Virus record (IMG/VR): IMGVR_UViG_3300045972_000062
Span: 1 to 62,336 of that record
DNA length: 62,336 bases
Strand: one strand, 5' to 3'
From: a virus
Shown piece after piece: positions 1-62,336 of the stretch. Under the pieces are notes generated by a model, which searched no databases, was not told the DNA's origin, and worked only from the letters and a program-made list of their open reading frames with translations. Within the stretch, counting starts at the first letter, position 1; every line of letters starts with the position of its first letter. Both the position numbers and the translations under genes were made by a program.

Positions 1-1
1 A

Positions 2-148
2 ATACTAGTAGACACAGGAATTACAGTAAGTGTGACTAATATAGGACCACTATTCTCACGTAATGCAAAGTATAATGTAGGAGCTACTTATACTGAATTA
101 ATAGCTTCAGGTGGTACTTATACAGTTGATCCAAATATAACTTATTAA
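2..148 (+). CDS. C-terminal end of a structural protein (partial, 5' end outside window)
   Basis: The frame beginning at base 2 is open for 48 codons and stops with TAA at 146-148. The visible residues (ITVSVTNIGP, YTELIASGGTYTVDPN) alternate small, polar and beta-branched residues. This is what the last strands of an Ig-like or jelly-roll beta domain look like, as found in phage tail and fibre proteins. The next gene starts 10 bases downstream on the same strand, so the two are probably co-transcribed. Only the tail of the protein is in the window, so its real identity cannot be given. Confidence 0.6.
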   Translation: MLVDTGITVSVTNIGPLFSRNAKYNVGATYTELIASGGTYTVDPNITY

Positions 149-158
149 ACATAAAGTA

Positions 159-596
159 ATGAAAAACGTAACGCACTTAAATACCATCTTATACAATGGT
201 AGTAATTCTGACTTAACTGTTGAATTTAGATACTGCAAAGGAGTAGATATGAGTACTGAAGTTACAGATACAATAATTGTTCCTTATTCAGATGTTGAGT
301 TTTTACCTCTAGAGGAGCTGTGTTGTTCTAAGATACTTAATTCAGTAGATAACATAGTAAGTTTATTTTATCAATCTACTAATATAGATCAGGAGTTAAA
401 TAGAAGAATCTTAATTACTATTAAGGATAATTTATTAGGATTTGTAATTCTTAATATAGAACCTGAATTCAAAATAGTAAATGATATACCAATGTTAGTT
501 AATTCAAGTAATTTTAATGAATCTGAGATATTGAATATAATTGACGTGGCTGGAAATGGAATAGCAATGTATATTCAAAATAAAATAAATGAATAG
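159..596 (+). CDS. hypothetical protein, probable virion-associated
   Basis: This 145-residue protein is not recognised. It is mostly predicted beta strand and short helix, acidic, with a Cys pair (ELCCSKIL, near residue 52) and no signal peptide or membrane segment. It follows the partial structural gene by 10 bases, and its Cys-Cys pair recalls the Cys-rich proteins at 23793-24676. A minor structural or assembly role is an inference from position only. The start at 159 is the first ATG after the upstream stop. Confidence 0.65.
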   Translation: MKNVTHLNTILYNGSNSDLTVEFRYCKGVDMSTEVTDTIIVPYSDVEFLPLEELCCSKILNSVDNIVSLFYQSTNIDQELNRRILITIKDNLLGFVILNIEPEFKIVNDIPMLVNSSNFNESEILNIIDVAGNGIAMYIQNKINE

Positions 597-651
597 ATTG
601 ATATTATATAATGTAATACTAAGAAATTATTAACCTTTAAAAACAATCAAA

Positions 652-732
652 ATGGAAATGTCACAAAAAATCAGACCGAAAGGCACAAGACCAACTAAGG
701 TAATGCCGAAACCAAAACCAAAAGGCAAGTAG
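652..732 (+). CDS. very small basic Pro/Lys-rich protein (26 aa)
   Basis: An ATG at 652 opens 26 codons ending with TAG at 730-732, two bases before the next start at 735. The product (MEMSQKIRPKG, then KVMPKPKPKGK) is strongly basic with repeated Pro-Lys steps. The close packing against the next gene supports a real short gene. It could bind nucleic acid or be a leader for the lysis cassette; neither is shown. Confidence 0.45.
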   Translation: MEMSQKIRPKGTRPTKVMPKPKPKGK

Positions 733-734
733 TC

Positions 735-1301
735 ATGTCTGCAGTCTATAAACGGATACAACTTCTAAGGATAGTTATGATAATACCATTACTATTTGAT
801 TTTGTATCTGTTTTCGGGCAGTCGGCATTTCCTTCGGCTCCGGACTCATGGATGATATTTGACAATTTTAGGTTAGTTTCTAACATTTCAATGTCTGTAT
901 TGGTATTTTATATTTTTAACTTCTGTTTAAACTCTAGAATAAAGGCGTTTATGATGGGAGTTTCTTTGCTTATGATAAGTACTAGTTTTTTTATGATACC
1001 GTATTATAGTGGCACTTTAACTTATGATTTTACAATATTAATTCATCGGGCAACGATAATGATATTTTGTACGTTATTGTTTTTCTATTTTCATAAATCT
1101 ATTGGTTACGCAGCTTTATTTGGAGCTTTCACCTGGCAATGTATATATCTGTTTAGAACTGAGTTTAACTCGGAAGTTACTGATGTAAGTATATCAGAGT
1201 CTTTAAAAGATTTCTTGTTTATTTACGCTATTTCATTAACTTTGACTTATCTATTCACTCATATAAACGCAACAAGGAATGAAAGCGAAGGAGACGTTTA
1301 A
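735..1301 (+). CDS. polytopic membrane protein in lysis region
   Basis: The 188-residue product is hydrophobic, with about five or six predicted membrane segments (near residues 8-28, 48-66, 72-92, 100-118, 122-140 and 158-176). It sits in the inner membrane by prediction. It is first in a run of membrane and lysis genes and its last 23 bases overlap the next gene, which suggests translational coupling. It might be a holin/antiholin-type or superinfection-related protein. The family is not recognised. Confidence 0.6.
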   Translation: MSAVYKRIQLLRIVMIIPLLFDFVSVFGQSAFPSAPDSWMIFDNFRLVSNISMSVLVFYIFNFCLNSRIKAFMMGVSLLMISTSFFMIPYYSGTLTYDFTILIHRATIMIFCTLLFFYFHKSIGYAALFGAFTWQCIYLFRTEFNSEVTDVSISESLKDFLFIYAISLTLTYLFTHINATRNESEGDV

Positions 1302-1683
1302 TTTATATGGGAGCATAACTAGTTTTATAAAGAAATACACGCTACAAACGATTATAGTAGCTTTTGGACTAATCGAAGCTCCTAAAGTCTTTGAGTTTGC
1401 AGATTTAAAAGAAGAGAACGCTACTCTAAAGAAACAGGTAGTAAGACTTCGTGTTGATATTGTAAATATGAAAAGGGCTTCTGAATATCAATATAGGGTT
1501 AATGAAAATTCTAATGAAAGAATTATAAATTTAGAGAACATGCACAGTTGTTTAAATGTCTTTTTGAATAAAAAAACTAAAGAAGATATGGATAATTACT
1601 TATATTTGAATAAATTTACGTTAAATAAGAAATCGGAAGTAAGAACTACTGATTTGACCGACAAAGAATCTTTAACTGAATAA
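1279..1683 (+). CDS. membrane-anchored coiled-coil protein of the lysis cassette
   Basis: The 134-residue protein has one N-terminal hydrophobic segment (about residues 14-36). It is followed by a heptad-like, Leu/Val/Lys-rich stretch (LKEENATLKKQVVRLRVDIVNM) that predicts a coiled coil. The start overlaps the previous gene by 23 bases and the stop precedes the small holin-like gene by one base. The layout (membrane anchor plus periplasmic coiled coil next to holin and endolysin) resembles a spanin-type or holin-partner protein. That is inference, as no family is recognised. Confidence 0.55.
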   Translation: MKAKETFNLYGSITSFIKKYTLQTIIVAFGLIEAPKVFEFADLKEENATLKKQVVRLRVDIVNMKRASEYQYRVNENSNERIINLENMHSCLNVFLNKKTKEDMDNYLYLNKFTLNKKSEVRTTDLTDKESLTE

Positions 1684-1684
1684 T

Positions 1685-1861
1685 ATGAAACTATCTAATT
1701 TAAATAAGCCTACCGAAGCCAAATGGGTTAAAATAGGCACTGCATTAATATCTGTTAGTGGCTTTATTGCGACTTACGCTTTAACTCAAAATAATGCTAC
1801 CGTAGGCTTTTTAGGATTGGGATTTGGAGGTATTGGAACTTTTATAATTGCATTTAAATAA
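1685..1861 (+). CDS. small holin-like membrane protein (58 aa)
   Basis: ATG at 1685 opens 58 codons; the TAA at 1859-1861 overlaps the endolysin ATG by one base (TAATG), a coupled arrangement. The protein has a short polar N-terminus (MKLSNLNKPTEAKW) and two hydrophobic segments (about 17-33 and 39-56) with a Gly-rich second helix, ending in a Lys. A small two-helix membrane protein directly upstream of, and coupled to, an endolysin is the usual arrangement of a class II holin. Function is inferred from size, topology and neighbour. Confidence 0.7.
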   Translation: MKLSNLNKPTEAKWVKIGTALISVSGFIATYALTQNNATVGFLGLGFGGIGTFIIAFK

Positions 1862-2367
1862 TGAGCCGGTTAATAACTGACTTAACTACTGAGATGCAGG
1901 TGAAAGTTAATAAGGCTATCGAGTTATGTAAGTCAAAAGGCGTAAACCTAATGGTTACTGCTACTTTAAGAACTCTTGAAGAACAAGCTGTTTACTACAG
2001 ACAATCAAGAACTATAGTAGAGATAAATGCTAAGATAGCATTGTTCAAAAAAAAAGGATTTGACTACCTTGCTGATGTTCTTGAGAAGTGTCCTCCATGT
2101 TCAGGTAAGTTTGTAACTAATGCAGCTCCCGGGGAGTCATGGCACAATTATAAGATGGCTATAGATGTAGTTCCTGTTTTTGGTGGTGTTGCTCAATGGT
2201 CTGATCCCAAGTTGTGGAATGTATGGACTTCGTGTGCTAAAGAAGCTGGATTGTTTACTCTTGACTTTGAAAAGCCGCATGCTCAGTTTTATTCTACCGG
2301 GAATCCGTTAACAGGAAAAACTACGTCAGAAATAAAAGTATTATTAACTAAAAACGGATTACTATAA
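1861..2367 (+). CDS. endolysin, M15-type L-Ala-D-Glu / D-Ala-D-Ala peptidase
   Basis: The 168-residue protein resembles phage peptidoglycan endopeptidases of the M15 (VanY/T5 endolysin) group. It would cut peptide stems of the host murein at lysis. Visible features are the TATLRTLEEQ segment near 34, the metal-binding SWHNYKMAIDVV block (His about 95, Asp about 102) and a later PHAQF His near 140, which together form the usual His-Asp-His zinc set. It lacks a signal peptide, so release needs the holin encoded just upstream. It overlaps the next gene by one base. Confidence 0.85.
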   Translation: MSRLITDLTTEMQVKVNKAIELCKSKGVNLMVTATLRTLEEQAVYYRQSRTIVEINAKIALFKKKGFDYLADVLEKCPPCSGKFVTNAAPGESWHNYKMAIDVVPVFGGVAQWSDPKLWNVWTSCAKEAGLFTLDFEKPHAQFYSTGNPLTGKTTSEIKVLLTKNGLL

Positions 2368-2957
2368 TGACAAGGATTGCATTTACATTCGGACTTATGT
2401 TATTTGTAGCTTTGATAGCTACTTCTGCATTTTATTACAACAAGAGCCTTAAAATTGCCGGATTAGAGATTCAGAATAGAATTTCCGAAGGAAAGGTTGT
2501 TACTTATAAGAACAATGAAGGTCATTGGGTAACTTGCTTGCAGGAACGTAATGCTACTATTGAGGAATTAAAGCATAATTTAGCAGTAAAAGAAGTTGGA
2601 GTTAAGCCAAGGCAAGTTTCTAGCGTTTCTACTAACACTACAGAACGTGTAGATACGTTTTTTATGCCTATTAAACACGATACGGCTTACATAATACTTA
2701 ATGGAGTAAAAACTATCGATTCTGTAACTAAAGTATCTTACAAGGATGCCTTTTATGACATTAATGGCGTAATATTTAACAATGACTTATTTAGGTTAAA
2801 TATAAAGTCATTTGATAGTATTACTCAGGTAGTTAAGAGATATAAGGAAGGATTTGTGTTATTAAAACCGTTCAAAAGATGGAAGTATCAACAGTTCGTT
2901 TTTTCATCAAATCCTAATTGTAAAATTAAATTTTCAGAGTACTTAAAAATAAAGTAA
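2367..2957 (+). CDS. inner-membrane spanin-like protein
   Basis: The 196-residue protein has an N-terminal hydrophobic segment (about residues 3-25). A helical region with coiled-coil character follows (about 28-80) and then a mixed domain with a basic C-terminus. It is coupled to the endolysin by a one-base overlap, and to the next gene by another. Position directly behind holin and endolysin plus one membrane anchor and a periplasmic coiled coil fit an i-spanin role in a Gram-negative host. An outer-membrane lipoprotein partner is not obvious here, so the call is moderate. Confidence 0.55.
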   Translation: MTRIAFTFGLMLFVALIATSAFYYNKSLKIAGLEIQNRISEGKVVTYKNNEGHWVTCLQERNATIEELKHNLAVKEVGVKPRQVSSVSTNTTERVDTFFMPIKHDTAYIILNGVKTIDSVTKVSYKDAFYDINGVIFNNDLFRLNIKSFDSITQVVKRYKEGFVLLKPFKRWKYQQFVFSSNPNCKIKFSEYLKIK

Positions 2958-3799
2958 TGAAATTAGAAGACATCATATACGACATACGTACTTTAATGGA
3001 TCAGTCCAGCGAGGATTCTCGACTGGATGATTCTTTTTTAGCGTATAAGATAAACGAATATCGGGCGTTATTAATCCAAAAGAAATATGCCGAAACAAGA
3101 GAGATTGATCCTATATGGTTACAATCTATTCCTATTTCTCAATTTACTTGCGTAGGAACCGGAGATGATCCTAATGTTTTAGGTGAAACTACTCGTTTAG
3201 GAAAGTGTACTCTTCCTGCGGTGGTGTCATTGCCTAGAAATTTAGGGTTATATAGAATGTCTTCAAGTTCAAGACAGAAACAGATATACCCTACTACGGA
3301 GCATGAGTTTTATATGATGTTAGAAACCGGAGATGACAGGTTAAGGCATTTTGAATATTATTATCCAATAGGAAAGTCGCATTATATTTATCCATATAGA
3401 GAAAAAGGAACAGCGACATGTATTTTAGAAAATCCATTAGAAGCACAAGGGAAGTTAACAGAGATAATCTCAAACGGAAATTTATTAGCTGGAACAGATT
3501 ACATAGTAACTCAGGAAGCGATAGTGTACGGAGGAGTGATGTATCTTCCAGGTCAGCTATTAACAGCATCGACAACAAACGGTAGTTTCTATGAAGGTTC
3601 CGGGGTGTTATTCTTAAAGAATAAATTATATACTCTTGATACTAGAGATGATTATCCTTGTGATGCCGGCATGGCAGAAATGATTATTATTGAGGTGTTA
3701 ACTAAAGACTTTAAGTTAGAATCGTCATTTGTTACTGATTTGCGTCAGGATTTTGCCGACCATTCTAAAGTTATGAGGGCTATGATTTCTAAAAGATAG
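2957..3799 (+). CDS. head-tail connector / ring-type structural protein
   Basis: The 280-residue protein starts with an acidic helical segment (LEDIIYDIRTLMDQSS) of the kind seen in podovirus head-tail adaptors and tail-tubular proteins. Beta-rich sequence and a helical C-terminus with FVTDLRQDFADHSKVMRAM follow. It lies two genes upstream of the tail-tubular-like protein and three upstream of the muzzle protein, the place of ring proteins in crAss-like genomes. Assignment to a particular ring is not possible by eye. Confidence 0.55.
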   Translation: MKLEDIIYDIRTLMDQSSEDSRLDDSFLAYKINEYRALLIQKKYAETREIDPIWLQSIPISQFTCVGTGDDPNVLGETTRLGKCTLPAVVSLPRNLGLYRMSSSSRQKQIYPTTEHEFYMMLETGDDRLRHFEYYYPIGKSHYIYPYREKGTATCILENPLEAQGKLTEIISNGNLLAGTDYIVTQEAIVYGGVMYLPGQLLTASTTNGSFYEGSGVLFLKNKLYTLDTRDDYPCDAGMAEMIIIEVLTKDFKLESSFVTDLRQDFADHSKVMRAMISKR

Positions 3800-3803
3800 T
3801 ATT

Positions 3804-4208
3804 ATGTTAACTAAAGGACTTGAAGATGTGATAGATGTAATGATGGACAAGAAGTTCAAATATCGTCATTTAGGCAAGGATAACATAACTGTTATTATGC
3901 AGCAATACTTCAAAAAAAGCAGGGCGGTAATTGAGTCTGGAGAACCATTTTCATTTCCTAATAGATTTGGCACCATGCAACTTGAATTTAGGAAGAGAAA
4001 AGTTAATGAAGAAAAGCCTTTTGGAGCTTTTTTAATACCGGATAAAATTATTGTAGCATTAGGATATTGGGCTTACATTGACTTTAGAAGTTCTCATATA
4101 ACTATAAATTTAGGATATCAATATAAAGCTTGTAAAAAGTTTATAAAATGGTTTAATCATAAGTTATTTACTACCGATTATTTTTACGAATTAAAAAACA
4201 AGAAATGA
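3804..4208 (+). CDS. HU/IHF-like or head-tail ring small protein
   Basis: The 134-residue basic protein has an N-terminal helical region and a central FSFPNRFGTMQLEFRKRK stretch. That stretch resembles the turn and beta arm of HU/IHF family DNA-bending proteins (compare GFGxFxxRxR). crAss-like phages are known to carry IHF-like genes between the head-tail genes, and the position here matches. The gene overlaps the next start by four bases (ATGA). A purely structural ring role is the alternative. Confidence 0.45.
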   Translation: MLTKGLEDVIDVMMDKKFKYRHLGKDNITVIMQQYFKKSRAVIESGEPFSFPNRFGTMQLEFRKRKVNEEKPFGAFLIPDKIIVALGYWAYIDFRSSHITINLGYQYKACKKFIKWFNHKLFTTDYFYELKNKK

Positions 4209-4954
4209 GCATAGCAAGAAAGATTTCGATAAAAAAGGCATTAATGAATGTCGTAGACGAAACGAGCGAAGATGTAGCAAGAGAATTGCCTTTAATGTAC
4301 AAATGGGCTTTGCATATCAACCGAAAGATAGATAGTATAAATCAGTTAACAAGAAGCGTTACAGTTATTGATGTAGTTGGATGTACGGTTCAGATCCCGG
4401 CACATGTAGAACATGTTGTTGCTATTGTTATGGGAGATAACGGATGTTGTTGTGATGCTTTTTGGAACTTGAAAGATAATACTTATGTTTGGGAGCCTGT
4501 ATCTCAGATTAGCCAAATAGGTGTTACTAATATATATGCTTTTGTTGATGATTTGTGGGAAGGTCAGAATGATTTAGATTACCATATTCAGGATGATAAG
4601 ATTGTATTTACTAGAAACTATACCGGTAAAAAAGTAACATTACTAACATTAGGTTACGAGCAAGACGAAGAAGGAAGTCCTTTGGTTAGTGAAAATAACG
4701 TAGATGCTATTGTTAAGTATGTAAAGTTACAAATGGCAGAAAGAGAGAAATGGAAACTTATGAAAAAAGCTGTTCCATTAAATCAAATTTCGGCAGAAAT
4801 AAATGGCTTAAGGTCAGAGGTTAATTATTATGTAAGTCAAGCCAGAGATAATAGTAATGAACTTTCTAAATCTCAGCAATCTCAGATTTCAAATTTATTA
4901 AATAATCCTATAACCGGATATAGAACTTACTTATTACAAAACTCTTGGATTTAA
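4205..4954 (+). CDS. tail tubular / ring protein (P22 gp4 or T7 gp11-like)
   Basis: The 249-residue protein has an N-terminal helix bundle (ALMNVVDETSEDVARELPLMYKWALHINRKID). A beta-rich middle with a Cys cluster (GDNGCCCDAFW) and a long C-terminal helix (VKYVKLQMAEREKWKLM) follow. This layout matches podovirus tail-tubular adaptor proteins. The gene sits between the IHF-like gene (four-base overlap) and the large muzzle gene (one-base gap), as expected for the ring that joins portal and tail in crAss-like virions. Confidence 0.6.
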   Translation: MSIARKISIKKALMNVVDETSEDVARELPLMYKWALHINRKIDSINQLTRSVTVIDVVGCTVQIPAHVEHVVAIVMGDNGCCCDAFWNLKDNTYVWEPVSQISQIGVTNIYAFVDDLWEGQNDLDYHIQDDKIVFTRNYTGKKVTLLTLGYEQDEEGSPLVSENNVDAIVKYVKLQMAEREKWKLMKKAVPLNQISAEINGLRSEVNYYVSQARDNSNELSKSQQSQISNLLNNPITGYRTYLLQNSWI

Positions 4955-4955
4955 T

Positions 4956-7900
4956 ATGAACTCTAAACAGCTAGTAAATAAAGGTTCTCATTTAGATAAT
5001 GATGAATCTTTTCAGCCGAAAGACACGTTTAGACATGCTATGAATGGCATGTTGATAAGTTATAATGATGGTAATTATTCATGGCAAAACTCGATAGGAA
5101 ATAAGGTTTCTTTTAATGTAGGACTTAATATTATCGGGTGGTGTAATCTTAGAGAAGATTTAATTATTTTCTCTACTGATGAAGTTATTGGAGCTATTGA
5201 TAAAGTCGTATTTAATGGACTAGGAGAAGCTACGGTTTACCCTCAATATGCTTTAGATGATTTTGGATTCTCACAATTACACCCGATCGTTAATGAATGT
5301 GAAGGCTATTACGAAAGCCAAAAAATTCAGAGGGTTTATTGGACTGACTTTAAGAATCAGTTTAGATCTTTAAACTTAAGCCAAATAAAATATCTGCACA
5401 CTAATGAGCCGAATATAATTACAGTTTCTTTTGTGCCTAATAAACAATATGTGGTAGTTTCAGGAAGCGTAGTTGTCCCAAGTGGAACTTATACTAAAGG
5501 GCAGTCTTTTTCTTCTCCTACGACTCCTATAATTTATGATCTTACAAATACTGTTATTGCTGAATATTTATCGGCAAATAGCATGAACTCTAGTCCTGTT
5601 GTGACTTGGGGAGATATAGGATTAAATCAGATACTTCAAAATCAAGGCACAGTAGGATATGGTCAATATTTTTTCTGTTATCAATATTATTCCTTAGATG
5701 GGAGAGTTACTAACTGGTCTCCGTTAAGTAATGGTATTGCAATGATAAATATAGGTAATACTTATCAAGGTCAGCAAGGAGGTCAACAATTAGGATCTGG
5801 AATCACAGGAACCGACATTGGGAACGGCAATTCAAACAATGCTTTTGAGCTTAAGATTACTAATGTAGAAACTATATACGATCATATAAGATTTGGGGTA
5901 TTTACCTCTTCAGAATATAATACTATAAATCCTGACGGGTTCTCATTTTCTGAAGTAGCTACATCTCCTGATCATAATAAAGAGCAGTTAGTAATTTACT
6001 TCGGAGACAAAACTCATATTAAAAAAATAAGTCTTGACGATGTATTGATAGGTAAAGCTGCAATAGAGAAGGTTAAAACTTTCTGTATTACTCAACGCTA
6101 TTTAATAGTAGCTAATACTGTAGAAAGTGGAGAATTTAACAATACTAACGTCACCGCAACTATTACTATAAGTCCAGAAGTGTACGAGATAGTTTCTGAT
6201 GCTAGAGGTAATGTTTATAGTCCAAATGGAGATTTGACTGGACACGATAAAATGGCAGGAGTATCTAGTGATATTTATGTAAATCAGTGGTACAAAGTTA
6301 AAAGTTTGACAATTTCTTACAATTCTATCAGTTATTCAATTGGAGATCTGTTTAAAGGAATAGTAGGAATTACACATTATGTAGGAAGCGGTTCGGTTGT
6401 TCCTGTAATAAGAAAAAAGAAATACAAGAAATTTGACAACTCTTACGTATATGATGTAATTGAAATTCCTAATGATTATCTTGACTACAAAAGTCCTATT
6501 GTTTCTGAAAATGCAGTAGGATATTGGGGAGGGGAGACGTATCGGTTTGGATTATTGCCGTATGATAAGCAAGGAAGAGCAATGCATGTTAGATTTGGTG
6601 CCGATATTAAGTTCCCAGAAAGGAATATTCAAGGAAATACTTACCAACTAAATGGTAATTCTATGCCATGCACTGCTTCAAGTATGGTCAATGACGCTTT
6701 AGGTAACGGTACTTATTCTCAATCTAATTTAAACATAATGTCAGCCTTAATTGATGGCATTGACATTACTGATATTATAGATCAGATTTCAGCTATAAGT
6801 ATTGTGAGATGTAGTAGAGATGGTCAGGAATCTACCTTATATGAAGGATTATTGCAACCTTTAGTTAGGGTTACTGAGGAGTTTCCTGCACCAACAAATG
6901 AAGGTCATGTGTTATATCCTGCTGAAACTCATTTTTCTGATGGGTTTGAAAGGTTTTCTCATAGTAGTTACTTTGAAAGGAGACCTTACTGTTATGCTTT
7001 GTATTCTCCTGAGAGGATGTTTTATTTTAATTCAGACATTCCTTCCATAGGAGACTCTTTGAAGATAAATGGTTTTTTTGAGCAAATAAATCCATTAAAT
7101 AATGGACTTGGGCAGAATACTGCATTCTCAAATTTTAATCAGAAATTTTATAAAGAATGCAATCCTATAGACAATACATTATCTATCGGTAAGGTTAATG
7201 AGGTAAATATAGAAGCCGGATTTCAGGAAGTAGATTCAGCTAAAAACATATTGAGTGGATCCAACCATAGTGCTAATATGCAGGTGCCTTTATTGGATGT
7301 AGGAAATCTAAACAATGACACTATATATTCTTATACTACAGAATTACTATGGAGTAGGGCTTCTATATTGCCAGGTGGCGATGCTGGTTATTTTAAAAGA
7401 TCAACTATTACTAGAGCTTCCATATTAGAGACCAACTATGGAGAGGGCAGTCTGTCTGCAACTTTCCCTAATGGATTTGTAGATCAACAGGGAGATTATA
7501 GAGATAAGACTACTGTTACTTACGTCCAATATAAAAGACGTAACGCAAACTTATATGGAGGAACTACTGACGAAGCTAAGGCTTTGAATTTGTATTATAC
7601 TATTGGTCATTATCTACCTATAACTACTGAGTTAAAAAATGATATTATAAATTCCAATGGAAGGTATGTTTTAAATGGATTGCAGGTTTTTGGAGGGGAT
7701 TGCTTTATTAATTTATTCGATTTTAATTTAGCAACTTATGACTCTAATTGGGAGAAGATTACATCTCCTATTATAGGAGGCAACACATATTACGATTCAT
7801 GGCAGCTAGAAGTTGTATTCCCTGTTCAATCTTCTGTAAATACAGCTTTTAGGCAAGGATTCCATACTGCTAAAGATAGGATGTGGGGTAAGGGTATTTC

Positions 7901-9158
7901 AGGAAACTCTACCGGATTGAGGGTTAATGTATCTCCTCCTCATATTGAGAATTATAATAAGACTATAAATCAAAGTAGTATTAATGAAGCTTATTTGACA
8001 TGTTATTCTACAGATAAGAAGAAGATAACTCTTAAATCATTACCTACAAACTTTGAGTTCGAAACAGAATTTGACTATAGGATCCGGTGGAGTCAACTTA
8101 AAAGTAATGGAGAAGATGTAGATAAGTTTATGATATTCGACTCTCTACAATTCTTAGATGTTGAACCAAATCATGGAATGATTAATAATGTAAGGACTGA
8201 AGCTAATAGATTATTCTACTGGCAAGAACATGCCGTAGGTAGTGTTCCTGTTAATGAGAGAATGGTAGTGACTTCTGCTGTTGGAGAAATGGTAAATTTG
8301 GGAGTTAATAGTGGGGTTGGTTTAGGGAATGGCAGGTTTGACGAAAGGCATAGTTTTTATGGTAATCAACACCAACATTCTTTAATTAAAACTACTAATG
8401 GATTCTGCTGGTATGATTTATCAAATTCTGCATTTGTTCACATGAATACTAAACTTGGTATAAATAACGACAGTATAATAAAAGGATATTATCAATTTTT
8501 TAGGAATGAAATAGATCCTTTATTGTATGAGAATTTTAATCCTGTAATTAGTCGAGGAATTGTTGCTGGATATGATGAAGTTTACAGAACTGTTTACATG
8601 ACATTTTTCGCCATAGACAAGAGTAAATTCAGTAACCATACAATTGCCTTCAATGACGTAACAAATACGTTTGTAGGAGAACATTCATTCTTCCCTACGT
8701 TATATGCTAAACTTCATGGAAGGTTTATAACTACAGAAGGAGTTGCTACAAATATTGGATTAGGATGGATTCATGATACTGCTGATAGCGGAAGAGGAAA
8801 TTACTTTGGAGTAATTAAGGATTCTACTATTGAGCTTATTGTCAATTCAAACTTTGACATGTCAAAAATATTTGATACTTTTATGGTCGAAGGTAATGAT
8901 AAGTTCTTCTACAAGATAGAGTGCTGGACAAACAATCAGTACGGAGTAGATGAAGATATTATTGACAAGACTACATTAGAGCTATTGAGTGACAATGTGG
9001 AGTATAGAAATCAAACATGGGTAGGTAATTTGCCGTTAACAGGTGAAAGCGATAGATTTACTGACAACTGGTTGAAAATAAAGTTCTACTTTGACAATTC
9101 TCAGAACAAATTAATAAAATTATTGAGTCTACAAACTAATTACAGACAAGCAAGATAA
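4956..9158 (+). CDS. muzzle / tail stabilization protein
   Basis: The 1400-residue protein opens with a segment (KDTFRHAMNGMLISYNDGNY) typical of the large tail-stabilization or muzzle proteins of crAss-like phages, which cap the tail tube. Almost the whole chain is beta-rich with many Gly, Asn, Tyr and Thr residues, no membrane segment, and a short helical end. It is the largest tail-shaft gene, directly after the tail-tubular gene and overlapping the first internal-protein gene by one base. Length and place fit the family well. Confidence 0.7.
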   Translation: MNSKQLVNKGSHLDNDESFQPKDTFRHAMNGMLISYNDGNYSWQNSIGNKVSFNVGLNIIGWCNLREDLIIFSTDEVIGAIDKVVFNGLGEATVYPQYALDDFGFSQLHPIVNECEGYYESQKIQRVYWTDFKNQFRSLNLSQIKYLHTNEPNIITVSFVPNKQYVVVSGSVVVPSGTYTKGQSFSSPTTPIIYDLTNTVIAEYLSANSMNSSPVVTWGDIGLNQILQNQGTVGYGQYFFCYQYYSLDGRVTNWSPLSNGIAMINIGNTYQGQQGGQQLGSGITGTDIGNGNSNNAFELKITNVETIYDHIRFGVFTSSEYNTINPDGFSFSEVATSPDHNKEQLVIYFGDKTHIKKISLDDVLIGKAAIEKVKTFCITQRYLIVANTVESGEFNNTNVTATITISPEVYEIVSDARGNVYSPNGDLTGHDKMAGVSSDIYVNQWYKVKSLTISYNSISYSIGDLFKGIVGITHYVGSGSVVPVIRKKKYKKFDNSYVYDVIEIPNDYLDYKSPIVSENAVGYWGGETYRFGLLPYDKQGRAMHVRFGADIKFPERNIQGNTYQLNGNSMPCTASSMVNDALGNGTYSQSNLNIMSALIDGIDITDIIDQISAISIVRCSRDGQESTLYEGLLQPLVRVTEEFPAPTNEGHVLYPAETHFSDGFERFSHSSYFERRPYCYALYSPERMFYFNSDIPSIGDSLKINGFFEQINPLNNGLGQNTAFSNFNQKFYKECNPIDNTLSIGKVNEVNIEAGFQEVDSAKNILSGSNHSANMQVPLLDVGNLNNDTIYSYTTELLWSRASILPGGDAGYFKRSTITRASILETNYGEGSLSATFPNGFVDQQGDYRDKTTVTYVQYKRRNANLYGGTTDEAKALNLYYTIGHYLPITTELKNDIINSNGRYVLNGLQVFGGDCFINLFDFNLATYDSNWEKITSPIIGGNTYYDSWQLEVVFPVQSSVNTAFRQGFHTAKDRMWGKGISGNSTGLRVNVSPPHIENYNKTINQSSINEAYLTCYSTDKKKITLKSLPTNFEFETEFDYRIRWSQLKSNGEDVDKFMIFDSLQFLDVEPNHGMINNVRTEANRLFYWQEHAVGSVPVNERMVVTSAVGEMVNLGVNSGVGLGNGRFDERHSFYGNQHQHSLIKTTNGFCWYDLSNSAFVHMNTKLGINNDSIIKGYYQFFRNEIDPLLYENFNPVISRGIVAGYDEVYRTVYMTFFAIDKSKFSNHTIAFNDVTNTFVGEHSFFPTLYAKLHGRFITTEGVATNIGLGWIHDTADSGRGNYFGVIKDSTIELIVNSNFDMSKIFDTFMVEGNDKFFYKIECWTNNQYGVDEDIIDKTTLELLSDNVEYRNQTWVGNLPLTGESDRFTDNWLKIKFYFDNSQNKLIKLLSLQTNYRQAR

Positions 9159-10759
9159 TGGCAAAGAAACAATCATATGAAGAAATGCTAACTTCCTTTA
9201 TAAAAAGTAAGGGTAAAGTTCAGAAAAAAGCATCTGGAGGAGATATTTACGCTAAAAACATGTTAGAGTTCGGAGTTCAAGGAGCTTCTTTAGGAGCTTC
9301 CGTAGGTTCTGTAGTTCCTGTCGTTGGGACTTTATTAGGAGCAGCTATAGGTACCGGAGCTGGTCTTATTGGTGGCGGAATTAAGTCCGTTGTGGATGTT
9401 AGAGAGATGAACAAGTCTAAGTCAGAATACGATCAGGCAATTAAGAATATGATAAGTTTACAAAGACAAAATAGTCCTCAAGGAATCCAGCTTGCTGATG
9501 GTGGTTATGTTAACGGAGGAGGAACAGGAAAGTCTGATAGTATTAGTGCTAATATTAAGCCTAATAGTTTTGTAATACCGGTAGATACTCCGTATCCAAC
9601 TGAAGCTAAATTGCTAATGAAAGCTTTAGGAACTAACAATAAGCCGGCAAACTTAAATTCAGGTTCAGAGCCTGTAAAATTAAGCAAAGGTGAATTATTG
9701 GTTTCTGCAGAACAAAGAAGTGATGCTGAAAAGTTGTTATCCGGATTAGGTATTCAAGGAGGATTAGCTTCTTTGGCTCCTAATGCTAAAGTTGGTAATA
9801 AAAAGGCTGATGGAGGATTTTCGTTTTCTGACACTACTTCTTATGATCCTAATGATTATAACGAATGGAGAGCTAAAATATCTAAATTAAAACCTGATTA
9901 TTTTAATAAAAAATCAGAAGAAGATGCTTTAAATTCGTTTCAGGCTTATCAAGCAGAAAATCAAAAAGGACAGTTTTCCCCTCAAAACGCAGAAGGAGAA
10001 ACTAGAGCAGAAACTCCAACCCAAAAATCATTAGGAGAGTCGTTAATGTCTGGACTTAATCCTGACAAGAACTCTAAAGCTATTGATGTCCCTTATAATG
10101 GTTTTGGAAATGCTTCTGACAAATCAAATGCGATAGGTAATTCTGGAACTAATAAATCGGTTGGTTCAAATACTCCATCTTTAGGAACTATAGCTTCTAT
10201 TGGACAGGGAGTGTTAGGTGCGGCTAATTTACTATCAATGGATAAAGAGCCGAAAAGAGAAGTATCTCCTGAATTACGTACCCAATACGCTTCTGCATTA
10301 AAAGAAGCTCAGTACGGCATGACAAATGCTCAAAAGCAAGGAATACTACAAGATGTTGAAATGAACCGCAGAACGTCTTTAAATGCTCTTGTAAAATCAG
10401 GAGGAATAAGAAGTTCTCAAGATGCTTTAGCTAGAGCTATGGCAGTAGGACAGCAAGCAAATAGAGCTGCGTTAGATCTTAACGTAAAAGATGCTCAATT
10501 AAAAGCACAAAAACAGGCTAGAGTTGATTCTATGGCAGCAAGACTTGCCGGAGAAGAGTCTGCAGTTTATGGAGCCGGAGAACATAAATACGAAAGAGAC
10601 CAGAGAGCTTCTGGAGCTTTACTTCAGGCAGGAATAAACAATGTGGTGGAGATAGATAGACTTAAGCGTTTGACAAAGGATCCTGAAGCTTTAAAAGCTT
10701 ATTTGGATTTAATGGACAAACGAGGGCTTTCAAGAATGACAACAGGTAAAATAAATTAA
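9158..10759 (+). CDS. internal virion (cargo) protein with membrane-active Gly-rich helix
   Basis: The 533-residue protein has an Ala/Gly-rich hydrophobic segment at about 45-80 (ASLGASVGSVVPVVGTLLGA) with repeated small-xxx-small spacing. It is typical of ejected proteins that insert into the host membrane. A DGGYVNGGG linker, a KLSKGELLVSAEQR motif near 170 also seen in internal or tape-measure-type proteins, a low-complexity middle and a helical C-terminal third follow. By crAss-like gene order it corresponds to the first cargo protein after the muzzle. It overlaps the muzzle gene by one base. Confidence 0.55.
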   Translation: MAKKQSYEEMLTSFIKSKGKVQKKASGGDIYAKNMLEFGVQGASLGASVGSVVPVVGTLLGAAIGTGAGLIGGGIKSVVDVREMNKSKSEYDQAIKNMISLQRQNSPQGIQLADGGYVNGGGTGKSDSISANIKPNSFVIPVDTPYPTEAKLLMKALGTNNKPANLNSGSEPVKLSKGELLVSAEQRSDAEKLLSGLGIQGGLASLAPNAKVGNKKADGGFSFSDTTSYDPNDYNEWRAKISKLKPDYFNKKSEEDALNSFQAYQAENQKGQFSPQNAEGETRAETPTQKSLGESLMSGLNPDKNSKAIDVPYNGFGNASDKSNAIGNSGTNKSVGSNTPSLGTIASIGQGVLGAANLLSMDKEPKREVSPELRTQYASALKEAQYGMTNAQKQGILQDVEMNRRTSLNALVKSGGIRSSQDALARAMAVGQQANRAALDLNVKDAQLKAQKQARVDSMAARLAGEESAVYGAGEHKYERDQRASGALLQAGINNVVEIDRLKRLTKDPEALKAYLDLMDKRGLSRMTTGKIN

Positions 10760-10762
10760 TAT

Positions 10763-12478
10763 ATGGCACTAATGAGTTTTGGCATGGCTGAAGGGCTTGC
10801 GTATAAATACAAGGCAGATAAAGATGTTGCTTATTTTTCGGCACAGGAGAAAGCAAAGTCTTTAGCTAAAGATAAATTACTTAAAGAAACTCAATCTGAA
10901 TTGAAAGATTTTAAGATTAAGCCTTTGAATTTTGAATATAATGTCAATAGGATGAATTCTGAATATGAGAAGTCAGGAAAAGAGATTGGAGCTATTCTTA
11001 TGGATCCAACATTGGATCCTATTAGTAAGCAAATTCAGGTTAACCTTAAGAAGAACAATACAGAAAACCACCCTATTTATGCCGAAGATAAAAAGGTTAA
11101 AGAAGCTTATGGTAATTTATTGAAAGATATAGACGCTAGGGATATTACAGAAGAAGTAGGCTCTGCTCTTAAAGCTCAATTTGACCATTATGCTAAATTT
11201 GGTGGAGAAGCTCCGGATTATACACCAAGGCCTAAAGATACTTCATTAAAAGATGCTCAGGAAGTTGGTCATGGACTAAGAACTAGAGAGAGTGGAACTT
11301 TCTGGGGAACTCATGGAGTGTATGATACTACTTCTAGCACTAAATCTGTCCCAGATAAATCCATAGAAGACGCTACTTATGCCTTCTTAGCAGGAGCTGC
11401 AGGAGAGCAAAGAACAAAAAATTATAATGAATTAAGAGAAAAAGCAAAGCAGGAAGGAAATAAAGCATTTTTGGAATCTTTCCCTACAGATCATGAGTAT
11501 TGGAAAGCTATAATTAAAGAAGCTACTCCTGTAGATAAGCAGTATGCAGTTCATTCTGATCCTAACAAAAGAGGTTCAGGTAAATATCAAGGAATGGATG
11601 GAACTCCTTATAATCATGATATTTTAAGTGGAAATGGCTTGGGAGCTGACATTCAAAATCCTAAACTTAAATCATTTATTCTTAGAGATAAAAATGACTT
11701 CATGATGGTAGATGTAAATAATACCAATAAATATATGAACGAAGTTGAGATAAATACTGGTATTTTAGATCAAGATGGCAGTCCTCAGATTATGAAGATG
11801 CCAATTAAAGGGAATAAGATAAAAGTAGTAGGAGCGACTTCCGGGGAGTTCATTAAAGATGCTTTTGGTACTGGTGGAGGAATTGTAAACGGTAAAGTTA
11901 AGATTGATGCTTTAAATACCGACAAGAATCAGAAGTATCTAATTAACGTTCAGGATCCTAATACAGGAGCTTGGAGTAGAGAAACTTTAACTTACGATCA
12001 GATTACTAAGGGTAATTATAAAAACAGAATTTCAAAAGCAAAAGATCAAGCCGGAAGAGGATCTGAAGAGATGGATGCTGTATTCCATGTCAATTATTTA
12101 AATAGAGCAGGTATTGACGAGTATCATGGAGTTAGTTCTGGAAGTAAAAAAGATTTATATCCTCAGTCGTTATCTGCTCTGGAGCAGATAGAGTTAAATA
12201 TATATGATATTAATAGAAGAGCAAGAGAAAGGAGGTTGATTAATACGAAGCCTATTTCTGCTAATTCTTTAAAGCCAAACGCTACCACTACGACAAGATC
12301 TTCAGCCGCTGGCAATAGGGCTACTCCTTCTGCAAGTAATTCTAATTCTAAAACTGAGCCTTACCAAGCAGGAAAGTCTTATAAAAAGGGATCTAGAGTT
12401 ACTATATCTGGCAAAACTGTAACGTTAAAGGATAATGGTAAATGGAGTGATGGTAACCAAGACTACGATATAAAATAA
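10763..12478 (+). CDS. internal virion (cargo) protein
   Basis: The 571-residue protein is Lys-rich and helical for its first 130 residues. A globular mixed region follows, then a Ser/Thr/Asn-rich linker near 505-535 and a small beta module at the C-terminus (GKSYKKGSRVTISGKTVTL) that resembles an SH3-like or binding domain. No enzyme motif is seen. It lies three bases after the previous cargo gene and 11 bases before the next large one. Internal virion function is inferred from position. Confidence 0.5.
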   Translation: MALMSFGMAEGLAYKYKADKDVAYFSAQEKAKSLAKDKLLKETQSELKDFKIKPLNFEYNVNRMNSEYEKSGKEIGAILMDPTLDPISKQIQVNLKKNNTENHPIYAEDKKVKEAYGNLLKDIDARDITEEVGSALKAQFDHYAKFGGEAPDYTPRPKDTSLKDAQEVGHGLRTRESGTFWGTHGVYDTTSSTKSVPDKSIEDATYAFLAGAAGEQRTKNYNELREKAKQEGNKAFLESFPTDHEYWKAIIKEATPVDKQYAVHSDPNKRGSGKYQGMDGTPYNHDILSGNGLGADIQNPKLKSFILRDKNDFMMVDVNNTNKYMNEVEINTGILDQDGSPQIMKMPIKGNKIKVVGATSGEFIKDAFGTGGGIVNGKVKIDALNTDKNQKYLINVQDPNTGAWSRETLTYDQITKGNYKNRISKAKDQAGRGSEEMDAVFHVNYLNRAGIDEYHGVSSGSKKDLYPQSLSALEQIELNIYDINRRARERRLINTKPISANSLKPNATTTTRSSAAGNRATPSASNSNSKTEPYQAGKSYKKGSRVTISGKTVTLKDNGKWSDGNQDYDIK

Positions 12479-12489
12479 TATATAAATAT

Positions 12490-15400
12490 ATGCCAGAATT
12501 AATTCCAGTACAGAAATCAACACCTAATGCTAATGAATCTGAACCTACATTAGTTCCGGTGTCAAAATCTTCTTCTGAGCCTAAATTAACTCCGGTTAGT
12601 TCTGGAGAAAATGATAGTTTGTCATTATATAAATCTTTACAGGAGAAAAATAAGCCTGCTACAGATAAGCCTTTTTATGAAACAGCTAAGGAAACTACGG
12701 CTGATAACTACACATTAAAAGGAGCTATGAAAGTAAAGGAGTCTAATGTAAATTCTTTTGCTAAAATAAGTAAGGTTAAGGCTAGTAAAGATGCGTTCGA
12801 GAAGGACTTGTTTACTTATGCCGACCAAATTCCTTTTGACGATATTATAAAAGAAAAGAAAGCATTACAAGGTGTTGCTGAGGAAAAACAAAGACAACAG
12901 TCTTTAAAAGCTAATCAAGAGATTCCTTTTTCTGAGAGAGCACAAAGAGAAGGTAAAGATGTTAGTATTGGGTCTACTTATTTTGAGTCTGATTCAGAAA
13001 AACAAGCTAGATTAGCTTCTAACAAAAGCAAGGAATTTGTAGATCTAGGTAAGGAAATTGCAATTTTAGAGAAGGCTAAGGCTCAAAACATGATGTTTAA
13101 GCAAAGAGCTGAAATTGAAACTAAATTTCCAAATAAAGATATTTATGAAAAGCATGAGGAGTTTTTAAAAAAATACTATCCTGAGCAATATGCTAAATAT
13201 ACTACATCTAATGATCCTTTAAATAAAGAAATTGCTTCTTTAGAAAAGAAACTTAACGATTATGACAAAGAGAATGTAAGAAAAGGAAAAGGGTTCGATT
13301 ATACTGCAGAAACGCTAGAGGAGCAAATTCGTGATCTTAAGATTATATCTCAGAAGAAAAGTCAAGAATTTTCAGTAAATGCTATAAACTCTAATTTAGA
13401 GTATTTATCAATGTCATCGACAAAGATGGAGACTCCTGAGTTAAAAGATAAGTTATCTGAATTAAGGAATGTATCTAATCAGCTAAAACCTATAGACAGT
13501 CAGCTCCTTAAATTAAAAAGAGATATTGAATTGGCTAGGTCTGTAAATAATGTAGAGAAGTATAATAAGTTAGTTGGTGAGTATAATAAAACTTACTCTT
13601 CGAATAAGTCGTTGATAGAAAAACATTCCGAATTAGTATCTAGTCCTGAATTATCTAAATATAATGAGATACAACAGGCGGCAAATGCGGCTCATGAGAA
13701 CTCTAAAAAAGAGTTAGAGAATATGCAATACTATTATCCTGAATTAGCTTCTCACAATAAGGTTCAGCAAGACAAAGCATTGACATTAGATAAGGCTTTT
13801 AAAGAAAGTCCTGCTTATAAATTTTGGTATGCTACTGGATCTGCTATATTTAAGAATGCTAATGAGTTAAGTCTTGGCATCTCTACTATACCTTCAACTG
13901 TTACTAATTTATTTGGAGATAGTTATGGAGTTACTGATAAATGGGCTGATTTGGCTACATTGCATAATGAAAAATTAGCTTCTGGAATTGTTTCAGGGAC
14001 TCCTAGCCCTATGGCATTATCTTTAGTTCATGACTTTGATATGTTAAAGGACAAGAACAAGGATTATAAAGTAATTGTAGATGCCGATGGTAAAGCTCAA
14101 ACAGTAAGAGATAAGCAAGGATATAAGATTAGTCCTGAATTAGAATCAGAGCTGATAGGAAGATATAATAATCTTAATGAAGACCAAAAGAATATTAAGA
14201 AGGATTACGATCTAAAAATGGGTGGTGTTAAAGCTGTAAATTCAGTAATGTACCAAGTTGCTCAAATGTACTCTTTCGGGGCGTTAGGTAATGGATTTTC
14301 AAAAGGAGCTAAGTTGGCTTCTATGATGAAAATGGGGGAGACTACTGCCGATGTTACTGGAATGATTGCTGCTAATTTAGTTATAGCTCATAAAGGCTAT
14401 TACGATCAAGCAATGTCAAATCCTAATATGGGTAAAAAGGAAGCTGCATGGTTTGCTTTGATGGCTTCTGGAGTTGAAGGGTTTTTAGAACGAATAAATC
14501 CTATGGAGCTAAATGCTTTTAGAGGAGGAGAAGCTAGTAAAGCTTTCTCTAATGTATTTGCGTCTAAATTGGCAGAAGGTTTAACTAAACAAGAAGCCTT
14601 TTCTTATGCCTTGTCAGGATTAGGCAAGAATATGAAAAAGGAAGTGTTTGAAGAAGTTCTTCAAAATTATGCCGTAGGAGTTACTGGAGAAGCTTTTAAT
14701 TTTGTGTTAAATAATGACAAATTAAACGCTATGCCTTCTGTTAATGAGACTATAGAAACTATTATTGTTACAGCGTTATCTACGGCTCCTATGGGCATTT
14801 CTCAAGCTGTTAGAGAAGGTCGTGTTTCTAGTATCGATAGAGACGCTATGTATGCTGTTACAGAGAAAGGTAATGAAGTAAAATATAACATGAGACTATC
14901 TAAAATGTTATCCGAAGGTAAAATCACTCAGGAACAATTTAGTTTAGCAAAAAGTCGTATTGAAAATATTAAAACTGCAAATTCTAAATTGCCGGTAGAC
15001 ATGGAAAGTAGCGAACGCTATTCCTTATTGCCGATAATGAATAGAAAGGTAGAGTTAGAGAATGAAATTAAATCTTTAGATCCGGCATTAAGAGTTAGGA
15101 AGAAAGCTGAGTTAGCTAGAGTAGATGCTATGTTAGTTAATAAGGTTGCTTCTATTGATAAGAAAAAAGAAGAAGAATCTTTAGCTGAACAACAATTAGC
15201 TACTGATACGGATATTTCGCCAACTACAACTGACGAGGTTACTTTAAATAAGCCGGAAGTGGATGTTAAGGTTGAATCTGAAGTTTCTACAGAGGAAGAA
15301 AAACCTAAATCTTCTCCTGAAGTAAAACGGGTAATTCCTAGAGTTAAGGCAAGACGTATAGAAAAGCAGTCTGAATCTGAGATTGAATCTAAGCAAGCTG

Positions 15401-16893
15401 AAATTATGACAGCTCAGGAGCAAGAGGTAGTTGCTGAATCTTCTGTAAAATCTAACAAGAAATATAGAGAAGCCGTAACTAAAGGCGAAATAAAAGAATT
15501 ACCTGATTATTCTAAGAAGAGTATTGAAAGCCTTCCTGAAGAAATTAAGCAAGAAGTTAAAGCCGACATTGAAGAAAAGAATGATATTACGTTAAAAAAT
15601 TATAGAGAACATATTGCTATTCGTGATTCTAAAATTCAGGCGGTAGCTGATGTTGTAAAAGCTACTCCAATTACTGAAGTTAAAGAAACCGGTCAGGAAG
15701 GGCTTATAGATAATATGGATTCGTTGGTAGATAGTGTTAAATCTAAACTTAAGAAGTCTGAGTTGCCAGAATTGCTATCTAATCATTATGCCGGAAAATC
15801 AATAAAAGCCATGAAGGCTGATCCTGTGTTTATGATTAAATCTCAGGGTCACTTAGAGAATATTATATCTAAATACAATTCAGCAAATGGAACTACTTTC
15901 GATGTTTCTAAAGCAGCTGATGTTAGATCTGTTCTTGAGGCTACATATACTGATAGAGTTATTGCTAGAGAGATAGAAAAAACTCAATCTTTATACGATA
16001 TGAATAAATGGGCTGAGAACGTATCTAAAGAGAAGTCAAATAAAGTAGATGCTAAACGATTTAATGTAAATGTTCTTTTGCCATTAAATTCAATTATAAG
16101 GAAATTTGTAAGTCAAGGCATTACTTCTCTAAAGCAAATAGCGTTAGAAATAAAAGAAGATACAGGAATAGATATTTCTACTATGCCGGAGTTCTTTTCT
16201 ATGTCAAATCTTTATCTTTCTTCCGGAGGTCTTAGGGTTAAGGGGTTATATATTGATATTTCTTATGAATCTAAAGCTAAAGCTAAGGTTTCTTCTAAAT
16301 TGAATCCAGAAAACAAGAAGGGCGTAGAAGTTGCTTCAAATTTAAAAACTAAGAAAGCAAAGTTAAATAAAGATAAAGTTGGAAAATCTTTTTCTGAAAA
16401 ATTAGCTTTAGAAATTGCGTTCGTAAAAGACATTACCGGATTAGATGTTTCTGAATTAATAGGAGCTAACATTAAGGCTTACGAGAAAGTTGAAGGGAAA
16501 CTTGTTGAAAGAGTTTTTGAATCTCCTAAATCTATGGATAAATTAATGTCAGATAAAATGCTATTTAATAAGAATGGTACTTTATTTACAGGAAATGCAA
16601 TATTGGCATCTATTCAAAGTAAGATTTCCAACAATGAAGAAGCGTTACCTCAGCAATTAGATAATATTATTACAGGAGGAAATGAATGGGGAGACAATCC
16701 TTCAATTACAGATAAAGTAGAGCCTAGTGAAATGATAGATAATGCTTCTGATTTAGAATCTGAAGGAGAAGAGATGAAGAAAGCTTGTAATCATATCCCT
16801 AAAGGAGGTATTGCTAATATTGAATCCGGAGAAGCTTTACGTAAAAAATTAATGGATAACGGAATTGAAGAGCGAGATGACAATGTGTTTTAA
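12490..16893 (+). CDS. very large internal virion / polyvalent-type protein
   Basis: The 1467-residue protein starts with a low-complexity Pro/Ser/Glu-rich part (repeated LxPVxKS). Helical, coiled-coil-prone sequence (150-430) follows, then several amphipathic or weakly hydrophobic helices (about 590-780, for example GMIAANLVIAHKGYY) and a Glu/Lys-rich disordered segment (about 890-1020). The C-terminal part is more compact. The layout fits a protein carried in the capsid and ejected with the DNA. No polymerase or hydrolase motif was found. A possible -7 promoter element (TATTTTTG, 16894-16901) lies just after its stop. Confidence 0.55.
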   Translation: MPELIPVQKSTPNANESEPTLVPVSKSSSEPKLTPVSSGENDSLSLYKSLQEKNKPATDKPFYETAKETTADNYTLKGAMKVKESNVNSFAKISKVKASKDAFEKDLFTYADQIPFDDIIKEKKALQGVAEEKQRQQSLKANQEIPFSERAQREGKDVSIGSTYFESDSEKQARLASNKSKEFVDLGKEIAILEKAKAQNMMFKQRAEIETKFPNKDIYEKHEEFLKKYYPEQYAKYTTSNDPLNKEIASLEKKLNDYDKENVRKGKGFDYTAETLEEQIRDLKIISQKKSQEFSVNAINSNLEYLSMSSTKMETPELKDKLSELRNVSNQLKPIDSQLLKLKRDIELARSVNNVEKYNKLVGEYNKTYSSNKSLIEKHSELVSSPELSKYNEIQQAANAAHENSKKELENMQYYYPELASHNKVQQDKALTLDKAFKESPAYKFWYATGSAIFKNANELSLGISTIPSTVTNLFGDSYGVTDKWADLATLHNEKLASGIVSGTPSPMALSLVHDFDMLKDKNKDYKVIVDADGKAQTVRDKQGYKISPELESELIGRYNNLNEDQKNIKKDYDLKMGGVKAVNSVMYQVAQMYSFGALGNGFSKGAKLASMMKMGETTADVTGMIAANLVIAHKGYYDQAMSNPNMGKKEAAWFALMASGVEGFLERINPMELNAFRGGEASKAFSNVFASKLAEGLTKQEAFSYALSGLGKNMKKEVFEEVLQNYAVGVTGEAFNFVLNNDKLNAMPSVNETIETIIVTALSTAPMGISQAVREGRVSSIDRDAMYAVTEKGNEVKYNMRLSKMLSEGKITQEQFSLAKSRIENIKTANSKLPVDMESSERYSLLPIMNRKVELENEIKSLDPALRVRKKAELARVDAMLVNKVASIDKKKEEESLAEQQLATDTDISPTTTDEVTLNKPEVDVKVESEVSTEEEKPKSSPEVKRVIPRVKARRIEKQSESEIESKQAEIMTAQEQEVVAESSVKSNKKYREAVTKGEIKELPDYSKKSIESLPEEIKQEVKADIEEKNDITLKNYREHIAIRDSKIQAVADVVKATPITEVKETGQEGLIDNMDSLVDSVKSKLKKSELPELLSNHYAGKSIKAMKADPVFMIKSQGHLENIISKYNSANGTTFDVSKAADVRSVLEATYTDRVIAREIEKTQSLYDMNKWAENVSKEKSNKVDAKRFNVNVLLPLNSIIRKFVSQGITSLKQIALEIKEDTGIDISTMPEFFSMSNLYLSSGGLRVKGLYIDISYESKAKAKVSSKLNPENKKGVEVASNLKTKKAKLNKDKVGKSFSEKLALEIAFVKDITGLDVSELIGANIKAYEKVEGKLVERVFESPKSMDKLMSDKMLFNKNGTLFTGNAILASIQSKISNNEEALPQQLDNIITGGNEWGDNPSITDKVEPSEMIDNASDLESEGEEMKKACNHIPKGGIANIESGEALRKKLMDNGIEERDDNVF

Positions 16894-16924
16894 TATTTTT
16901 GTATCTTTATAAAAAATAAATAGC

Positions 16925-18217
16925 ATGAAAATAGTAGATTCTTTAGGAAATAAACTTGAACCTGTTAATTACAAGGATAAAACAATCTGTTTTTACGGAC
17001 ATGGAGCTGATTTAGCGTTAGCTGAATCTATGGTTGGAATCTTTGGTCGTGTATTATACTTCATGCCTTGGAAGGACGCTTTTCCTGCTTCTGTTAAAGC
17101 TAAGATTGGTTCCGGAATAAAAGGAATTGAAAGAATCGAACATTTCTTTGATTATATCGACCAGATTGACATTATAATTTTCGGAGACATATACGATGGC
17201 GACTTACAACTTCATCTTGAAAGTTTAGGCAAGAAAGTTTGGGGTAGTAGAAAGGCTGAGGATTTAGAAAATAAGCGTTATGAAACTAAAGTCATGATGC
17301 GAGATAAGTTAGGGATGGCTGTACAGCCTTTTAGGCGTATTGTAGGCTTTGAGAAGCTTTGTAATTATTTAAAAACAACAAAGGATCAATACGTAAAGAT
17401 AAACAACTACAGAGGAGATTGCGAAACATGGCATCATGAGAACTGGGAGCTTTCTGAACCTAAGTTAAATGAGATGGAATATGATATGGGAATCTCTAAA
17501 GATTTAGTAGAATTTGTCATTGAAGATTCATTGCCTAACAAGTGTGAAATCGGATATGATGGATGGTGTATTGACGGGAAATATCCTAATAGTCAACTTT
17601 GCGGAGTGGAAATTAAGGATGCTGGTTATTTAGGTAAATTTACTAAATATTCTGACTTGCCAAAAGAGATAACTTCAAGTAATGATAAATTTGCCAAAAC
17701 TCTTGCTAAGTTAAAATGCCGGTCTTTTGTATCTACCGAGATTCGAGTAGGTAAGGATAAAGTTCCTTACATGATTGATTATACAGCTAGAACTCCTCTT
17801 CCTCCGGGAGATATTTACACTAACATGTATAGTAATCTTGCCGATATTTTATGGTTTGGAAGTCAAGGAATTTGCATAGATCCAATAACCGAATATAAGT
17901 TTGGACTTATGCTTATTATTAAGTCTCATGAATCTATGAAGCATTGGACTAAGATTTCATTTCCTCCAAAATACAAAAAGAACGTAAAACTAAAATGCTA
18001 CATCATTCACAATGGAGAGTATTGGTTAGCTCCTTCAGGAATGGAAGAGATGGGATCTATTGTTTGTGTAGGTAATACTGTAGAAGAAGTTATTGAGGAA
18101 GCTAAAAAGATAGCTTGCGAGGTAAAAGGTTACGGCATAGAATGTCATACTCATGCTTTAGGTAAGGCTCAAGAAGAGATTAAGAAGTCAGAAGAATTTG
18201 GTATTAAATTATTTTAA
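16925..18217 (+). CDS. ATP-grasp ligase-like protein (PurD/carboxylate-amine ligase type)
   Basis: The 430-residue protein shows an N-terminal alpha/beta domain (ICFYGHGADLALAESMVG). A central ATP-grasp region follows, with YVKINNYRGDCETWHH and the acidic metal-site segment STEIRVGKDKVPYMIDYTAR (about 265-285). A C-terminal lobe ends GNTVEEVIEEAKKIACEVKG, much like phosphoribosylamine-glycine ligase. ATP-grasp enzymes join a carboxylate to an amine, thiol or imidazole through an acyl phosphate. It stands alone as an enzyme among internal virion genes, so peptide or protein modification of a virion component is as likely as purine synthesis. Confidence 0.65.
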   Translation: MKIVDSLGNKLEPVNYKDKTICFYGHGADLALAESMVGIFGRVLYFMPWKDAFPASVKAKIGSGIKGIERIEHFFDYIDQIDIIIFGDIYDGDLQLHLESLGKKVWGSRKAEDLENKRYETKVMMRDKLGMAVQPFRRIVGFEKLCNYLKTTKDQYVKINNYRGDCETWHHENWELSEPKLNEMEYDMGISKDLVEFVIEDSLPNKCEIGYDGWCIDGKYPNSQLCGVEIKDAGYLGKFTKYSDLPKEITSSNDKFAKTLAKLKCRSFVSTEIRVGKDKVPYMIDYTARTPLPPGDIYTNMYSNLADILWFGSQGICIDPITEYKFGLMLIIKSHESMKHWTKISFPPKYKKNVKLKCYIIHNGEYWLAPSGMEEMGSIVCVGNTVEEVIEEAKKIACEVKGYGIECHTHALGKAQEEIKKSEEFGIKLF

Positions 18218-18226
18218 GTTATATAT

Positions 18227-21200
18227 ATGTCTACTATTATTTGCCCGAACCGTAAAAGCCCTGAGTGGGCTAATTTATTGCATAGCATAAAAACTGTATT
18301 TAAGATTAATGAAGATCAGAAGTATGCTCAAAACAGAGTAGAAAGCATTGCTTCTGCTTTGTGGAATAAATATGATGGAGAGGTTACCGAAGATATTGTA
18401 ATGTCAGAATATGAATCTATAGCTAACCCTAAATTGTCTGAGCTTTCTAATACTTTAGCTACTCATGAAGAGGTTGGAGTATTTAAGCAATTAGCAAAAG
18501 AGTTAGGTAAAGTTTTTAAGGGCGTTACTGTTAACTTTATGGCTATGGAAAGTAATAAGCCGGCAGAGAACATAGACTATGTAAGTACAAGGACTGATTA
18601 CGAAACTAAAAAACAAATAGAAACTATAAAAAGAGTTTTAGTTATTAACACTAATGAACTTAAGGCTAATTCTAAGATTGTATCTTTAGGTCATGTTTTG
18701 CTTAATACTAAAGAAGTTACAGCTCAATCTACGTATCAAAAAGATATAGAGTTGTTATTGAAAAAATCAGAAGAATTTAAAAAGTCATACGAGAAAAATG
18801 CCGGATCCAAATATTCAAAAGGAGATAGGTTAAATAAGCTTGCTGCAGATTCTGCTGTAATAGAGATGTTAGATAAATATACTGCTAAAATTATCTCTCA
18901 ACCAAACGGAGAATTAGCTCCATTGAGAAAGATTAGAAATAGCATGAATGAAACTTTACAAAAGATGTTAGAGAAACAGGGAGTAGATAGTGCTTCTGAG
19001 TTTACTATAGAATCGTCTATTGCAAGTTTTGCTAACATGCTTAAAGAGCAGAATGGTGAAGCTTATTTTGCTTCTCAAAATTCAGCTTGGGAATCTGTAT
19101 TTCATAAGGTAAATAAAGAAGGAGTTGAAGGTAGAGAAGTTTCTTCAGAAGAAGGATTTGCCGGAGGAGTGATAGAAGGAAGTGGAGGAAGAGAAATTAA
19201 CGTATTCTTTCAAGATGAATCTGATATGCTTGATGCTATTAGTGATTTCCCTAATGCTATTGCTGATATTATTGAGCCATCTGAAGATATGCCGTACTAT
19301 GTGTTATCTATAATTGCTCCTGAAGGATATTCTGCTGATAATAAATTTGAGTCTTTTCAAAATAATAAACAAAGTAAACTTGTGTATAAAGAAGGATCGT
19401 ACCAAAAGGTAGATTCCGAAGGAGATAGTTATGACGGTAAAAAATACACTACAGCTTCAAAAAAGGTAGGAGAGTTTGTTGAAGATTCCGCTGATAAAGC
19501 TGAAAATTTCAATAAAGCTTTTGATTCGGAAGTTAGAAAATTAAGAAATGCAACTAACGCCCAGAAGAATGATGAAGGTAAATTTGTAGATGAAAATGGA
19601 GAAGTATTACCTCTTCAGGATAAGGCAGCTTTAGCTTCAAGATATGGAGCTGTAAGAGCTGAGTTTTTGAAAGATTACGAATCTAAAACTAATGAGAATT
19701 ACAGCAAGGGATATAGCGTTATTCATTCTTTAATGAAGTTGTTTTATACTCCAATGATTGATACTGATGTTATCAAATCTCATTTGTCTAGTAAGATTAA
19801 AAACGAAGAAGTTCTTTCTGATTTCTCGGATCAATTAGCAGATGTTATTGATAAATATGGCAAGTCGTCAGGAGGTAAGATTCTAGCTACGGAGTTAAGT
19901 TTTATTGACAAGGAAGCTTTGATTGCCGGCAGATCTCATTTAGTGGTTCAAGAAACGGTGGCTGGGAAGAAGATTACTAAGATGATTAAATTCAAAGTCA
20001 TGCCGGACGCTTATTTTACTGATGGTAAGATTAATGATAAATATACTACGAGTCTTCGTGATAAGCTTTTTAAGAATCCATTAAGAACAGTAAAGGCTTC
20101 GATGTCTAATAAAGATGAAATAGAATTAGGGTTGGAAGCTAATGCTATTTCTAATGGCACTCAATTTACTATTCAGGAGATTGAAATTATTCCTATATTA
20201 ATTAACTTTGATAACAAAAATGAGATTTCATCATTAAAAATAGCTGAAAATATAAAGGTTAAACATGATTCTTCTTCTAAAGATAGAGTAGAAAGAGTTC
20301 GGTCTCATGTGCAAAGAATCGAAAAACTTTATGAAGATAATATTGTAGCTGAGATTAAGTATGATGATAAAATGAATCCTGAATACGTTTCTCGAATGAA
20401 GGAAGCTGTAAGGTCATTAATGGGAGCCTTTGGCACTAAAAAGCTATCTGATATAAGTTTAGAAATGTTTAATTCGGCTTTAACCGAGGAGGGTAATAAT
20501 TTCAAGGGAATACTTATAGATTATCTTGGATTTACTATTGAGGATATTGAAAAGAAAGGGGTAGCAGAGACATTATCTGCTTTTGGATTAGGGGTTCCTA
20601 AAAACGAAGTAGCAGATCATGCAGGATTTCTTTCTAAAGTTAAAAATACCGTAACTAAATTAGCTAAAGATGCTAAGGGTAATGTTATTAAAACATTTAC
20701 TGGAAAAGATTTAGTGATAACTGTTAAATCTAATGATCCAGAATTAATGTTGGCTGCCGATAAGAAGGCTGTAGACGAGATTATGAAAGATTTAGAAAAG
20801 GAGCTTAGTAAGGTTCCTGGAACCGTTATCGATAAGTTGAATAATTTCATAACCAATGAAAAGTTGTTATTGAAGTATAATGATTTACTACAACCATTTA
20901 GTGCTGATGTAAAATGGCATTATACTGACACTATTCATAAAGCATTATTTGTTCAGACTTTATTTAAAGATTTTGTAAGAGAGAACAAAGAAGGATTTAA
21001 GTATGCTAGATTAGCTACTATGCTTGTTGCCGATGCCGTAAAAACTGGAGCATTCCAGATTAATGATTTCAACTATAAGCTAGGCAAGGTGGCGGCTAAT
21101 TTCATTCTTGACAGAATGATCGGAGATGATAAAATGTTAATCCAATACCTTAACAATAAAAAGGGAGAAGCTGCTTATCGTCATATAAATAAGGTAAATG

Positions 21201-23752
21201 AACTTAAGAGCAAATTGGATTCTTATAAAGATATTGATTTTTCTAAAATAACTAAGGACAATGGATCTAGGTTAGTATTTAAAAAGGCAAGTGATGTTAC
21301 CGGAAAGATAGAGAAAGAATTTTTAGCTTACATTGAGGATCTGCATGTAAAGTTTAATACCGATCATAGTGTAGATGCTGAGCAGAATCAAGAAATTAAT
21401 GTACCTTCTAAATTTATGAACTCTTTAACTTTCTTAAAAGAATATGGAGGAGGATTAGGATTAAAAAGGTTAAGAGCTAAATCTTTATATAAATTACTGA
21501 AAAATAAGCCTTACGACCATGTTAATGTTCAAAAGGAAATTAATAGTACAGAATCCTTTACTTTAGGTCAGTTAAAAGACATGTTAATTAACGAGCAGAA
21601 GTATGGCTTAGGATTAGATAATCATAATTCGATGAAGCAACTTCTTGGAGATAAGTATGAATCTACTAAGGAGAATCTGAAAAGATGGGATAAGCAAGCT
21701 AAGAGGTTTTATGAAAAAACAAAGGTAGATTATAAAGGAAAATCTGTTATTTACGATCAGAAAGGAACTTATGTTTCGGGTCAAAGAAGATTAGATAGTT
21801 TAGTTGCCGACCCTAATAACATGGTAGCATTAAAGGAATATTTATTCTCTATGGTAAATAAATATGAGATGGATAAACTTATTCCTTTGGCTGATATTGT
21901 TACCGATAAATATGAAGGACAAAAAATAGCATCTAAATATTTAGAGCAGATTGTAGATCATGATATTTATGGTAAGGATATTGATATAGACCATGCTTGG
22001 ATTAGGAATATACTAAAAGCAATAATGTCTCTTACTTATTATTCAAGAATGGCTTTTGGGTTAAAAACTGCTGTATTTAACAGGCTTGCTGGAGTTGTAG
22101 ATAATACTGTTAATCACCCTGAAATGGCTTTTAAAATGACAAGATCTTGGGGTAGTAATTTATCTACTCCTGAAGCTAGAGCTAGATTTAGCAAGGCTAT
22201 GAAGGTAATGGAGAACATGAACATTGGTCGTATGGCTACAGAACGTGAACATGGTAATAAAGGAGAAGTGTTAGAGTATCTTAATAAGATTGGATCTATG
22301 CCGCAGAATATTGCAGAGAAGTACAATCAGGGGTCTTTATTCTTAGGCGTGTTATCTCAATTAAGAACCATGGAAGTTATGGATAATTATGATGAAAAAG
22401 GATTCCCTATTCCAGGACGAGAAGATTATATAATTCAGCCTGAAGAGTTAAGAATGATAGAAAATACTATTCGTAATGTTCATGGAGATTACGGCAAAAA
22501 CAGACCTCCGTTATCTTATTACATTTTAGGTAGAGTTTTTGGTCAGTTTGTTTTAGGATGGGGTCAGGCTAAGATTCTTAATCATTTTGGAGCTAAGATT
22601 ATAGATTCAAATGGGATAGAGCAACAAGGTTTTGTAAATAGGAATATAGAGAACTTAACAACTGTTTCTAAAAGGTTATTTAAAAGCAAAGAGTATAAAG
22701 ATGCTAATCCTATTAATTTCACTAAAAAAGACGCTAACGCATTAAGAACTTTAGCAATTGAAGTAGCTTTAGGAGCCTTAGCTTCGTTAGCTTATCATAA
22801 TTTAAAAGATGAAGATAAGAGGAAGCGTAGACTTAAGCCTGTAAGAGGAACTGATGGTCAATGGGAGGTTTATTATCTTGACGAAAAAGGAAATGAGATT
22901 CTATATAATAAAGCCAGAAGTTTAAAAGATCTTACTGAGAAGGAATCTTGGCATTATATGTTAGTAGATATGGCTAAATATACTTTAGGTAGAGCAATTG
23001 GAGATCTTGTTGCTGCTTATCCTATTATTGATGGTTGGATGATTGATAAGAAAGGTAGTGGACAGCAAGTAGGTGGGCTTTGGGACACGTTTACGGCATC
23101 TAAAATCCCTCCGGTTATCGCTACTATCCTTGATATGGTAGAATTAGCTCAAAAGTTAGAAAAGTTAGTAGTTGACCCTATGTCTGACAAGATTAAGAAG
23201 GCTGATTACACTAGGGAGCTTGGAGGTTCTGAATTTATGAACGAAGCGGCAAAACTTGCTAGTCCTAAAGGTTTGGTAGATATTTATTCTATTTATAGAG
23301 TTGCTACTAATGCTCCTTATGAAGAAAGTAAGGCTGTGAGTAAAGAGAATAAACTTAAAAGCTATTTTGTAGATTACTTTTCTAAAGAATGGGAAAATAA
23401 TGATAAAGATGTATATCTTGTAAATGACAAAGGAGTAAGTGAAATTAATCCGGCATTTGTAGATTACATTAAGACTTCTTTAGAAAGTGGAGGAGAGGAA
23501 TTGATGGATAAGATTTCTGCTGAGTACGGCTACGATCATGGTAGTGACGAGAATTTTAATAAATTGTCAGCTACTGAACGTCAAGACTATATTAATCAAG
23601 AAAGAAGGATAGAGCAGGATAGGATTAAGGATGCTGAAGAGCGAGTTAGGAATGCCGATAGAGAGAAAGTAAATTATGCTATATTCGAAGATGATGACAT
23701 GATTGAAGAAACTATGAACAAAATAAATGCTAAAGATAAAAAAGAAGAGTAA
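18227..23752 (+). CDS. very large internal virion protein, possible virion RNA polymerase
   Basis: This 1841-residue protein is the longest in the window. It is mostly helical and Lys/Glu-rich, with one hydrophobic helix (about 1505-1520, LAIEVALGALASLAYHNL) and a charged helical end. Residues 1251-1255 read DIDID, which fits the DxDxD catalytic signature of crAss-like virion RNA polymerases. The flanking sequence (HAWIRNILKAIMSLTYYSR) looks more like other large internal proteins. In crAss-like phages a virion polymerase sits in this position, so it is a candidate only. A purely structural cargo role is the alternative. Confidence 0.5.
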   Translation: MSTIICPNRKSPEWANLLHSIKTVFKINEDQKYAQNRVESIASALWNKYDGEVTEDIVMSEYESIANPKLSELSNTLATHEEVGVFKQLAKELGKVFKGVTVNFMAMESNKPAENIDYVSTRTDYETKKQIETIKRVLVINTNELKANSKIVSLGHVLLNTKEVTAQSTYQKDIELLLKKSEEFKKSYEKNAGSKYSKGDRLNKLAADSAVIEMLDKYTAKIISQPNGELAPLRKIRNSMNETLQKMLEKQGVDSASEFTIESSIASFANMLKEQNGEAYFASQNSAWESVFHKVNKEGVEGREVSSEEGFAGGVIEGSGGREINVFFQDESDMLDAISDFPNAIADIIEPSEDMPYYVLSIIAPEGYSADNKFESFQNNKQSKLVYKEGSYQKVDSEGDSYDGKKYTTASKKVGEFVEDSADKAENFNKAFDSEVRKLRNATNAQKNDEGKFVDENGEVLPLQDKAALASRYGAVRAEFLKDYESKTNENYSKGYSVIHSLMKLFYTPMIDTDVIKSHLSSKIKNEEVLSDFSDQLADVIDKYGKSSGGKILATELSFIDKEALIAGRSHLVVQETVAGKKITKMIKFKVMPDAYFTDGKINDKYTTSLRDKLFKNPLRTVKASMSNKDEIELGLEANAISNGTQFTIQEIEIIPILINFDNKNEISSLKIAENIKVKHDSSSKDRVERVRSHVQRIEKLYEDNIVAEIKYDDKMNPEYVSRMKEAVRSLMGAFGTKKLSDISLEMFNSALTEEGNNFKGILIDYLGFTIEDIEKKGVAETLSAFGLGVPKNEVADHAGFLSKVKNTVTKLAKDAKGNVIKTFTGKDLVITVKSNDPELMLAADKKAVDEIMKDLEKELSKVPGTVIDKLNNFITNEKLLLKYNDLLQPFSADVKWHYTDTIHKALFVQTLFKDFVRENKEGFKYARLATMLVADAVKTGAFQINDFNYKLGKVAANFILDRMIGDDKMLIQYLNNKKGEAAYRHINKVNELKSKLDSYKDIDFSKITKDNGSRLVFKKASDVTGKIEKEFLAYIEDLHVKFNTDHSVDAEQNQEINVPSKFMNSLTFLKEYGGGLGLKRLRAKSLYKLLKNKPYDHVNVQKEINSTESFTLGQLKDMLINEQKYGLGLDNHNSMKQLLGDKYESTKENLKRWDKQAKRFYEKTKVDYKGKSVIYDQKGTYVSGQRRLDSLVADPNNMVALKEYLFSMVNKYEMDKLIPLADIVTDKYEGQKIASKYLEQIVDHDIYGKDIDIDHAWIRNILKAIMSLTYYSRMAFGLKTAVFNRLAGVVDNTVNHPEMAFKMTRSWGSNLSTPEARARFSKAMKVMENMNIGRMATEREHGNKGEVLEYLNKIGSMPQNIAEKYNQGSLFLGVLSQLRTMEVMDNYDEKGFPIPGREDYIIQPEELRMIENTIRNVHGDYGKNRPPLSYYILGRVFGQFVLGWGQAKILNHFGAKIIDSNGIEQQGFVNRNIENLTTVSKRLFKSKEYKDANPINFTKKDANALRTLAIEVALGALASLAYHNLKDEDKRKRRLKPVRGTDGQWEVYYLDEKGNEILYNKARSLKDLTEKESWHYMLVDMAKYTLGRAIGDLVAAYPIIDGWMIDKKGSGQQVGGLWDTFTASKIPPVIATILDMVELAQKLEKLVVDPMSDKIKKADYTRELGGSEFMNEAAKLASPKGLVDIYSIYRVATNAPYEESKAVSKENKLKSYFVDYFSKEWENNDKDVYLVNDKGVSEINPAFVDYIKTSLESGGEELMDKISAEYGYDHGSDENFNKLSATERQDYINQERRIEQDRIKDAEERVRNADREKVNYAIFEDDDMIEETMNKINAKDKKEE

Positions 23753-23792
23753 AATTGAAAAATAATTTATAAATTTACAAAAACATAAAGAC

Positions 23793-24413
23793 ATGAGTTT
23801 AATACTTAGTTCATTGATTCAGCTTAATTCAGGCAACACTTCACTTACGATGTTTGATAATACTGGAGACTATTCTTTACTTAATCCTGGAGGGTATGGC
23901 ACTCCAAATCCTGCGACTTCTGACGTAACTAAAGCTACTTTGACTATAGATATTCAAGGTTATAATAGTTATGCTCCGGTTACGGTAGATATTACAGCTA
24001 ATTTTGCTGATTTATTTACTACCGGATATGTTCTTACAGCAATGTCGGCTTTAAACTTGCCGGTGTTTCCTGACGGATGGTATAAGTTTACTTACTCCAT
24101 TATCGCTTTAGGTATAGAGTATAACTACATTAATACCAATGCTTTTTGGGGAGACGTTCAATGTTGCGTTAAGAAGGCTGTTTTGCAACTTTCTATTCCG
24201 GTAACAGACGTTAAAAAGGCTGAACAAGTTCATTACTTAGCTTTAGTTTTCGATTCGTTAACTTCTTCTGCTTGTTGTTCTAATATGGATTCATTTACAT
24301 CAAAACTTAAAGAGCTTAAAAAACTTTGCGGTGGATGTGGAGACTCTAATTACTTAAATAGTACAAATACTAACGGATCGTATTCCGGAGGGTGTAAGGG
24401 AGGGTGTAACTAA
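23793..24413 (+). CDS. Cys-rich structural protein, tail-fibre locus
   Basis: The 206-residue protein is beta-rich at its N-terminus (ATLTIDIQGYNSYAPVTVDITA), then carries Cys pairs (QCCVKK, SACCSN) and a Gly-Cys-rich end (LCGGCGD, GGCKGGCN). The C-terminal cysteines could bind metal or form disulfides outside the cell. It is the first gene after the large internal protein and overlaps the next small Cys-rich gene by one base, so the two probably form a pair. Family unknown; a fibre-attachment role is inferred. Confidence 0.55.
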   Translation: MSLILSSLIQLNSGNTSLTMFDNTGDYSLLNPGGYGTPNPATSDVTKATLTIDIQGYNSYAPVTVDITANFADLFTTGYVLTAMSALNLPVFPDGWYKFTYSIIALGIEYNYINTNAFWGDVQCCVKKAVLQLSIPVTDVKKAEQVHYLALVFDSLTSSACCSNMDSFTSKLKELKKLCGGCGDSNYLNSTNTNGSYSGGCKGGCN

Positions 24414-24676
24414 TGGCTACATTTAACTTTACTCAGGAAGAACTTAATACGTTCATAAATAATTCTCAATGCTGCTTTTCTTCAAAGGTTGATACTTTGA
24501 TAAATTTAAAGAACATTGGAGATGATTCTTACGATCTTTTTAAAGCCGAATGTATGACTCTTGATGTAATGTTAAGAGCGATATCAACGGATATATCAAC
24601 AGAGGTATGTTTAACGCAATCTGACTTTGATTATATCTTCGAGCAAATTAATAAATCATGTTGTAACTGCCGTTAA
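24413..24676 (+). CDS. small Cys-rich protein paired with upstream gene
   Basis: The 87-residue acidic protein is largely helical with Cys pairs near both ends (QCCF near 20, SCCNCR at the end) and two single Cys between. It overlaps the preceding Cys-rich gene by one base and ends one base before the first fibre paralogue. Shared Cys-Cys motifs suggest it makes a complex with the previous product. No family is recognised. Confidence 0.55.
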   Translation: MATFNFTQEELNTFINNSQCCFSSKVDTLINLKNIGDDSYDLFKAECMTLDVMLRAISTDISTEVCLTQSDFDYIFEQINKSCCNCR

Positions 24677-24677
24677 T

Positions 24678-25577
24678 ATGGAATGTATACAAGCAAATAA
24701 TATGCAAATCTTCTCCGGACAACCGGGAAAGAATCCTTACTACTCTACATTGAGTTCTTACCATATAACATTGCCGGTAAATAGTGCTAATGTGGTTACT
24801 GATTATACCGGTGCCGAAACTATGTTTAGGTTTTTTATTGGTAATCAGGAGCAAAATGTAGATGCTAGTCATCTTGTTACATTCCCTAGTTCCGGCTCAG
24901 ATGTAACTTATAGTTTAGCTAATGAAGTTGGAGGTAAAGGAGTAGTTTTTACAGTAACAAATGTAGCTGACTATGTTGACAGTCAAGAGTTAGTAACAAT
25001 TAGATATACTTTGGGTGGAGTTAATTACGAGCAAGTTTATGCCTTAACGAAATCTATTGCTACTGAGAATATAGATAGCTGTTTAGTTAGTTCTCAGACT
25101 GATATTGTTTATGCCGTACCTTCTACTACTGAGCAGTTGGTAAAGGCTATAAGAATACCAGCAGGCACAATGAAAGCTAGTGGAGATATTTTAGAATTTA
25201 GCGTACAAATAGGATCCATAAATCAAATTACAGATGGAATGCCTTTTACTAGTTATGTAAATATATCGATAGATGGATTGGTTTTGATAAACTGTCCATT
25301 TTATCATTTAAACAAAAAGACGGTAACTTTTAAGATAGATTACAATAATCTTATTTTAGAAACAAGAAATGAGTCAGGATCAACTAATCCAAGTATAAAC
25401 ATGAGTCTTAGGTCTCCTAATGCAAATACTAAATTAGGTTTTACTTCGATAGATTGGTCGGTAGATAATTTCATAAACGTAGTTAGCTTTATTGACGCTG
25501 CATCTATTCATGCCGATGTTAAAGTCCCTTGTAAGGAATTTAAGTTAGAATATAAACATAATCTTAATTCTCATTAA
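24678..25577 (+). CDS. fibre/adhesin-type protein, paralogue 1
   Basis: Start taken at ATG 24678, one base after the upstream stop; an upstream in-frame ATG at 24627 would overlap the Cys-rich gene. The 299-residue protein has an N-terminal beta domain (VTDYTGAETMFRFFIGNQ, then TYSLANEVGGKGVVFTV and an ALTKS strand). The same pattern occurs in the gene at 26523 and more distantly at 25579. The C-terminal half is a second beta domain. It is probably a receptor-binding or fibre subunit. Evidence is similarity among the three tandem genes and position before the tail fibre. Confidence 0.55.
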   Translation: MECIQANNMQIFSGQPGKNPYYSTLSSYHITLPVNSANVVTDYTGAETMFRFFIGNQEQNVDASHLVTFPSSGSDVTYSLANEVGGKGVVFTVTNVADYVDSQELVTIRYTLGGVNYEQVYALTKSIATENIDSCLVSSQTDIVYAVPSTTEQLVKAIRIPAGTMKASGDILEFSVQIGSINQITDGMPFTSYVNISIDGLVLINCPFYHLNKKTVTFKIDYNNLILETRNESGSTNPSINMSLRSPNANTKLGFTSIDWSVDNFINVVSFIDAASIHADVKVPCKEFKLEYKHNLNSH

Positions 25578-25578
25578 T

Positions 25579-26520
25579 ATGATACCAGGTTGTAATAGTA
25601 CGACAAGTACATCTATATCCGGAACCGATGCTATATATTCTTTCTTAGAATCTGATTCTATAGTTTTGGTTAAGAATAGCAATGGGGGATATAAAAGTAT
25701 TCCTTCTGCTTTCCCTAATATGTTTACTGTTCAGCAAGGAGGAGTTAATGTATTTTTGGATCCAAGTATCATAACTTATGTTTCTGAGAACCCATTATTG
25801 TCTTTCGAGTTCTTTTCAGATCCTTCAGGAAGTTTAAGAATATACTTTGATAATGTGCCGGCAGGAATAATTTCTACTTATGTGGATTTTTCTTATGCTT
25901 ATGGAGGGGAAATGTTTACTAATAGATGGACTATAGATGCCGTGCAAGACGGATCAGAAAGCTCTACGTTAGTTTATTCATCTCCTACTCTTATCGCTAA
26001 ACAGGCAGATCATAATTACACTACGGTCGTAAATGATATTGAGAGGGTAATTAAAGAGGTGTTTACTTCAGGAATGTTCAGGTATAAAGGAGATGTTGTG
26101 AAGATTTCTTTTTATGCAACTTCGGACATTACTTCAAGGTTAGGTAATTATTTTGCCGTTAGAATTGGAGCGAATAATGTTTTCAACTTAATATTTAAGT
26201 TTGATATTCCTCAAAACTCAGATAGTATTGGCAAGTATGATATTGTTTTAACTGCCGTAAATGGATCTTATGACACTCAGTTTCTAAGTAATCAACAGAT
26301 TCAGTTAAATGTAGCAAATTATGCTACTTCAACAACAGCTTCTGGAGCTTCTTATTTATCTGACATTTATACTAATGAACCGGTAGATCTATTGGTATCT
26401 AACACTAATATGGGAACCGTTCAGTTTATATACAACTACGTAGAAACGTTAGGTAATGGAAGGTTTATTAAAATGTGGAATTTCACTATTGAAAAATTCC
26501 CTAATAAAAATATTTTATAG
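25579..26520 (+). CDS. fibre/adhesin-type protein, paralogue 2 (divergent)
   Basis: The 313-residue beta-rich protein shares the architecture of its two neighbours. A start loop is followed by a domain where FEFFSDPSGSLRIYFDNVPAG and VDFSYAYGGEMFTNRW align in spacing with the strands of paralogues 1 and 3, then a separate C-terminal beta domain ending MWNFTIEKFPN. It is separated by one base upstream and two bases downstream. The lower similarity suggests it diverged to bind a different ligand. Confidence 0.5.
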   Translation: MIPGCNSTTSTSISGTDAIYSFLESDSIVLVKNSNGGYKSIPSAFPNMFTVQQGGVNVFLDPSIITYVSENPLLSFEFFSDPSGSLRIYFDNVPAGIISTYVDFSYAYGGEMFTNRWTIDAVQDGSESSTLVYSSPTLIAKQADHNYTTVVNDIERVIKEVFTSGMFRYKGDVVKISFYATSDITSRLGNYFAVRIGANNVFNLIFKFDIPQNSDSIGKYDIVLTAVNGSYDTQFLSNQQIQLNVANYATSTTASGASYLSDIYTNEPVDLLVSNTNMGTVQFIYNYVETLGNGRFIKMWNFTIEKFPNKNIL

Positions 26521-26522
26521 TT

Positions 26523-27413
26523 ATGACAAAGATAAGATGTACAAGTTTAGGAGTAAATCCTAGAAATGGATTAGATGCTGCTTATCCTTATCTTTCGATA
26601 GGGTCTATATTGCTGAGTGCTTCAGATTACGGTACTGTTTCTGATTATACTCAAGCTTCTAGTGTATTTAGATTTTATGCTGCAGGGCAGGAGGTAGATT
26701 TAAGCTCTGCCATGCTAACTGTTGTGCCGAGTAATTTAAGGATTTCTTATTCTATATCGAATGAGATTGGAGGATTAGGTAAGGTCGTATCTATTATTCA
26801 AATTGCTAGTACTTATTTTCAGGAGTGGTTAGATATTTCATTTGTATATAATGGAGTAACTTATAAGAAAAGGTTAAATATTGCCAAGGTAAAACATGGA
26901 GGAGTAGGCAATCAGATTATATATAATGATTCAGTTAATCATGTTATAGCCGTAAGTTCTGTAAATCCTTTTACAAAAACATTAACTGGAATGAAATTAG
27001 GTGCCGGAGATGTTATTACAGGAAGATATTTATTTTCTTCTACGGCAGTAAATTCTGTAGTATTTGAAACGTTAGGAGTGTCTATAACTCAGCAGTTGAA
27101 TAGTGATCCAGTATTAGGGTCTAGCTTTATGGATATAAATATTCATGTAGTAAATTACAATGTTAGTACAGGTCAGTTAGATTTTTATATATCTCATATT
27201 TCAGGGAATCACTTCCCTTCTACAAGCAATTCTTTTCAAGGTTACAGGTATGAACATACGATTATATTGCCGTATCAATCTACGGTTTATTTAACGGCAG
27301 GAAATCCTATTATTTCTTTTGGAATATCAACAGCATTAACCAATTTAACTATACTGAAAAATTTCAGTGTAGAATATAAACAAAACTTTAATAACACTTT
27401 ATTCGTATGGTAA
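26523..27413 (+). CDS. fibre/adhesin-type protein, paralogue 3
   Basis: The 296-residue protein repeats the plan of paralogue 1. VSDYTQASSVFRFYAAGQ corresponds to VTDYTGAETMFRFFIGNQ, YSISNEIGGLGKVVSI to YSLANEVGGKGVVFTV, and both end in a KNFSVEYKQNF/EFKLEYKHN strand. Such tandem duplicates next to a tail-fibre gene point to host-range proteins. The last bases overlap the tail-fibre start by seven bases. Confidence 0.55.
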   Translation: MTKIRCTSLGVNPRNGLDAAYPYLSIGSILLSASDYGTVSDYTQASSVFRFYAAGQEVDLSSAMLTVVPSNLRISYSISNEIGGLGKVVSIIQIASTYFQEWLDISFVYNGVTYKKRLNIAKVKHGGVGNQIIYNDSVNHVIAVSSVNPFTKTLTGMKLGAGDVITGRYLFSSTAVNSVVFETLGVSITQQLNSDPVLGSSFMDINIHVVNYNVSTGQLDFYISHISGNHFPSTSNSFQGYRYEHTIILPYQSTVYLTAGNPIISFGISTALTNLTILKNFSVEYKQNFNNTLFVW

Positions 27414-28642
27414 ACTATACTTCTCAATCAAATACGCTAACTGCAGGCGGTGGCGTGATAACATTAAGTTTAGGTAGAGCTGAAGCTTTATTGATATTAA
27501 CCGGCTCGGCAGTATTAACAGGAAGTTGGTCTGTTACGGCTCCGGGGACTCCTATAATCGGTCAAAACATAAAAGTGCTATACAATGCTAGTTTAAGTAC
27601 TAGTACTGGAAATACTGTAGCTATTTTAGGTTATGTGTTATCAACAGAGGAGATGGCTCATTATGGTATTTATGATTGTACATGGACTTCTTATGGATGG
27701 TCGGTAACTAACATTCCTACGTTTGAAGGCACCGGTTGGATAAAAGGAAATAAGATTGTTCCTGGATCTATTCCGGGATCGTCTATGACGGCAGGTTCTG
27801 TTACTAATGCTATTTTAGCTACTATGGCAAGAGCTTCTGTGAAGATAGGAAATGCTACGAATGTAGCTTCTGACGTACTCCCAAGTGTTGCAGGTCAAAT
27901 TCTGCAGTACAATGGAACAGATACTGTATTTCAAGCAATGTCTGGAGATGCTACTATAAGTTCATCAGGATCTGTCACTTTAGCTTCAGGAGCAGTAACT
28001 AATGCTAAGTTAGCTCCGATGGCAAGACGTACTGTAAAGGTTGGTATTTTGGGGAATGTGGCTTCGGATTTAGCCGTAGGGGATGGTCAGATAGTTGTAG
28101 GTAATGCTACGGATATTGCAGCAGTAACTCCTTCCGGAGATGTCCTTTTAACAAATACAGGAGCAATGACAATTCAGCCTAGTGTTATTGACGAGACTAA
28201 GGTTACGTGGGTTAAAGATGCTAATAATGTGTATGCCGGAATAGCTACAACCAGGCTTATTGAAGACGGGGAATTAAGAGCTTATCTTGATGGCACAACT
28301 AGAAATTTGGTGGCTGTAAAAGCCGGAGATATTATTATCTCAGCAAGAATGACAATTACTACTGCTTCAGGAACCGGAACCGATAGGATTCAAGTGGGAG
28401 TAGATTCTAATGTAAGACCTGCAGGAGCAGTTGTCGATGGATTATTATTAAATGTTACTCCAAACGTTCCTGGAATATATGCTACTACTTCTGCTAGTGG
28501 ATTTTCTACTTATGTAGGATCGTTAGCTAAGATAGGTTATCAACATGTAACTGCAGATGGATTTGTGACAATAACAAGTAATGTTAATATCTCAGCTACA
28601 GCAGTTAATTTAGCTTTAATTGTAGAGGTTATGAGTAAATAG
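27407..28642 (+). CDS. tail fibre protein
   Basis: The 411-residue protein carries internal repeats typical of phage fibres. The pattern MARASVKIGNATNVASDVLP / MARRTVKVGILGNVASDLAV, followed by GDATISSSGSVTLASGAVTNAKLA, forms a trimeric beta shaft. The C-terminal 140 residues form a separate beta domain that probably binds the receptor. It is the last gene of the late plus-strand block and is followed at once by a strong terminator (28664-28690), consistent with the end of the late operon. Confidence 0.75.
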   Translation: MVNYTSQSNTLTAGGGVITLSLGRAEALLILTGSAVLTGSWSVTAPGTPIIGQNIKVLYNASLSTSTGNTVAILGYVLSTEEMAHYGIYDCTWTSYGWSVTNIPTFEGTGWIKGNKIVPGSIPGSSMTAGSVTNAILATMARASVKIGNATNVASDVLPSVAGQILQYNGTDTVFQAMSGDATISSSGSVTLASGAVTNAKLAPMARRTVKVGILGNVASDLAVGDGQIVVGNATDIAAVTPSGDVLLTNTGAMTIQPSVIDETKVTWVKDANNVYAGIATTRLIEDGELRAYLDGTTRNLVAVKAGDIIISARMTITTASGTGTDRIQVGVDSNVRPAGAVVDGLLLNVTPNVPGIYATTSASGFSTYVGSLAKIGYQHVTADGFVTITSNVNISATAVNLALIVEVMSK

Positions 28643-28663
28643 GATATAAGTAAGAGTAAAAAT

Positions 28664-28690
28664 AAAAGCCCCTTAATTTGGGGCTTTTTT
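28664..28690 (+). terminator. Rho-independent terminator after the tail fibre
   Basis: AAAAGCCCC, a 7-base loop, then GGGGCTTTTTT gives a stable GC stem with a run of T. It lies 22 bases after the tail-fibre stop and closes the late plus-strand unit. The same GCCCC-TTAATT-GGGGC design recurs at 29709. Confidence 0.9.
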
Positions 28691-28713
28691 ATTAAAATAA
28701 ATATGGTTAATTA

Positions 28714-28787
28714 ATGGACAAATAAAACATATAAATTTATATATATATAAAATGGACAAATAATATAATTAATTTAATGGACAAATA
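28714..28787 (+). repeat. three direct repeats ATGGACAAATA, possible operator
   Basis: The 11-base word ATGGACAAATA occurs at 28714-28724, 28752-28762 and 28777-28787 in an otherwise AT-only intergenic stretch, directly upstream of the KilA-N promoter. Three exact copies within 74 bases are not explained by coding. They are plausible binding sites for a regulator, possibly the KilA-N protein itself. Confidence 0.6.
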
Positions 28788-28808
28788 GGATAGTTTAATT
28801 TATTTTCA

Positions 28809-28816
28809 TATATTTG
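28809..28816 (+). promoter_or_regulatory. -7 element TATATTTG of the KilA-N promoter
   Basis: TATATTTG matches the Bacteroidota -7 consensus TAnnTTTG. At the -33 position the sequence is TAG instead of TTG with 20-base spacing, so the promoter is probably weak or activator-dependent. It ends 25 bases before the ATG at 28842 and lies just downstream of the direct repeats. Confidence 0.6.
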
Positions 28817-28841
28817 TATAGTAATTTTAATACGTAAATAT

Positions 28842-29444
28842 ATGATAACGGAAGTGATAATGAAGCGAGAGTTATTTGGGTGTCAAATATCTCAAAAAAG
28901 CAAGAGCGAGTTTTTTAGTGCTACGGACTTGGTGAAGGCAGGTAATAAATGGAGAATGTCTAACGAGATGGTTGGATTTAATCTTGGAGCTTATTTTAAA
29001 AGCGTTAAAGCTAAAGAGTTTATTAAAGAAGTTGAGGGCAAATATGGGGCTTCCATAATTTCAGGTAGAGGAAGAAACAGTCATACGTGGGTTCATCCTT
29101 TAGTATTTATAGATATAGCTTTAGATATAAATCCAAAGTTGAAATTAGAAGTTTACGAGTGGATTTTTGACCAGTTAATTAGGTTCAGGAATGATTCAGG
29201 AGATTCTTACAGGCAAATGTCTGCAGCAATATTCTCTAGGTATCAAAACGTAAGAGAATTTCAAAAGTATATATCAGGAATTGCTATCTGTATTAAAAAT
29301 AATATTGGAGTTAAAGACTGGGAGCATGCTACTGAATGTCAACTGAAAAGAAGAGATAAGATACATAGTAGTATTGTTACGTTAAGTAACGTAATGCAAG
29401 ATACTGATGCTATAGTTAGGCTTGCTATTGAAATTAATAAGTAA
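28842..29444 (+). CDS. KilA-N domain protein 1
   Basis: The 200-residue protein has a KilA-N DNA-binding domain spanning about residues 8-125. Visible landmarks are FFSATDLVKAGNKWR, GASIISGRGRNSHTWVHP, VFIDIALDINPKLKLEVYEWIFDQLIRFR. KilA-N proteins are phage and virus DNA-binding proteins, often regulators. The start at 28842 is preferred over 28860 because all three KilA-N genes here have a similar short N-terminal extension ending in (V/H)IM. It has its own promoter and repeats upstream and lies between two terminators. Confidence 0.8.
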   Translation: MITEVIMKRELFGCQISQKSKSEFFSATDLVKAGNKWRMSNEMVGFNLGAYFKSVKAKEFIKEVEGKYGASIISGRGRNSHTWVHPLVFIDIALDINPKLKLEVYEWIFDQLIRFRNDSGDSYRQMSAAIFSRYQNVREFQKYISGIAICIKNNIGVKDWEHATECQLKRRDKIHSSIVTLSNVMQDTDAIVRLAIEINK

Positions 29445-29464
29445 CATTTAAATTTATATATATT

Positions 29465-29638
29465 ATGAAATCAGAAAAAAAGAAACTAAATAATTTAGTT
29501 TGTGCTGAAATGGCAATTAATGGATTTTTAGAAATGCCGGAAAAGGCTAAGTTAATTTATTTGGATTGCCTATTAAAGCCTTTATTGCCAGTAATAAGAT
29601 TAACTTCAAAGGAGGTGTTAGATTTGATATTGAGATAA
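29465..29638 (+). CDS. small helical protein (57 aa) downstream of KilA-N
   Basis: ATG at 29465 opens 57 codons ending TAA at 29636-29638. The Lys-rich start (MKSEKKKLNNLVCAEMAI) is followed by amphipathic helices (KAKLIYLDCLLKPLLPVIRL) with no membrane segment long enough to be certain. It follows KilA-N by 20 bases and precedes the terminator, so it is probably in the same transcript. Function unknown. Confidence 0.5.
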   Translation: MKSEKKKLNNLVCAEMAINGFLEMPEKAKLIYLDCLLKPLLPVIRLTSKEVLDLILR

Positions 29639-29708
29639 TAATGAGGATATTGTAATTTAAGACAGGTCTAAAATTATAGGAATTATTAACTTGTATGCAA
29701 TTAAATTA

Positions 29709-29735
29709 TAAGCCCCAATTAAGGGGCTTTTTTAT
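29709..29735 (+). terminator. terminator between convergent units
   Basis: AAGCCCC, AATTAA loop, GGGGCTTTTTTATTT forms a strong terminator for the plus strand. The same hairpin begins within three bases of the minus-strand stop at 29732, so it also offers a stem for transcripts coming from the right. It marks the meeting point of the two large transcription units. Confidence 0.88.
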
Positions 29736-30163
29736 TTAACAACTTGCATAAATTTGAATAATACTTGGTCGTAATATTCTCTAAAAGTTCTATCGGTAGT
29801 GTATAGGCTATTAAAAGTATCTACAGTTCTCATACATGTAGAATGATTCCTATTTACATATAGACCTATGTAGTAATAAGGAATGTTTAACACTTCCCAC
29901 ATTATCTTTACGGCAATAAATCTTGAGTACATTAGCTCTGGTTTATTCTTACGTATGCGGAAAATATCTTCAATAGATATCTTACATGTCAATGCTGTAA
30001 TTTTTAAAAGCATATCTACATTAAGTTGCTCGGTAGTCTTATTTTGTATTACATAGCATACTTTAACTTCTACTCCAAGTAGATTAGTCAAATCTATTGC
30101 AGCTCTTTCTGTTAAGCGTTCAGCTTTTGCCAAATCTTCTCGTTTAAATTCCGTATTCTTCAT
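29732..30163 (-). CDS. DnaA domain IV-like DNA-binding protein
   Basis: The 143-residue protein has a C-terminal half that reads like the duplex-binding domain IV of DnaA. RFIAVKIMWEVLNIPYYYIG, then NRNHSTCMRTVDTFNSL, matches the helix-turn-helix and the DHTTV-type signature loop that contacts the DnaA box (here NHSTC). The AAA+ domain is absent, so it cannot act as a full initiator. It could steer or block host DnaA, or mark the phage origin. It is the last gene of the minus block and overlaps the upstream gene by 20 bases. Confidence 0.7.
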   Translation of the reverse strand: MKNTEFKREDLAKAERLTERAAIDLTNLLGVEVKVCYVIQNKTTEQLNVDMLLKITALTCKISIEDIFRIRKNKPELMYSRFIAVKIMWEVLNIPYYYIGLYVNRNHSTCMRTVDTFNSLYTTDRTFREYYDQVLFKFMQVVK

Positions 30164-30668
30164 ATTCTATTGTATGGTGTGTAAAGTAAGGATTTTCAAA
30201 AATATCTTCCGGAGTTATTTTATAGACATAAGGGAAGAAAGGAATTGAAGTGATATTATTATAAACGAAAGAAACAAATTCAGCACAATTAAAGACTAAA
30301 CCTTTATTTCTACCTATCCATATTCTTTTGCCGGATAATATATAAACCGGCTGAGCAACAAATGAGTTAAAGTAGCTATAAGGGGTGTTTCCTACCATTG
30401 GCAGCATGAACTTACCTATCTCTACTCCGTTTATTGGAATTCTAGGTTTTTGTAGATGTAAATTAACTCCGGGCTTGAGATAATCTTTAAAAGGAGTATT
30501 TCTAACTCCAAACTTATCTGATTCTATTACGAATAACTCTCCGTAGCACCACCAGAAGATCGCTGTGTGGCTCCATTTTGATTTAGTGAACCATTGTATC
30601 TTTTTACTAAGAAAAGATGAAGAGGACGTTACAAAAACGTCCCCAGTATTAATCTCATTAATTCTCAT
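30144..30668 (-). CDS. NlpC/P60-superfamily (YiiX/papain-like) hydrolase
   Basis: Start chosen at 30668 (MRINEINTGDVF), giving 174 residues; it overlaps the upstream stop by 11 bases. A longer frame to 30755 lies inside the upstream gene. The pattern GDVFVTSSSSFLSKKIQWFTKSKWSHTAIF gives the His near 33, and GLVFNCAEFVSFVYN gives the Cys near 133. This is the order (His before Cys) of permuted NlpC/P60 proteins such as YiiX. These cut or modify cell-wall peptides or lipids. Catalytic role is inferred. Confidence 0.65.
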   Translation of the reverse strand: MRINEINTGDVFVTSSSSFLSKKIQWFTKSKWSHTAIFWWCYGELFVIESDKFGVRNTPFKDYLKPGVNLHLQKPRIPINGVEIGKFMLPMVGNTPYSYFNSFVAQPVYILSGKRIWIGRNKGLVFNCAEFVSFVYNNITSIPFFPYVYKITPEDIFENPYFTHHTIEYEEYGI

Positions 30669-30882
30669 GTTGTAAGTTTTTAAAGTAACCATCTTGATTA
30701 TCTTGTCTATTAGTAAAGTTACAAGGAATATCTTTACAGAAGCTATAATCTTCATAATAAAAATCGCATTTATCGCAACCTTCTTCAGAAGTATTCATTT
30801 GCTTAATAAAATCCTTCCTAGACCCGTCCGGACAAGCTATACAATTCTCGTCCGGAGAGATTAAAATTAAATTAAGATTCAT
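30658..30882 (-). CDS. small Cys-rich zinc-type protein A
   Basis: The 74-residue protein carries CIACP early and then CDKCDFYYEDYSFCKDIPC, ending RQDNQDGYF. The Cys pattern CxxCxF(5-6)C(3-4)PC followed by RxDxxDGYF is shared with the gene just upstream (30872-31111), so the two are tandem paralogues. A zinc-binding fold is likely. It overlaps both neighbours. Function unknown. Confidence 0.6.
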   Translation of the reverse strand: MNLNLILISPDENCIACPDGSRKDFIKQMNTSEEGCDKCDFYYEDYSFCKDIPCNFTNRQDNQDGYFKNLQHEN

Positions 30883-31111
30883 TTATTTTTTTATTAGGTA
30901 ATTTAGTTTGAATAAAATATCCATCCATCCTGTCTTTCCTAATTTCTGCAGAGCAAGGAGCAAAAGTTTTGCATATCTTTAAGGATTCATTTTTAAAAGC
31001 ACAGCTTTCACATTGTGCGATTCCTTCTTGATATTTAAATTCAAATTCTGCTCCGTTAGGTAAAGATATAATGTTTTGGTCTTTAGATAAGTAAATGTCA
31101 TTTATTTTCAT
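30872..31111 (-). CDS. small Cys-rich zinc-type protein B
   Basis: Start at 31111 (MKINDIYLSKDQN), 79 residues, overlapping the upstream stop by 14 bases; a longer frame to 31204 lies within the upstream gene. CESCAFKNESLKICKTFAPC and RKDRMDGYF match protein A in spacing. It has an 11-base overlap with A. Probable structural zinc site; no function known. Confidence 0.6.
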   Translation of the reverse strand: MKINDIYLSKDQNIISLPNGAEFEFKYQEGIAQCESCAFKNESLKICKTFAPCSAEIRKDRMDGYFIQTKLPNKKINES

Positions 31112-31334
31112 TGTCTTCTTTATTAAATTTAATGTAATATCCATTTTCTTTTTTACACCATCCATCTTTGTGGAATATAGGGTTATTAATAACTGGAGAT
31201 TCACAATGAGGAATACGATGTCCTTCTTCTTTTCCGTGTTTGTGAGTTTCTTGGCAAAAAGGACATTTTATTTTGCCATTTATATCAGAAACTACCAATG
31301 GGTAATTTACTCCATCTTTTACAATTGTTTCCAT
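31098..31334 (-). CDS. small zinc-finger-like protein
   Basis: The 78-residue protein has CPFCQETHKHGKEEGHRIPHC, giving two CxxC/HxC-like metal ligand pairs near residues 24-44, and a hydrophilic C-terminus. It overlaps the neighbouring genes on both sides (14 and 1 bases). It is the third Cys-rich small protein in a row, possibly derived from the same ancestor although the RxDxxDGYF ending is replaced by KKENGYYIKF. Confidence 0.55.
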   Translation of the reverse strand: METIVKDGVNYPLVVSDINGKIKCPFCQETHKHGKEEGHRIPHCESPVINNPIFHKDGWCKKENGYYIKFNKEDNENK

Positions 31335-31759
31335 TATTTTTCAGTATATAAAGTTTTAAAAAAATATTCATCGTACTCAGTAAATGACAATCCTAAAGCA
31401 GAAAGTATCATACGTTCTACTGTTTCTGACGTTTGATGTTCTATACGGTAAGGGCTTCTAGGGTCATCTCCTGGTTCGGCTTCTGGAGAGTGCAATCCGG
31501 CTTCTTGTTCTTTGCCGAACATTTCATCGTGAGCCTGAATATCTTCTTCTGTAACTCCATGAAACTCTGTCATTGTAATCTCTACAAGCTCGTGGATCAT
31601 AATTAAATTTTCAAATAGCTTTTGGTATCTTTCGTCAATATCTCCACGTAGAGATGATACTTTTATAACTTGATCGCCATTGTCTTTGTAATAGTAGTCT
31701 CCAGCACCTTCTGTTCGTTGTTCTGCGTGAGGAATTACCTCTATTTCTATCTTTCTCAT
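31334..31759 (-). CDS. conserved phage protein with HELVE motif
   Basis: The 141-residue acidic protein contains LIMIHELVEITM (about residues 48-60), a HExxE sequence that resembles half of a zinc-peptidase site. A Glu/Asp/His-rich stretch with PEAEPGDDPRSPYRIEHQ follows. Proteins of this kind recur in Bacteroidota phages without known function. Metal binding is plausible; peptidase activity is not claimed because a third ligand is not clear. Confidence 0.55.
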   Translation of the reverse strand: MRKIEIEVIPHAEQRTEGAGDYYYKDNGDQVIKVSSLRGDIDERYQKLFENLIMIHELVEITMTEFHGVTEEDIQAHDEMFGKEQEAGLHSPEAEPGDDPRSPYRIEHQTSETVERMILSALGLSFTEYDEYFFKTLYTEK

Positions 31760-31762
31760 ATT

Positions 31763-32380
31763 TTATTTATTATGGTTAAAAAATTCATTAGCAAACCCTT
31801 GACTGCATAAGCTCCTAAAATCAGCATCGTTTTTAACAAATGGTTTAGCAAATTCAAATTCAGGTATGAAATTAATTGCTGATTTATGCAAAAATGCTAA
31901 AGCAGGTTTAGGTCTTCCTGGTCTGATATATAATTTGTTATTCTTAGGCACAACTCCCCAATTAGAATATAATGGAGGAGGGATTTTAAACTCTCCCCAT
32001 AAAGCTGTTTTTTTCGTCCATGGGCTACCATATTCCCAAGGTTGATATGTTAATTTCGGGGTTCCTAATATATCTTTAAGTTTGCCATTAAATGGATTTT
32101 CTAAAACCCAGAATTTAGGATTGCAGTCTTTTATGATCCTTAAACAATGATTAACTAATATCATACCTTTGTCAATATCATTGCTTTTATGAAACCCTTT
32201 AGCCGTAGATAGCTCCGTGCATACAGGGTTCGCTATAATTCCATAAACTTCCATATTTGGAATATAATTTTCAACCCCAATACTTTCTCCTATCATTATA
32301 ACATCGTATTCTTCATTTAATTGATAAGGTCTACTATCTGAGCCTATATCTGCACAAAGATGCAATATTATCTTTCTCAT
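31763..32380 (-). CDS. DNA C5-cytosine methyltransferase-like protein (small phage type)
   Basis: The 205-residue protein opens with IILHLCADIGSDSRPY, which corresponds to the SAM-binding motif I, and continues with IIANPVCTELSTAKG, corresponding to the catalytic Pro-Cys loop (Cys about 53). FWVLENPFNGKL follows, the usual ENP motif. It is shorter than bacterial C5 methylases and lacks an obvious target-recognition domain. It may modify phage DNA against restriction. It overlaps the upstream gene by one base. Confidence 0.6.
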   Translation of the reverse strand: MRKIILHLCADIGSDSRPYQLNEEYDVIMIGESIGVENYIPNMEVYGIIANPVCTELSTAKGFHKSNDIDKGMILVNHCLRIIKDCNPKFWVLENPFNGKLKDILGTPKLTYQPWEYGSPWTKKTALWGEFKIPPPLYSNWGVVPKNNKLYIRPGRPKPALAFLHKSAINFIPEFEFAKPFVKNDADFRSLCSQGFANEFFNHNK

Positions 32381-32985
32381 TAGTTTATAAATATTAGTTC
32401 GTTAGCAAAAGGAAGTGTTTTAATCCAGTCAATAAAAATATGCCATTGAGGTAGCTTGTGTGAAGACCTCTGCAGCCATATCCTACGTAATGTTTGGTAG
32501 TTATAGTTAATAACTCTTTCTTGTAAATATCCGTTAGGGATAGTGCTTTTTATAAATTCTATAGGAACATCTCTTGTTATTAATCCTTGCAATAAGAACA
32601 GTTCGCTTTCTATTAAAGGATATTCAAAATTATTATTACTTAATTTCTCTTTCTTCAACGTGTGCATAGTTGATTCAGAGCAACCACGAGTAACTCCAGA
32701 AGTATAAGTATTTTCTTCTGACCACCAAAACAAAGGGGCGTTAATTCTTGCCGTAGCGTTCATAAGTCTTACAGTCTTACTATGCTCGTCTCCTTTGCGT
32801 ATTAACGATTGAATTAATGCAATGTCTTTAGGGTCTAATGTAACAGAACTAGTATAGTTAATTTCTAATCCTACTTCTACGTCATAATATGATTCGCATA
32901 CAGACCTGCATTCTTTTTTGAAAGGCAAACGTAGCGATTCAAATGCTCCTACGAATCCTGCCGTTTCTATGGTTTCTATCTTCAT
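32380..32985 (-). CDS. conserved phage protein, ThyX-like pattern (uncertain)
   Basis: The 201-residue protein shows NATARINAPLFWWSEENTYTSG and SESTMHTLKK. Near the end it has YNYQTLRRIWLQRSSHKLPQWHIFIDWIKTLPFANELI. This signature is widespread in phage proteins sometimes annotated as thymidylate-synthase (ThyX)-like, but the full flavin and RHRxxS motifs are not present. Calling it an enzyme is not justified from sequence alone. Overlaps its neighbours by 1 and 47 bases. Confidence 0.5.
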   Translation of the reverse strand: MKIETIETAGFVGAFESLRLPFKKECRSVCESYYDVEVGLEINYTSSVTLDPKDIALIQSLIRKGDEHSKTVRLMNATARINAPLFWWSEENTYTSGVTRGCSESTMHTLKKEKLSNNNFEYPLIESELFLLQGLITRDVPIEFIKSTIPNGYLQERVINYNYQTLRRIWLQRSSHKLPQWHIFIDWIKTLPFANELIFIN

Positions 32986-33205
32986 CTTCGTATTTTTTTA
33001 ATTGTTTATAAACTGATTGTTGATTCCATTCTTTTACCGTTCTTACGTTAGTAACAGTATCTGTATTTGATATGTACATTACTCCGTTATTCCACCATAC
33101 TGAGTCTGTCCTGTTATTATCATGAACGGCTTTAGAAATTGTAAACTTACTTCCGGTGGTATGGTGTATCTGAATTATTAGTAACGTAAAAAATAATATT
33201 CTCAT
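32939..33205 (-). CDS. small exported or membrane-anchored protein
   Basis: The 88-residue protein starts MRILFFTLLIIQIHHTTG, a short N-terminal hydrophobic segment that could be a signal peptide or anchor. A polar region with DSVWWNNGVMYISNTDTV and a basic end follow. It overlaps the next gene by 47 bases, unusually long for this block, but the leader-like spacing to the MazG gene (3 bases) supports translation. Function unknown. Confidence 0.45.
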   Translation of the reverse strand: MRILFFTLLIIQIHHTTGSKFTISKAVHDNNRTDSVWWNNGVMYISNTDTVTNVRTVKEWNQQSVYKQLKKYEDEDRNHRNGRIRRSI

Positions 33206-33208
33206 AAA

Positions 33209-33580
33209 TTAGTAAGCTTTACCATGTTTATTTGGTCTTGTAGAGTTATATCTCATTTTAAGTTCTACATGTTTCTGTATGTCTATTTCATAATATCCAC
33301 ACAAATCGAAAATTCTAATTAATGTGTCGGCAATTTCATCTTCAAAAGTATCTTTAATGTTATTTCTAAAGCTTATGTCAAACTCTTCAGGAGCACTTCC
33401 TTCGTTAAAATCATCTAAATCTATACGATAAGCAAACTGGTCTTTCCTATCAGCTTCTAAAGCTTCTCCAAGCTCCGAGACTATAAGCATTAATAAAGTT
33501 CCAGTTTCTTTTTTATCTTCATAGAATCCTTTGCTTACAGCCATCTCGTGGGCTTTATTTGATAGTTCTGTTAAGTTCAT
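33209..33580 (-). CDS. MazG-like nucleotide pyrophosphohydrolase
   Basis: Start chosen at 33580 (MNLTELSNKAHEM), 123 residues; an upstream ATG at 33622 would add a hydrophobic leader that does not fit the family. The motifs LMLIVSELGEALEADRK and FEDEIADTLIRIFDLCG supply the ExxE and ExxxD metal-binding acidic residues of all-alpha NTP pyrophosphatases. It would hydrolyse NTPs or alarmones to monophosphates, useful for pool control or to blunt (p)ppGpp-based host responses. Confidence 0.75.
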   Translation of the reverse strand: MNLTELSNKAHEMAVSKGFYEDKKETGTLLMLIVSELGEALEADRKDQFAYRIDLDDFNEGSAPEEFDISFRNNIKDTFEDEIADTLIRIFDLCGYYEIDIQKHVELKMRYNSTRPNKHGKAY

Positions 33581-33596
33581 GTTTTTAATATTTAAA

Positions 33597-33634
33597 ATAA
33601 ATAAAAATAAAAGCCACAACACAAGTCATGGCTT
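33597..33634 (-). terminator. minus-strand terminator
   Basis: On the minus strand AAGCCATGAC...GTGGCTT (33611-33634) forms a stem followed by TTTATTTTTATTT. It lies just after the stop of the gene at 33645 and before MazG, so it may separate two transcripts in the block. Confidence 0.6.
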
Positions 33635-33644
33635 AATTAATTTG

Positions 33645-34094
33645 CTACTTCGTGATAATCTTTGGAACTCTAAGTTTTTTAGGTTCGTCAAGAGTAATGA
33701 TTTTCTGACTAAAAGGAAGCTTAATTTCATCTTCCGGATTAACCCAGCACCAACCTTCGCCTTCTTTACCTAAATCGTCATACCCTCTAATTTCCATAGA
33801 AGCGATAAAAAGATATCCTATGCCTGTATTTTCATCATAGAACACTCCAAAAGAAGGCTCGTCAATAGTAGTAACTTTAGTGTGCTTATTTTCTACAATA
33901 GCATTCCATGGTCTTACTGCCATTCCTACTTTGATATAATCCTTTCCAGAGAATGTTTCAGATATTGCTACTACAACATACTTAGGTCTTAACGGAGTAA
34001 TAATGCCGTTAATCATTTTATCTTCGGCTTTATGGTATTGAACAAATACTCCATCGCCATAAGGCTTAACTGTTGGCTTTCTTAATTTAAACAT
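33645..34094 (-). CDS. hypothetical protein
   Basis: The 149-residue protein is mostly beta strand (KYVVVAISETFSGKDYIKVG, FGVFYDENTGIGYLFIASME) with a basic start and end. It has no recognised motif. It is followed by a minus-strand terminator and preceded by the uracil-DNA glycosylase gene 12 bases away, which hints at the same transcript. Function unknown. Confidence 0.6.
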   Translation of the reverse strand: MFKLRKPTVKPYGDGVFVQYHKAEDKMINGIITPLRPKYVVVAISETFSGKDYIKVGMAVRPWNAIVENKHTKVTTIDEPSFGVFYDENTGIGYLFIASMEIRGYDDLGKEGEGWCWVNPEDEIKLPFSQKIITLDEPKKLRVPKIITK

Positions 34095-34106
34095 AATTTT
34101 ATAATT

Positions 34107-34853
34107 TTAATTGTTAATAAATGAAATAGTTTTGTGTACTGGGATCCATTGGTGTATAGCTTCAAGGAATGTTTCTTTTGATGCCATTTTACCTCGTAAG
34201 ACTTCGTCAGGGAGGTTTTCTTTCTTCAATGCCGCAATGTACTTATTCTTAACTTTTCTAAAGTCTATACAGTCCGAATAGTCTACATCGAAAAGATGGC
34301 ATTTATCATTAACTCTACGGTACATTTTAACATCGTCAAGAAGATCGTATATTGCCTGAGGGTTGTATAGTTCTTTTGAAGCAACAATTACTCCTTCAAG
34401 ATCTGAAACTTTATATTCCCTATCCTCAGAAACTCCTAAGAATAAATATGCCGGAGCTTTTAACTGTTGAGCTACATGAAGTCCGAATTGACCCCAGCCA
34501 TTAGAATAGTGGTTACAATCTTTTTCCCATGTTAATGATGCCGGTAGATATAGAATACCATTCTTTCCCCATTGTTCCGGAGAAGTAACTTTAATGTTAT
34601 CAAACTCTTCATCTGTAAGGTAAGAATATAAGCTGTCTTTAATTGACTTGTTAATATCATCTATACCTAATTCAGGTTTAAAGTTTACAATAACAATCTT
34701 TACATCTTCAGGCTGAATCCAACCAGTAAAGGCAAATGTATCTTTAGGCTCCGGGAATACTTCAACTTCCGTTCTTCTTTGCTTTACGAAAGCTTTACAA
34801 TCTACCATTATAGTAGATTCTAAGTAATAGTTAACGATCTCAGCCCAGGTCAT
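34107..34853 (-). CDS. uracil-DNA glycosylase-like protein
   Basis: Start taken at 34853 (MTWAEIVNYYLES), 248 residues, overlapping the upstream stop by 14 bases. The sequence follows the family-1 UDG plan: a VNFKPELGIDD segment in place of the water-activating loop, KNGILYLPASLTWEKD for the uracil pocket strand, and a C-terminal ASKELYNPQAIYDLL segment in place of the Leu-loop HPSP. Key loops are altered, so activity on uracil is uncertain. A UDG gene is a regular part of crAss-like replication modules. Confidence 0.6.
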   Translation of the reverse strand: MTWAEIVNYYLESTIMVDCKAFVKQRRTEVEVFPEPKDTFAFTGWIQPEDVKIVIVNFKPELGIDDINKSIKDSLYSYLTDEEFDNIKVTSPEQWGKNGILYLPASLTWEKDCNHYSNGWGQFGLHVAQQLKAPAYLFLGVSEDREYKVSDLEGVIVASKELYNPQAIYDLLDDVKMYRRVNDKCHLFDVDYSDCIDFRKVKNKYIAALKKENLPDEVLRGKMASKETFLEAIHQWIPVHKTISFINN

Positions 34854-35148
34854 TGAATTGTGTTTTAAGGTTAAGTAAAGCCTGAGTCTCATTATAAGGC
34901 AAGGCATCTACGTTAAGAGTTAGTGAAATGCAGTATCTAATACTAAGCCAGATTATATCTTCTTCCTTAAGGGCATTTGTCGGATTGTCTTTATTCAAGT
35001 ATCTTGACAACTTCTCTTTGCAGATAGAATTGCGACCTAATTTTATAGCATCATTTACTACATCTACGTTACGTAATTCTAGCTGTATTAGTCTAGCCTT
35101 AATTACGCTTCTTGTTAGAAGTGATGATTTTACAATTGATTGTCTCAT
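34840..35148 (-). CDS. small helix-turn-helix-like protein
   Basis: Start at 35148 (MRQSIVKSSLLTRSV), two bases before the stop of the upstream gene; 102 residues. The protein is helical with DVVNDAIKLGRNSICKEKLSRYL, a pattern like the helix-turn-helix of phage repressors, and a second helical half. It overlaps the UDG gene by 14 bases. It may regulate early genes, but no family is recognised. Confidence 0.5.
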   Translation of the reverse strand: MRQSIVKSSLLTRSVIKARLIQLELRNVDVVNDAIKLGRNSICKEKLSRYLNKDNPTNALKEEDIIWLSIRYCISLTLNVDALPYNETQALLNLKTQFNDLG

Positions 35149-35149
35149 G

Positions 35150-35602
35150 TTATTTAATTTGTTTGTATTCTTCTGGATTTCTAATGTAGATATCGTATTC
35201 GGTGGCAAGGTGTGCGATAAGTTTATCGATATAAGTTTTAACTTCTTCTCTATTATAAGAGTTGAAATCCGGAACAAACATCTTAACACTCTCTTCTCCT
35301 TTTTTGTCAATATAAACCTTTGGATACTCTTCTAATTCTCTAAACAGCTCTTGATGTATTTCTTTCTCTGAAAGCCCGGAGAAGGCATTAGAATTCATAC
35401 ATTCAGATTTATATATCCCTCCGAATAAAAAGCCAAGTTGAGAAGGAGTCTTTTTTATATTCTCCTCCTCAATTGTAATAAAGTATCTGCTAGTAGGCTT
35501 AAGTCCTTCAATTTCTTTTATCCACATTTCGGGGTTGTCAAAAACTATCTGACTTTTATTAGCCTTTTTTCTAACAGCATGTTTATATATGGCTTTTTTC
35601 AT
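35150..35602 (-). CDS. conserved phage replication/recombination-block protein (NinB-like?)
   Basis: The 150-residue protein has KTPSQLGFLFGGIYKSE near 50-68 and YNREEVKTYIDKLIAHLATEYDIYIRNPEEYK at the end. This combination recurs in many phage proteins next to single-strand-binding and recombination genes and resembles NinB in layout. Whether it has the NinB single-strand binding fold cannot be told by eye. It lies one base from the OB-fold candidate upstream. Confidence 0.5.
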   Translation of the reverse strand: MKKAIYKHAVRKKANKSQIVFDNPEMWIKEIEGLKPTSRYFITIEEENIKKTPSQLGFLFGGIYKSECMNSNAFSGLSEKEIHQELFRELEEYPKVYIDKKGEESVKMFVPDFNSYNREEVKTYIDKLIAHLATEYDIYIRNPEEYKQIK

Positions 35603-35603
35603 A

Positions 35604-36314
35604 CTACCATTCTTCTTTTACTGCTCCGATTTCATCTGTAGGATTGTTGATCCCGGTTTGATCTACATCTGTTTGAACTGAAGAGTTTGCAGTTTTGTAC
35701 TCATTGGAGTTTTTAAGTTGCTCTACTCTCCACTGCCATTGTTTAGGAACTGCAGCTAATTCTTCTTCAGTATAATCAAGAACATCAAGAATAAGTTCAG
35801 GCATTATAGCTGGAGGAACTGTTACTCCTTTCATCACTGGAGATATTGATTTGATCTTTAAGAATGAATTACCTTTCTTTGTTACGGCTTTCTCTACGTT
35901 AAGAGTACAAGCTTTACCAAGTAAGTCGTAAAGGTTAAAAGCTTTAGCTTCTGCTGTTGTGCCGAACTTTTTAGGATTCCAAGCTTGCATAGCTTTGAAT
36001 AACCCGGACTTGTCTGAAATGATTTTAGAAAATTCAATTGCTGCAGTAAAAGGTTTTTCTCCTTCGCCTTCCCAGAACTCAGCAATCTCAGTAGGTAGTT
36101 CGAACTCTAAAACAATAGCATCTTTGAATTCTTTATTACCGAATCCTCCACTGCCATCGTCTTTGCCGAAAAATTGGTTTGGTTGATTACCGATAGCATA
36201 GATGCCGAATAATCGTGCTGAGTAGGTTCCTGACTCAGGATATGCTACTTCTAATCCCTTTCCTGTTCCTTCAGGAATAATCATTGCTTTGCGTTCTCTT
36301 TTTGCTTCTGACAT
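35604..36314 (-). CDS. candidate single-strand DNA-binding protein (DUF669-like)
   Basis: The 236-residue protein has the phage pattern YSARLFGIYAIGNQ, an FELPTE strand, FTAAIEFSKIISDKSGLFKAMQAWNPKKF and DLLGKACTLNVEKAVTKKGNSFLKIKSI. These are strands of an OB-like fold. The C-terminus is disordered and acidic, ending GAVKEEW, as in SSB proteins that recruit partners by an acidic tail. It lies in the replication block between the NinB-like gene and the GXG repeat locus. The SSB role is an inference. Confidence 0.55.
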   Translation of the reverse strand: MSEAKRERKAMIIPEGTGKGLEVAYPESGTYSARLFGIYAIGNQPNQFFGKDDGSGGFGNKEFKDAIVLEFELPTEIAEFWEGEGEKPFTAAIEFSKIISDKSGLFKAMQAWNPKKFGTTAEAKAFNLYDLLGKACTLNVEKAVTKKGNSFLKIKSISPVMKGVTVPPAIMPELILDVLDYTEEELAAVPKQWQWRVEQLKNSNEYKTANSSVQTDVDQTGINNPTDEIGAVKEEW

Positions 36315-36359
36315 AATGTTAAGTGTTTAATTGTTTATATATAAATGTTAATTAGTAAT

Positions 36360-36692
36360 TTAAAATCCGTAGCCGTAGCCGTAGCCGTTGCCGTAGCCGT
36401 TGCCGTTGCCGTTGCCGTAGCCGTAGCCGTAGCCGTCGCCGTCGCCGTTGCCGTCGCCGTTGCCGTAGCCGTAGCCGTTGCCGTAGCCGTTGCTGTAGCC
36501 GTTGCCGTTGCCGTAGCCGTTGCCGTTGCCGTTGCCGTAGCCGTTGCCGTAGCCGTCGCCGTAGCCGTTGCCGTCGCCGTCGCCGTTGCCGTTGCCGTAG
36601 CCGTTGCCGTCGCCGTCGCCGTAGCCGTTGCCGTCGCCGTATGAATTCTGAGAATTTTCAAAATTCATGGCGATTCTTATATTTGAGTCCAT
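36360..36692 (-). CDS. Gly-X-Gly tandem-repeat protein (X = Tyr, Asn or Asp)
   Basis: After a short start (MDSNIRIAMNFENSQNS; ATG at 36692 or 36668) the protein is about 90 residues of GYGNGDG-type repeat with one Ser exception. The variable codon is TAC, AAC or GAC. Every frame of this hexanucleotide tract is open, but only this frame has a normal start region and overlaps the upstream gene by 16 bases as in the rest of the operon. The other frames give Ala-Thr and Val-Ala runs. Function unknown; a flexible or self-associating protein is plausible. Confidence 0.5.
   Translation of the reverse strand: MDSNIRIAMNFENSQNSYGDGNGYGDGDGNGYGNGNGDGDGNGYGDGYGNGYGNGNGNGYGNGNGYSNGYGNGYGYGNGDGNGDGDGYGYGYGNGNGNGYGNGYGYGYGF
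36367..36642. repeat. hexanucleotide array CCGTWG/CCGTCG, 46 units
   Basis: Six-base units CCGT(A/T/C)G run head to tail from 36367 to 36642 with a single base change (CTG near 36493). The fifth base takes A, T or C on the plus strand and never G. In the coding direction this varies one codon between Tyr, Asn and Asp. Arrays like this change length by slippage or unequal crossing-over. Confidence 0.95.
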
Positions 36693-37006
36693 TTGGTTTT
36701 GTCTACAGTCAAGGTGTGTACTACTGTTAGCCAGTCGAACTCTACTACGCCTTCGCATTTGTCAAGTTTAGTAGAAGATGTTGCTCCGTGTACTAATTCA
36801 GGAAGACCTTTTGTCGTCCCCCATGACCTAATATTGTAGGCATTTAGTAATTTGCAATCATTGCCTTCTCTTACGAATTTACCGATGTAAATCCATCCAC
36901 GTTGTAGGACTACTATCTTTATGTCACCGTTAAATGCAGGTTGCGTTTTAATAGAATCTTCTCTAACGTACTTAACGTTATCTATTGTTATTGTTTCTGG
37001 TGTCAT
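36677..37006 (-). CDS. conserved phage protein (DUF6948-like)
   Basis: The 109-residue protein has IKIVVLQRGWIYIGKFVREG, LLNAYNIRSWGTTKGLPEL and a LDKCEGVVEFDWLTVV ending. These landmarks occur together in a common family of small phage and bacterial proteins of unknown function. It is beta-rich. Its end overlaps the GXG-repeat gene, so the two are probably translated together. Confidence 0.6.
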   Translation of the reverse strand: MTPETITIDNVKYVREDSIKTQPAFNGDIKIVVLQRGWIYIGKFVREGNDCKLLNAYNIRSWGTTKGLPELVHGATSSTKLDKCEGVVEFDWLTVVHTLTVDKTKWTQI

Positions 37007-37032
37007 TTTTATAATGTTTAAATAGTTAAATA

Positions 37033-37332
37033 TTAATTAATTTTAATTCCGTATATAGTCAAATCTTCTTCTTCGCAAAGCTCTAACTGGCGTATGTTAA
37101 AGAAGTCTTCAGATTCTCTTTCGTTACTCATGGATCCGGTTTTAGGATTGTACCACTCGAAAGTATCTTCAAGTATTTCTACTATCTGAACCGGCTTAGT
37201 GTAATTCTGAGATTTAATCATATCTCCAACTTTAATGTCTGATTCTGTGTTATAACTGTACTTTTTTGCTTTGGCTAACTCTGTCGAGTCAGTTACTATC
37301 ACATTTGTGAAAATTGCTAAAATAGTCTTCAT
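37033..37332 (-). CDS. conserved small phage protein
   Basis: The 99-residue protein has YSYNTESDIKVGDMIKSQNYTKPVQIVEIL, a pattern of small beta-barrel (SH3-like) proteins met in crAss-like phages, and an acidic middle. Its start is preceded by an A-rich leader and the promoter-like block at 37362-37392, so it begins a transcript. Function unknown. Confidence 0.55.
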   Translation of the reverse strand: MKTILAIFTNVIVTDSTELAKAKKYSYNTESDIKVGDMIKSQNYTKPVQIVEILEDTFEWYNPKTGSMSNERESEDFFNIRQLELCEEEDLTIYGIKIN

Positions 37333-37361
37333 TTTGTTAATTGTTTATTTGTTTATAATTC

Positions 37362-37392
37362 TAGAATACAAAGTTATTAAAAAAAACAACAA
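37362..37392 (-). promoter_or_regulatory. promoter-like block, copy 1
   Basis: On the minus strand GTTGTTTTTTTTAATAACTTTGTA carries the -7 element TAACTTTG (TAnnTTTG). The block around it, TTGTTG-T-run-AATAACTTT, is shared with the starts of the genes at 38804 and 45885. It lies about 35 bases before the ATG at 37332. Confidence 0.6.
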
Positions 37393-37393
37393 A

Positions 37394-37654
37394 CTACTTC
37401 TTTTTAGGATATTTTTTACCAAAAAGTAATTTATTAGCCCATAATTTTCTCGGCAGACTTGTAGAGTCTCCTTGATAAAAGAACCTACCGAAGTTAGGAA
37501 TGTCAATATGGTATTTAAGCCTAGTTAGCTTCCTTATTCCATTGCAAGAAAAGAAGTCATTAACTATTTCTGTTATCAATTCTTTAGAATATATGCCTTT
37601 AAATTCAGCATATAGCTTATTGATAATATCTCTATTAGATGTTGGCTTAGGCAT
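37394..37654 (-). CDS. small basic protein, HU/IHF-like pattern
   Basis: The 86-residue basic protein has a helical N-terminal half and KYHIDIPNFGRFFYQ, which matches the IPxFGxF turn of HU/IHF proteins. A Lys-rich end (KKYPKKK) follows. The usual second arm of HU is short here. It could be a phage DNA-bending protein for replication or packaging. It follows the DUF1351-like gene by two bases. Confidence 0.5.
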   Translation of the reverse strand: MPKPTSNRDIINKLYAEFKGIYSKELITEIVNDFFSCNGIRKLTRLKYHIDIPNFGRFFYQGDSTSLPRKLWANKLLFGKKYPKKK

Positions 37655-37656
37655 GA

Positions 37657-38505
37657 TTAATGTCTTATTGATTGTTTTTGAAAAAATCTTACACCTTCAA
37701 TTTTAGGTTCCGGCATAGAAGCTTTATTTGTTTTGATATACTCCTTTAATTTAGATTCATCTACCATTAAGAATTCTCTAGGAATAGTATTAATGTCAGT
37801 AATTTCAAACGTCCAGGTGTTTACTAATCCTACTTCTTGAGATTTAATTTCGGCAGCAATAATACTTTCATCTACTTTAAATTCTATAGCTTCAACTTTA
37901 GCTACTGTTTTACCTTCCAGTTCTTTTTGTTTAATATAAATAACTTGTGAAAGGTAAGAGAAAAGTTCTTCGGCTTGTGGTTTAGCTTTTCCGAAATCTT
38001 CAGGATCAGGGAACTTGGTGGTAAGAAAATATCTAACCTCATTACATTGCTCCGGCTTAGTTAATGCTACGTAAGGAATCTTACTTCCGGTAATAGTTAA
38101 AGCTTCTCCTCCATTAAGCATAATCATAATCCTGTTACGCATAACTTCTAACCGGTCTAAATGTGGCTTCATTTCGGTAGCAAGCTCTTCTCTTAATCTG
38201 TTAGCTTCAGCATTCTGCCAATCTATCATTTTTTGATTAACTCCTTTCTTAGCTCCTGCAATCCCGTCAAGGATCTCTTTTTTTGCTACGTCCCATTTCT
38301 TTCCTTCAGCTAAAGCAGGAGCCTTCCCTTCTTTATGAATACGTTCAACTTCCTTTTCAATTGTGCCGGCAAGTTTTAATGTATTGTTCGCAATAAGTAA
38401 TGATTCTCTGCTGTCAATAGTTATGGCTTTTATTGTTTTTAACAAACCATCTCTTTGAGATAGTAAGGCGGCTGAAAAGCCTGTGAATTTAGTTATCTGT
38501 GTCAT
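37657..38505 (-). CDS. DUF1351-like phage recombination-block protein
   Basis: The 282-residue protein has a long helical coiled-coil-like N-terminal two thirds (IEKEVERIHKEGKAPA and following). A C-terminal beta module follows: NTWTFEITDINTIPREFLMVDESKLKEYIKTNK with PKIEGVRFFQ near the end. This C-terminal module is typical of DUF1351-type phage proteins, which lie beside RecT or SSB genes. Role in DNA metabolism is inferred from place and family. Confidence 0.55.
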   Translation of the reverse strand: MTQITKFTGFSAALLSQRDGLLKTIKAITIDSRESLLIANNTLKLAGTIEKEVERIHKEGKAPALAEGKKWDVAKKEILDGIAGAKKGVNQKMIDWQNAEANRLREELATEMKPHLDRLEVMRNRIMIMLNGGEALTITGSKIPYVALTKPEQCNEVRYFLTTKFPDPEDFGKAKPQAEELFSYLSQVIYIKQKELEGKTVAKVEAIEFKVDESIIAAEIKSQEVGLVNTWTFEITDINTIPREFLMVDESKLKEYIKTNKASMPEPKIEGVRFFQKQSIRH

Positions 38506-38516
38506 GTCTTTAAGTT

Positions 38517-38804
38517 TTAATCTAAAAATAATTCGTCAATTGATAGTTGCACTTGGTCTTCCATTTCTACTGAAAGAAGTTCAAAGAAGTGATCGGGGAT
38601 TTCATAAACCTCAAGTTCCGTTTGGAAAGCGTTTATCTCCTCCTGGTATTTATGAATAGCCCTGTTTCTTGTTTCTCTATGTCCTGAATATATCTCCAGC
38701 TCTGAGAAGTCGAATTTCTTGGTAGTTACTACTACTCTATCGACAATAACATCTACTGTAGTGATGTTGTCGTCTGTTTCAAATGATAATCTAGCTTGCT
38801 CCAT
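38517..38804 (-). CDS. small acidic protein
   Basis: The 95-residue protein is acidic, with a beta-rich start (TVDVIVDRVVVTTKKFDF) and a helical second half. No family is recognised. A promoter-like block sits about 25 bases upstream of its ATG, making it the first gene of a transcript that continues into the DUF1351-like gene. Confidence 0.55.
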   Translation of the reverse strand: MEQARLSFETDDNITTVDVIVDRVVVTTKKFDFSELEIYSGHRETRNRAIHKYQEEINAFQTELEVYEIPDHFFELLSVEMEDQVQLSIDELFLD

Positions 38805-38825
38805 GATTATAAGTTTTAAATATTA

Positions 38826-38858
38826 TTATACAAAGTTATTAAAAATAGCAACAAACAC
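38826..38858 (-). promoter_or_regulatory. promoter-like block, copy 2
   Basis: The minus strand reads TTG, 19 bases, TAACTTTG, then TATAATAATA, a good match to the Bacteroidota consensus (TTG, 19-21, TAnnTTTG). The internal TTGTTG-T-run-AATAACTTTG is shared with 37362 and 45918. It precedes the ATG at 38804. Confidence 0.7.
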
Positions 38859-38863
38859 AAATG

Positions 38864-39100
38864 TTACATATACATTTTTTCGATTATTTTATTATAAGCT
38901 TTATTTGTGTATATAGTATTGCTAAGATTGAATGATTTAGCATATCCTGCAAAAGTTCTAGCGTTAGTATTTTCTGCTGTTTCTAGCCATTCTTGCAGGT
39001 ATTTCTTTATGCTAAATTCTAGGTCGTGATGGATTTTAAATTCATTAAGCTGTCCATTTTGTTTCACAAACCTTATAGTTTCGCATGTTAGTTTTGCCAT
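38864..39100 (-). CDS. small helical protein
   Basis: The 78-residue basic protein (FSIKKYLQEWLETAENTNAR and following) is predicted mostly helical. It starts one base after the stop of the primase-helicase gene, so it belongs to the same operon. No motif is recognised; a helper of replication is only suggested by position. Confidence 0.5.
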   Translation of the reverse strand: MAKLTCETIRFVKQNGQLNEFKIHHDLEFSIKKYLQEWLETAENTNARTFAGYAKSFNLSNTIYTNKAYNKIIEKMYM

Positions 39101-39101
39101 G

Positions 39102-40994
39102 TTAAAAGTCTATTTCTACTCGTTGAGTTAATGGTTCTATTGTTTCAAATGTTAATTCCGGTTGAGCCTTGCTTAGAAGTTTAAATTTTCCTAGAGGAAA
39201 AACTTTATCTCCGGAAGGTAATATTTCGTAATATCGTTGACTCTTCCTGTTAAACATTATACAAGGTGGAGAATTAGGGTCTGTTCTTATTCCTGAAAGC
39301 TTTTGATTCTTTACTTTCTGAACATGAACTTCTACCATTGTATTGTCAGGATCATCGCTATTACATATGTGAATACATATAGCAATGAATACTTTATTCC
39401 AAAACATAGAGCCTCCAGATAGATCAGAAACTTTAGGAGCTGACATTAGTTGTTTTTGATCTTTAGCTGTACGAGGGTGGGCGTTAATCCAAACGATAAT
39501 GTTGTAAGTAGTTCCTAGTTTTACGTAGGCTGACAGCTCTTTATTAAGCCGTTCATCTTCTCGACCGCCTTCGCCTAATCCCTGATCTTTAGTAATAGCA
39601 TTGTAAGGATCAATAATAAGACCGGCAATACCTAACTTTTGAACCATAGTCTTTGCTAGTGCTCTTAACTCTTCATGACTCCAGTCTTCTTCTCTGTTGT
39701 CAATAAAGAATATATGATCCTGAATAAAAGCTAAAGCTTCTTCTGCTTCTGAGAACATCATTCTATTAGGATTATCTTTGTCTGAGGTGTTACCTACTAG
39801 CATTTCTACACATGTTCCTAAAATTGTAGTTATAGGATAGTTCTCCGGAGAGTATATAGCCCATTTCCAACCATAAGTTAAAGACATATATAAGGCTATT
39901 TGTAGCGTAAAAGCTGTCTTACCATTATTTGGGAAACCGTTCAGAACCACAAGTTCGCCTAGTCGCAAATTTAAATGGTTCTTTAGCTTCTCAAATCCAA
40001 CCGGCATACCTTTTGATTGTCCATGAAAAAACTCATGCTTATATTGGGAGTAAACGTCCATTGCAAATACTACTCCATCAACCGGATATTGTTCTGCTTC
40101 ATCTAAGGTTCTAGCTAAAGCTTCTTTGCCAAAGTGTATAAGCATTTCGTTTGCATCTTTACAAGACTTCTCTACTCCTTCGGCATCTTTGTATTTGTAC
40201 TTATGGAATTTAATCTTATAACACCTTTCTTTGCCTAGTCTCCTTACAAGCTCCTCTTGAAGCTTATATCCGGCAACGTCAGAATCGGTGGCAATGTAAA
40301 TCTTCTCCATCTTATCAAAAGACTCAAAGCATTCTGTAAGGTATTCTAGGTTCTGCTGATTCTCTGAAATTAATGATCCGGTCTTTATGAAATGCTCTTT
40401 TTCTGCAATGCTAACATTTGCTCCTGTTGGGACAGATACGCAGTTTTTAATGCCGGCTTCCCAAAATGCAAGTTTATCAAACTCTCCCTCTACCCATACG
40501 CATTCTTTATGTCCTTTAATGTCATCAAATCCGTAAGGAATAGGTTTAGTATCTACAGCTTTCTTGATAGCGAAGTTCTTATGGTTATCTCTAAGTTTTA
40601 CCATTCTTAATACTCCATGCCAAAAATATCTAAAGATTATAACATTAGTTGTGCTGCCTATCCCAGATTGTCTATTATGAATAAATTCTCTGCCGTGCCC
40701 TACTTTGCAATCTAGTAAAGTTTGCAAGCTAAACCCTCTACTTGACATGTAAGCCATTAGAGGTGCTGGAAAATCTTCTGAGACTTCTATTTTTAAAGGA
40801 ACGAAAGTTGCTTTCCTTACGTATATAGACTCCGAGCAATGCTTACATATTCCTACCTGTTTCTCTACGTTCCAAGACAATGTCTTTGCGTTTGATTTCT
40901 TCCTAGAATCGGAACATTCAGGGCATCTTATTGAGATATTTCCAGTAGCTCCTCTAGGGATACTTAACGATTCTAAGTTTATTGCTTTGCTCAT
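39102..40994 (-). CDS. primase-helicase (T7 gp4 / Twinkle type)
   Basis: The 630-residue protein has an N-terminal zinc ribbon (CPEC at 24-27, CKHC at 50-53). A TOPRIM primase core follows, with VEGEFDKLAFWEAG and ATDSDVAGYKL. A RecA-like DnaB helicase follows, with Walker A GFPNNGKTAF (near 357), Walker B AGLIIDPYNAI and an NAHPRT segment near 505. It would unwind the fork and make RNA primers. Such fused enzymes are usual in T7-like and crAss-like phages. Its leader contains a long inverted repeat (41012-41093). Confidence 0.9.
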   Translation of the reverse strand: MSKAINLESLSIPRGATGNISIRCPECSDSRKKSNAKTLSWNVEKQVGICKHCSESIYVRKATFVPLKIEVSEDFPAPLMAYMSSRGFSLQTLLDCKVGHGREFIHNRQSGIGSTTNVIIFRYFWHGVLRMVKLRDNHKNFAIKKAVDTKPIPYGFDDIKGHKECVWVEGEFDKLAFWEAGIKNCVSVPTGANVSIAEKEHFIKTGSLISENQQNLEYLTECFESFDKMEKIYIATDSDVAGYKLQEELVRRLGKERCYKIKFHKYKYKDAEGVEKSCKDANEMLIHFGKEALARTLDEAEQYPVDGVVFAMDVYSQYKHEFFHGQSKGMPVGFEKLKNHLNLRLGELVVLNGFPNNGKTAFTLQIALYMSLTYGWKWAIYSPENYPITTILGTCVEMLVGNTSDKDNPNRMMFSEAEEALAFIQDHIFFIDNREEDWSHEELRALAKTMVQKLGIAGLIIDPYNAITKDQGLGEGGREDERLNKELSAYVKLGTTYNIIVWINAHPRTAKDQKQLMSAPKVSDLSGGSMFWNKVFIAICIHICNSDDPDNTMVEVHVQKVKNQKLSGIRTDPNSPPCIMFNRKSQRYYEILPSGDKVFPLGKFKLLSKAQPELTFETIEPLTQRVEIDF

Positions 40995-41011
40995 AATTTT
41001 AAGTTAAATTA

Positions 41012-41093
41012 AAGTGCGTGACTAACTGTTGAAGATTGAAGTATTAATAAAATCAATAAAAAAAGACTAGCGTAATTATAAATGCACGCACTT
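41012..41093. repeat. inverted repeat in the primase-helicase leader
   Basis: AAGTGCGTG (41012-41020) and CACGCACTT (41085-41093) are perfect 9-base inverted copies separated by 64 bases. The G/C content stands out in an AT-rich gap of 104 bases without a gene. It might form an mRNA stem that controls the primase-helicase or a protein-binding site. Confidence 0.6.
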
Positions 41094-41098
41094 GTAGA

Positions 41099-41350
41099 TT
41101 ATTGTTGTTTCCCTTGTTTTATAATTTCATCGGCTATTTCGTAACATACTGTTACTTTTGGTTCCACATTAGCCCATTCTCTATTAGACATACATCCTGC
41201 CATTAATCTTACTGCAATTTCCTGCCTTTCTATTGAATGTAATTCATTTTGCATTAAGTCTAATACATCTTCTTGCAAATCGAAAATATTTTTATCTTTA
41301 GATTCATCTTGATTATATTTTTCAAATAAATCTCTAACTTTATCATACAT
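41099..41350 (-). CDS. small helical acidic protein
   Basis: The 83-residue protein is predicted all-helical (IFDLQEDVLDLMQNELHSIE, then EIADEIIKQGKQQ). It follows the gene at 41365 by 14 bases and precedes the inverted repeat. No family is recognised. Confidence 0.5.
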   Translation of the reverse strand: MYDKVRDLFEKYNQDESKDKNIFDLQEDVLDLMQNELHSIERQEIAVRLMAGCMSNREWANVEPKVTVCYEIADEIIKQGKQQ

Positions 41351-41364
41351 AATTTCATCAAGTT

Positions 41365-41814
41365 TTAGTCGTTAAATAAATCTGTAATTGATTTTGCCGG
41401 AGTATTTGTTACCGGTGTTATAGTTTTACCTTGCTTTCTTAACTCAGCGTTAGCTTGATCCTTCCAATCTTCCTCCCAACGTTTAGTTGTAGTATTTAGA
41501 AAGACTGAAGCCCCCATAACCATACGGTCAAATGAGCATACGGCAAGATAAGAGAAGTAGTCATTTTTGGCTATAATAAGAGTAGTAACGTCAACTTCTT
41601 TTAAAGCTTTGTTGAATTTATTCTTAGCATCTGACTTGCTTCCTGTCCATTTCTTACCGTATATAGGTGACCAGAATCGTTCAAAATCTTCATCCGTACT
41701 TGCCGGAGTTAATGTTTTAAGATAATCATCGGCAATGCTTTTGTGCATATTAATGCTAAGCTTATCATCTCTTAACCATTCAAGGAATTTTACTATTTCT
41801 TCTTTAGTTATCAT
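41365..41814 (-). CDS. replication accessory protein-like
   Basis: Start at 41814, one base after the helicase stop; 149 residues. The core SDAKNKFNKALKEVDVTTLI, YFSYLAVCSFDRMVMGASVFLN and RWEEDW matches a small domain often found in phage replication proteins. The C-terminal tail is a disordered linker ending ITDLFND, which looks like a binding peptide. Probably helps helicase loading or primosome assembly; this is inferred. Confidence 0.5.
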   Translation of the reverse strand: MITKEEIVKFLEWLRDDKLSINMHKSIADDYLKTLTPASTDEDFERFWSPIYGKKWTGSKSDAKNKFNKALKEVDVTTLIIAKNDYFSYLAVCSFDRMVMGASVFLNTTTKRWEEDWKDQANAELRKQGKTITPVTNTPAKSITDLFND

Positions 41815-41815
41815 A

Positions 41816-43288
41816 TTATATAATTTTAGATTTTTCATATTTATTTTTAGCTTCTTGATATTGTCCTAAAGTTGCTCCTAAAGATACATCGTACTTCCAT
41901 GAAGCTAACTTATTTAGGTGCCAGTCACTTGCCGGACATTGGCTGATGTACTGATTAGCCATAGCTTTAGTGTACTCATTATTTTCATCATAAACTCCTA
42001 ATTTTTTCATGAAGTCTATTTGAGATTCTGTAGCCGGATCTTGCATCTTATAACTATTAGATACTTTTACTTCCGGCAATTTAAATAAGTTTACTCTTAC
42101 ATCTGTTTTGTGTGCTGTTTGTAAATAAACTTTTCTTGCTTCTGCTATCTTATCTGACTGCTCCTTTCTTTTTTTATCGGTAATAAATACTCTTTCTTCA
42201 ATAGGTTTACTACTATCTAACGACCAAGTATTGACTAATGTATGTTTTGAGAATAGATCCACGAAGTCAAGAACACAACCAATTTGTCCATGCTTAGCTA
42301 CATATTCAGCATCTTTAAGCCGGTCGCAACGTCCAATTTGTTGTAAGTATAAAGCTAATGACTGAGTCGGTCTAGCCATCATAAGAATGCCTATGTTATT
42401 ATAGTCGAACCCAGTAGATAAGATATTGATATTAACTAGAACATCTAATTCTCTACGTTTAAAACTTGCAACAACTTCTTGTTTATCTTCAGTAACATCT
42501 TTATTACTTACAACTATTGCCGATCTTATTCCTTGAGCTAAAAATGCTTCATTTAGATGTATAGCGTGCTGTGTTTCGCACGCAAAAGCCAAACCTTGCC
42601 TTCCTAGTCCATATTTAACATAAGAGTCTACAACGAGCTTATTTCGTTCAGGAGTATCAACGGCATTTGCCAGTTCATCAATTTTAAAATCTCCCATAGC
42701 TTTATGAGTCGAATCTAAGCTAACATGAGTCTTAATTCGGATAGCGTCAATTTGTGCTAAGTATCCTTCTTTTATAGCTTGTTCCATGCTATACTCGAAT
42801 ACTATTTTATCATACAAATTATCCATCCCTAAGCCGTCTGCCCTACAAGCGGTGGCAGTTAATCCGATAAGAAGCTTTGGAGTGAAAAATTTTACAGCTT
42901 TCATCCATGTCTTTGCCATGAATAAATGCGTTTCATCGATAACTACAAGGTCGAACTCTTCAGAATCGAATTGCTCTACCCTTCTAATTAATGTTTGAAT
43001 TGAAGCTACGACAATTTTTGTTGTCATTTCATTTCGTGCAGCTTTAACAATGCCGACTTGCATCGGGTGGAATTTCTCGAAATCCTCAACCGCTTGCATG
43101 AGTAAATTCTCTTCATGTACTATGAACAATGTACGTTTAAACTTTGTAGATAGATGAACTCCCATGAAACGTTTACCTGTTCCTTGTGCCGAAACTATTA
43201 ACCCAGCCTTACCTCCAGATTGGTAGTATTCTTTTACTTTATCGAAGCAGTCTTGCTGGTAAGGTCTAGGTTTCAATAGTGTTGTCAT
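41816..43288 (-). CDS. SF2 DNA helicase / ATPase
   Basis: Start at 43288 (MTTLLKPRPYQQDCF), one base after the upstream stop; 490 residues. Motifs in order: Q-type RPYQQDC, Walker A SAQGTGKR, motif II VIDETHLFM (DETH), motif III GLTATAC, motif V STGFDYNNIG and motif VI QQIGRCDR. These define an SF2 helicase of the type-III-restriction/UvsW-like kind. It would remodel branched DNA or drive recombination during replication. crAss-like phages regularly carry one such enzyme in this block. Confidence 0.85.
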   Translation of the reverse strand: MTTLLKPRPYQQDCFDKVKEYYQSGGKAGLIVSAQGTGKRFMGVHLSTKFKRTLFIVHEENLLMQAVEDFEKFHPMQVGIVKAARNEMTTKIVVASIQTLIRRVEQFDSEEFDLVVIDETHLFMAKTWMKAVKFFTPKLLIGLTATACRADGLGMDNLYDKIVFEYSMEQAIKEGYLAQIDAIRIKTHVSLDSTHKAMGDFKIDELANAVDTPERNKLVVDSYVKYGLGRQGLAFACETQHAIHLNEAFLAQGIRSAIVVSNKDVTEDKQEVVASFKRRELDVLVNINILSTGFDYNNIGILMMARPTQSLALYLQQIGRCDRLKDAEYVAKHGQIGCVLDFVDLFSKHTLVNTWSLDSSKPIEERVFITDKKRKEQSDKIAEARKVYLQTAHKTDVRVNLFKLPEVKVSNSYKMQDPATESQIDFMKKLGVYDENNEYTKAMANQYISQCPASDWHLNKLASWKYDVSLGATLGQYQEAKNKYEKSKII

Positions 43289-43289
43289 A

Positions 43290-43505
43290 TTATTTGTCTT
43301 TGTTTTGTTCATCCAAAATTTCAAGGAATGGTATTTTCTCTTTTATTCCTAACAATTGATTATACTCTAATTCTACCTTTATGGAGTTAATTATTTTACC
43401 AGCGGTATTAGCAAGCTCTTTGCCTACACCTAACGACATTTTGCCAGCTTTCATTTTTGTGTAATTATCAGCTAGGCTCTCTCTTAATCCTGTAATGTTT
43501 TGCAT
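43290..43505 (-). CDS. small conserved phage protein
   Basis: The 71-residue helical protein (MQNITGLRESLADNYTKMKA and GKELANTAGKIINSIKVELEYNQLLG) is of a type common near phage replication genes. It overlaps the zinc-finger gene by 22 bases and leads into the helicase. Function unknown. Confidence 0.6.
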   Translation of the reverse strand: MQNITGLRESLADNYTKMKAGKMSLGVGKELANTAGKIINSIKVELEYNQLLGIKEKIPFLEILDEQNKDK

Positions 43506-43885
43506 AATCTTTTAGTTTTTAATAATAATCTTTGTACTTCTAATATATTAGGGTCTATTTGTTCTTTCGTAAACCCCTTATTTCTTAACTTATCTTTAAC
43601 ATAATAGTCTGACAGATCTTCTATACCTTTTCTATTACTTTTATTACGAATAACTCTAGTCTGTTCTAGGTTGTTTTTATTCCAAATACTTCCAGTTTTA
43701 CAACGGTGAGTTTTACGATATTCTATCGCCTTTAAATTAGCACGTTGAAATTTGACATTATATTTAGATTTGCAATTTTTGCAAGATCCTAACTTACCAT
43801 CTTTATTTGTTTTTGAATTATAAAAATCATCAATATGCTTTTCTTTATTACAAGTGTAACATATTTTTGTAATTAAACTTTTCAT
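43484..43885 (-). CDS. zinc-finger/HNH-type small protein
   Basis: The 133-residue basic protein has CYTCNKEKHIDDFYNSKTNK and CKNCKSKYN, two CxxC knuckles spaced as in the DFYNSKTNKDGKxGSCKxC family that often precedes HNH nuclease domains. A clear HNH catalytic His is missing, so nuclease activity is not claimed. The C-terminal part is helical. It overlaps the small upstream gene by three bases and the next gene by 22. Confidence 0.55.
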   Translation of the reverse strand: MKSLITKICYTCNKEKHIDDFYNSKTNKDGKLGSCKNCKSKYNVKFQRANLKAIEYRKTHRCKTGSIWNKNNLEQTRVIRNKSNRKGIEDLSDYYVKDKLRNKGFTKEQIDPNILEVQRLLLKTKRLCKTLQD

Positions 43886-44034
43886 CTTTTTTTAGGTTTG
43901 TTTAATAACTTTAAAGCTTCTTGCTTTGTGTAATAAGAGCCTTCATTGTACAAGTTGGCTTTTATTAACAATTGTATCTGACCAGGCGTAGCAGGCTCTT
44001 GTAATGCCTTAATTCTATCTTCTTTGCTATCCAT
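43882..44034 (-). CDS. small protein (50 aa)
   Basis: ATG at 44034 opens 50 codons; its TGA (43884-43882) overlaps the next ATG in the ATGA form that is common in this operon. It reads MDSKEDRIKALQEPATPGQI then a Lys-rich helix ending KPKKR. It starts one base after the upstream stop at 44036. The overlaps on both sides support a real gene. Function unknown. Confidence 0.6.
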   Translation of the reverse strand: MDSKEDRIKALQEPATPGQIQLLIKANLYNEGSYYTKQEALKLLNKPKKR

Positions 44035-44035
44035 A

Positions 44036-44281
44036 TTACAGGTTTTTAAATACTTCTGTTAGCAACTCGTCTTTTGAAGCGTAGCACTTATTTTCGGCAC
44101 AATCTTGATAAGCTCCGAAATGATAGAGATAGAACACCTTGTCCGGCTCTAAGTCTAATGAATGAGCAAGAGTATTAATCTTGCCAATCATGCTTGTTAT
44201 GCCGACAATTACTTTTTTTTGGGGAGTACTGCCTTCCATATAAAAAACAGTATCTCCGATATTGAATTTAGATTCTTTCAT
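44036..44281 (-). CDS. small beta-barrel-like protein
   Basis: The 81-residue protein starts with FNIGDTVFYMEGSTPQKKVIVGIT, the strand pattern of small SH3-like or YopX-like proteins, followed by a helical end. It lies between the DUF6745 gene and the 50-residue gene. No function can be given. Confidence 0.5.
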   Translation of the reverse strand: MKESKFNIGDTVFYMEGSTPQKKVIVGITSMIGKINTLAHSLDLEPDKVFYLYHFGAYQDCAENKCYASKDELLTEVFKNL

Positions 44282-44301
44282 TTTATTTATTTTTAAATTG
44301 T

Positions 44302-45585
44302 TTACGATTCAAATATTGGTTGATTAAATTCTTCTTTGAGGTTCAGTAATCCTACGTCTCCGTGCCTTATTTCGATTTTTTTATTATTAAAAGTCCATGC
44401 TTTTGCTTCCCAACAATTATTATGCTTAGGAACGCACAGGTAGTATTCTCTTAACGTAGAAGGGTCTACTACGTTTAGGAAGTAAATATAATCGTCAATT
44501 AATGAATCTTTCTCTTTAGTCCTGTAAAGCTTGATAGGGTAGTTAAATTGATCTACATCTTCATCTATAACTTCAACATCTAATAGTTTTATTAGATTTT
44601 CGTTACCTAAAATTTCTTTTAAACAACGTCTTTTTTCCGCATTTTTTTCATTAATGAACAGTTCTTTATTAATTAGTTCTGGATTTAAAATCCATGATTT
44701 AGAAACTTCTATTCCATGCCAGAAGTAAATTTCAAAACCATCTTTGAAATGAATAGCTGAATTATTTCCACAATGCAACCTACCTTGCTCGTCTCTTTCT
44801 ATTCTGTCAGGCAGTGAACTTACGATACAGAATCCTTCAAGTTGAATCATATCATAAATGCCAGATAGTAATAAGTTTTTTAATTTATTAAATCCTTCAT
44901 TATTTACAATTCCTATTTGTGTGAAAAAATCATAAAAAGAAACCCATCCATAGTCCGAAACATTTCCATAGTAAGAGAAAGATTCATAATCCCTAACTGA
45001 ATCCCTAACTGAATCCCTAACGGAATCCCAAACGGAATCCCTAACGGAATCCCAAACGGAATCCCTAACGGAATCCCAAACGGAAGCCCTAACTGAATCC
45101 CTAACTGAATCCCTAACTGAATCCCTAACTGAATCCCTAACTGAATCCCTAACGGAAGCCCTAACTGAATCCCTAACTGAATCCCTAACGGAATCCCTAA
45201 CTGAATCCCAAACGGAATCCCAAACGGAATCCCAAACGGAATCCCTAACGGAATCCCAAACGGAATCCCAAACGGAATCCCAAACTGAATCCCTAACGGA
45301 ATCCCAAACGAAAGCCCTAACGGAATCCCTAACGGAATCTGTTTCTTTATTTATTTTTTTCAAAAATTCTTTCAAGTACATATTGGCAATTTGGCAACTC
45401 ATAGGGCTGTCAACGTATATAACTTGAGGTTGTTTTAGTTTTGCTAAATCGTAAATAAAATCAATTCCAATTTTAGATTGTTCTTTATTTATGTCATTTT
45501 TGCAACTAAAAATATAATCAAGCCAAAAGTTCTTAACTTCTGTCATTTTAACCTCTTGTTCCGGTGTTAATTTTTCTAATTTCAT
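44302..45585 (-). CDS. DUF6745-like protein with 4-residue tandem repeats
   Basis: The 427-residue protein has a helical N-terminal region (about 1-85). About 28 copies of a 4-residue DSV(R/W) unit follow (about 85-200), then a conserved C-terminal part: NNSAIHFKDGFEIYFWHGIEV, RRCLKEILG, LYRTK, REYYLCVP and EAKAWTFN. These are landmarks of the bacterial and phage DUF6745 family, which carries such repeats. Function of the family is unknown. The next gene upstream is of a kind often found beside it. Confidence 0.6.
   Translation of the reverse strand: MKLEKLTPEQEVKMTEVKNFWLDYIFSCKNDINKEQSKIGIDFIYDLAKLKQPQVIYVDSPMSCQIANMYLKEFLKKINKETDSVRDSVRAFVWDSVRDSVWDSVWDSVWDSVRDSVWDSVWDSVWDSVRDSVRDSVRDSVRASVRDSVRDSVRDSVRDSVRDSVRASVWDSVRDSVWDSVRDSVWDSVRDSVRDSVRDYESFSYYGNVSDYGWVSFYDFFTQIGIVNNEGFNKLKNLLLSGIYDMIQLEGFCIVSSLPDRIERDEQGRLHCGNNSAIHFKDGFEIYFWHGIEVSKSWILNPELINKELFINEKNAEKRRCLKEILGNENLIKLLDVEVIDEDVDQFNYPIKLYRTKEKDSLIDDYIYFLNVVDPSTLREYYLCVPKHNNCWEAKAWTFNNKKIEIRHGDVGLLNLKEEFNQPIFES
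45000..45340. repeat. 12-base tandem array (GAATCCCTAACG type)
   Basis: About 28 head-to-tail 12-base units, GAATCCC(T/A)AAC(G/T), encode DSV(R/W) on the minus strand. The T/A change swaps Arg (AGG) and Trp (TGG), and the G/T change is silent. A few units carry GAAGCC (Ala for Asp). The copy order mixes the variants, as expected from unequal exchange. Confidence 0.93.
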
Positions 45586-45588
45586 AAT

Positions 45589-45885
45589 TTAGTCTTTAAC
45601 TTGTTGGATTAACTTTGAATAAGGGTCATACTCTACTTGCTGAACAAATTCATATATTGAATTGTCTTTTAGAGAAATATCTTTATGCTCTTTAGTCCAC
45701 ACTTCAAAGCCTTGTTCAACGAAATTAGATTCTAATAAATGCTTGATTGCACATCCTGTTTTAGTTTTAATGATAGTTTTATTATCAATTAATTCTACTG
45801 TACATTCTCCTGTTACAATATGAGAATGCCCTGATACTTCTCCTCTAGCTACAATACGCTTCATGCGTTCTTCTTTAGTTTTCAT
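45589..45885 (-). CDS. small conserved protein beside DUF6745
   Basis: The 98-residue protein has GEVSGHSHIVTGECTVELI near the start and YEFVQQVEYDPYSKLIQQVKD at the end. This pattern resembles small proteins (GEVTGHxH ... QREYxP) found next to DUF6745 genes in bacteria. It follows the promoter-like block at 45918 and is three bases from the DUF6745 gene, so the two form a two-gene transcript. Function unknown. Confidence 0.6.
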   Translation of the reverse strand: MKTKEERMKRIVARGEVSGHSHIVTGECTVELIDNKTIIKTKTGCAIKHLLESNFVEQGFEVWTKEHKDISLKDNSIYEFVQQVEYDPYSKLIQQVKD

Positions 45886-45917
45886 GTTATTTAGTTTTAA
45901 ATTGTTATTTGTTTAAG

Positions 45918-45950
45918 GAATTGTAAAGTTATTAAAAAAAACAACAACAA
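45918..45950 (-). promoter_or_regulatory. promoter-like block, copy 3
   Basis: The minus strand carries TTGTTGTTGTTTTTTTTAATAACTTTACAA. It matches copies at 37362 and 38826 and ends in a near -7 element (TAACTTTA). It lies about 45 bases before the ATG at 45885. Confidence 0.55.
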
Positions 45951-45957
45951 TGATAAT

Positions 45958-46398
45958 TTATTTTACTTTTTTTATCTCTCTCATTGTCCAATTGTTTCTT
46001 TGCTTAATTAAAGTAAGCTTATATTTCGGGTCGTTAGCTAACATAGCACATAAGATTTTCCATCTTAATTTCCATACATCCGTGGCGTGCCCTTTAGTCT
46101 CCTCGAGTTCTATTGTCCCATCTAGGTTATGTACTTCAAAGTCTATCTTATATGTTCCTACTTCGTAGCCGTTTACTATAAGCTTGTATGGTACTTGAGT
46201 TTTGTAGTCCAGTATTTGTTTTGCTAGGACTTTTAGTTTTAGAGTTTTATCCCTATCTGCTTCAAACTTGCTATCAAACTTTTCTTCCCCTACTGTTATC
46301 TTAGAAGAGTTCGACCATCTTTTACCTACTGCTTTTTTTTCTTTCAATTCAGCATATTTTTTTGCCGGAAAGCTTTCTGTTTTATTTTTACAAGCCAT
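45958..46398 (-). CDS. DUF1064-like PD-(D/E)XK nuclease
   Basis: The 146-residue basic protein has VNGYEVGTYKIDFEVHNLDGTIELEETKGHATDVWKLRWKI. The D near 93, the E-x-K (EETKG) near 106-110 and the DxWKLRWK helix form the nuclease core of the DUF1064 family. Such small enzymes cut branched or foreign DNA in phage genomes. It overlaps the next gene by 11 bases. Confidence 0.7.
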   Translation of the reverse strand: MACKNKTESFPAKKYAELKEKKAVGKRWSNSSKITVGEEKFDSKFEADRDKTLKLKVLAKQILDYKTQVPYKLIVNGYEVGTYKIDFEVHNLDGTIELEETKGHATDVWKLRWKILCAMLANDPKYKLTLIKQRNNWTMREIKKVK

Positions 46399-46627
46399 CG
46401 ATAATAGATATTAATTCATTTTTACTATGGTCTTTAAGAAGTCCTTTAATAATGTCACTAGTACCCCCGTAGTTTATGTACTTTTCTGGATTAATAAGTT
46501 CCATAAACTCCTCATAATTTGTGCCGTCAACAATTTCATGAGCTTTTGCTCCTTCAATTTCAACTATTATTGATCCAGTTCTATTAGGTCTGACCTCAAC
46601 TGTATCTACTACTAATACTAAGTTCAT
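46388..46627 (-). CDS. small acidic protein
   Basis: The 79-residue protein has a beta-rich first half (LVLVVDTVEVRPNRTGSIIVEI) and a helical acidic second half. It lies between the macro-like and nuclease genes. No function is recognised. Confidence 0.5.
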   Translation of the reverse strand: MNLVLVVDTVEVRPNRTGSIIVEIEGAKAHEIVDGTNYEEFMELINPEKYINYGGTSDIIKGLLKDHSKNELISIIDGL

Positions 46628-46629
46628 AT

Positions 46630-47166
46630 TTAATCCTCCTCTTTAATTATTTCGTAGAAATCCTCTACGTAGTCTTTATTGTACCTATCCTCTTGCTCGA
46701 ATTCATCCATAAGCAAGTCTGCGTCTGTTTCATTATTCCTTGTCGCTATAACCTCTCCAGTTTCACGGCAAGCTATTTTATAAATTGATATTGTTTTTAA
46801 AATTTCTACAAAACTTTCCGGAAAATGAATATTTTCTACATTTTTTGCTCTTGAAAATAAAGGAGCTATTTCTTTGGGAGTATATCCTGCGATACCACAA
46901 CCTATATCAGTAACAAGAAATGTTAAATCTTTATTTTCACTAGCAAATGTTATAAATCTATTAACACATCTACTCATATATGAGTATCCATCCATTGTAG
47001 GTATTGCAAAGCATTTACCTTGCAATCCAAAACCTTGTCCCCATATAGCTCCCCAAAGCATCGCTTGTTTTGCTGCTCCTGAAAGATGATTTCCTTTCTT
47101 ATTTGAACCAAAAACAAATACTTCATTGTCTTTTAGCTCTGTTATATTTTTAGGGCTAGTCTTCAT
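46630..47166 (-). CDS. macro-domain-like phage protein (A1S_2505 type)
   Basis: Start at 47166 (MKTSPKNITELKDNEVF), overlapping the repeat-gene stop by 11 bases; 178 residues. EVFVFGSNKKGNHLSGAAKQAMLWGAIWGQGFGLQGKCFAIPT gives the ligand loop, and FLVTDIGCGIAGYTPKEIAPLF a second glycine-rich strand, as in macro-fold phage proteins. Macro domains bind or remove ADP-ribose, so this could undo ADP-ribosylation used by host defence. Activity is inferred. Confidence 0.7.
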   Translation of the reverse strand: MKTSPKNITELKDNEVFVFGSNKKGNHLSGAAKQAMLWGAIWGQGFGLQGKCFAIPTMDGYSYMSRCVNRFITFASENKDLTFLVTDIGCGIAGYTPKEIAPLFSRAKNVENIHFPESFVEILKTISIYKIACRETGEVIATRNNETDADLLMDEFEQEDRYNKDYVEDFYEIIKEED

Positions 47167-48265
47167 CTTTATATTCCTCAAATTTCCCGTTAATTAATAT
47201 ATACTCCGTATTTTCTTTTATTTCAATGCCGTCTACTTTAGCTAATTTAGCGTCAATAATTTCGTAGTTTTCATTTTGTTCAGACAAGCAAATCCAAGAG
47301 CCTAATATTCCTTTTGCTCTATTACTAAATCCCCAACCTAAAGAAATTCCATTATTTCCAGAATTAGAAGCTACACTATTATTTCCAGAATTAGAAGCTA
47401 CACTATTATTTCCAGAATTAGAAGCTACACTATTATATCCCGAATTAGAAGCTACACTATTATATCCCGAATCAGAAGCTACACTATTATTTCCAGAATT
47501 AGAAGCTACACTATTATTTCCAGAATTAGAAGCTACACTTTTATTTCCAGAATTAGAAGCTACACTTTTATATCCCGAATTAGAAGCTACACTATTATCT
47601 CCAGAATTAGAAGCTACACTATTATATCCCGAATCAGAAGCTACACTATTATTTCCAGAATTAGAAGCTACACTTTTATTTCCAGAATTAGAAGCTACAC
47701 TATTATATCCCGAATCAGAAGCTACACTATTATTTCCAGAATTAGAAGCTACACTATTATCTCCAGAATTAGAAGCTACACTATTATTTCCAGAATTAGA
47801 AGCTACACTATTATCTCCAGAATTAGAAGCTACACTATTATATCCCGAATTAGAAGCTACACTATTATCTCCAGAATCGTGATTTGTGTTATTATTAATT
47901 TCGGCTTTTTTCTCAATATATTCTTTAGCAATTCTAATTAATGTATTAAAGTCTACTTCTGTAACTATTTTAATTATAGATGAAGATATTTTAGAATCGT
48001 CAGATCCTTTGTCAATTTCTCCACTACATTCACAAATAGCAAAAATAGAAGTTGTAGCATCGTAGTAGTTTAGAATATCAAGAGGATTTTCGCAAGAATG
48101 AAAGCCAAATTCAGTACATCGTACAGCTTTATCGGTTGTGTAAGTTTCGCCTACTTTGTACTGAAAATCTCTACACGTCCAATCTTTGTTAAAACCCTTG
48201 TAGGTTATTAATTTAGGAGTTTCCTTAACTTTTTTAAGTCTGCCAACTTTTTTTTTAGTTTCCAT
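47156..48265 (-). CDS. DUF7666-like protein with 9-residue tandem repeats
   Basis: The 369-residue protein starts with LITYKGFNKDWTCRDFQYKVGETY and CTEFGFHSCENPLDILNYYD, the conserved DUF7666 N-terminal domain. About 20 copies of a 9-residue repeat (xNSVASNSG) follow from about residue 130 to 305, then a short globular end. The repeat probably forms a solenoid. The first repeat residue is Asn, Asp or Tyr. Function unknown. It lies upstream of the macro-like gene. Confidence 0.6.
   Translation of the reverse strand: METKKKVGRLKKVKETPKLITYKGFNKDWTCRDFQYKVGETYTTDKAVRCTEFGFHSCENPLDILNYYDATTSIFAICECSGEIDKGSDDSKISSSIIKIVTEVDFNTLIRIAKEYIEKKAEINNNTNHDSGDNSVASNSGYNSVASNSGDNSVASNSGNNSVASNSGDNSVASNSGNNSVASDSGYNSVASNSGNKSVASNSGNNSVASDSGYNSVASNSGDNSVASNSGYKSVASNSGNKSVASNSGNNSVASNSGNNSVASDSGYNSVASNSGYNSVASNSGNNSVASNSGNNSVASNSGNNGISLGWGFSNRAKGILGSWICLSEQNENYEIIDAKLAKVDGIEIKENTEYILINGKFEEYKDED
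47345..47880. repeat. 27-base tandem array
   Basis: About 20 units of 27 bases encode the NSVASNSG(N/D/Y) repeat. Units fall in clear subtypes: CCC at the Gly codon goes with Tyr, and Asp for Asn in the SNSG part always goes with a following Tyr. A Lys replaces Asn in a few units. The mixed order shows shuffling of unit types. Confidence 0.93.
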
Positions 48266-48270
48266 ATCTT

Positions 48271-48717
48271 TTATTTTTTAAATTGTTTATTATTTTCTCT
48301 GTTAAATATTTTCGGAAATTCAATTTTCATACGTTCTTTAAATTCCTCATACCAATCTACGCCTTGCAACTGCTCAATTGAAGCACTATGATAGGCATGG
48401 TGGCACTCTGAATGTACAGGCTTTAGATTATCTTCATCAGTTAATAAAGTCTCTGTACGCCCTAATGCGTGGTGTAGTTCGGGAAGTTCATGAAATTTAC
48501 TACCACAAAACCAACACTTAACCTTATCGTAATTCATGTCTTCTAACATTTGATGCCTAAGTTTTGAATATTGCACTTCTTGACCTTTTCTTTTATCTGA
48601 ACGGGGGGCAATCTTATCTTTACCTTTTGACTTATAATAAATCCCTCGATGTTCATAACAATAACCATGAGTGAATAATTTGCTTTCGTTACAATTTTCA
48701 GCTAAACATTTTTTCAT
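48271..48717 (-). CDS. HNH-type endonuclease-like protein
   Basis: The 148-residue protein has two CxxC-type pairs (CLAENC, CWFCG), ELHHALGRTETLL and DNLKPVHSECHHAYHS. The HH and the final His/Asn pattern fit an HNH nuclease with structural zinc. Phage HNH proteins of this size nick DNA near recombination or packaging genes. It follows the wHTH-like gene by five bases. Confidence 0.65.
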   Translation of the reverse strand: MKKCLAENCNESKLFTHGYCYEHRGIYYKSKGKDKIAPRSDKRKGQEVQYSKLRHQMLEDMNYDKVKCWFCGSKFHELPELHHALGRTETLLTDEDNLKPVHSECHHAYHSASIEQLQGVDWYEEFKERMKIEFPKIFNRENNKQFKK

Positions 48718-48722
48718 AATAT

Positions 48723-49139
48723 TTACTTTAAAATTGTTTCTATTACCATGTTTATTTTCTTGATTTTATTAAAGAATAAAGGATTGAAATAATACATACC
48801 ATTGCTATTTGCCGGATAGATTATTTTAGCCGTTATAAGCTCACCTAACGAGGAGTAAACCCTACCCTTATTCATTACTTCAAACGAGGATAAACAGCTA
48901 TTCATATCGAACAGAATTAAGTCATCCTTTCGTGGCAATGTTGTAAGATGTTTTAATATGCCGATGGTGGTATTTGTAAAATCAAATTGCTTCTTTAAGT
49001 AATTGTGATATTCTTTTTCGAACTCAATTGCCTTTTTTGTCTGTACTTTTTTAGAATATAAAATACCCTCTGAATTGTTCAAAGGGAATGGATTTTCTTG
49101 TTTTGGCTCAAATGATTTAATTCCGGTATAAGTTCTCAT
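48723..49139 (-). CDS. winged-helix-like DNA-binding protein
   Basis: The 138-residue protein has a helical region (AIEFEKEYHNYLKKQFD). MNKGRVYSSLGELITAKIIYPANSNGMYYFNPLFFN follows, which looks like the recognition helix and wing of Bacteroidota replication-initiator (RepA-like) winged helices. The gene at 52107 shows the same closing pattern. A replication or transcription role is inferred. Confidence 0.55.
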   Translation of the reverse strand: MRTYTGIKSFEPKQENPFPLNNSEGILYSKKVQTKKAIEFEKEYHNYLKKQFDFTNTTIGILKHLTTLPRKDDLILFDMNSCLSSFEVMNKGRVYSSLGELITAKIIYPANSNGMYYFNPLFFNKIKKINMVIETILK

Positions 49140-49234
49140 TTTTTAATGTTTTTACAAATTAATACTCTTACTAAATAGCCAGTAACGCAACCAAATAGAA
49201 ACATTAGTACGGCAACTATAATTATTACGTCCAT
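49136..49234 (-). CDS. small single-pass membrane protein (32 aa)
   Basis: ATG at 49234 opens 32 codons with one hydrophobic helix (VIIIVAVLMFLFGCVTGYLV). The TGA overlaps the next ATG in ATGA form, and the start overlaps the upstream stop by one base. The coupling supports a real gene. Function unknown. Confidence 0.6.
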   Translation of the reverse strand: MDVIIIVAVLMFLFGCVTGYLVRVLICKNIKK

Positions 49235-49458
49235 TATAGTACTGGATTTTCAAAGTTCTTAACCATAACCTTAGTATATTTCGGGCAGGCTTTTAATATG
49301 TTATGCAACCCCGATACTAATTCAACATTTTGACTAATTAAACGCTCATAAACTTCAAGAGCTTGTTGCTCATCATTAAACACAAATACTATAAAGTTTT
49401 GTCTAACTTCCTGACTGAATGCCGTAATAGCATAATATTCTTTTTTTACTTTTTTCAT
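49234..49458 (-). CDS. small protein
   Basis: The 74-residue protein (YYAITAFSQEVRQNFIVFVF and EVYERLISQNVELVSGLHN) alternates strands and helices like a small ferredoxin-like fold. It overlaps the small membrane gene by one base. No family is recognised. Confidence 0.5.
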   Translation of the reverse strand: MKKVKKEYYAITAFSQEVRQNFIVFVFNDEQQALEVYERLISQNVELVSGLHNILKACPKYTKVMVKNFENPVL

Positions 49459-49477
49459 TATCTTATTTTTTTAGTTA

Positions 49478-49636
49478 TTAATAGCTTATTTTATTTCGTG
49501 TGCAGGCATTTGCCGTAGTCCATACTGCCTTAATTTCGCCTTTTAAATCCAAGGTTACAAAGATAGATTTAGAATTATAAAATCTTATTTTTTTAACTTT
49601 GTAACCTTGATCGAGTAATTGCTTTAAGGTTAGCAT
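49478..49636 (-). CDS. small protein (52 aa)
   Basis: ATG at 49636 opens 52 codons (MLTLKQLLDQGYKVKKIRFY, then VTLDLKGEIKAVWTTANA). It overlaps the upstream stop by seven bases. A compact alpha-beta-beta layout is likely. Function unknown. Confidence 0.5.
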   Translation of the reverse strand: MLTLKQLLDQGYKVKKIRFYNSKSIFVTLDLKGEIKAVWTTANACTRNKISY

Positions 49637-49845
49637 ACTATTGCAATTACATTTTCTATAAAGAAATTTACGGCTTCAAAATCTGACTTCAAAGGTAATT
49701 CCATATCGCTAATAAAATCAATTTCTTCGCCATCTAACCAAATTTCAACCCCGATTTCATTGGAATGAATATCTTTATATTCTATGAACAAATATGTTAA
49801 GCCGTCAATTTTATAACTTCTTAACTTTTTACATTTACAGTTCAT
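49630..49845 (-). CDS. small protein with N-terminal CxC
   Basis: The 71-residue acidic protein starts MNCKCKKLRSYKIDGLTYLF and continues with strand-rich and acidic sequence. It overlaps the 52-residue gene by seven bases. The function is not recognised. Confidence 0.5.
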   Translation of the reverse strand: MNCKCKKLRSYKIDGLTYLFIEYKDIHSNEIGVEIWLDGEEIDFISDMELPLKSDFEAVNFFIENVIAIVC

Positions 49846-49849
49846 ATCT

Positions 49850-49942
49850 TTAGTTTTTTGCCGTTAATAATAAATAAATCGAAGCTATAAGAAAGCCTAT
49901 AACAATTAGATACAAGCATTCAATTAAAGTAATACTATACAT
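49850..49942 (-). CDS. small single-pass membrane protein (30 aa)
   Basis: ATG at 49942 opens 30 codons, nearly all one hydrophobic helix (LIVIGFLIASIYLLLTA) with a Lys-Asn end. Its start overlaps the upstream TAA by one base. A tiny membrane peptide in an overlapping operon is plausible. Function unknown. Confidence 0.5.
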   Translation of the reverse strand: MYSITLIECLYLIVIGFLIASIYLLLTAKN

Positions 49943-50112
49943 TAAAGTATTCCCAATTCATCAAGTAAATAAAGAACGTCTTTAATTACAATAGATTGAA
50001 CTTTTACAAAAAAAATACATTCGTCTATTGTAACCTCATAGTTATCTAATTTTGTTTTGCTTATAAAATACTGTACATCTTTGCAAGGACTTACATAATT
50101 AAATTTGCTCAT
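49942..50112 (-). CDS. small protein (56 aa)
   Basis: ATG at 50112 opens 56 codons (MSKFNYVSPCKDVQYFISKT, then VTIDECIFFVKVQSIVIKDV). The TAA overlaps the next ATG by one base. It looks like a small alpha-beta protein. Function unknown. Confidence 0.5.
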   Translation of the reverse strand: MSKFNYVSPCKDVQYFISKTKLDNYEVTIDECIFFVKVQSIVIKDVLYLLDELGIL

Positions 50113-50124
50113 ATTATTTAAGTT

Positions 50125-50268
50125 TTAAAATTGTTTTTGAGTACTATATATTATTTTATTACCATCATTAACACAAATTAATGTACCTATTAATTCTACT
50201 TTTAAAATCCCTTTACTATTAAGACTTTCAAGTTCTTTGATTAATTCTTTTATATTAATTTCTTTCAT
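50125..50268 (-). CDS. small protein (47 aa)
   Basis: ATG at 50268 opens 47 codons (MKEINIKELIKELESLNSKG, then VELIGTLICVNDGNKIIY). A helix followed by two strands is predicted. It starts one base after the upstream stop and is followed by an AT-only gap of 12 bases. Function unknown. Confidence 0.45.
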   Translation of the reverse strand: MKEINIKELIKELESLNSKGILKVELIGTLICVNDGNKIIYSTQKQF

Positions 50269-50269
50269 C

Positions 50270-50398
50270 TTATTTGAGTTTAAAGGGTTTATTTTTTAGT
50301 AACATCTTTGAGTATCTTAATTCAACTTTTGCATGAATTAATTCTAACTTAATTCTTTTTTGAATTATAGCCAACTGATTAAAATACAAGTCGTACAT
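50270..50398 (-). CDS. small helical protein (42 aa)
   Basis: ATG at 50398 opens 42 codons (MYDLYFNQLAIIQKRIKLEL and on to a Lys-rich end). It is predicted as one or two helices. It sits three bases after the upstream stop. Function unknown. Confidence 0.45.
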   Translation of the reverse strand: MYDLYFNQLAIIQKRIKLELIHAKVELRYSKMLLKNKPFKLK

Positions 50399-50401
50399 AT
50401 A

Positions 50402-50932
50402 TTAATAATTTTCACCATCAATAGTAAACTCATTCTCATTTGCAATTAATGTTTCTTTAATAGCTTCATTGCTTTGTAAATATTCGCACTCATTTTTTAA
50501 GATGATTAAATAATCTTGCAATAAATCTTTTAAAAATTCACTTTCTAAATCATCACATTCACTGTCAAATAAATCATTATTTTCTTCAGAAACAATTTCT
50601 GTATTTATTTTGTCAGAATGTCTACAAACAAGATTATCATAGTCTGTTATAAATGTTTGTGCCGTTTTGTGCGTTTCGCAATCCTCCCCGTGCTCTTTTA
50701 TTATTTTAATTGCAACCTCATAAGCTGAAGTATTATTTAAAAAATTTCCTGTTATATCTTTACTTTCAGTGTTGAAACTGGCAATTTTAAGCCAAACATT
50801 TTCTGCATCTTCGTAAGAAGATTGCCACCAATTAAAATTTACATTAATATCTGAATTATTGCTAATTGCTTTTTCTTTTGCTTCCTCATTTAATTCATTG
50901 AATAAATAAAGATTTGTTTCTATTATTCTCAT
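50402..50932 (-). CDS. conserved phage/plasmid protein (FDELxEEAKEKA type)
   Basis: Start at 50932 (MRIIETNLYLFNELNEEAKE), 176 residues; the frame upstream of this ATG runs into the tRNA-like element and is not used. The opening YLFNELNEEAKEKAI is a signature of a widespread phage and plasmid family of unknown role. The rest is acidic and helical. It is the first gene after the tRNA-like element. Confidence 0.6.
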   Translation of the reverse strand: MRIIETNLYLFNELNEEAKEKAISNNSDINVNFNWWQSSYEDAENVWLKIASFNTESKDITGNFLNNTSAYEVAIKIIKEHGEDCETHKTAQTFITDYDNLVCRHSDKINTEIVSEENNDLFDSECDDLESEFLKDLLQDYLIILKNECEYLQSNEAIKETLIANENEFTIDGENY

Positions 50933-50958
50933 AATGTAAAATTTTAAGTTATTAATTT

Positions 50959-51022
50959 GCTCCCGATATTGGAATCGAACCAACACAACCGTATTATTTT
51001 AGGTCGCAACCGTTACGGGAGA
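50959..51022 (-). tRNA. tRNA-like element lacking a D-arm
   Basis: On the minus strand a 62-nt segment closes with a 6-bp acceptor stem (CTCCCG/CGGGAG). It has a perfect T-arm (GTTGG TTCGATT CCAAT) and one 5-bp stem (CGACC/GGTTG) with an 11-base loop in the anticodon position. There is no D-arm; ACGGTTG is present twice. It sits between two coding genes of the minus operon. It may be a degenerate tRNA or a tRNA mimic. The anticodon cannot be given. Confidence 0.55.
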
Positions 51023-51032
51023 ATGTTTTAAT

Positions 51033-51464
51033 TTACAAACATGTAGGTGTTTGTTGACATAATTTTTCACATTCAGATTTTGTCAAAAATCCCAATTTAG
51101 TTAATTTATGAATGATTGAATAGTTTGTATGAAAAATCATATTCATACCACAACCCGAAATAGGAAATCCGTCACCTTTTCGACCTTCTTTGTAACCTAA
51201 TGCTAGAAAAAAACAATTGTATTGACGATAATAGCAATTATTTTCTTTGTTAATTTCGGTACTATTAAACTTAATAACTCGACTCTTTCCGCTTGTCGAT
51301 ACTGATTTAATAATACAGAACATTCTACCAGTTTTTATTGCTTGTATGTAGTTGTTTGCGTCCGAAATGAAACGCTCTGCATCATAAAACCTATCATTGT
51401 TAAAGTATTTCATTAGGCTTTTGTCTGCACTAAGTTTTTCGGTTATAATTTCAATAGTTTTCAT
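51033..51464 (-). CDS. conserved phage protein
   Basis: The 143-residue protein has RFYDAERFISDANNYIQAIKTG, CIIKSVSTSGKSRVIKF, FFLALGY and GCGMNMIFHTNYSI. These landmarks are typical of a Bacteroidota phage family of unknown function. It overlaps the next upstream gene by four bases (ATGA). Confidence 0.6.
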   Translation of the reverse strand: MKTIEIITEKLSADKSLMKYFNNDRFYDAERFISDANNYIQAIKTGRMFCIIKSVSTSGKSRVIKFNSTEINKENNCYYRQYNCFFLALGYKEGRKGDGFPISGCGMNMIFHTNYSIIHKLTKLGFLTKSECEKLCQQTPTCL

Positions 51465-51727
51465 AATATTAAGTATGTATGTTTTGTTTGTAAATTATTT
51501 AATTCTTTCCTGTTAATTGTACGTGTTGGATAGTTTGTTAAACGATATTCTTTTAAATCATGTTCTAGTGTTAATTCTCGTTTGCGTCCGTTTTTTAACT
51601 CTCTAAAACTGCCCGACATTTCAGAAGTTACGCCGTTTGAATTGCTTTCGTAAAAACTAACATCTTCCCAACCATACCCGTAATTTTGTTGTATAACTAC
51701 GTAGTATTTATATTTATTTGCTTTCAT
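51461..51727 (-). CDS. small conserved protein, first gene of the minus operon
   Basis: The 88-residue protein (YYVVIQQNYGYGWEDVSFYE and LKEYRLTNYPTRTINRKEL) is of a kind seen in phage early regions. It is the first gene of the main minus-strand operon, with its promoter at 51942-51972 and a 200-base structured leader. Function unknown. Confidence 0.6.
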   Translation of the reverse strand: MKANKYKYYVVIQQNYGYGWEDVSFYESNSNGVTSEMSGSFRELKNGRKRELTLEHDLKEYRLTNYPTRTINRKELNNLQTKHTYLIL

Positions 51728-51940
51728 ATCAATAAGTATTAAGGTTTATAATTTTCAGGAGCAACCGTCAACCGAATGACGGAAGATTTATTAAATCTTA
51801 GCTCAAAAGCTTTGCCCGTATAATTTATTGCAAGTTGGATTTTTAAGAATCTTGCAAAACATCAATATTTCAAATAACTCAATCAGTTAACAATGTCATC
51901 AAGTGGTGGTTTGATGTATTACATTCTCTAATTCTGATAT
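51728..51940 (-). promoter_or_regulatory. structured 5' leader of the minus operon
   Basis: Between the promoter and the first gene is about 210 bases without a coding frame. It holds three hairpins: CCGTCA/TGACGG (51765-51782), AAGATT/AATCTT (51783-51799) and TTGCAAG/CTTGCAA (51828-51857). Such a long, structured leader suggests RNA-level control. No known riboswitch is recognised. Confidence 0.6.
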
Positions 51941-51941
51941 A

Positions 51942-51972
51942 CAAATATACTACAAGTTATAATACTGTGCAA
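51942..51972 (-). promoter_or_regulatory. sigma-ABfr-type promoter of the minus operon
   Basis: On the minus strand TTG, exactly 20 bases, then TATATTTG fits the Bacteroidota promoter consensus. The start would be near 51935. It lies back to back with the promoter at 52044. Confidence 0.85.
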
Positions 51973-52043
51973 GTATTTATGTAACTATTTTTACATAAAA
52001 ATGAAAATAAATTATAACTACCTGAGATTCAATCTAGTAATTT

Positions 52044-52074
52044 TTGCATATTACTAAAAATAGTTTTATATTTG
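52044..52074 (+). promoter_or_regulatory. sigma-ABfr-type promoter of the 52107 gene
   Basis: TTG at 52044-52046, 20 bases, then TATATTTG at 52067-52074. The start would be near 52081, about 25 bases before the ATG. With the minus promoter 70 bases away it makes a divergent control point. Confidence 0.85.
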
Positions 52075-52106
52075 ATAACATTTAATAATTACTAAATTAT
52101 ATATAT

Positions 52107-52454
52107 ATGAATCATACAACAAATGAATACATTAGAACCTTAGCATTGTTATACAAGCTTAGTACTAATGAGGTTATGGTATTACAAAACATATGTAATG
52201 CAGTTGATGGCGATAATTGCTTTAAAACTAAGCCATTATATCAAATCTTAACTCAGAAAAATAAGCTTGATTATAATGTATACAAGAATATTATATCAAG
52301 GCTTAAGAAATCTCTATTCATTCACAATGTTTCCCGCTCTGAATACATGCTCAACAAATCATTGTTTTGCTCAAACATGAATCAAATTAAGAGTGTTACA
52401 ATTCAAATTAAAATCATTGACGGGGTAAAACAACTTACTTTGAAATTTGCATAA
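52107..52454 (+). CDS. winged-helix-like regulator
   Basis: The 115-residue basic protein has a helical N-terminal part (NEVMVLQNICNAVDGDNCFK). YNVYKNIISRLKKSLFIHNVSRSEYMLNKSLFC follows, which fits the recognition helix and wing of replication-initiator or MarR-like folds and resembles the gene at 48723. It has its own host-type promoter next to the main early promoter, so it is likely an early regulator. Family not certain. Confidence 0.6.
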   Translation: MNHTTNEYIRTLALLYKLSTNEVMVLQNICNAVDGDNCFKTKPLYQILTQKNKLDYNVYKNIISRLKKSLFIHNVSRSEYMLNKSLFCSNMNQIKSVTIQIKIIDGVKQLTLKFA

Positions 52455-53593
52455 TATAAGATTTACTAATCTTAATTTCGGTGGCAGAAAAGAACAGAGA
52501 AGCAAACATACTACATAACATATAAGAATAACATAAACACAACAGGCGAAGCCTGAGCGAAGCGAAGAAACAAAACAAGTTACGCAACTATTACAAGCAT
52601 ACTCAAGCAATAGCCTATATAAGCTTTGAAAACAACTAACAGCAATCAATAGTATTATATAGGCTTTCATGTGCTACATAACTACACGAATATGTGCAAT
52701 ATAATAGCACAATTCTAGCCTAATTACACTGCATTACAAGCGTTTACGTATCTATCCAATAGAATACACTATCAAGCAAAACAGCCGCCTAAAACAAGCA
52801 ACAAAAACCATAAAAACACGTAAAAAATCGCGCTACCCATACAAGCGGCTCTTGGAACTGCTTATTTGCGCTGTTGTTCTCTGACTATTTATGAACGTTC
52901 GGCAGTCAATTACGGCAGTAGATTTATGTAGATTTAGGTCAGATTATGGCACAGGAATGCTACAAAAGGCGTTTAACCGTCAATTCGGGGGTATTTTATG
53001 GGTATTTTTGCGAAAAGTGTAATTATGGAGTTTGTTGGCTAGCAGATAGTTAGTCTTGTTCGTTCCCCGTGGAGTATCAAGTCTAAAAAATGGAAAGTGT
53101 AATTACGAATTGAGTGCATTTGTAGGCTATTGCAGGCTATTGTATTGGTTTGACTTGTAGGATCGCAAGCCTTGTAGGTTAGCTTAGTGTTGTAGGTTGA
53201 TAGATGATATAAAGTTTAGTTGTGTTGCTTTGGTTGCGTCTGCTAACTATTGAACGCCGAACACTAGCAACGGCAAGCACTCGACTGCGCCGCCACCACG
53301 TTTATAAATTGCAAGCCTTTCAAATTTATATGCCGGCATGCTGAATTAATTCCATTCCAAATAAGGAAGCAACAAGCATACAAGAGGGTAACGCTTGAGA
53401 AAGTCAAGAAAAAGTATTGCAACCCGTTAATTTTTGCCTGAGAACTAAAAAACACTCCCCCGTACACCAAGCATCGGGTGGAAATCTCCGGCTGCGCCTC
53501 CGTCACTATGTAGGCATAGCAATAAAAATTTTTTATTTTATTTTATTTTTTTGAGTTGCATTTGACCGTTCAATGACAGCTGTAAAAATTTTT
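52455..53593. other. 1.1-kb non-coding region
   Basis: No credible gene is found here on either strand. It is richer in G and C than the rest and holds a 10-base inverted repeat (GCCTATATAA at 52613, TTATATAGGC at 52655). It also holds repeated AAAGTGTAATTA (53016, 53094), repeated GGCTATTG (53124, 53135) and three TTGTAGG copies near 53156-53197. Near its right end two T-rich tracts (53524-53552, 53584-53612) repeat. It may be a replication origin or non-coding RNA locus. Confidence 0.6.
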
Positions 53594-54304
53594 TTATTTT
53601 ATTTTTTTGAATTTATGGCTATATATTTTTTTAAGTTCTTGAATAGTTTGTGAGAAAGAGGTTATGTAATTCATTTCGATTGCGAAAGCTATTTTTCGTT
53701 CTAGTAGTTCTAGTTCTTTTAGTTGATTTTGGGAAGCGGACTGTCTTATTCCGGTAATATGTTTATTAAACACTATAAGATTTAGAGCTACGGCAAGTTC
53801 TTTATAGTTTGGGTTTTGGAATTTGGATATTTGATTGGTAAGTCCTTTGTACATATTTCCGGCTTCTATACGGTTAAGTATTAGTTCATCTGTAAGCCAA
53901 GTAACGGCTGTTCCGTATATTTCTGGGGAGAACTCCATTGCAAGTAGCATCCATACGTATGGGTTCGCCCAGGTTGTCTTTGTTTGTCTGGCTCCGGTAG
54001 TTTTCCACGCTCCGATTTCTTTAAGGTATTTTGTAATTCCCTTATTTTTAATGTGTTCTATAAACGTAGACATTTCTATGTTTATAACTTCCTGATTTTT
54101 AAGTATATAATATATACGTTCTTTATTATCTGTTCTTGCTATGACTTCTGAGGTATGTTTTACGGAGTATCCTGCTATGATATTTCTTTGTTTCGCTACT
54201 GTTTCTAGGTCTGAGATGCACAGCATTGAGTTTTTTGTTTGTTGTCTTATAGTTGTACCGAAGAGTGTTCTATCGGAAGATGTCATTATTACATTTGTTT
54301 CCAT
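53594..54304 (-). CDS. KilA-N domain protein 2
   Basis: Start taken at 54304 (METNVIMTSSDRTLFG), 236 residues, matching the extension of the other two KilA-N genes. It has a longer insert near 40-85 and the KilA-N end TKTTWANPYVWMLLAMEFSPEIYGTAVTWLTDELILNR. KilA-N proteins bind DNA. It has its own promoter (54332) and lies after a minus-strand terminator, so it is transcribed separately from the ligase group. It is the last gene before the non-coding region. Confidence 0.75.
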   Translation of the reverse strand: METNVIMTSSDRTLFGTTIRQQTKNSMLCISDLETVAKQRNIIAGYSVKHTSEVIARTDNKERIYYILKNQEVINIEMSTFIEHIKNKGITKYLKEIGAWKTTGARQTKTTWANPYVWMLLAMEFSPEIYGTAVTWLTDELILNRIEAGNMYKGLTNQISKFQNPNYKELAVALNLIVFNKHITGIRQSASQNQLKELELLERKIAFAIEMNYITSFSQTIQELKKIYSHKFKKIK

Positions 54305-54331
54305 TTGTTTAGTTTTTAGTTGTTTATAATT

Positions 54332-54362
54332 CAAATGTACTAAAAGTTTTTATATAAAACAA
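54332..54362 (-). promoter_or_regulatory. sigma-ABfr-type promoter of KilA-N 2
   Basis: The minus strand reads TTG, 20 bases, TACATTTG. It ends 28 bases before the ATG at 54304. Confidence 0.85.
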
Positions 54363-54394
54363 ATTACTGTTTATGTATTATAGTATAAAAAGTA

Positions 54395-54419
54395 AACCCC
54401 GAGTTTTTGTCTCAGGGTT
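54395..54419 (-). terminator. minus-strand terminator after DUF3310
   Basis: On the minus strand AACCCTGAG...CTCGGGGTT followed by TACTTTTT makes a stem and T-run. It follows the stop of the DUF3310 gene at 54434 and ends that transcript before the KilA-N promoter. Confidence 0.7.
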
Positions 54420-54433
54420 GTTTTGTGTTTATG

Positions 54434-54955
54434 TTATACTTCTTGTTTTTTAAGGTATTCGTAGTATTGTTCGTATGTTTTCATTTTTTTGATATCTTTT
54501 TCATTATCATCTTTTTTGCCTAATCTGAATCTATATTTGTAGCTAGTTATCTTAGCCCACGCCATAAGTTCTTGTTTTGAGAACATTTTCTCCATTATTT
54601 CTATTGCTTGAAATCCTCCTATCATTTCGTAGTGTTTGGAGTCATTGTTTACTAGAGGGTGTTCAGGTTTAGGTTCTATTATTAGAGTTGCGTTATTCAT
54701 GTTGTCTTGTTTTATTTTAGCTTGTGCTATATCGTTATCGTCTTTTATGGATATGTTTGCTGTAGTTTTTATTATTGACTCTTCGTATGGTTTTGGCTTT
54801 TCTGTTGTTATTGATTTTGCTTTATAACCTTTAAGCGTTCCTTTAGGAGTTTTTACTACTACATCTCCGTTATCCCAGGTTGATTTGTATGTTCCGACAA
54901 GTTTTCCTATTGAACGAGAGTAGATGTTTGTTCCTTCTTTGATTGTTGTTTTCAT
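54434..54955 (-). CDS. protein with C-terminal DUF3310 domain
   Basis: The 173-residue protein has an N-terminal beta part (IGKLVGTYKSTWDNGDVVVKT), a linker, and a C-terminal HYEMIGGFQAIEIMEKMFSK with KITSYKYRFRLGKKDDNEKDIKKMKTYEQYYEYL. This is the DUF3310 (nucleotide-kinase-like phage) module. The added N-terminal part could bind DNA or RNA. It is the last gene before the terminator. Confidence 0.65.
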   Translation of the reverse strand: MKTTIKEGTNIYSRSIGKLVGTYKSTWDNGDVVVKTPKGTLKGYKAKSITTEKPKPYEESIIKTTANISIKDDNDIAQAKIKQDNMNNATLIIEPKPEHPLVNNDSKHYEMIGGFQAIEIMEKMFSKQELMAWAKITSYKYRFRLGKKDDNEKDIKKMKTYEQYYEYLKKQEV

Positions 54956-54959
54956 GTTT

Positions 54960-55187
54960 TTATCCTCCGATTATAGTTTTTAGTTCTTGAAGTCTTGTTA
55001 GGTATTGTTTGAATATTTTGTTACCGTTATTGTATCTTGCCATGCTTATGTGGGAAGCTATGAAAGACTTTGGGTCTATTATTGTACCTTTTTTAAAAGA
55101 TATTGTCTTAGGCAGTGTTTTTGTAGCGAAGAATGCTTCTAGTTCGTCTATGGTAGAAGTCCAGTCTTCAGTTTTAGGTTTGTTCAT
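54960..55187 (-). CDS. small conserved phage protein (DUF6965-like)
   Basis: Start at 55187 (MNKPKTEDWTSTIDEL), 75 residues. DWTSTIDELEAFFATKTLPKTI, then DPKSFIASHISMARYNNGNKIFKQYL fits a small Bacteroidota and phage family. An upstream frame adds Cys/Asn-rich residues within the previous gene and is not used. Function unknown. Confidence 0.6.
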   Translation of the reverse strand: MNKPKTEDWTSTIDELEAFFATKTLPKTISFKKGTIIDPKSFIASHISMARYNNGNKIFKQYLTRLQELKTIIGG

Positions 55188-55192
55188 ATGGT

Positions 55193-55429
55193 TTATATTT
55201 TTACAAGATGACGACATTGAACGGTATATTCGAATTCTGATATATTTACAAGATACTTGCTATGAACATATGTTACATTAGATTTAAAACCTACTTTTAG
55301 GTTAGAATATCCTCCATCGTTTATTACTTCAACTTTATCTCCAACTTTAAATTCTTGATTAGGTACGGCAATAATTTCTGGTTCCGGGTTTTGTTTAAAA
55401 TAAACATCTCCTATTTTTTGAGATTTCAT
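55193..55429 (-). CDS. downstream part of a TGA-interrupted gene
   Basis: From ATG 55429 the frame gives 78 residues (MKSQKIGDVYFKQNPEPEII, with a beta-barrel-like FKVGDKVEVINDGGYSNLKVGF and HSKYLVNISEFEYTV). The same frame continues upstream without a start through CNDC...CHTC, back to the TGA that ends the gene at 55574. It is best seen as the C-terminal part of a longer protein. A separate small gene is the alternative. Confidence 0.5.
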   Translation of the reverse strand: MKSQKIGDVYFKQNPEPEIIAVPNQEFKVGDKVEVINDGGYSNLKVGFKSNVTYVHSKYLVNISEFEYTVQCRHLVKI

Positions 55430-55573
55430 GTCTACTTTTTTATTTTCAGGTTCTTTTATGCCGGCATTTTTAGGTTTGAAGTTTTTAAAATCGTCTGAGC
55501 ATGTATGGCAGGTATTGTTTAGAAATTCACAGTCATTACATTTCTCTACTTCTTTAAAAGTATCTGAAGTATT

Positions 55574-55576
55574 TCA
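55574..55576 (-). other. in-frame TGA joining two parts of one reading frame
   Basis: The codons around it read TAC GAA CAA CCA TGA AAT ACT TCA GAT. After it the frame encodes NTSDTFKEVEKCNDC, a region with no start codon until 55429. TGA serves as a normal stop elsewhere (for example 43882 and 49136), so this is a mutation, an error, or a readthrough site. Confidence 0.6.
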
Positions 55577-55861
55577 TGGTTGTTCGTAAGATTCAATATA
55601 TTCTTTTGTTGGTGCCGGATCTTTTACTTCTTCCACAGGAGTGGTGACATTAATATCTTTACAGAATTTTGAGAATCTGTCTTGAGATCTTTTATGCCAG
55701 TATCTTCTTACTTCGGTAATGTCGCTGAGAGATGTTTTGTGTTTACGTTTGTCGATAAGTGTTGACATGGCTAATGCGATGTCTATAATGTCTGTTGATA
55801 GCGTAATATCGCAGGCTACAAGAGCGAGTCTTACGTATTCTAATTTTTCTTCTGGTGTCAT
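55574..55861 (-). CDS. upstream part of a TGA-interrupted gene
   Basis: The 95-residue protein (EKLEYVRLALVACDITLSTD, then a helical RRYWHKRSQDRFSKFC) ends with TGA at 55574-55576. The reading frame beyond the TGA is open for 127 more codons to the stop at 55193. Together they would make a 222-codon gene with a helical start, a central CxxC-CxxC site and a C-terminal SH3-like domain. Confidence 0.6.
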   Translation of the reverse strand: MTPEEKLEYVRLALVACDITLSTDIIDIALAMSTLIDKRKHKTSLSDITEVRRYWHKRSQDRFSKFCKDINVTTPVEEVKDPAPTKEYIESYEQP

Positions 55862-55865
55862 AGTT

Positions 55866-56186
55866 TTATATATTAAATTGTGTTTTTATAGTTTGTAATA
55901 GTTCTTGTTCTTGGATTGTTAATGTGCCGGCAACTTGTTCTTGTAGTTCCAGCGAGTATATTATAAGCTTAGCTTGTTCTATATCTATATTCATAAGATA
56001 ATGTTTATTAGCTGTTGTGAATATGTATCTTTTGTTTTTTGTTTCTACGGCAGCACTAATGTTTGATATAACGAATGTTATTCCGTGATTGACTATAGTA
56101 GTGCCTATCGGCAATATGAAGTCTGTAACGGAGTCTGATTGGTCGTTATCAACATTAAAGTTTATGTTATTGATTATTTTTTTCAT
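55866..56186 (-). CDS. hypothetical protein
   Basis: The 106-residue acidic protein is beta-rich (VTDFILPIGTTIVNHGITFV) with a helical end (LTIQEQELLQTIKTQFN). It is four bases from the interrupted gene and seven from the RNA ligase. No function is recognised. Confidence 0.55.
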   Translation of the reverse strand: MKKIINNINFNVDNDQSDSVTDFILPIGTTIVNHGITFVISNISAAVETKNKRYIFTTANKHYLMNIDIEQAKLIIYSLELQEQVAGTLTIQEQELLQTIKTQFNI

Positions 56187-56193
56187 GCCGTAC

Positions 56194-57072
56194 TTAAAAT
56201 AACTCAGGTTTAGTTTGTTTTATCTTTACTGTAGTTAAAAAGAATAATGTTTTAAAATTTATTGTAGGGTTTTTAAATTCCTTAACAAAGTTCCAGCACT
56301 CTTCAGTAACTAGGCAATAGTAAATTACATTTAAAAGTCTTGGAATCATTTTAGAACTACAGCCGGATTCGTTTTGTATTTTACTAAATTCCTTATCTAT
56401 CAATGATAATGTTACATATTTGTTTACAATATCTTGCTCAATAATATTACATTCTTTTAGTTCTGTAATTTGAGTTTTAGAATGTTTTGCTTTAAATTCA
56501 TTTGTAACAATTTTAGCCCAAGTTATTCTACCGAATTTATTTTTAAAGTTATAATTTTTAATTACTATACCTTCTCCAATACCTTTACCATCTTCAATAA
56601 GGTAACCATTTTTTTCTAATTGATTCTGTAATCTTTCGTATATAGGATTATCTACCTTGCATATCGGAGGAATATATTCTATACCGAACTCTTCTAATAT
56701 TGATTTATATGTTTCGTATGTTAAATATTCTCCACCATTAGTAACATCAAAGACATAGAAATTATTCCACGAATCTTTATTATATGTTCTTAATGAATGA
56801 GGCACTAACCATTCTCCGTATAATCTAATTGTAGGATATTTTTCAAATAGTTTATAAAAGCAAATTTGCTTTACAGCCCAATTGTAAAATCCGGCATTAT
56901 CATTATCTAAAGATAACTGTCTATTTCTACTACCAGCTTGTATAGCTTCATTAAACCATAGTTGAGAGTTCGTTCCATCTATTTTAGGAAACACATAGCA
57001 TGTTCCATATTCTATTCCTTCTGTTTCGACTGTTCCAAGTCTTTCTACGTGTTGATATTTTTCAAATTCCAT
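56194..57072 (-). CDS. RNA ligase, Rnl2-like nucleotidyltransferase
   Basis: Start at 57072 (MEFEKYQHVERLG), 292 residues; sequence upstream is a structured leader. Motif I is KIDGTNS (Lys30 takes AMP), then SRNRQ, RLYGEWLV (motif III), EGIVIKNY (motif IV) and ITWAKIV (motif V), all of the RNA/DNA ligase superfamily, closest to Rnl2. It would seal broken RNA, for example host or phage RNA cut by defence nucleases. The C-terminal third is helical. It has its own promoter. Confidence 0.8.
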   Translation of the reverse strand: MEFEKYQHVERLGTVETEGIEYGTCYVFPKIDGTNSQLWFNEAIQAGSRNRQLSLDNDNAGFYNWAVKQICFYKLFEKYPTIRLYGEWLVPHSLRTYNKDSWNNFYVFDVTNGGEYLTYETYKSILEEFGIEYIPPICKVDNPIYERLQNQLEKNGYLIEDGKGIGEGIVIKNYNFKNKFGRITWAKIVTNEFKAKHSKTQITELKECNIIEQDIVNKYVTLSLIDKEFSKIQNESGCSSKMIPRLLNVIYYCLVTEECWNFVKEFKNPTINFKTLFFLTTVKIKQTKPELF

Positions 57073-57196
57073 AACAATATTCTTTTTAAATAACAAACCC
57101 TCTGTCAGGTAGAGCAAGTACCATCGGAGGGTTCTATGGATTATTAATCCAGTTTCTTTGTTCACATCCTTGCTCGATGTTAGTCTTTCGAAGAAG
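57073..57196 (-). promoter_or_regulatory. structured leader of the RNA ligase, candidate pseudoknot
   Basis: The 125-base leader has a 7-bp stem (plus-strand AACCCTC 57096-57102 with GAGGGTT 57127-57133) whose loop holds GAGCAAG (57112-57118). That loop is complementary to CTTGCTC (57169-57175), giving a possible pseudoknot. GGTAGAGCAAGTACC and GTCTT...AAGAC hairpins are also present. It may sense RNA or regulate the ligase. Confidence 0.6.
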
Positions 57197-57202
57197 ACAT
57201 TA

Positions 57203-57232
57203 CAAATATAGTAATGTTATTTAATTTAACAA
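57203..57232 (-). promoter_or_regulatory. sigma-ABfr-type promoter of the RNA ligase
   Basis: On the minus strand TTG, 19 bases, TATATTTG. Transcription would begin near 57196 and include the structured leader. Confidence 0.85.
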
Positions 57233-57258
57233 CTATAAATGTTTATTTATTTTAATTA

Positions 57259-57501
57259 TTAAAATGGAATCTTCATCCACCTGACAACAGTATCATTTAT
57301 TAACCAGTCGTTATTATTTATCTCGTCAACTTGATACCAATCAAAAAAGTTAACACCATCCATAACTCCTTCATAACATCGTCCAATAAACTGCTTACCA
57401 TTATTTGTTTCTCCTATAACTAGGTCGCTTTGTTTTCCGTCCCAATGTCCTAACTCAAAACATATAGGAAGTTGCTCTGTTGATTCAATCCAGTCTTTCA
57501 T
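57259..57501 (-). CDS. DUF551-like protein
   Basis: The 80-residue protein starts MKDWIESTEQLPICFELGHW and ends VVRWMKIPF, the layout of DUF551 (WIxVxExLP ... VxxWxxxP). These small proteins occur in many phages. A Cys near residue 42 (IGRCYEG) is present. Role unknown. Confidence 0.65.
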   Translation of the reverse strand: MKDWIESTEQLPICFELGHWDGKQSDLVIGETNNGKQFIGRCYEGVMDGVNFFDWYQVDEINNNDWLINDTVVRWMKIPF

Positions 57502-57513
57502 TTTAGTTTTGTT

Positions 57514-57696
57514 TTATATAAATAAGTTTTTAATGTAATCTATTAGTTTAAAGAAGTAGTGAAATAAAGATACCCATATAACAAGCATTATTAGCACAAA
57601 TAAGAATGCACATATAAAAGACATTATCCATAATATTGCTGATCCTATACTATATCCGGTATTACTTGTTATTAAGAAGTTATGTATAGTTTCCAT
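57514..57696 (-). CDS. small membrane protein (60 aa)
   Basis: Start at 57696 (METIHNFLITSNTGYSIGSA), 60 residues, after a 17-base gap to the upstream stop. It has a long hydrophobic stretch (ILWIMSFICAFLFVLIMLVI) that could make two membrane passes. It could be involved in superinfection exclusion or lysis timing; nothing shows it. Confidence 0.55.
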   Translation of the reverse strand: METIHNFLITSNTGYSIGSAILWIMSFICAFLFVLIMLVIWVSLFHYFFKLIDYIKNLFI

Positions 57697-57713
57697 TTTA
57701 TTCTCCACCGATT

Positions 57714-57959
57714 TTATTTTTGTAAAACTCCTTGTTCGTACCATAACTTACCATTGCATTTGTCATACCATTTAGGTGTAACATCATCTGAGTAAAGACA
57801 GCATGATACTTTAATCAAACATTCTTTTAACTCTTCCGGCATGCCTTCTTTTGCAATGTCAGACAATTGCCTTTTAGTTTTAGGAAATGAACTTCCGGTA
57901 TCTAATCTTCTAATCCCTTGCTCACCGTCAACGTAAGTGTAAATAAATTCAATTTGCAT
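57714..57959 (-). CDS. small protein
   Basis: The 81-residue protein has EFIYTYVDGEQGIRRLDTGS and CCLYSDDVTPKWYDKCNGKLW, with three Cys. It starts five bases after the KilA-N 3 stop, so it is probably translated from the KilA-N transcript. Function unknown. Confidence 0.5.
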   Translation of the reverse strand: MQIEFIYTYVDGEQGIRRLDTGSSFPKTKRQLSDIAKEGMPEELKECLIKVSCCLYSDDVTPKWYDKCNGKLWYEQGVLQK

Positions 57960-57964
57960 ATTAT

Positions 57965-58636
57965 TTAGTTTTTAATTGTTAATTTAAAATTTTCGGTAAA
58001 ATCAAACATTCGCCTATGTCTTTCATCTTTTGATTTTTTTTGCTTAAGCATGTTTATATTTAATATTTGCAATCTATTCATTAAGTCTAACTCTTGTTCT
58101 GTTGCTAAATCTCTCTTACCTCCCTTAACTTCTCCAAAAACTAACTTGTTTAAATAATTTGCTTCCTTAACAAACAATAAAGGGTCTGGCTTACTTCCGT
58201 AACAATATTCATAACGATTAGTCATAACATCACACATCTCTTTATAATGATCTCCTGCTTGATGCCTAAAGTCTATCAAGTTATCATATACCCATTTTAT
58301 TACCTTAACTTCAAATTCAGGAGATAACCAAAAGCAAAACTTAACAAACAAATAAGGATGAACCCAAGTAGCCCCATATCTTCCACGCTTAGAATCAATA
58401 ACTTCCAATTGTAGGGAATCCCCTATATTTAAAAGTTCATTTTTCAAAGCTTCAATAAACCCCTGAGTGCCTTGATTGCTAAAAAATTCCGCAAGAACTT
58501 TATTCGTAATGTTTTCGTTTTTGTTGTTATTAAAGTATTGCAGCATCTCTGTTGCATTGAAGAAAGAATCAGAAGTCCTTTGAGAAACAATAGCATCATC
58601 AAAGTTTCTTTTCATTATATGTTCAGTCTTTAACAT
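57965..58636 (-). CDS. KilA-N domain protein 3
   Basis: The 223-residue protein has FFNATEMLQYFNNNKNENIT, RGRYGATWVHPYLFVKFCFW, and LSPEFEVKVIKWVYDNLIDFRHQAGDHYKEM. These are the KilA-N landmarks also seen at 28842 and 53594. The start at 58636 keeps the shared extension; the ATG at 58615 is the alternative. Its promoter lies at 58659. KilA-N proteins bind DNA. Confidence 0.8.
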   Translation of the reverse strand: MLKTEHIMKRNFDDAIVSQRTSDSFFNATEMLQYFNNNKNENITNKVLAEFFSNQGTQGFIEALKNELLNIGDSLQLEVIDSKRGRYGATWVHPYLFVKFCFWLSPEFEVKVIKWVYDNLIDFRHQAGDHYKEMCDVMTNRYEYCYGSKPDPLLFVKEANYLNKLVFGEVKGGKRDLATEQELDLMNRLQILNINMLKQKKSKDERHRRMFDFTENFKLTIKN

Positions 58637-58658
58637 TTGTTTTAGTTTTAATTATACA

Positions 58659-58689
58659 CAAATATACATACAAATAAACTTAGAAGCAA
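58659..58689 (-). promoter_or_regulatory. sigma-ABfr-type promoter of KilA-N 3
   Basis: On the minus strand TTG, 20 bases, TATATTTG. It starts the right-hand minus transcript and lies 22 bases before the ATG at 58636. Confidence 0.85.
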
Positions 58690-58757
58690 GAATAAATAAA
58701 CATTTAATGTTAAATAAATTAAAAAATGTTAACATATAAAAATAACGTGTTAAATAT

Positions 58758-58788
58758 TTGCACAATTAAAAAAATTTCTTTTACTTTG
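58758..58788 (+). promoter_or_regulatory. possible promoter of the structured RNA
   Basis: TTG at 58758, 20 bases, then TTACTTTG, one mismatch from TAnnTTTG. It points right into the structured RNA region. Start would be near 58795. Confidence 0.5.
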
Positions 58789-58877
58789 TTTCAATTATTA
58801 AAGAATGCTGTATTAGATTTCATATCTTTTAACGAGGGTCTTTAGTAATTAACATGAACAAGAAATAAGAAACCTTT

Positions 58878-59250
58878 GGACGGGCTCAGGAGTAAGATTA
58901 TATAGGACAATGTCCAATAGAATAAAAAGCCTGATAGAGCCCGTCCAAGTTATCAGGCTTTGTTATTTTAGTCAAGTTTGGACGGGAAGAACAGTAACGT
59001 CAGCGAATATTGATTAGTAATCTCCTACTGGGATAGCGACAGGAGTACCCGAATACAAGTGAGAACGGGAAAGCGGATTGCGTGCCATCTAACACGTTTA
59101 GCTCACATAAGAACCGAATTATATGGATAGGTTCTTCGAAGCGATAGACCCGATGCCTACAAGCATTGTGACAGCTAAAGCAGGAAGTATCAAAGTTGAA
59201 ATTTAACAGTTTCGGCTTTGGATTTCCTACGCCTTCTCTCCTGAGCCCTC
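58878..59250 (+). ncRNA. candidate large structured RNA
   Basis: No coding frame fits here. The segment is closed by GGGCTCAGGAG (58882-58892) and CTCCTGAGCCC (59238-59248), 11 perfect pairs 350 bases apart. Inside are local hairpins AAGAACC/GGTTCTT, CTCCT/AGGAG, GACG/CGTC, ATGC/GCAT and GTGAG/CTCAC. Strand is uncertain; the plus strand is favoured by the possible promoter at 58758 and a small open frame at 58854. It does not match tmRNA, RNase P or group I intron signatures that I can see. Confidence 0.65.
58926..58970 (+). terminator. terminator-like hairpin in the structured RNA
   Basis: AAAGCCTGATA (58926-58936) and TATCAGGCTTT (58951-58961) form 11 pairs followed by GTTATTTTA. The hairpin competes with the 58878-58887/58937-58946 stem, so it may act as an attenuator. 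Confidence 0.55.
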
Positions 59251-59253
59251 CTC

Positions 59254-59703
59254 CTTAAGCATAGCAACAAAAAACAAAGAGTATCCCTAGAATCTCCTGA
59301 GTTGTTATATAGTACGCACGAGCGTATACACGCATGACGCACGCACGAGGAAACCGTAACTAGACAACATTACCTCCCAAAAATAAAAAGATAGTAATTC
59401 TTAAATGTTACGCTTTAAATTAAATTCGAGGGATAATTTATATGCCGTAAATAAGAAAAGCAAATAGATGCGATTTAAGACGTTAAAATAGTTTAGATGA
59501 CAAAAGTATTAACTCTAGTACTAAAGTCTTAAAATTAGCCATCCTGATTGCTAAAAAAGGATATTGTGTAAATTTAATTGATGCCGGAAAATTAAAATAA
59601 GTTCTAGTTTGTTCGAGAAAGTAAGAGAATCTCGTAATTTTACGTCTAGGTTACGTCTAGATTTTTATGCCGTAAAAGAGAAAGGCAGATGAAATGTCAC
59701 CTG
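59254..59703. other. non-coding stretch between the structured RNA and the tRNA-like element
   Basis: No gene is seen in these 450 bases. It holds another CTCCTGAG (59296-59303) able to pair with the 58885-58892 segment, a GC-rich TACGCACGAG...CGCATGACGCACGC run near 59313-59350, and a TTACGTCTAG duplication (59639-59660). The first and second of three ATGCCGTAAA repeats are at 59442 and 59667. A minus-strand terminator hairpin (GGCAGGTGA/TCATCTGCC) lies at 59683-59704. Confidence 0.5.
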
Positions 59704-59902
59704 CCAACGATAGGACTAGAACCTACGACCAAAGGTTCTAACCAACTGAACTACGTTTTTATCTCTCGAACGTTGGATCCACTTTCCTTTTGCAATTTTC
59801 GGGTTTGCTAACCTTATCAATACATTTTTCGTATTGCTAATGCTAAGGTAATTAATATTTGTTTACGAAATCGATTTTATGACATTTATTTAATGCCGTA
59901 AA
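59442..59902. repeat. three ATGCCGTAAA repeats about 225 bases apart
   Basis: ATGCCGTAAA occurs at 59442, 59667 and 59893, spaced 225 and 226 bases. On the minus strand each copy (TTTACGGCAT) directly follows a T-rich run, and at two of the three a GC hairpin precedes it. The regular step suggests repeated RNA units. Confidence 0.65.
59704..59776 (-). tRNA. tRNA-like element with a D-arm motif in the anticodon position
   Basis: On the minus strand 73 nt are closed by CCAACG/CGTTGG. There is a T-arm (GTAGG TTCTAGT CCTAT) next to the acceptor as usual. A textbook D-arm, GTTC AGTTGGTTA GAAC, stands where the anticodon arm should be, and an ACGTT/AACGT hairpin precedes it. Either the element is a rearranged tRNA, or the anticodon arm was lost and replaced. 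A UGG reading (Pro) is possible but weak. A terminator follows. Confidence 0.5.
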
Positions 59903-60061
59903 TAAAAAAGAGCCACCGGATGGCAGCTCTTGAAGTTGAATTGAATTGTAAACAAATAACAGTGATGAGGAAGGATCGGAACGAACGAATAAATTAAGTT
60001 CATCAAAGATAAGAAATTATTACTAAACTATCAATATTTATTAAATTTAACAACAATAGAC
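59777..60061. other. non-coding stretch before the plus-strand genes
   Basis: No gene is seen. It contains the third ATGCCGTAAA copy (59893) and a hairpin AAGAGC/GCTCTT (59908-59931), which on the minus strand is followed by TTTTTTATTT and so looks like a terminator. The rest is AT-rich with no clear signal until the promoter at 60062. Confidence 0.5.
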
Positions 60062-60091
60062 TTGTAATTTAAATATAATTCACTATCTTTG
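60062..60091 (+). promoter_or_regulatory. sigma-ABfr-type promoter of the HAD operon
   Basis: TTG at 60062-60064, 19 bases, TATCTTTG at 60084-60091. It ends 20 bases before the ATG at 60112 and drives the plus-strand genes at the right end. Confidence 0.85.
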
Positions 60092-60111
60092 GTATAACAA
60101 ATTAAGTTTAC

Positions 60112-60525
60112 ATGAAAAGAAAAGTTGCAGTTGATTTTGATTTGACAATCTGTGTGTCAGAACATAAAGATGGAGTTACGTATATCATTAGAGATAATGA
60201 AGGAGCTAAAGAAGTTGTTAAGAAGCTTATTGATTCCGGTAATGAAGTTTTTATTTGGACTGCAAGAGATAGCAAGAATATGCCGGAAGTAAATAAGTGG
60301 GTTAAAGATTCAGGATTAAAGTTTGCCGGAATAAATGAAGATCCAAAAGCAACAACCGATTCACGTAAACTAAGATTTGATATTCTTATTGACGACAAAT
60401 CATTAGGATGTCCATTGAAGTATGATCGTAAGATAAACAAGGATGGAGAGTTTGAAAACTCAGGAGAACCTTACGTAGATTGGGAGCGAGTTGCAAGTTA
60501 TCTTAAACAAGAAAAGTATTATTAA
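60112..60525 (+). CDS. HAD-superfamily phosphatase-like protein
   Basis: The 137-residue protein has VAVDFDLTICVSE (DxDxT nucleophile motif, Asp8 and Asp10), IWTARDSKN (motif II) and ILIDDKSLGCP (acidic motif IV). This is a compact HAD hydrolase without a large cap. Phage HAD enzymes act on nucleotide or sugar phosphates, or on the 3' phosphate in RNA repair. It is first in the right-hand plus operon. Confidence 0.75.
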   Translation: MKRKVAVDFDLTICVSEHKDGVTYIIRDNEGAKEVVKKLIDSGNEVFIWTARDSKNMPEVNKWVKDSGLKFAGINEDPKATTDSRKLRFDILIDDKSLGCPLKYDRKINKDGEFENSGEPYVDWERVASYLKQEKYY

Positions 60526-60545
60526 CCAATTAACATAGAGCAAGT

Positions 60546-60995
60546 ATGAAGTATTTTGAAATAACAGAAGTGGCAGTTAAGCCAATCTCAGAAGGGTTTA
60601 TTGTAGCCGGAAGAAGATTTGAACAAACTATTAATAATCTTATTCCTACAAAAGGAATTTCAATTGAGCAGTTAAGAACTATCTTAACAATAGCGATGGA
60701 TAGCGTAGAGAACGGAGAGTTTGTAGACAAGTCAGAAGGAGTAGTGATAGTTCGTGAAGAACCGGAAAGTAAATGCGGTGGTAATTGCCAATGTAATAAG
60801 CCGGAAGTAAGTATTATTGACGAAATAATGGATAGTATTACTCCTGAATACATTGCTAAAGTAAAACTGGATATGGAGAACGAAACTAAAGCTTTCAATG
60901 CAAAGAAATCCAAACAAAAGAAATCTAAAATTATTAAGCCGGTAGTAAATGACGCACTATCAAAATTTCAATCAAAACATAAATTAATCGATTAA
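60546..60995 (+). CDS. hypothetical protein with CGGNCQC motif
   Basis: The 149-residue protein has a helical core (SIEQLRTILTIAMDSVENG), a CGGNCQC cluster near 77-83 that could bind metal, and a Lys-rich end (KKSKQKKSKIIKP). It lies 20 bases after the HAD gene. Function unknown. Confidence 0.55.
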   Translation: MKYFEITEVAVKPISEGFIVAGRRFEQTINNLIPTKGISIEQLRTILTIAMDSVENGEFVDKSEGVVIVREEPESKCGGNCQCNKPEVSIIDEIMDSITPEYIAKVKLDMENETKAFNAKKSKQKKSKIIKPVVNDALSKFQSKHKLID

Positions 60996-61006
60996 TTATA
61001 TATATC

Positions 61007-61786
61007 ATGGGAATTACAAAAATTCATTCATTCAGTCTAGTTCAAGAAGGATTAGCAGGAGTAAAAGCAGACGTAGATTATCAAGGAATTGATAAAAAAG
61101 GTAATACAGTAATTGACTTAGTAAAGTCTTACCATAGACCTTTGCCGATTCCTTCTTATCTTGATGAAGCATTAACTTCTTTAAAGTATTACTTTTTAAT
61201 AACTACCGGTCATTGGGACTTTGAATGGGATAAGTATCTTCGTTCAGATAAGAAACCGGTTGATGCAAGTAAGCCTTTAGAAAATTTCGAGGACTTCAAA
61301 AAAGTTATGGCATTATACGAAGGAACAAAAGTTCTAAGTGTAAAGTATAACGGAAGTTTTATCGTTCTTAAGGGAGAGATTAGAACTGTTGGAGATAAGG
61401 TTATCAAAGTAACTTCTCCAAATATTCTTGAAGATGACGATGAAGATATTAACTTCTTGTTCTCAGAGTTTGTAGAAAAATGTGTTGCTGCATTGGATTC
61501 TGTAAAGACTTACCTTGCTTCAAGCAAAGGAGATCTTATGAAAGGTCGTGACTTCTTAATGAGAACTGAGAAGAGTCCAGAAAGACGTAGTGCATTAGAA
61601 AGCATGTCAGATGCAGAATGTGAAGCGTACATGATCGAAGAGTTGTCTAAGAAGAACTTCTTAATCATGAAAGGATCCGATTTAGAATTAATGGATATTA
61701 ACGAAGAAGAAGAACCTACAACTACTGTTGAAGCATTACTTGCAAGTATTCCTGAGAAAGAATTAGTTCCATCTGATTCATTCTAA
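61007..61786 (+). CDS. hypothetical protein
   Basis: The 259-residue acidic protein has a beta-rich core (TKVLSVKYNGSFIVLKGEIRTVGDKVIKVTS) between helical parts, with an EEEEP-rich end. No motif is recognised. It lies 11 bases after the previous gene and one base before the glycosyltransferase. Function unknown. Confidence 0.6.
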   Translation: MGITKIHSFSLVQEGLAGVKADVDYQGIDKKGNTVIDLVKSYHRPLPIPSYLDEALTSLKYYFLITTGHWDFEWDKYLRSDKKPVDASKPLENFEDFKKVMALYEGTKVLSVKYNGSFIVLKGEIRTVGDKVIKVTSPNILEDDDEDINFLFSEFVEKCVAALDSVKTYLASSKGDLMKGRDFLMRTEKSPERRSALESMSDAECEAYMIEELSKKNFLIMKGSDLELMDINEEEEPTTTVEALLASIPEKELVPSDSF

Positions 61787-61787
61787 C

Positions 61788-62336
61788 ATGTCAAAAGTAA
61801 ATAATGAGTTTGTAGTGATAGTGCCTTACAGAAATTGTAAGGCATTTATTGCTGAATGCCTAGGTAGCATTGCATCTCAAAAATATAAAAATTTCAGCGT
61901 AATTGTAATTGACGACCATTCCGATGATAATAGTTTTGTGGAAACTTCTAAAGTTCCTCTAAAGAACTATATGTCATCTTGTATGCCGGAAAGAAAGTAT
62001 GCTTTATACAATACCGTTTATGCTTTAAATAAGTCTGAATGGTTCAATCCGGAAACGATAGTTCTTATCGTTGATGGAGATGACAAGTTAGAGCATGATT
62101 ATGTTTTAGACATTCTAAACGATTTTTATAACGATAATGAATGTTTGCTTACTTATGGAAATTGTACCGTAACAGCACCATCGCAGGCTGCAAATTTATG
62201 CTGCTCTTACACTAAGGAAGAGTTTGAACACTTACGACTACATTCTTTCAGATGTTCTCATTTAAGAACTTTCAAATATAAATTGTGGCAACATTTAAAA
62301 GAACAGGATCCTGAATTTTTATTTGCTCGTGAAGAA
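61788..62336 (+). CDS. family 2 glycosyltransferase (partial, 3' end outside window)
   Basis: The first 183 residues are present. VVIVPYRNCKAFIAECLGSIASQKYKNFSVIVIDDHSDD is the nucleotide-sugar binding start of a GT-A fold, and VLIVDGDDKLEHDYV holds the metal-binding DxD (DGDD). The protein continues beyond the window. It may put sugars on modified DNA bases, on virion proteins, or on the host surface. The start at 61788 is one base after the upstream stop. Confidence 0.8.
   Translation, partial: MSKVNNEFVVIVPYRNCKAFIAECLGSIASQKYKNFSVIVIDDHSDDNSFVETSKVPLKNYMSSCMPERKYALYNTVYALNKSEWFNPETIVLIVDGDDKLEHDYVLDILNDFYNDNECLLTYGNCTVTAPSQAANLCCSYTKEEFEHLRLHSFRCSHLRTFKYKLWQHLKEQDPEFLFAREE

Follow-up and report, generated by a model that had tools for sequence, protein, structure and literature searches.

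What does a large gene-free gap near the end of a crAss-like phage sequence encode? The window analyzed here is the whole 62,336-nt stretch of IMG/VR viral record IMGVR_UViG_3300045972_000062, 62 kb from an uncultured crAss-like phage, encoding a Crassvirus muzzle protein and a tail ring protein. Its genes lie on the plus strand up to 29 kb, mostly on the minus strand to 58.6 kb, and on the plus strand again from 60.1 kb. The gap at 58637–60111 (1.47 kb), with divergent operons on both sides, houses the region of interest, which the original prediction described as a gene-free, candidate large structured RNA closed by a long-range helix. No open reading frame of at least 60 amino acids occurs within 58637–60111, so the region is indeed gene-free, and a protein product was rejected because no long frame is present. 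The G+C content of the structured region (0.436) exceeds the genome mean (0.331) and falls in the top 1.3% of windows. The most fitting interpretation of this unusually stable region is a novel orphan phage RNA in which two long helices compete.

The genes around the gap have features of their own. A KilA-N protein gene (57965–58636, minus strand) shares 56% identity with proteins in two other phage contigs (L002 and L003, the latter at 5001–5654) and looks mobile, given its different neighborhood in L002. An RNA ligase gene (PF09414; 56194–57165, minus strand) is near the structured region and a tRNA-like relic and possibly serves RNA repair. Farther away, the gene at 47156–48265 (minus strand) encodes a DUF7666 protein in which nearly identical SNSGxNSVA repeats follow one another over a long stretch. 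On the other side, the nearest plus-strand gene begins at 60112, 860 nt past the closing helix; by eye, it has a promoter-like site, TATCTTTG, at 60083–60090, and minus-strand terminator-like hairpins lie between the helix and this gene.

The closing helix, P1, is formed on the plus strand by the arms GGGCTCAGGAG (58882–58892) and CTCCTGAGCCC (59238–59248), which are perfect complements at exactly the predicted positions with 345 nt in between. P1 has a pair probability of 0.99 and is lengthened across one bulged C by the pairing of GGA (58878–58880) with UCC (59249–59251), the latter extending its 3′ strand. A second helix, P1alt, is a perfect 12-bp pairing of TTGGACGGGCTC (58876–58887) with GAGCCCGTCCAA (58937–58948) and has six bases in common with P1. 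Written as plus-strand RNA, its 5′ strand is UUGGACGGGCUC, which excludes P1 because GGGCUC is common to both helices, and its 3′ strand is GAGCCCGUCCAA, which makes up most of the loop of the P2 hairpin.

Where at least five local hairpins had been claimed inside the closing helix, at least seven are predicted, all on the plus strand. The small hairpin GGAC-AAU-GUCC (58905–58915) has a pair probability of 0.99, and its GGACNNNGTCC motif occurs nowhere else in the window. Hairpin P2 (58919–58969) has an 11-bp core (58926–58936/58951–58961) and a 14-nt loop and is followed by a T-rich stretch, making it terminator-like by eye. Next are P3 (58969–59016), a weakly supported P4 (59022–59045, pair probability 0.58), and a GCGUG/CACGU hairpin (59080–59097, pair probability 0.84). 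P7 (59097–59179) is a branched domain in which the stem UUUAGCU/AGCUAAA encloses hairpins at 59109–59136 and 59151–59168; the pair probability of this outer stem is context-dependent, at 0.5–0.8. The last element before the 3′ strand of P1 is P8 (59182–59228), a 21-bp hairpin with one bulge and a pair probability of 0.95–0.98. An additional tertiary contact may be available, as a second UUGGACGGG copy on the plus strand (58978–58986) is a potential partner of the P2 loop sequence CCCGUCCAA (58940–58948). We infer that the two could form an H-type pseudoknot in competition with P3, an arrangement that, with loops of 3, 2, and 16 nt, we take to be sterically possible. The window's plus strand has two occurrences of TTGGACGGG and one of CCCGTCCAA, and each of them falls in the structured region.

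Chance folding of a G+C-rich patch is one rival explanation, and no relatives displaying constraint were found. It is nevertheless hardly credible in view of the computed stabilities. The whole window was surveyed for perfect inverted repeats with arms of 9 bp or more lying 60–500 nt apart (n = 197). Ranked by stacking energy, P1alt is first (−23.2) and P1 second (−22.0), while the third repeat reaches −18.2. A helix as stable as P1alt arose in 0 of 2000 dinucleotide shuffles, whether the local region or the gap was shuffled. The folding z-score of 58878–59251 is −5.2 on the plus strand and −3.4 on the minus strand, as compared with a mean of −0.4 (sd 1.0, minimum −2.7) for 124 control windows, which are mostly coding. 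A separate folding test returned −4.2 for a slightly longer plus-strand stretch and −1.8 for the minus strand.

The difference between strands is most evident in individual helices. The stability gain of the plus over the minus strand is 6.2 kcal/mol for a hairpin 5′ of the core (58795–58848; −10.5 vs −4.3), 7.9 kcal/mol for P3 (−9.9 vs −2.0), and 12.2 kcal/mol for P8 (−20.3 vs −8.1). All three are stronger as plus-strand RNA because they use G-U pairs, which account for 13 of the 114 pairs in the core. The strand-specific folding excess expected of a structured noncoding RNA is found both in the plus-strand z-score of −5.2, set against the control minimum of −2.7, and in the wobble asymmetry. 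When the region is folded as single-stranded DNA, the structure is also strong (z = −4.9).

The upstream sequence offers a plausible origin for such a transcript. A Bacteroidota-type promoter-like site, TTTG-N20-TTACTTTG, lies on the plus strand at 58757–58788 with one mismatch to TTTG-N20-TAnnTTTG. The motif is common (21 occurrences in the window vs 16.7 expected), and the site alone is weak evidence; it is its position directly upstream of the structured region that carries the argument. From what we take to be the usual behavior of Bacteroidota promoters, a site ending at 58788 would start a transcript at about 58795. The 5′ terminal hairpin, UUAUUAAAGA/UCUUUAGUAA (58795–58848, plus strand, pair probability 0.92), begins at this predicted start. 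Beyond 59251, no clear plus-strand terminator was found, which weighs against an RNA gene here. The region very probably encodes a folded RNA of roughly 450 bases, with a transcript of perhaps 460–650 nt and a closed core (58878–59251) of about 375 nt. A possible second domain at 59259–59445 on the plus strand would be closed by GCAUA/UAUGC and UAUCCCU/AGGGAUA (59282–59288/59429–59435) at pair probabilities of 0.82–0.96; it is unexceptional in stability, with a z-score of only −1.5, and may or may not be on one transcript with the core. The structured-RNA reading of the original prediction is partly supported and stands as the best one available, including the absence of an Rfam match. It had overlooked the rival helix P1alt, the upstream promoter-like site with its 5′ hairpin, the difference between the strands, and a possible second domain.

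Several minus-strand elements occupy the remainder of the gap. A degenerate tRNA-like relic (59757–59706), 0.45 kb downstream of the core, scores 27.6 bits, just under the Rfam cut-off, and lacks much of the anticodon arm. It is immediately followed by a terminator-like hairpin (59705–59684), and a further hairpin of this kind is found at 59931–59908. A 22-nt repeat centered on ATGCCGTAAA is present in three copies (59438–59459, 59663–59684, and 59889–59910) spaced 225 and 226 nt apart, at least two of which adjoin minus-strand terminator-like hairpins. At 59900–60035 on the minus strand, about 100 nt separate a promoter-like TATCTTTG site from a terminator-like hairpin, an arrangement suggestive of a possible small RNA gene.

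The order in which the helices form was calculated for growing transcripts starting at 58795, at equilibrium and excluding pseudoknots and kinetics. In all prefixes ending from 58950 to 59240, P1alt is present at a probability of about 0.9 at each length and P2 is absent; from 59250 on, P1 reaches 0.99 and P2 0.97. By this calculation, P1alt would protect the strand made first and prevent the terminator-like P2 from closing before the whole RNA has been made. The proposed sequence of events is as follows. An independent structured noncoding RNA would be transcribed rightward from the promoter-like site at 58757–58788, starting at about 58795. In the nascent RNA, the strand 58876–58887 would be captured by 58937–58948, forming P1alt and thereby preventing P2. 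The emerging 3′ end (59238–59251) would then take the 5′ strand, such that P1 shuts and P2 arises, and the freed P2 loop may bind the second UUGGACGGG copy. Once complete, the RNA would be trans-acting during infection, either as a stable scaffold or as a ribonucleoprotein, as is thought for ROOL and GOLLD. Of this account, computation supplies the helices and their improbability, the strand asymmetry, and the folding order; transcription, the pseudoknot, and the trans role are inferred. That the region is an independent, P1-closed structured noncoding RNA that folds P1alt first and acts in trans is, on balance, probable. The more specific proposal of a new class of phage RNAs with self-timed folding is tentative and less likely than not. 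In it, a strong decoy helix would occupy the 5′ strand and block the terminator-like hairpin during synthesis, giving way upon 3′ completion to a closed, pseudoknotted particle active in crAss-like phage infection.

The same two helices could instead belong to a cis-acting attenuation leader, with P2 as the terminator, P1alt as the antiterminator, and a protein, a metabolite, or the ribosome selecting between them. P1alt and P2 are mutually exclusive in the fold, a T-rich stretch follows the P2 core, and P1alt prevails at every nascent length, all of which such a leader would accommodate. However, the nearest plus-strand gene is 860 nt past P1, with what by eye is a promoter-like site of its own, minus-strand terminators intervene before it, the 14-nt loop of P2 is long, and P1, 350 nt away, would be left without a role. 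An attenuation leader is an unlikely account of the locus. A DNA element, i.e., a replication origin or a packaging or recombination site whose inverted repeats act as cruciforms or protein sites, is doubtful as well, if a little less so. It would suit a gap between divergent operons near a GC skew reversal, the strong single-stranded DNA fold (z = −4.9), and the lesser folding of the minus strand (z = −3.4). The phage also encodes a DnaA_C-like protein (DnaA C-terminal-like DNA-binding; 29732–30163, minus strand), which scores below the Pfam cut-off. Against this, several helices are G-U-dependent and weaker by 6–12 kcal/mol on the other strand, and the gap has no exact DnaA box, only one single-mismatch box at 58652. 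A sharper composition switch is located elsewhere, in the gene-free stretch 52460–53290. There, strand composition changes abruptly near 52850, next to a plus-strand ORF of 115 amino acids that has no Pfam match, and this stretch is possibly a replication origin.

A further alternative is an RNA without present function that has decayed or is mobile, for example a piece of an intron or an RNA derailed from a tRNA array. The degenerate tRNA-like element nearby and the tRNA-bearing structured elements of related phages are consistent with this idea. Yet no intron or other Rfam family is matched at E-values up to 10, and perfect G+C-rich helices of 11 and 12 bp would be unexpected after decay, rendering this origin quite improbable.

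The searches for relatives are consistent with the orphan status of this RNA. The statement that no known large phage RNA could be recognized was borne out, as Rfam gave no match at the gathering score or at E-values up to 10, and blastn against phages and plasmids returned no relative. Alignment of the muzzle protein covered 164 crAss-like stretches in IMG/VR, the best of which are only about 25–35% identical; therefore, no close relative of the phage was found in that database. Over about 50 related viral records, neither blastn nor the covariance model R1 gave a convincing match to the RNA. The covariance model R2 recovered the window itself, as expected, and one weak match within a muzzle-gene stretch, which was dismissed as chance. 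Both models are built from a single sequence, such that an empty result is weak evidence of absence. Three pattern scans of IMG/VR (0, 22, and 5 matches) provided no homologue: the 22 matches are at chance level, lying mostly in reading frames or being repeated copies, and in the other 5 the similarity does not extend beyond the pattern. With the flanking proteins as anchors, only the KilA-N gene was found, in a different neighborhood and with the RNA absent; the RNA is also absent from the syntenic divergent region of phage G009 (52401–53846). At the level of sequence, it thus appears to be an orphan among phages, plasmids, the approximately 50 related viral records, and IMG/VR.

Comparison with described systems places the candidate beside known RNAs rather than within them. 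No match to the Rfam models of group I or group II introns, or of tmRNA, 6S, or RNase P, was obtained, ARAGORN detects no tmRNA, and no reverse-transcriptase domain indicative of a retron is found by Pfam among the nearest genes tested. Intrinsic terminator/antiterminator switches similarly employ two exclusive helices with one common strand, one of which frees a hairpin before a T-rich stretch. They differ in that the candidate has a third partner 350 nt downstream that closes the RNA, and no controlled gene directly follows. The tRNA-bearing element of related crAss-like phages (L139–L142) is likewise gene-free, structured, and beside tRNA-like elements, yet it has no sequence similarity to the candidate and sits in a different gene neighborhood, upstream of the helicase operon. 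This element, represented in the related phages G003 and G046 at G003:C1:48865–49371 and G046:C1:48986–49612, comprises a 5′ hairpin that is conserved, tRNA-like units (tRNA-Gln or others), a variable middle, a conserved TTAAATCCATGGCGG block, and a T-run; in the G046 copy, Rfam matches only the tRNA. Within the searches made, no large structured RNA from crAss-like phages has been described.

ROOL is a large, multi-helix, phage-encoded RNA of unknown function that is often close to tRNA genes, and GOLLD is a phage-encoded RNA near tRNAs with long-range helices and pseudoknots (PMC12286853). ROOL is further characterized by a homo-octameric nanocage. Like ROOL, the candidate is large, multi-helix, and phage-borne, but it has no Rfam match to ROOL at the gathering score or at E-values up to 10, and the tRNA in its vicinity is only a relic (27.6 bits vs a gathering score of 29), with ARAGORN finding none. 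Like GOLLD, it is phage-encoded with long-range helices and a possible pseudoknot, near what is here only a tRNA-like relic, whereas many GOLLD RNAs exceed 800 nt, as compared with about 375 nt for the candidate core, and the Rfam model of GOLLD (conserved 3′ region) again gives no match. Because it is phage-borne and near a tRNA-like element, the candidate resembles ROOL and GOLLD in lifestyle by analogy, but it belongs to neither. As large phage RNAs of the ROOL and GOLLD type are still without a known function, an orphan crAss-like phage RNA with two long helices that can be distinguished by probing would offer a compact system for studying the folding and role of such RNAs.
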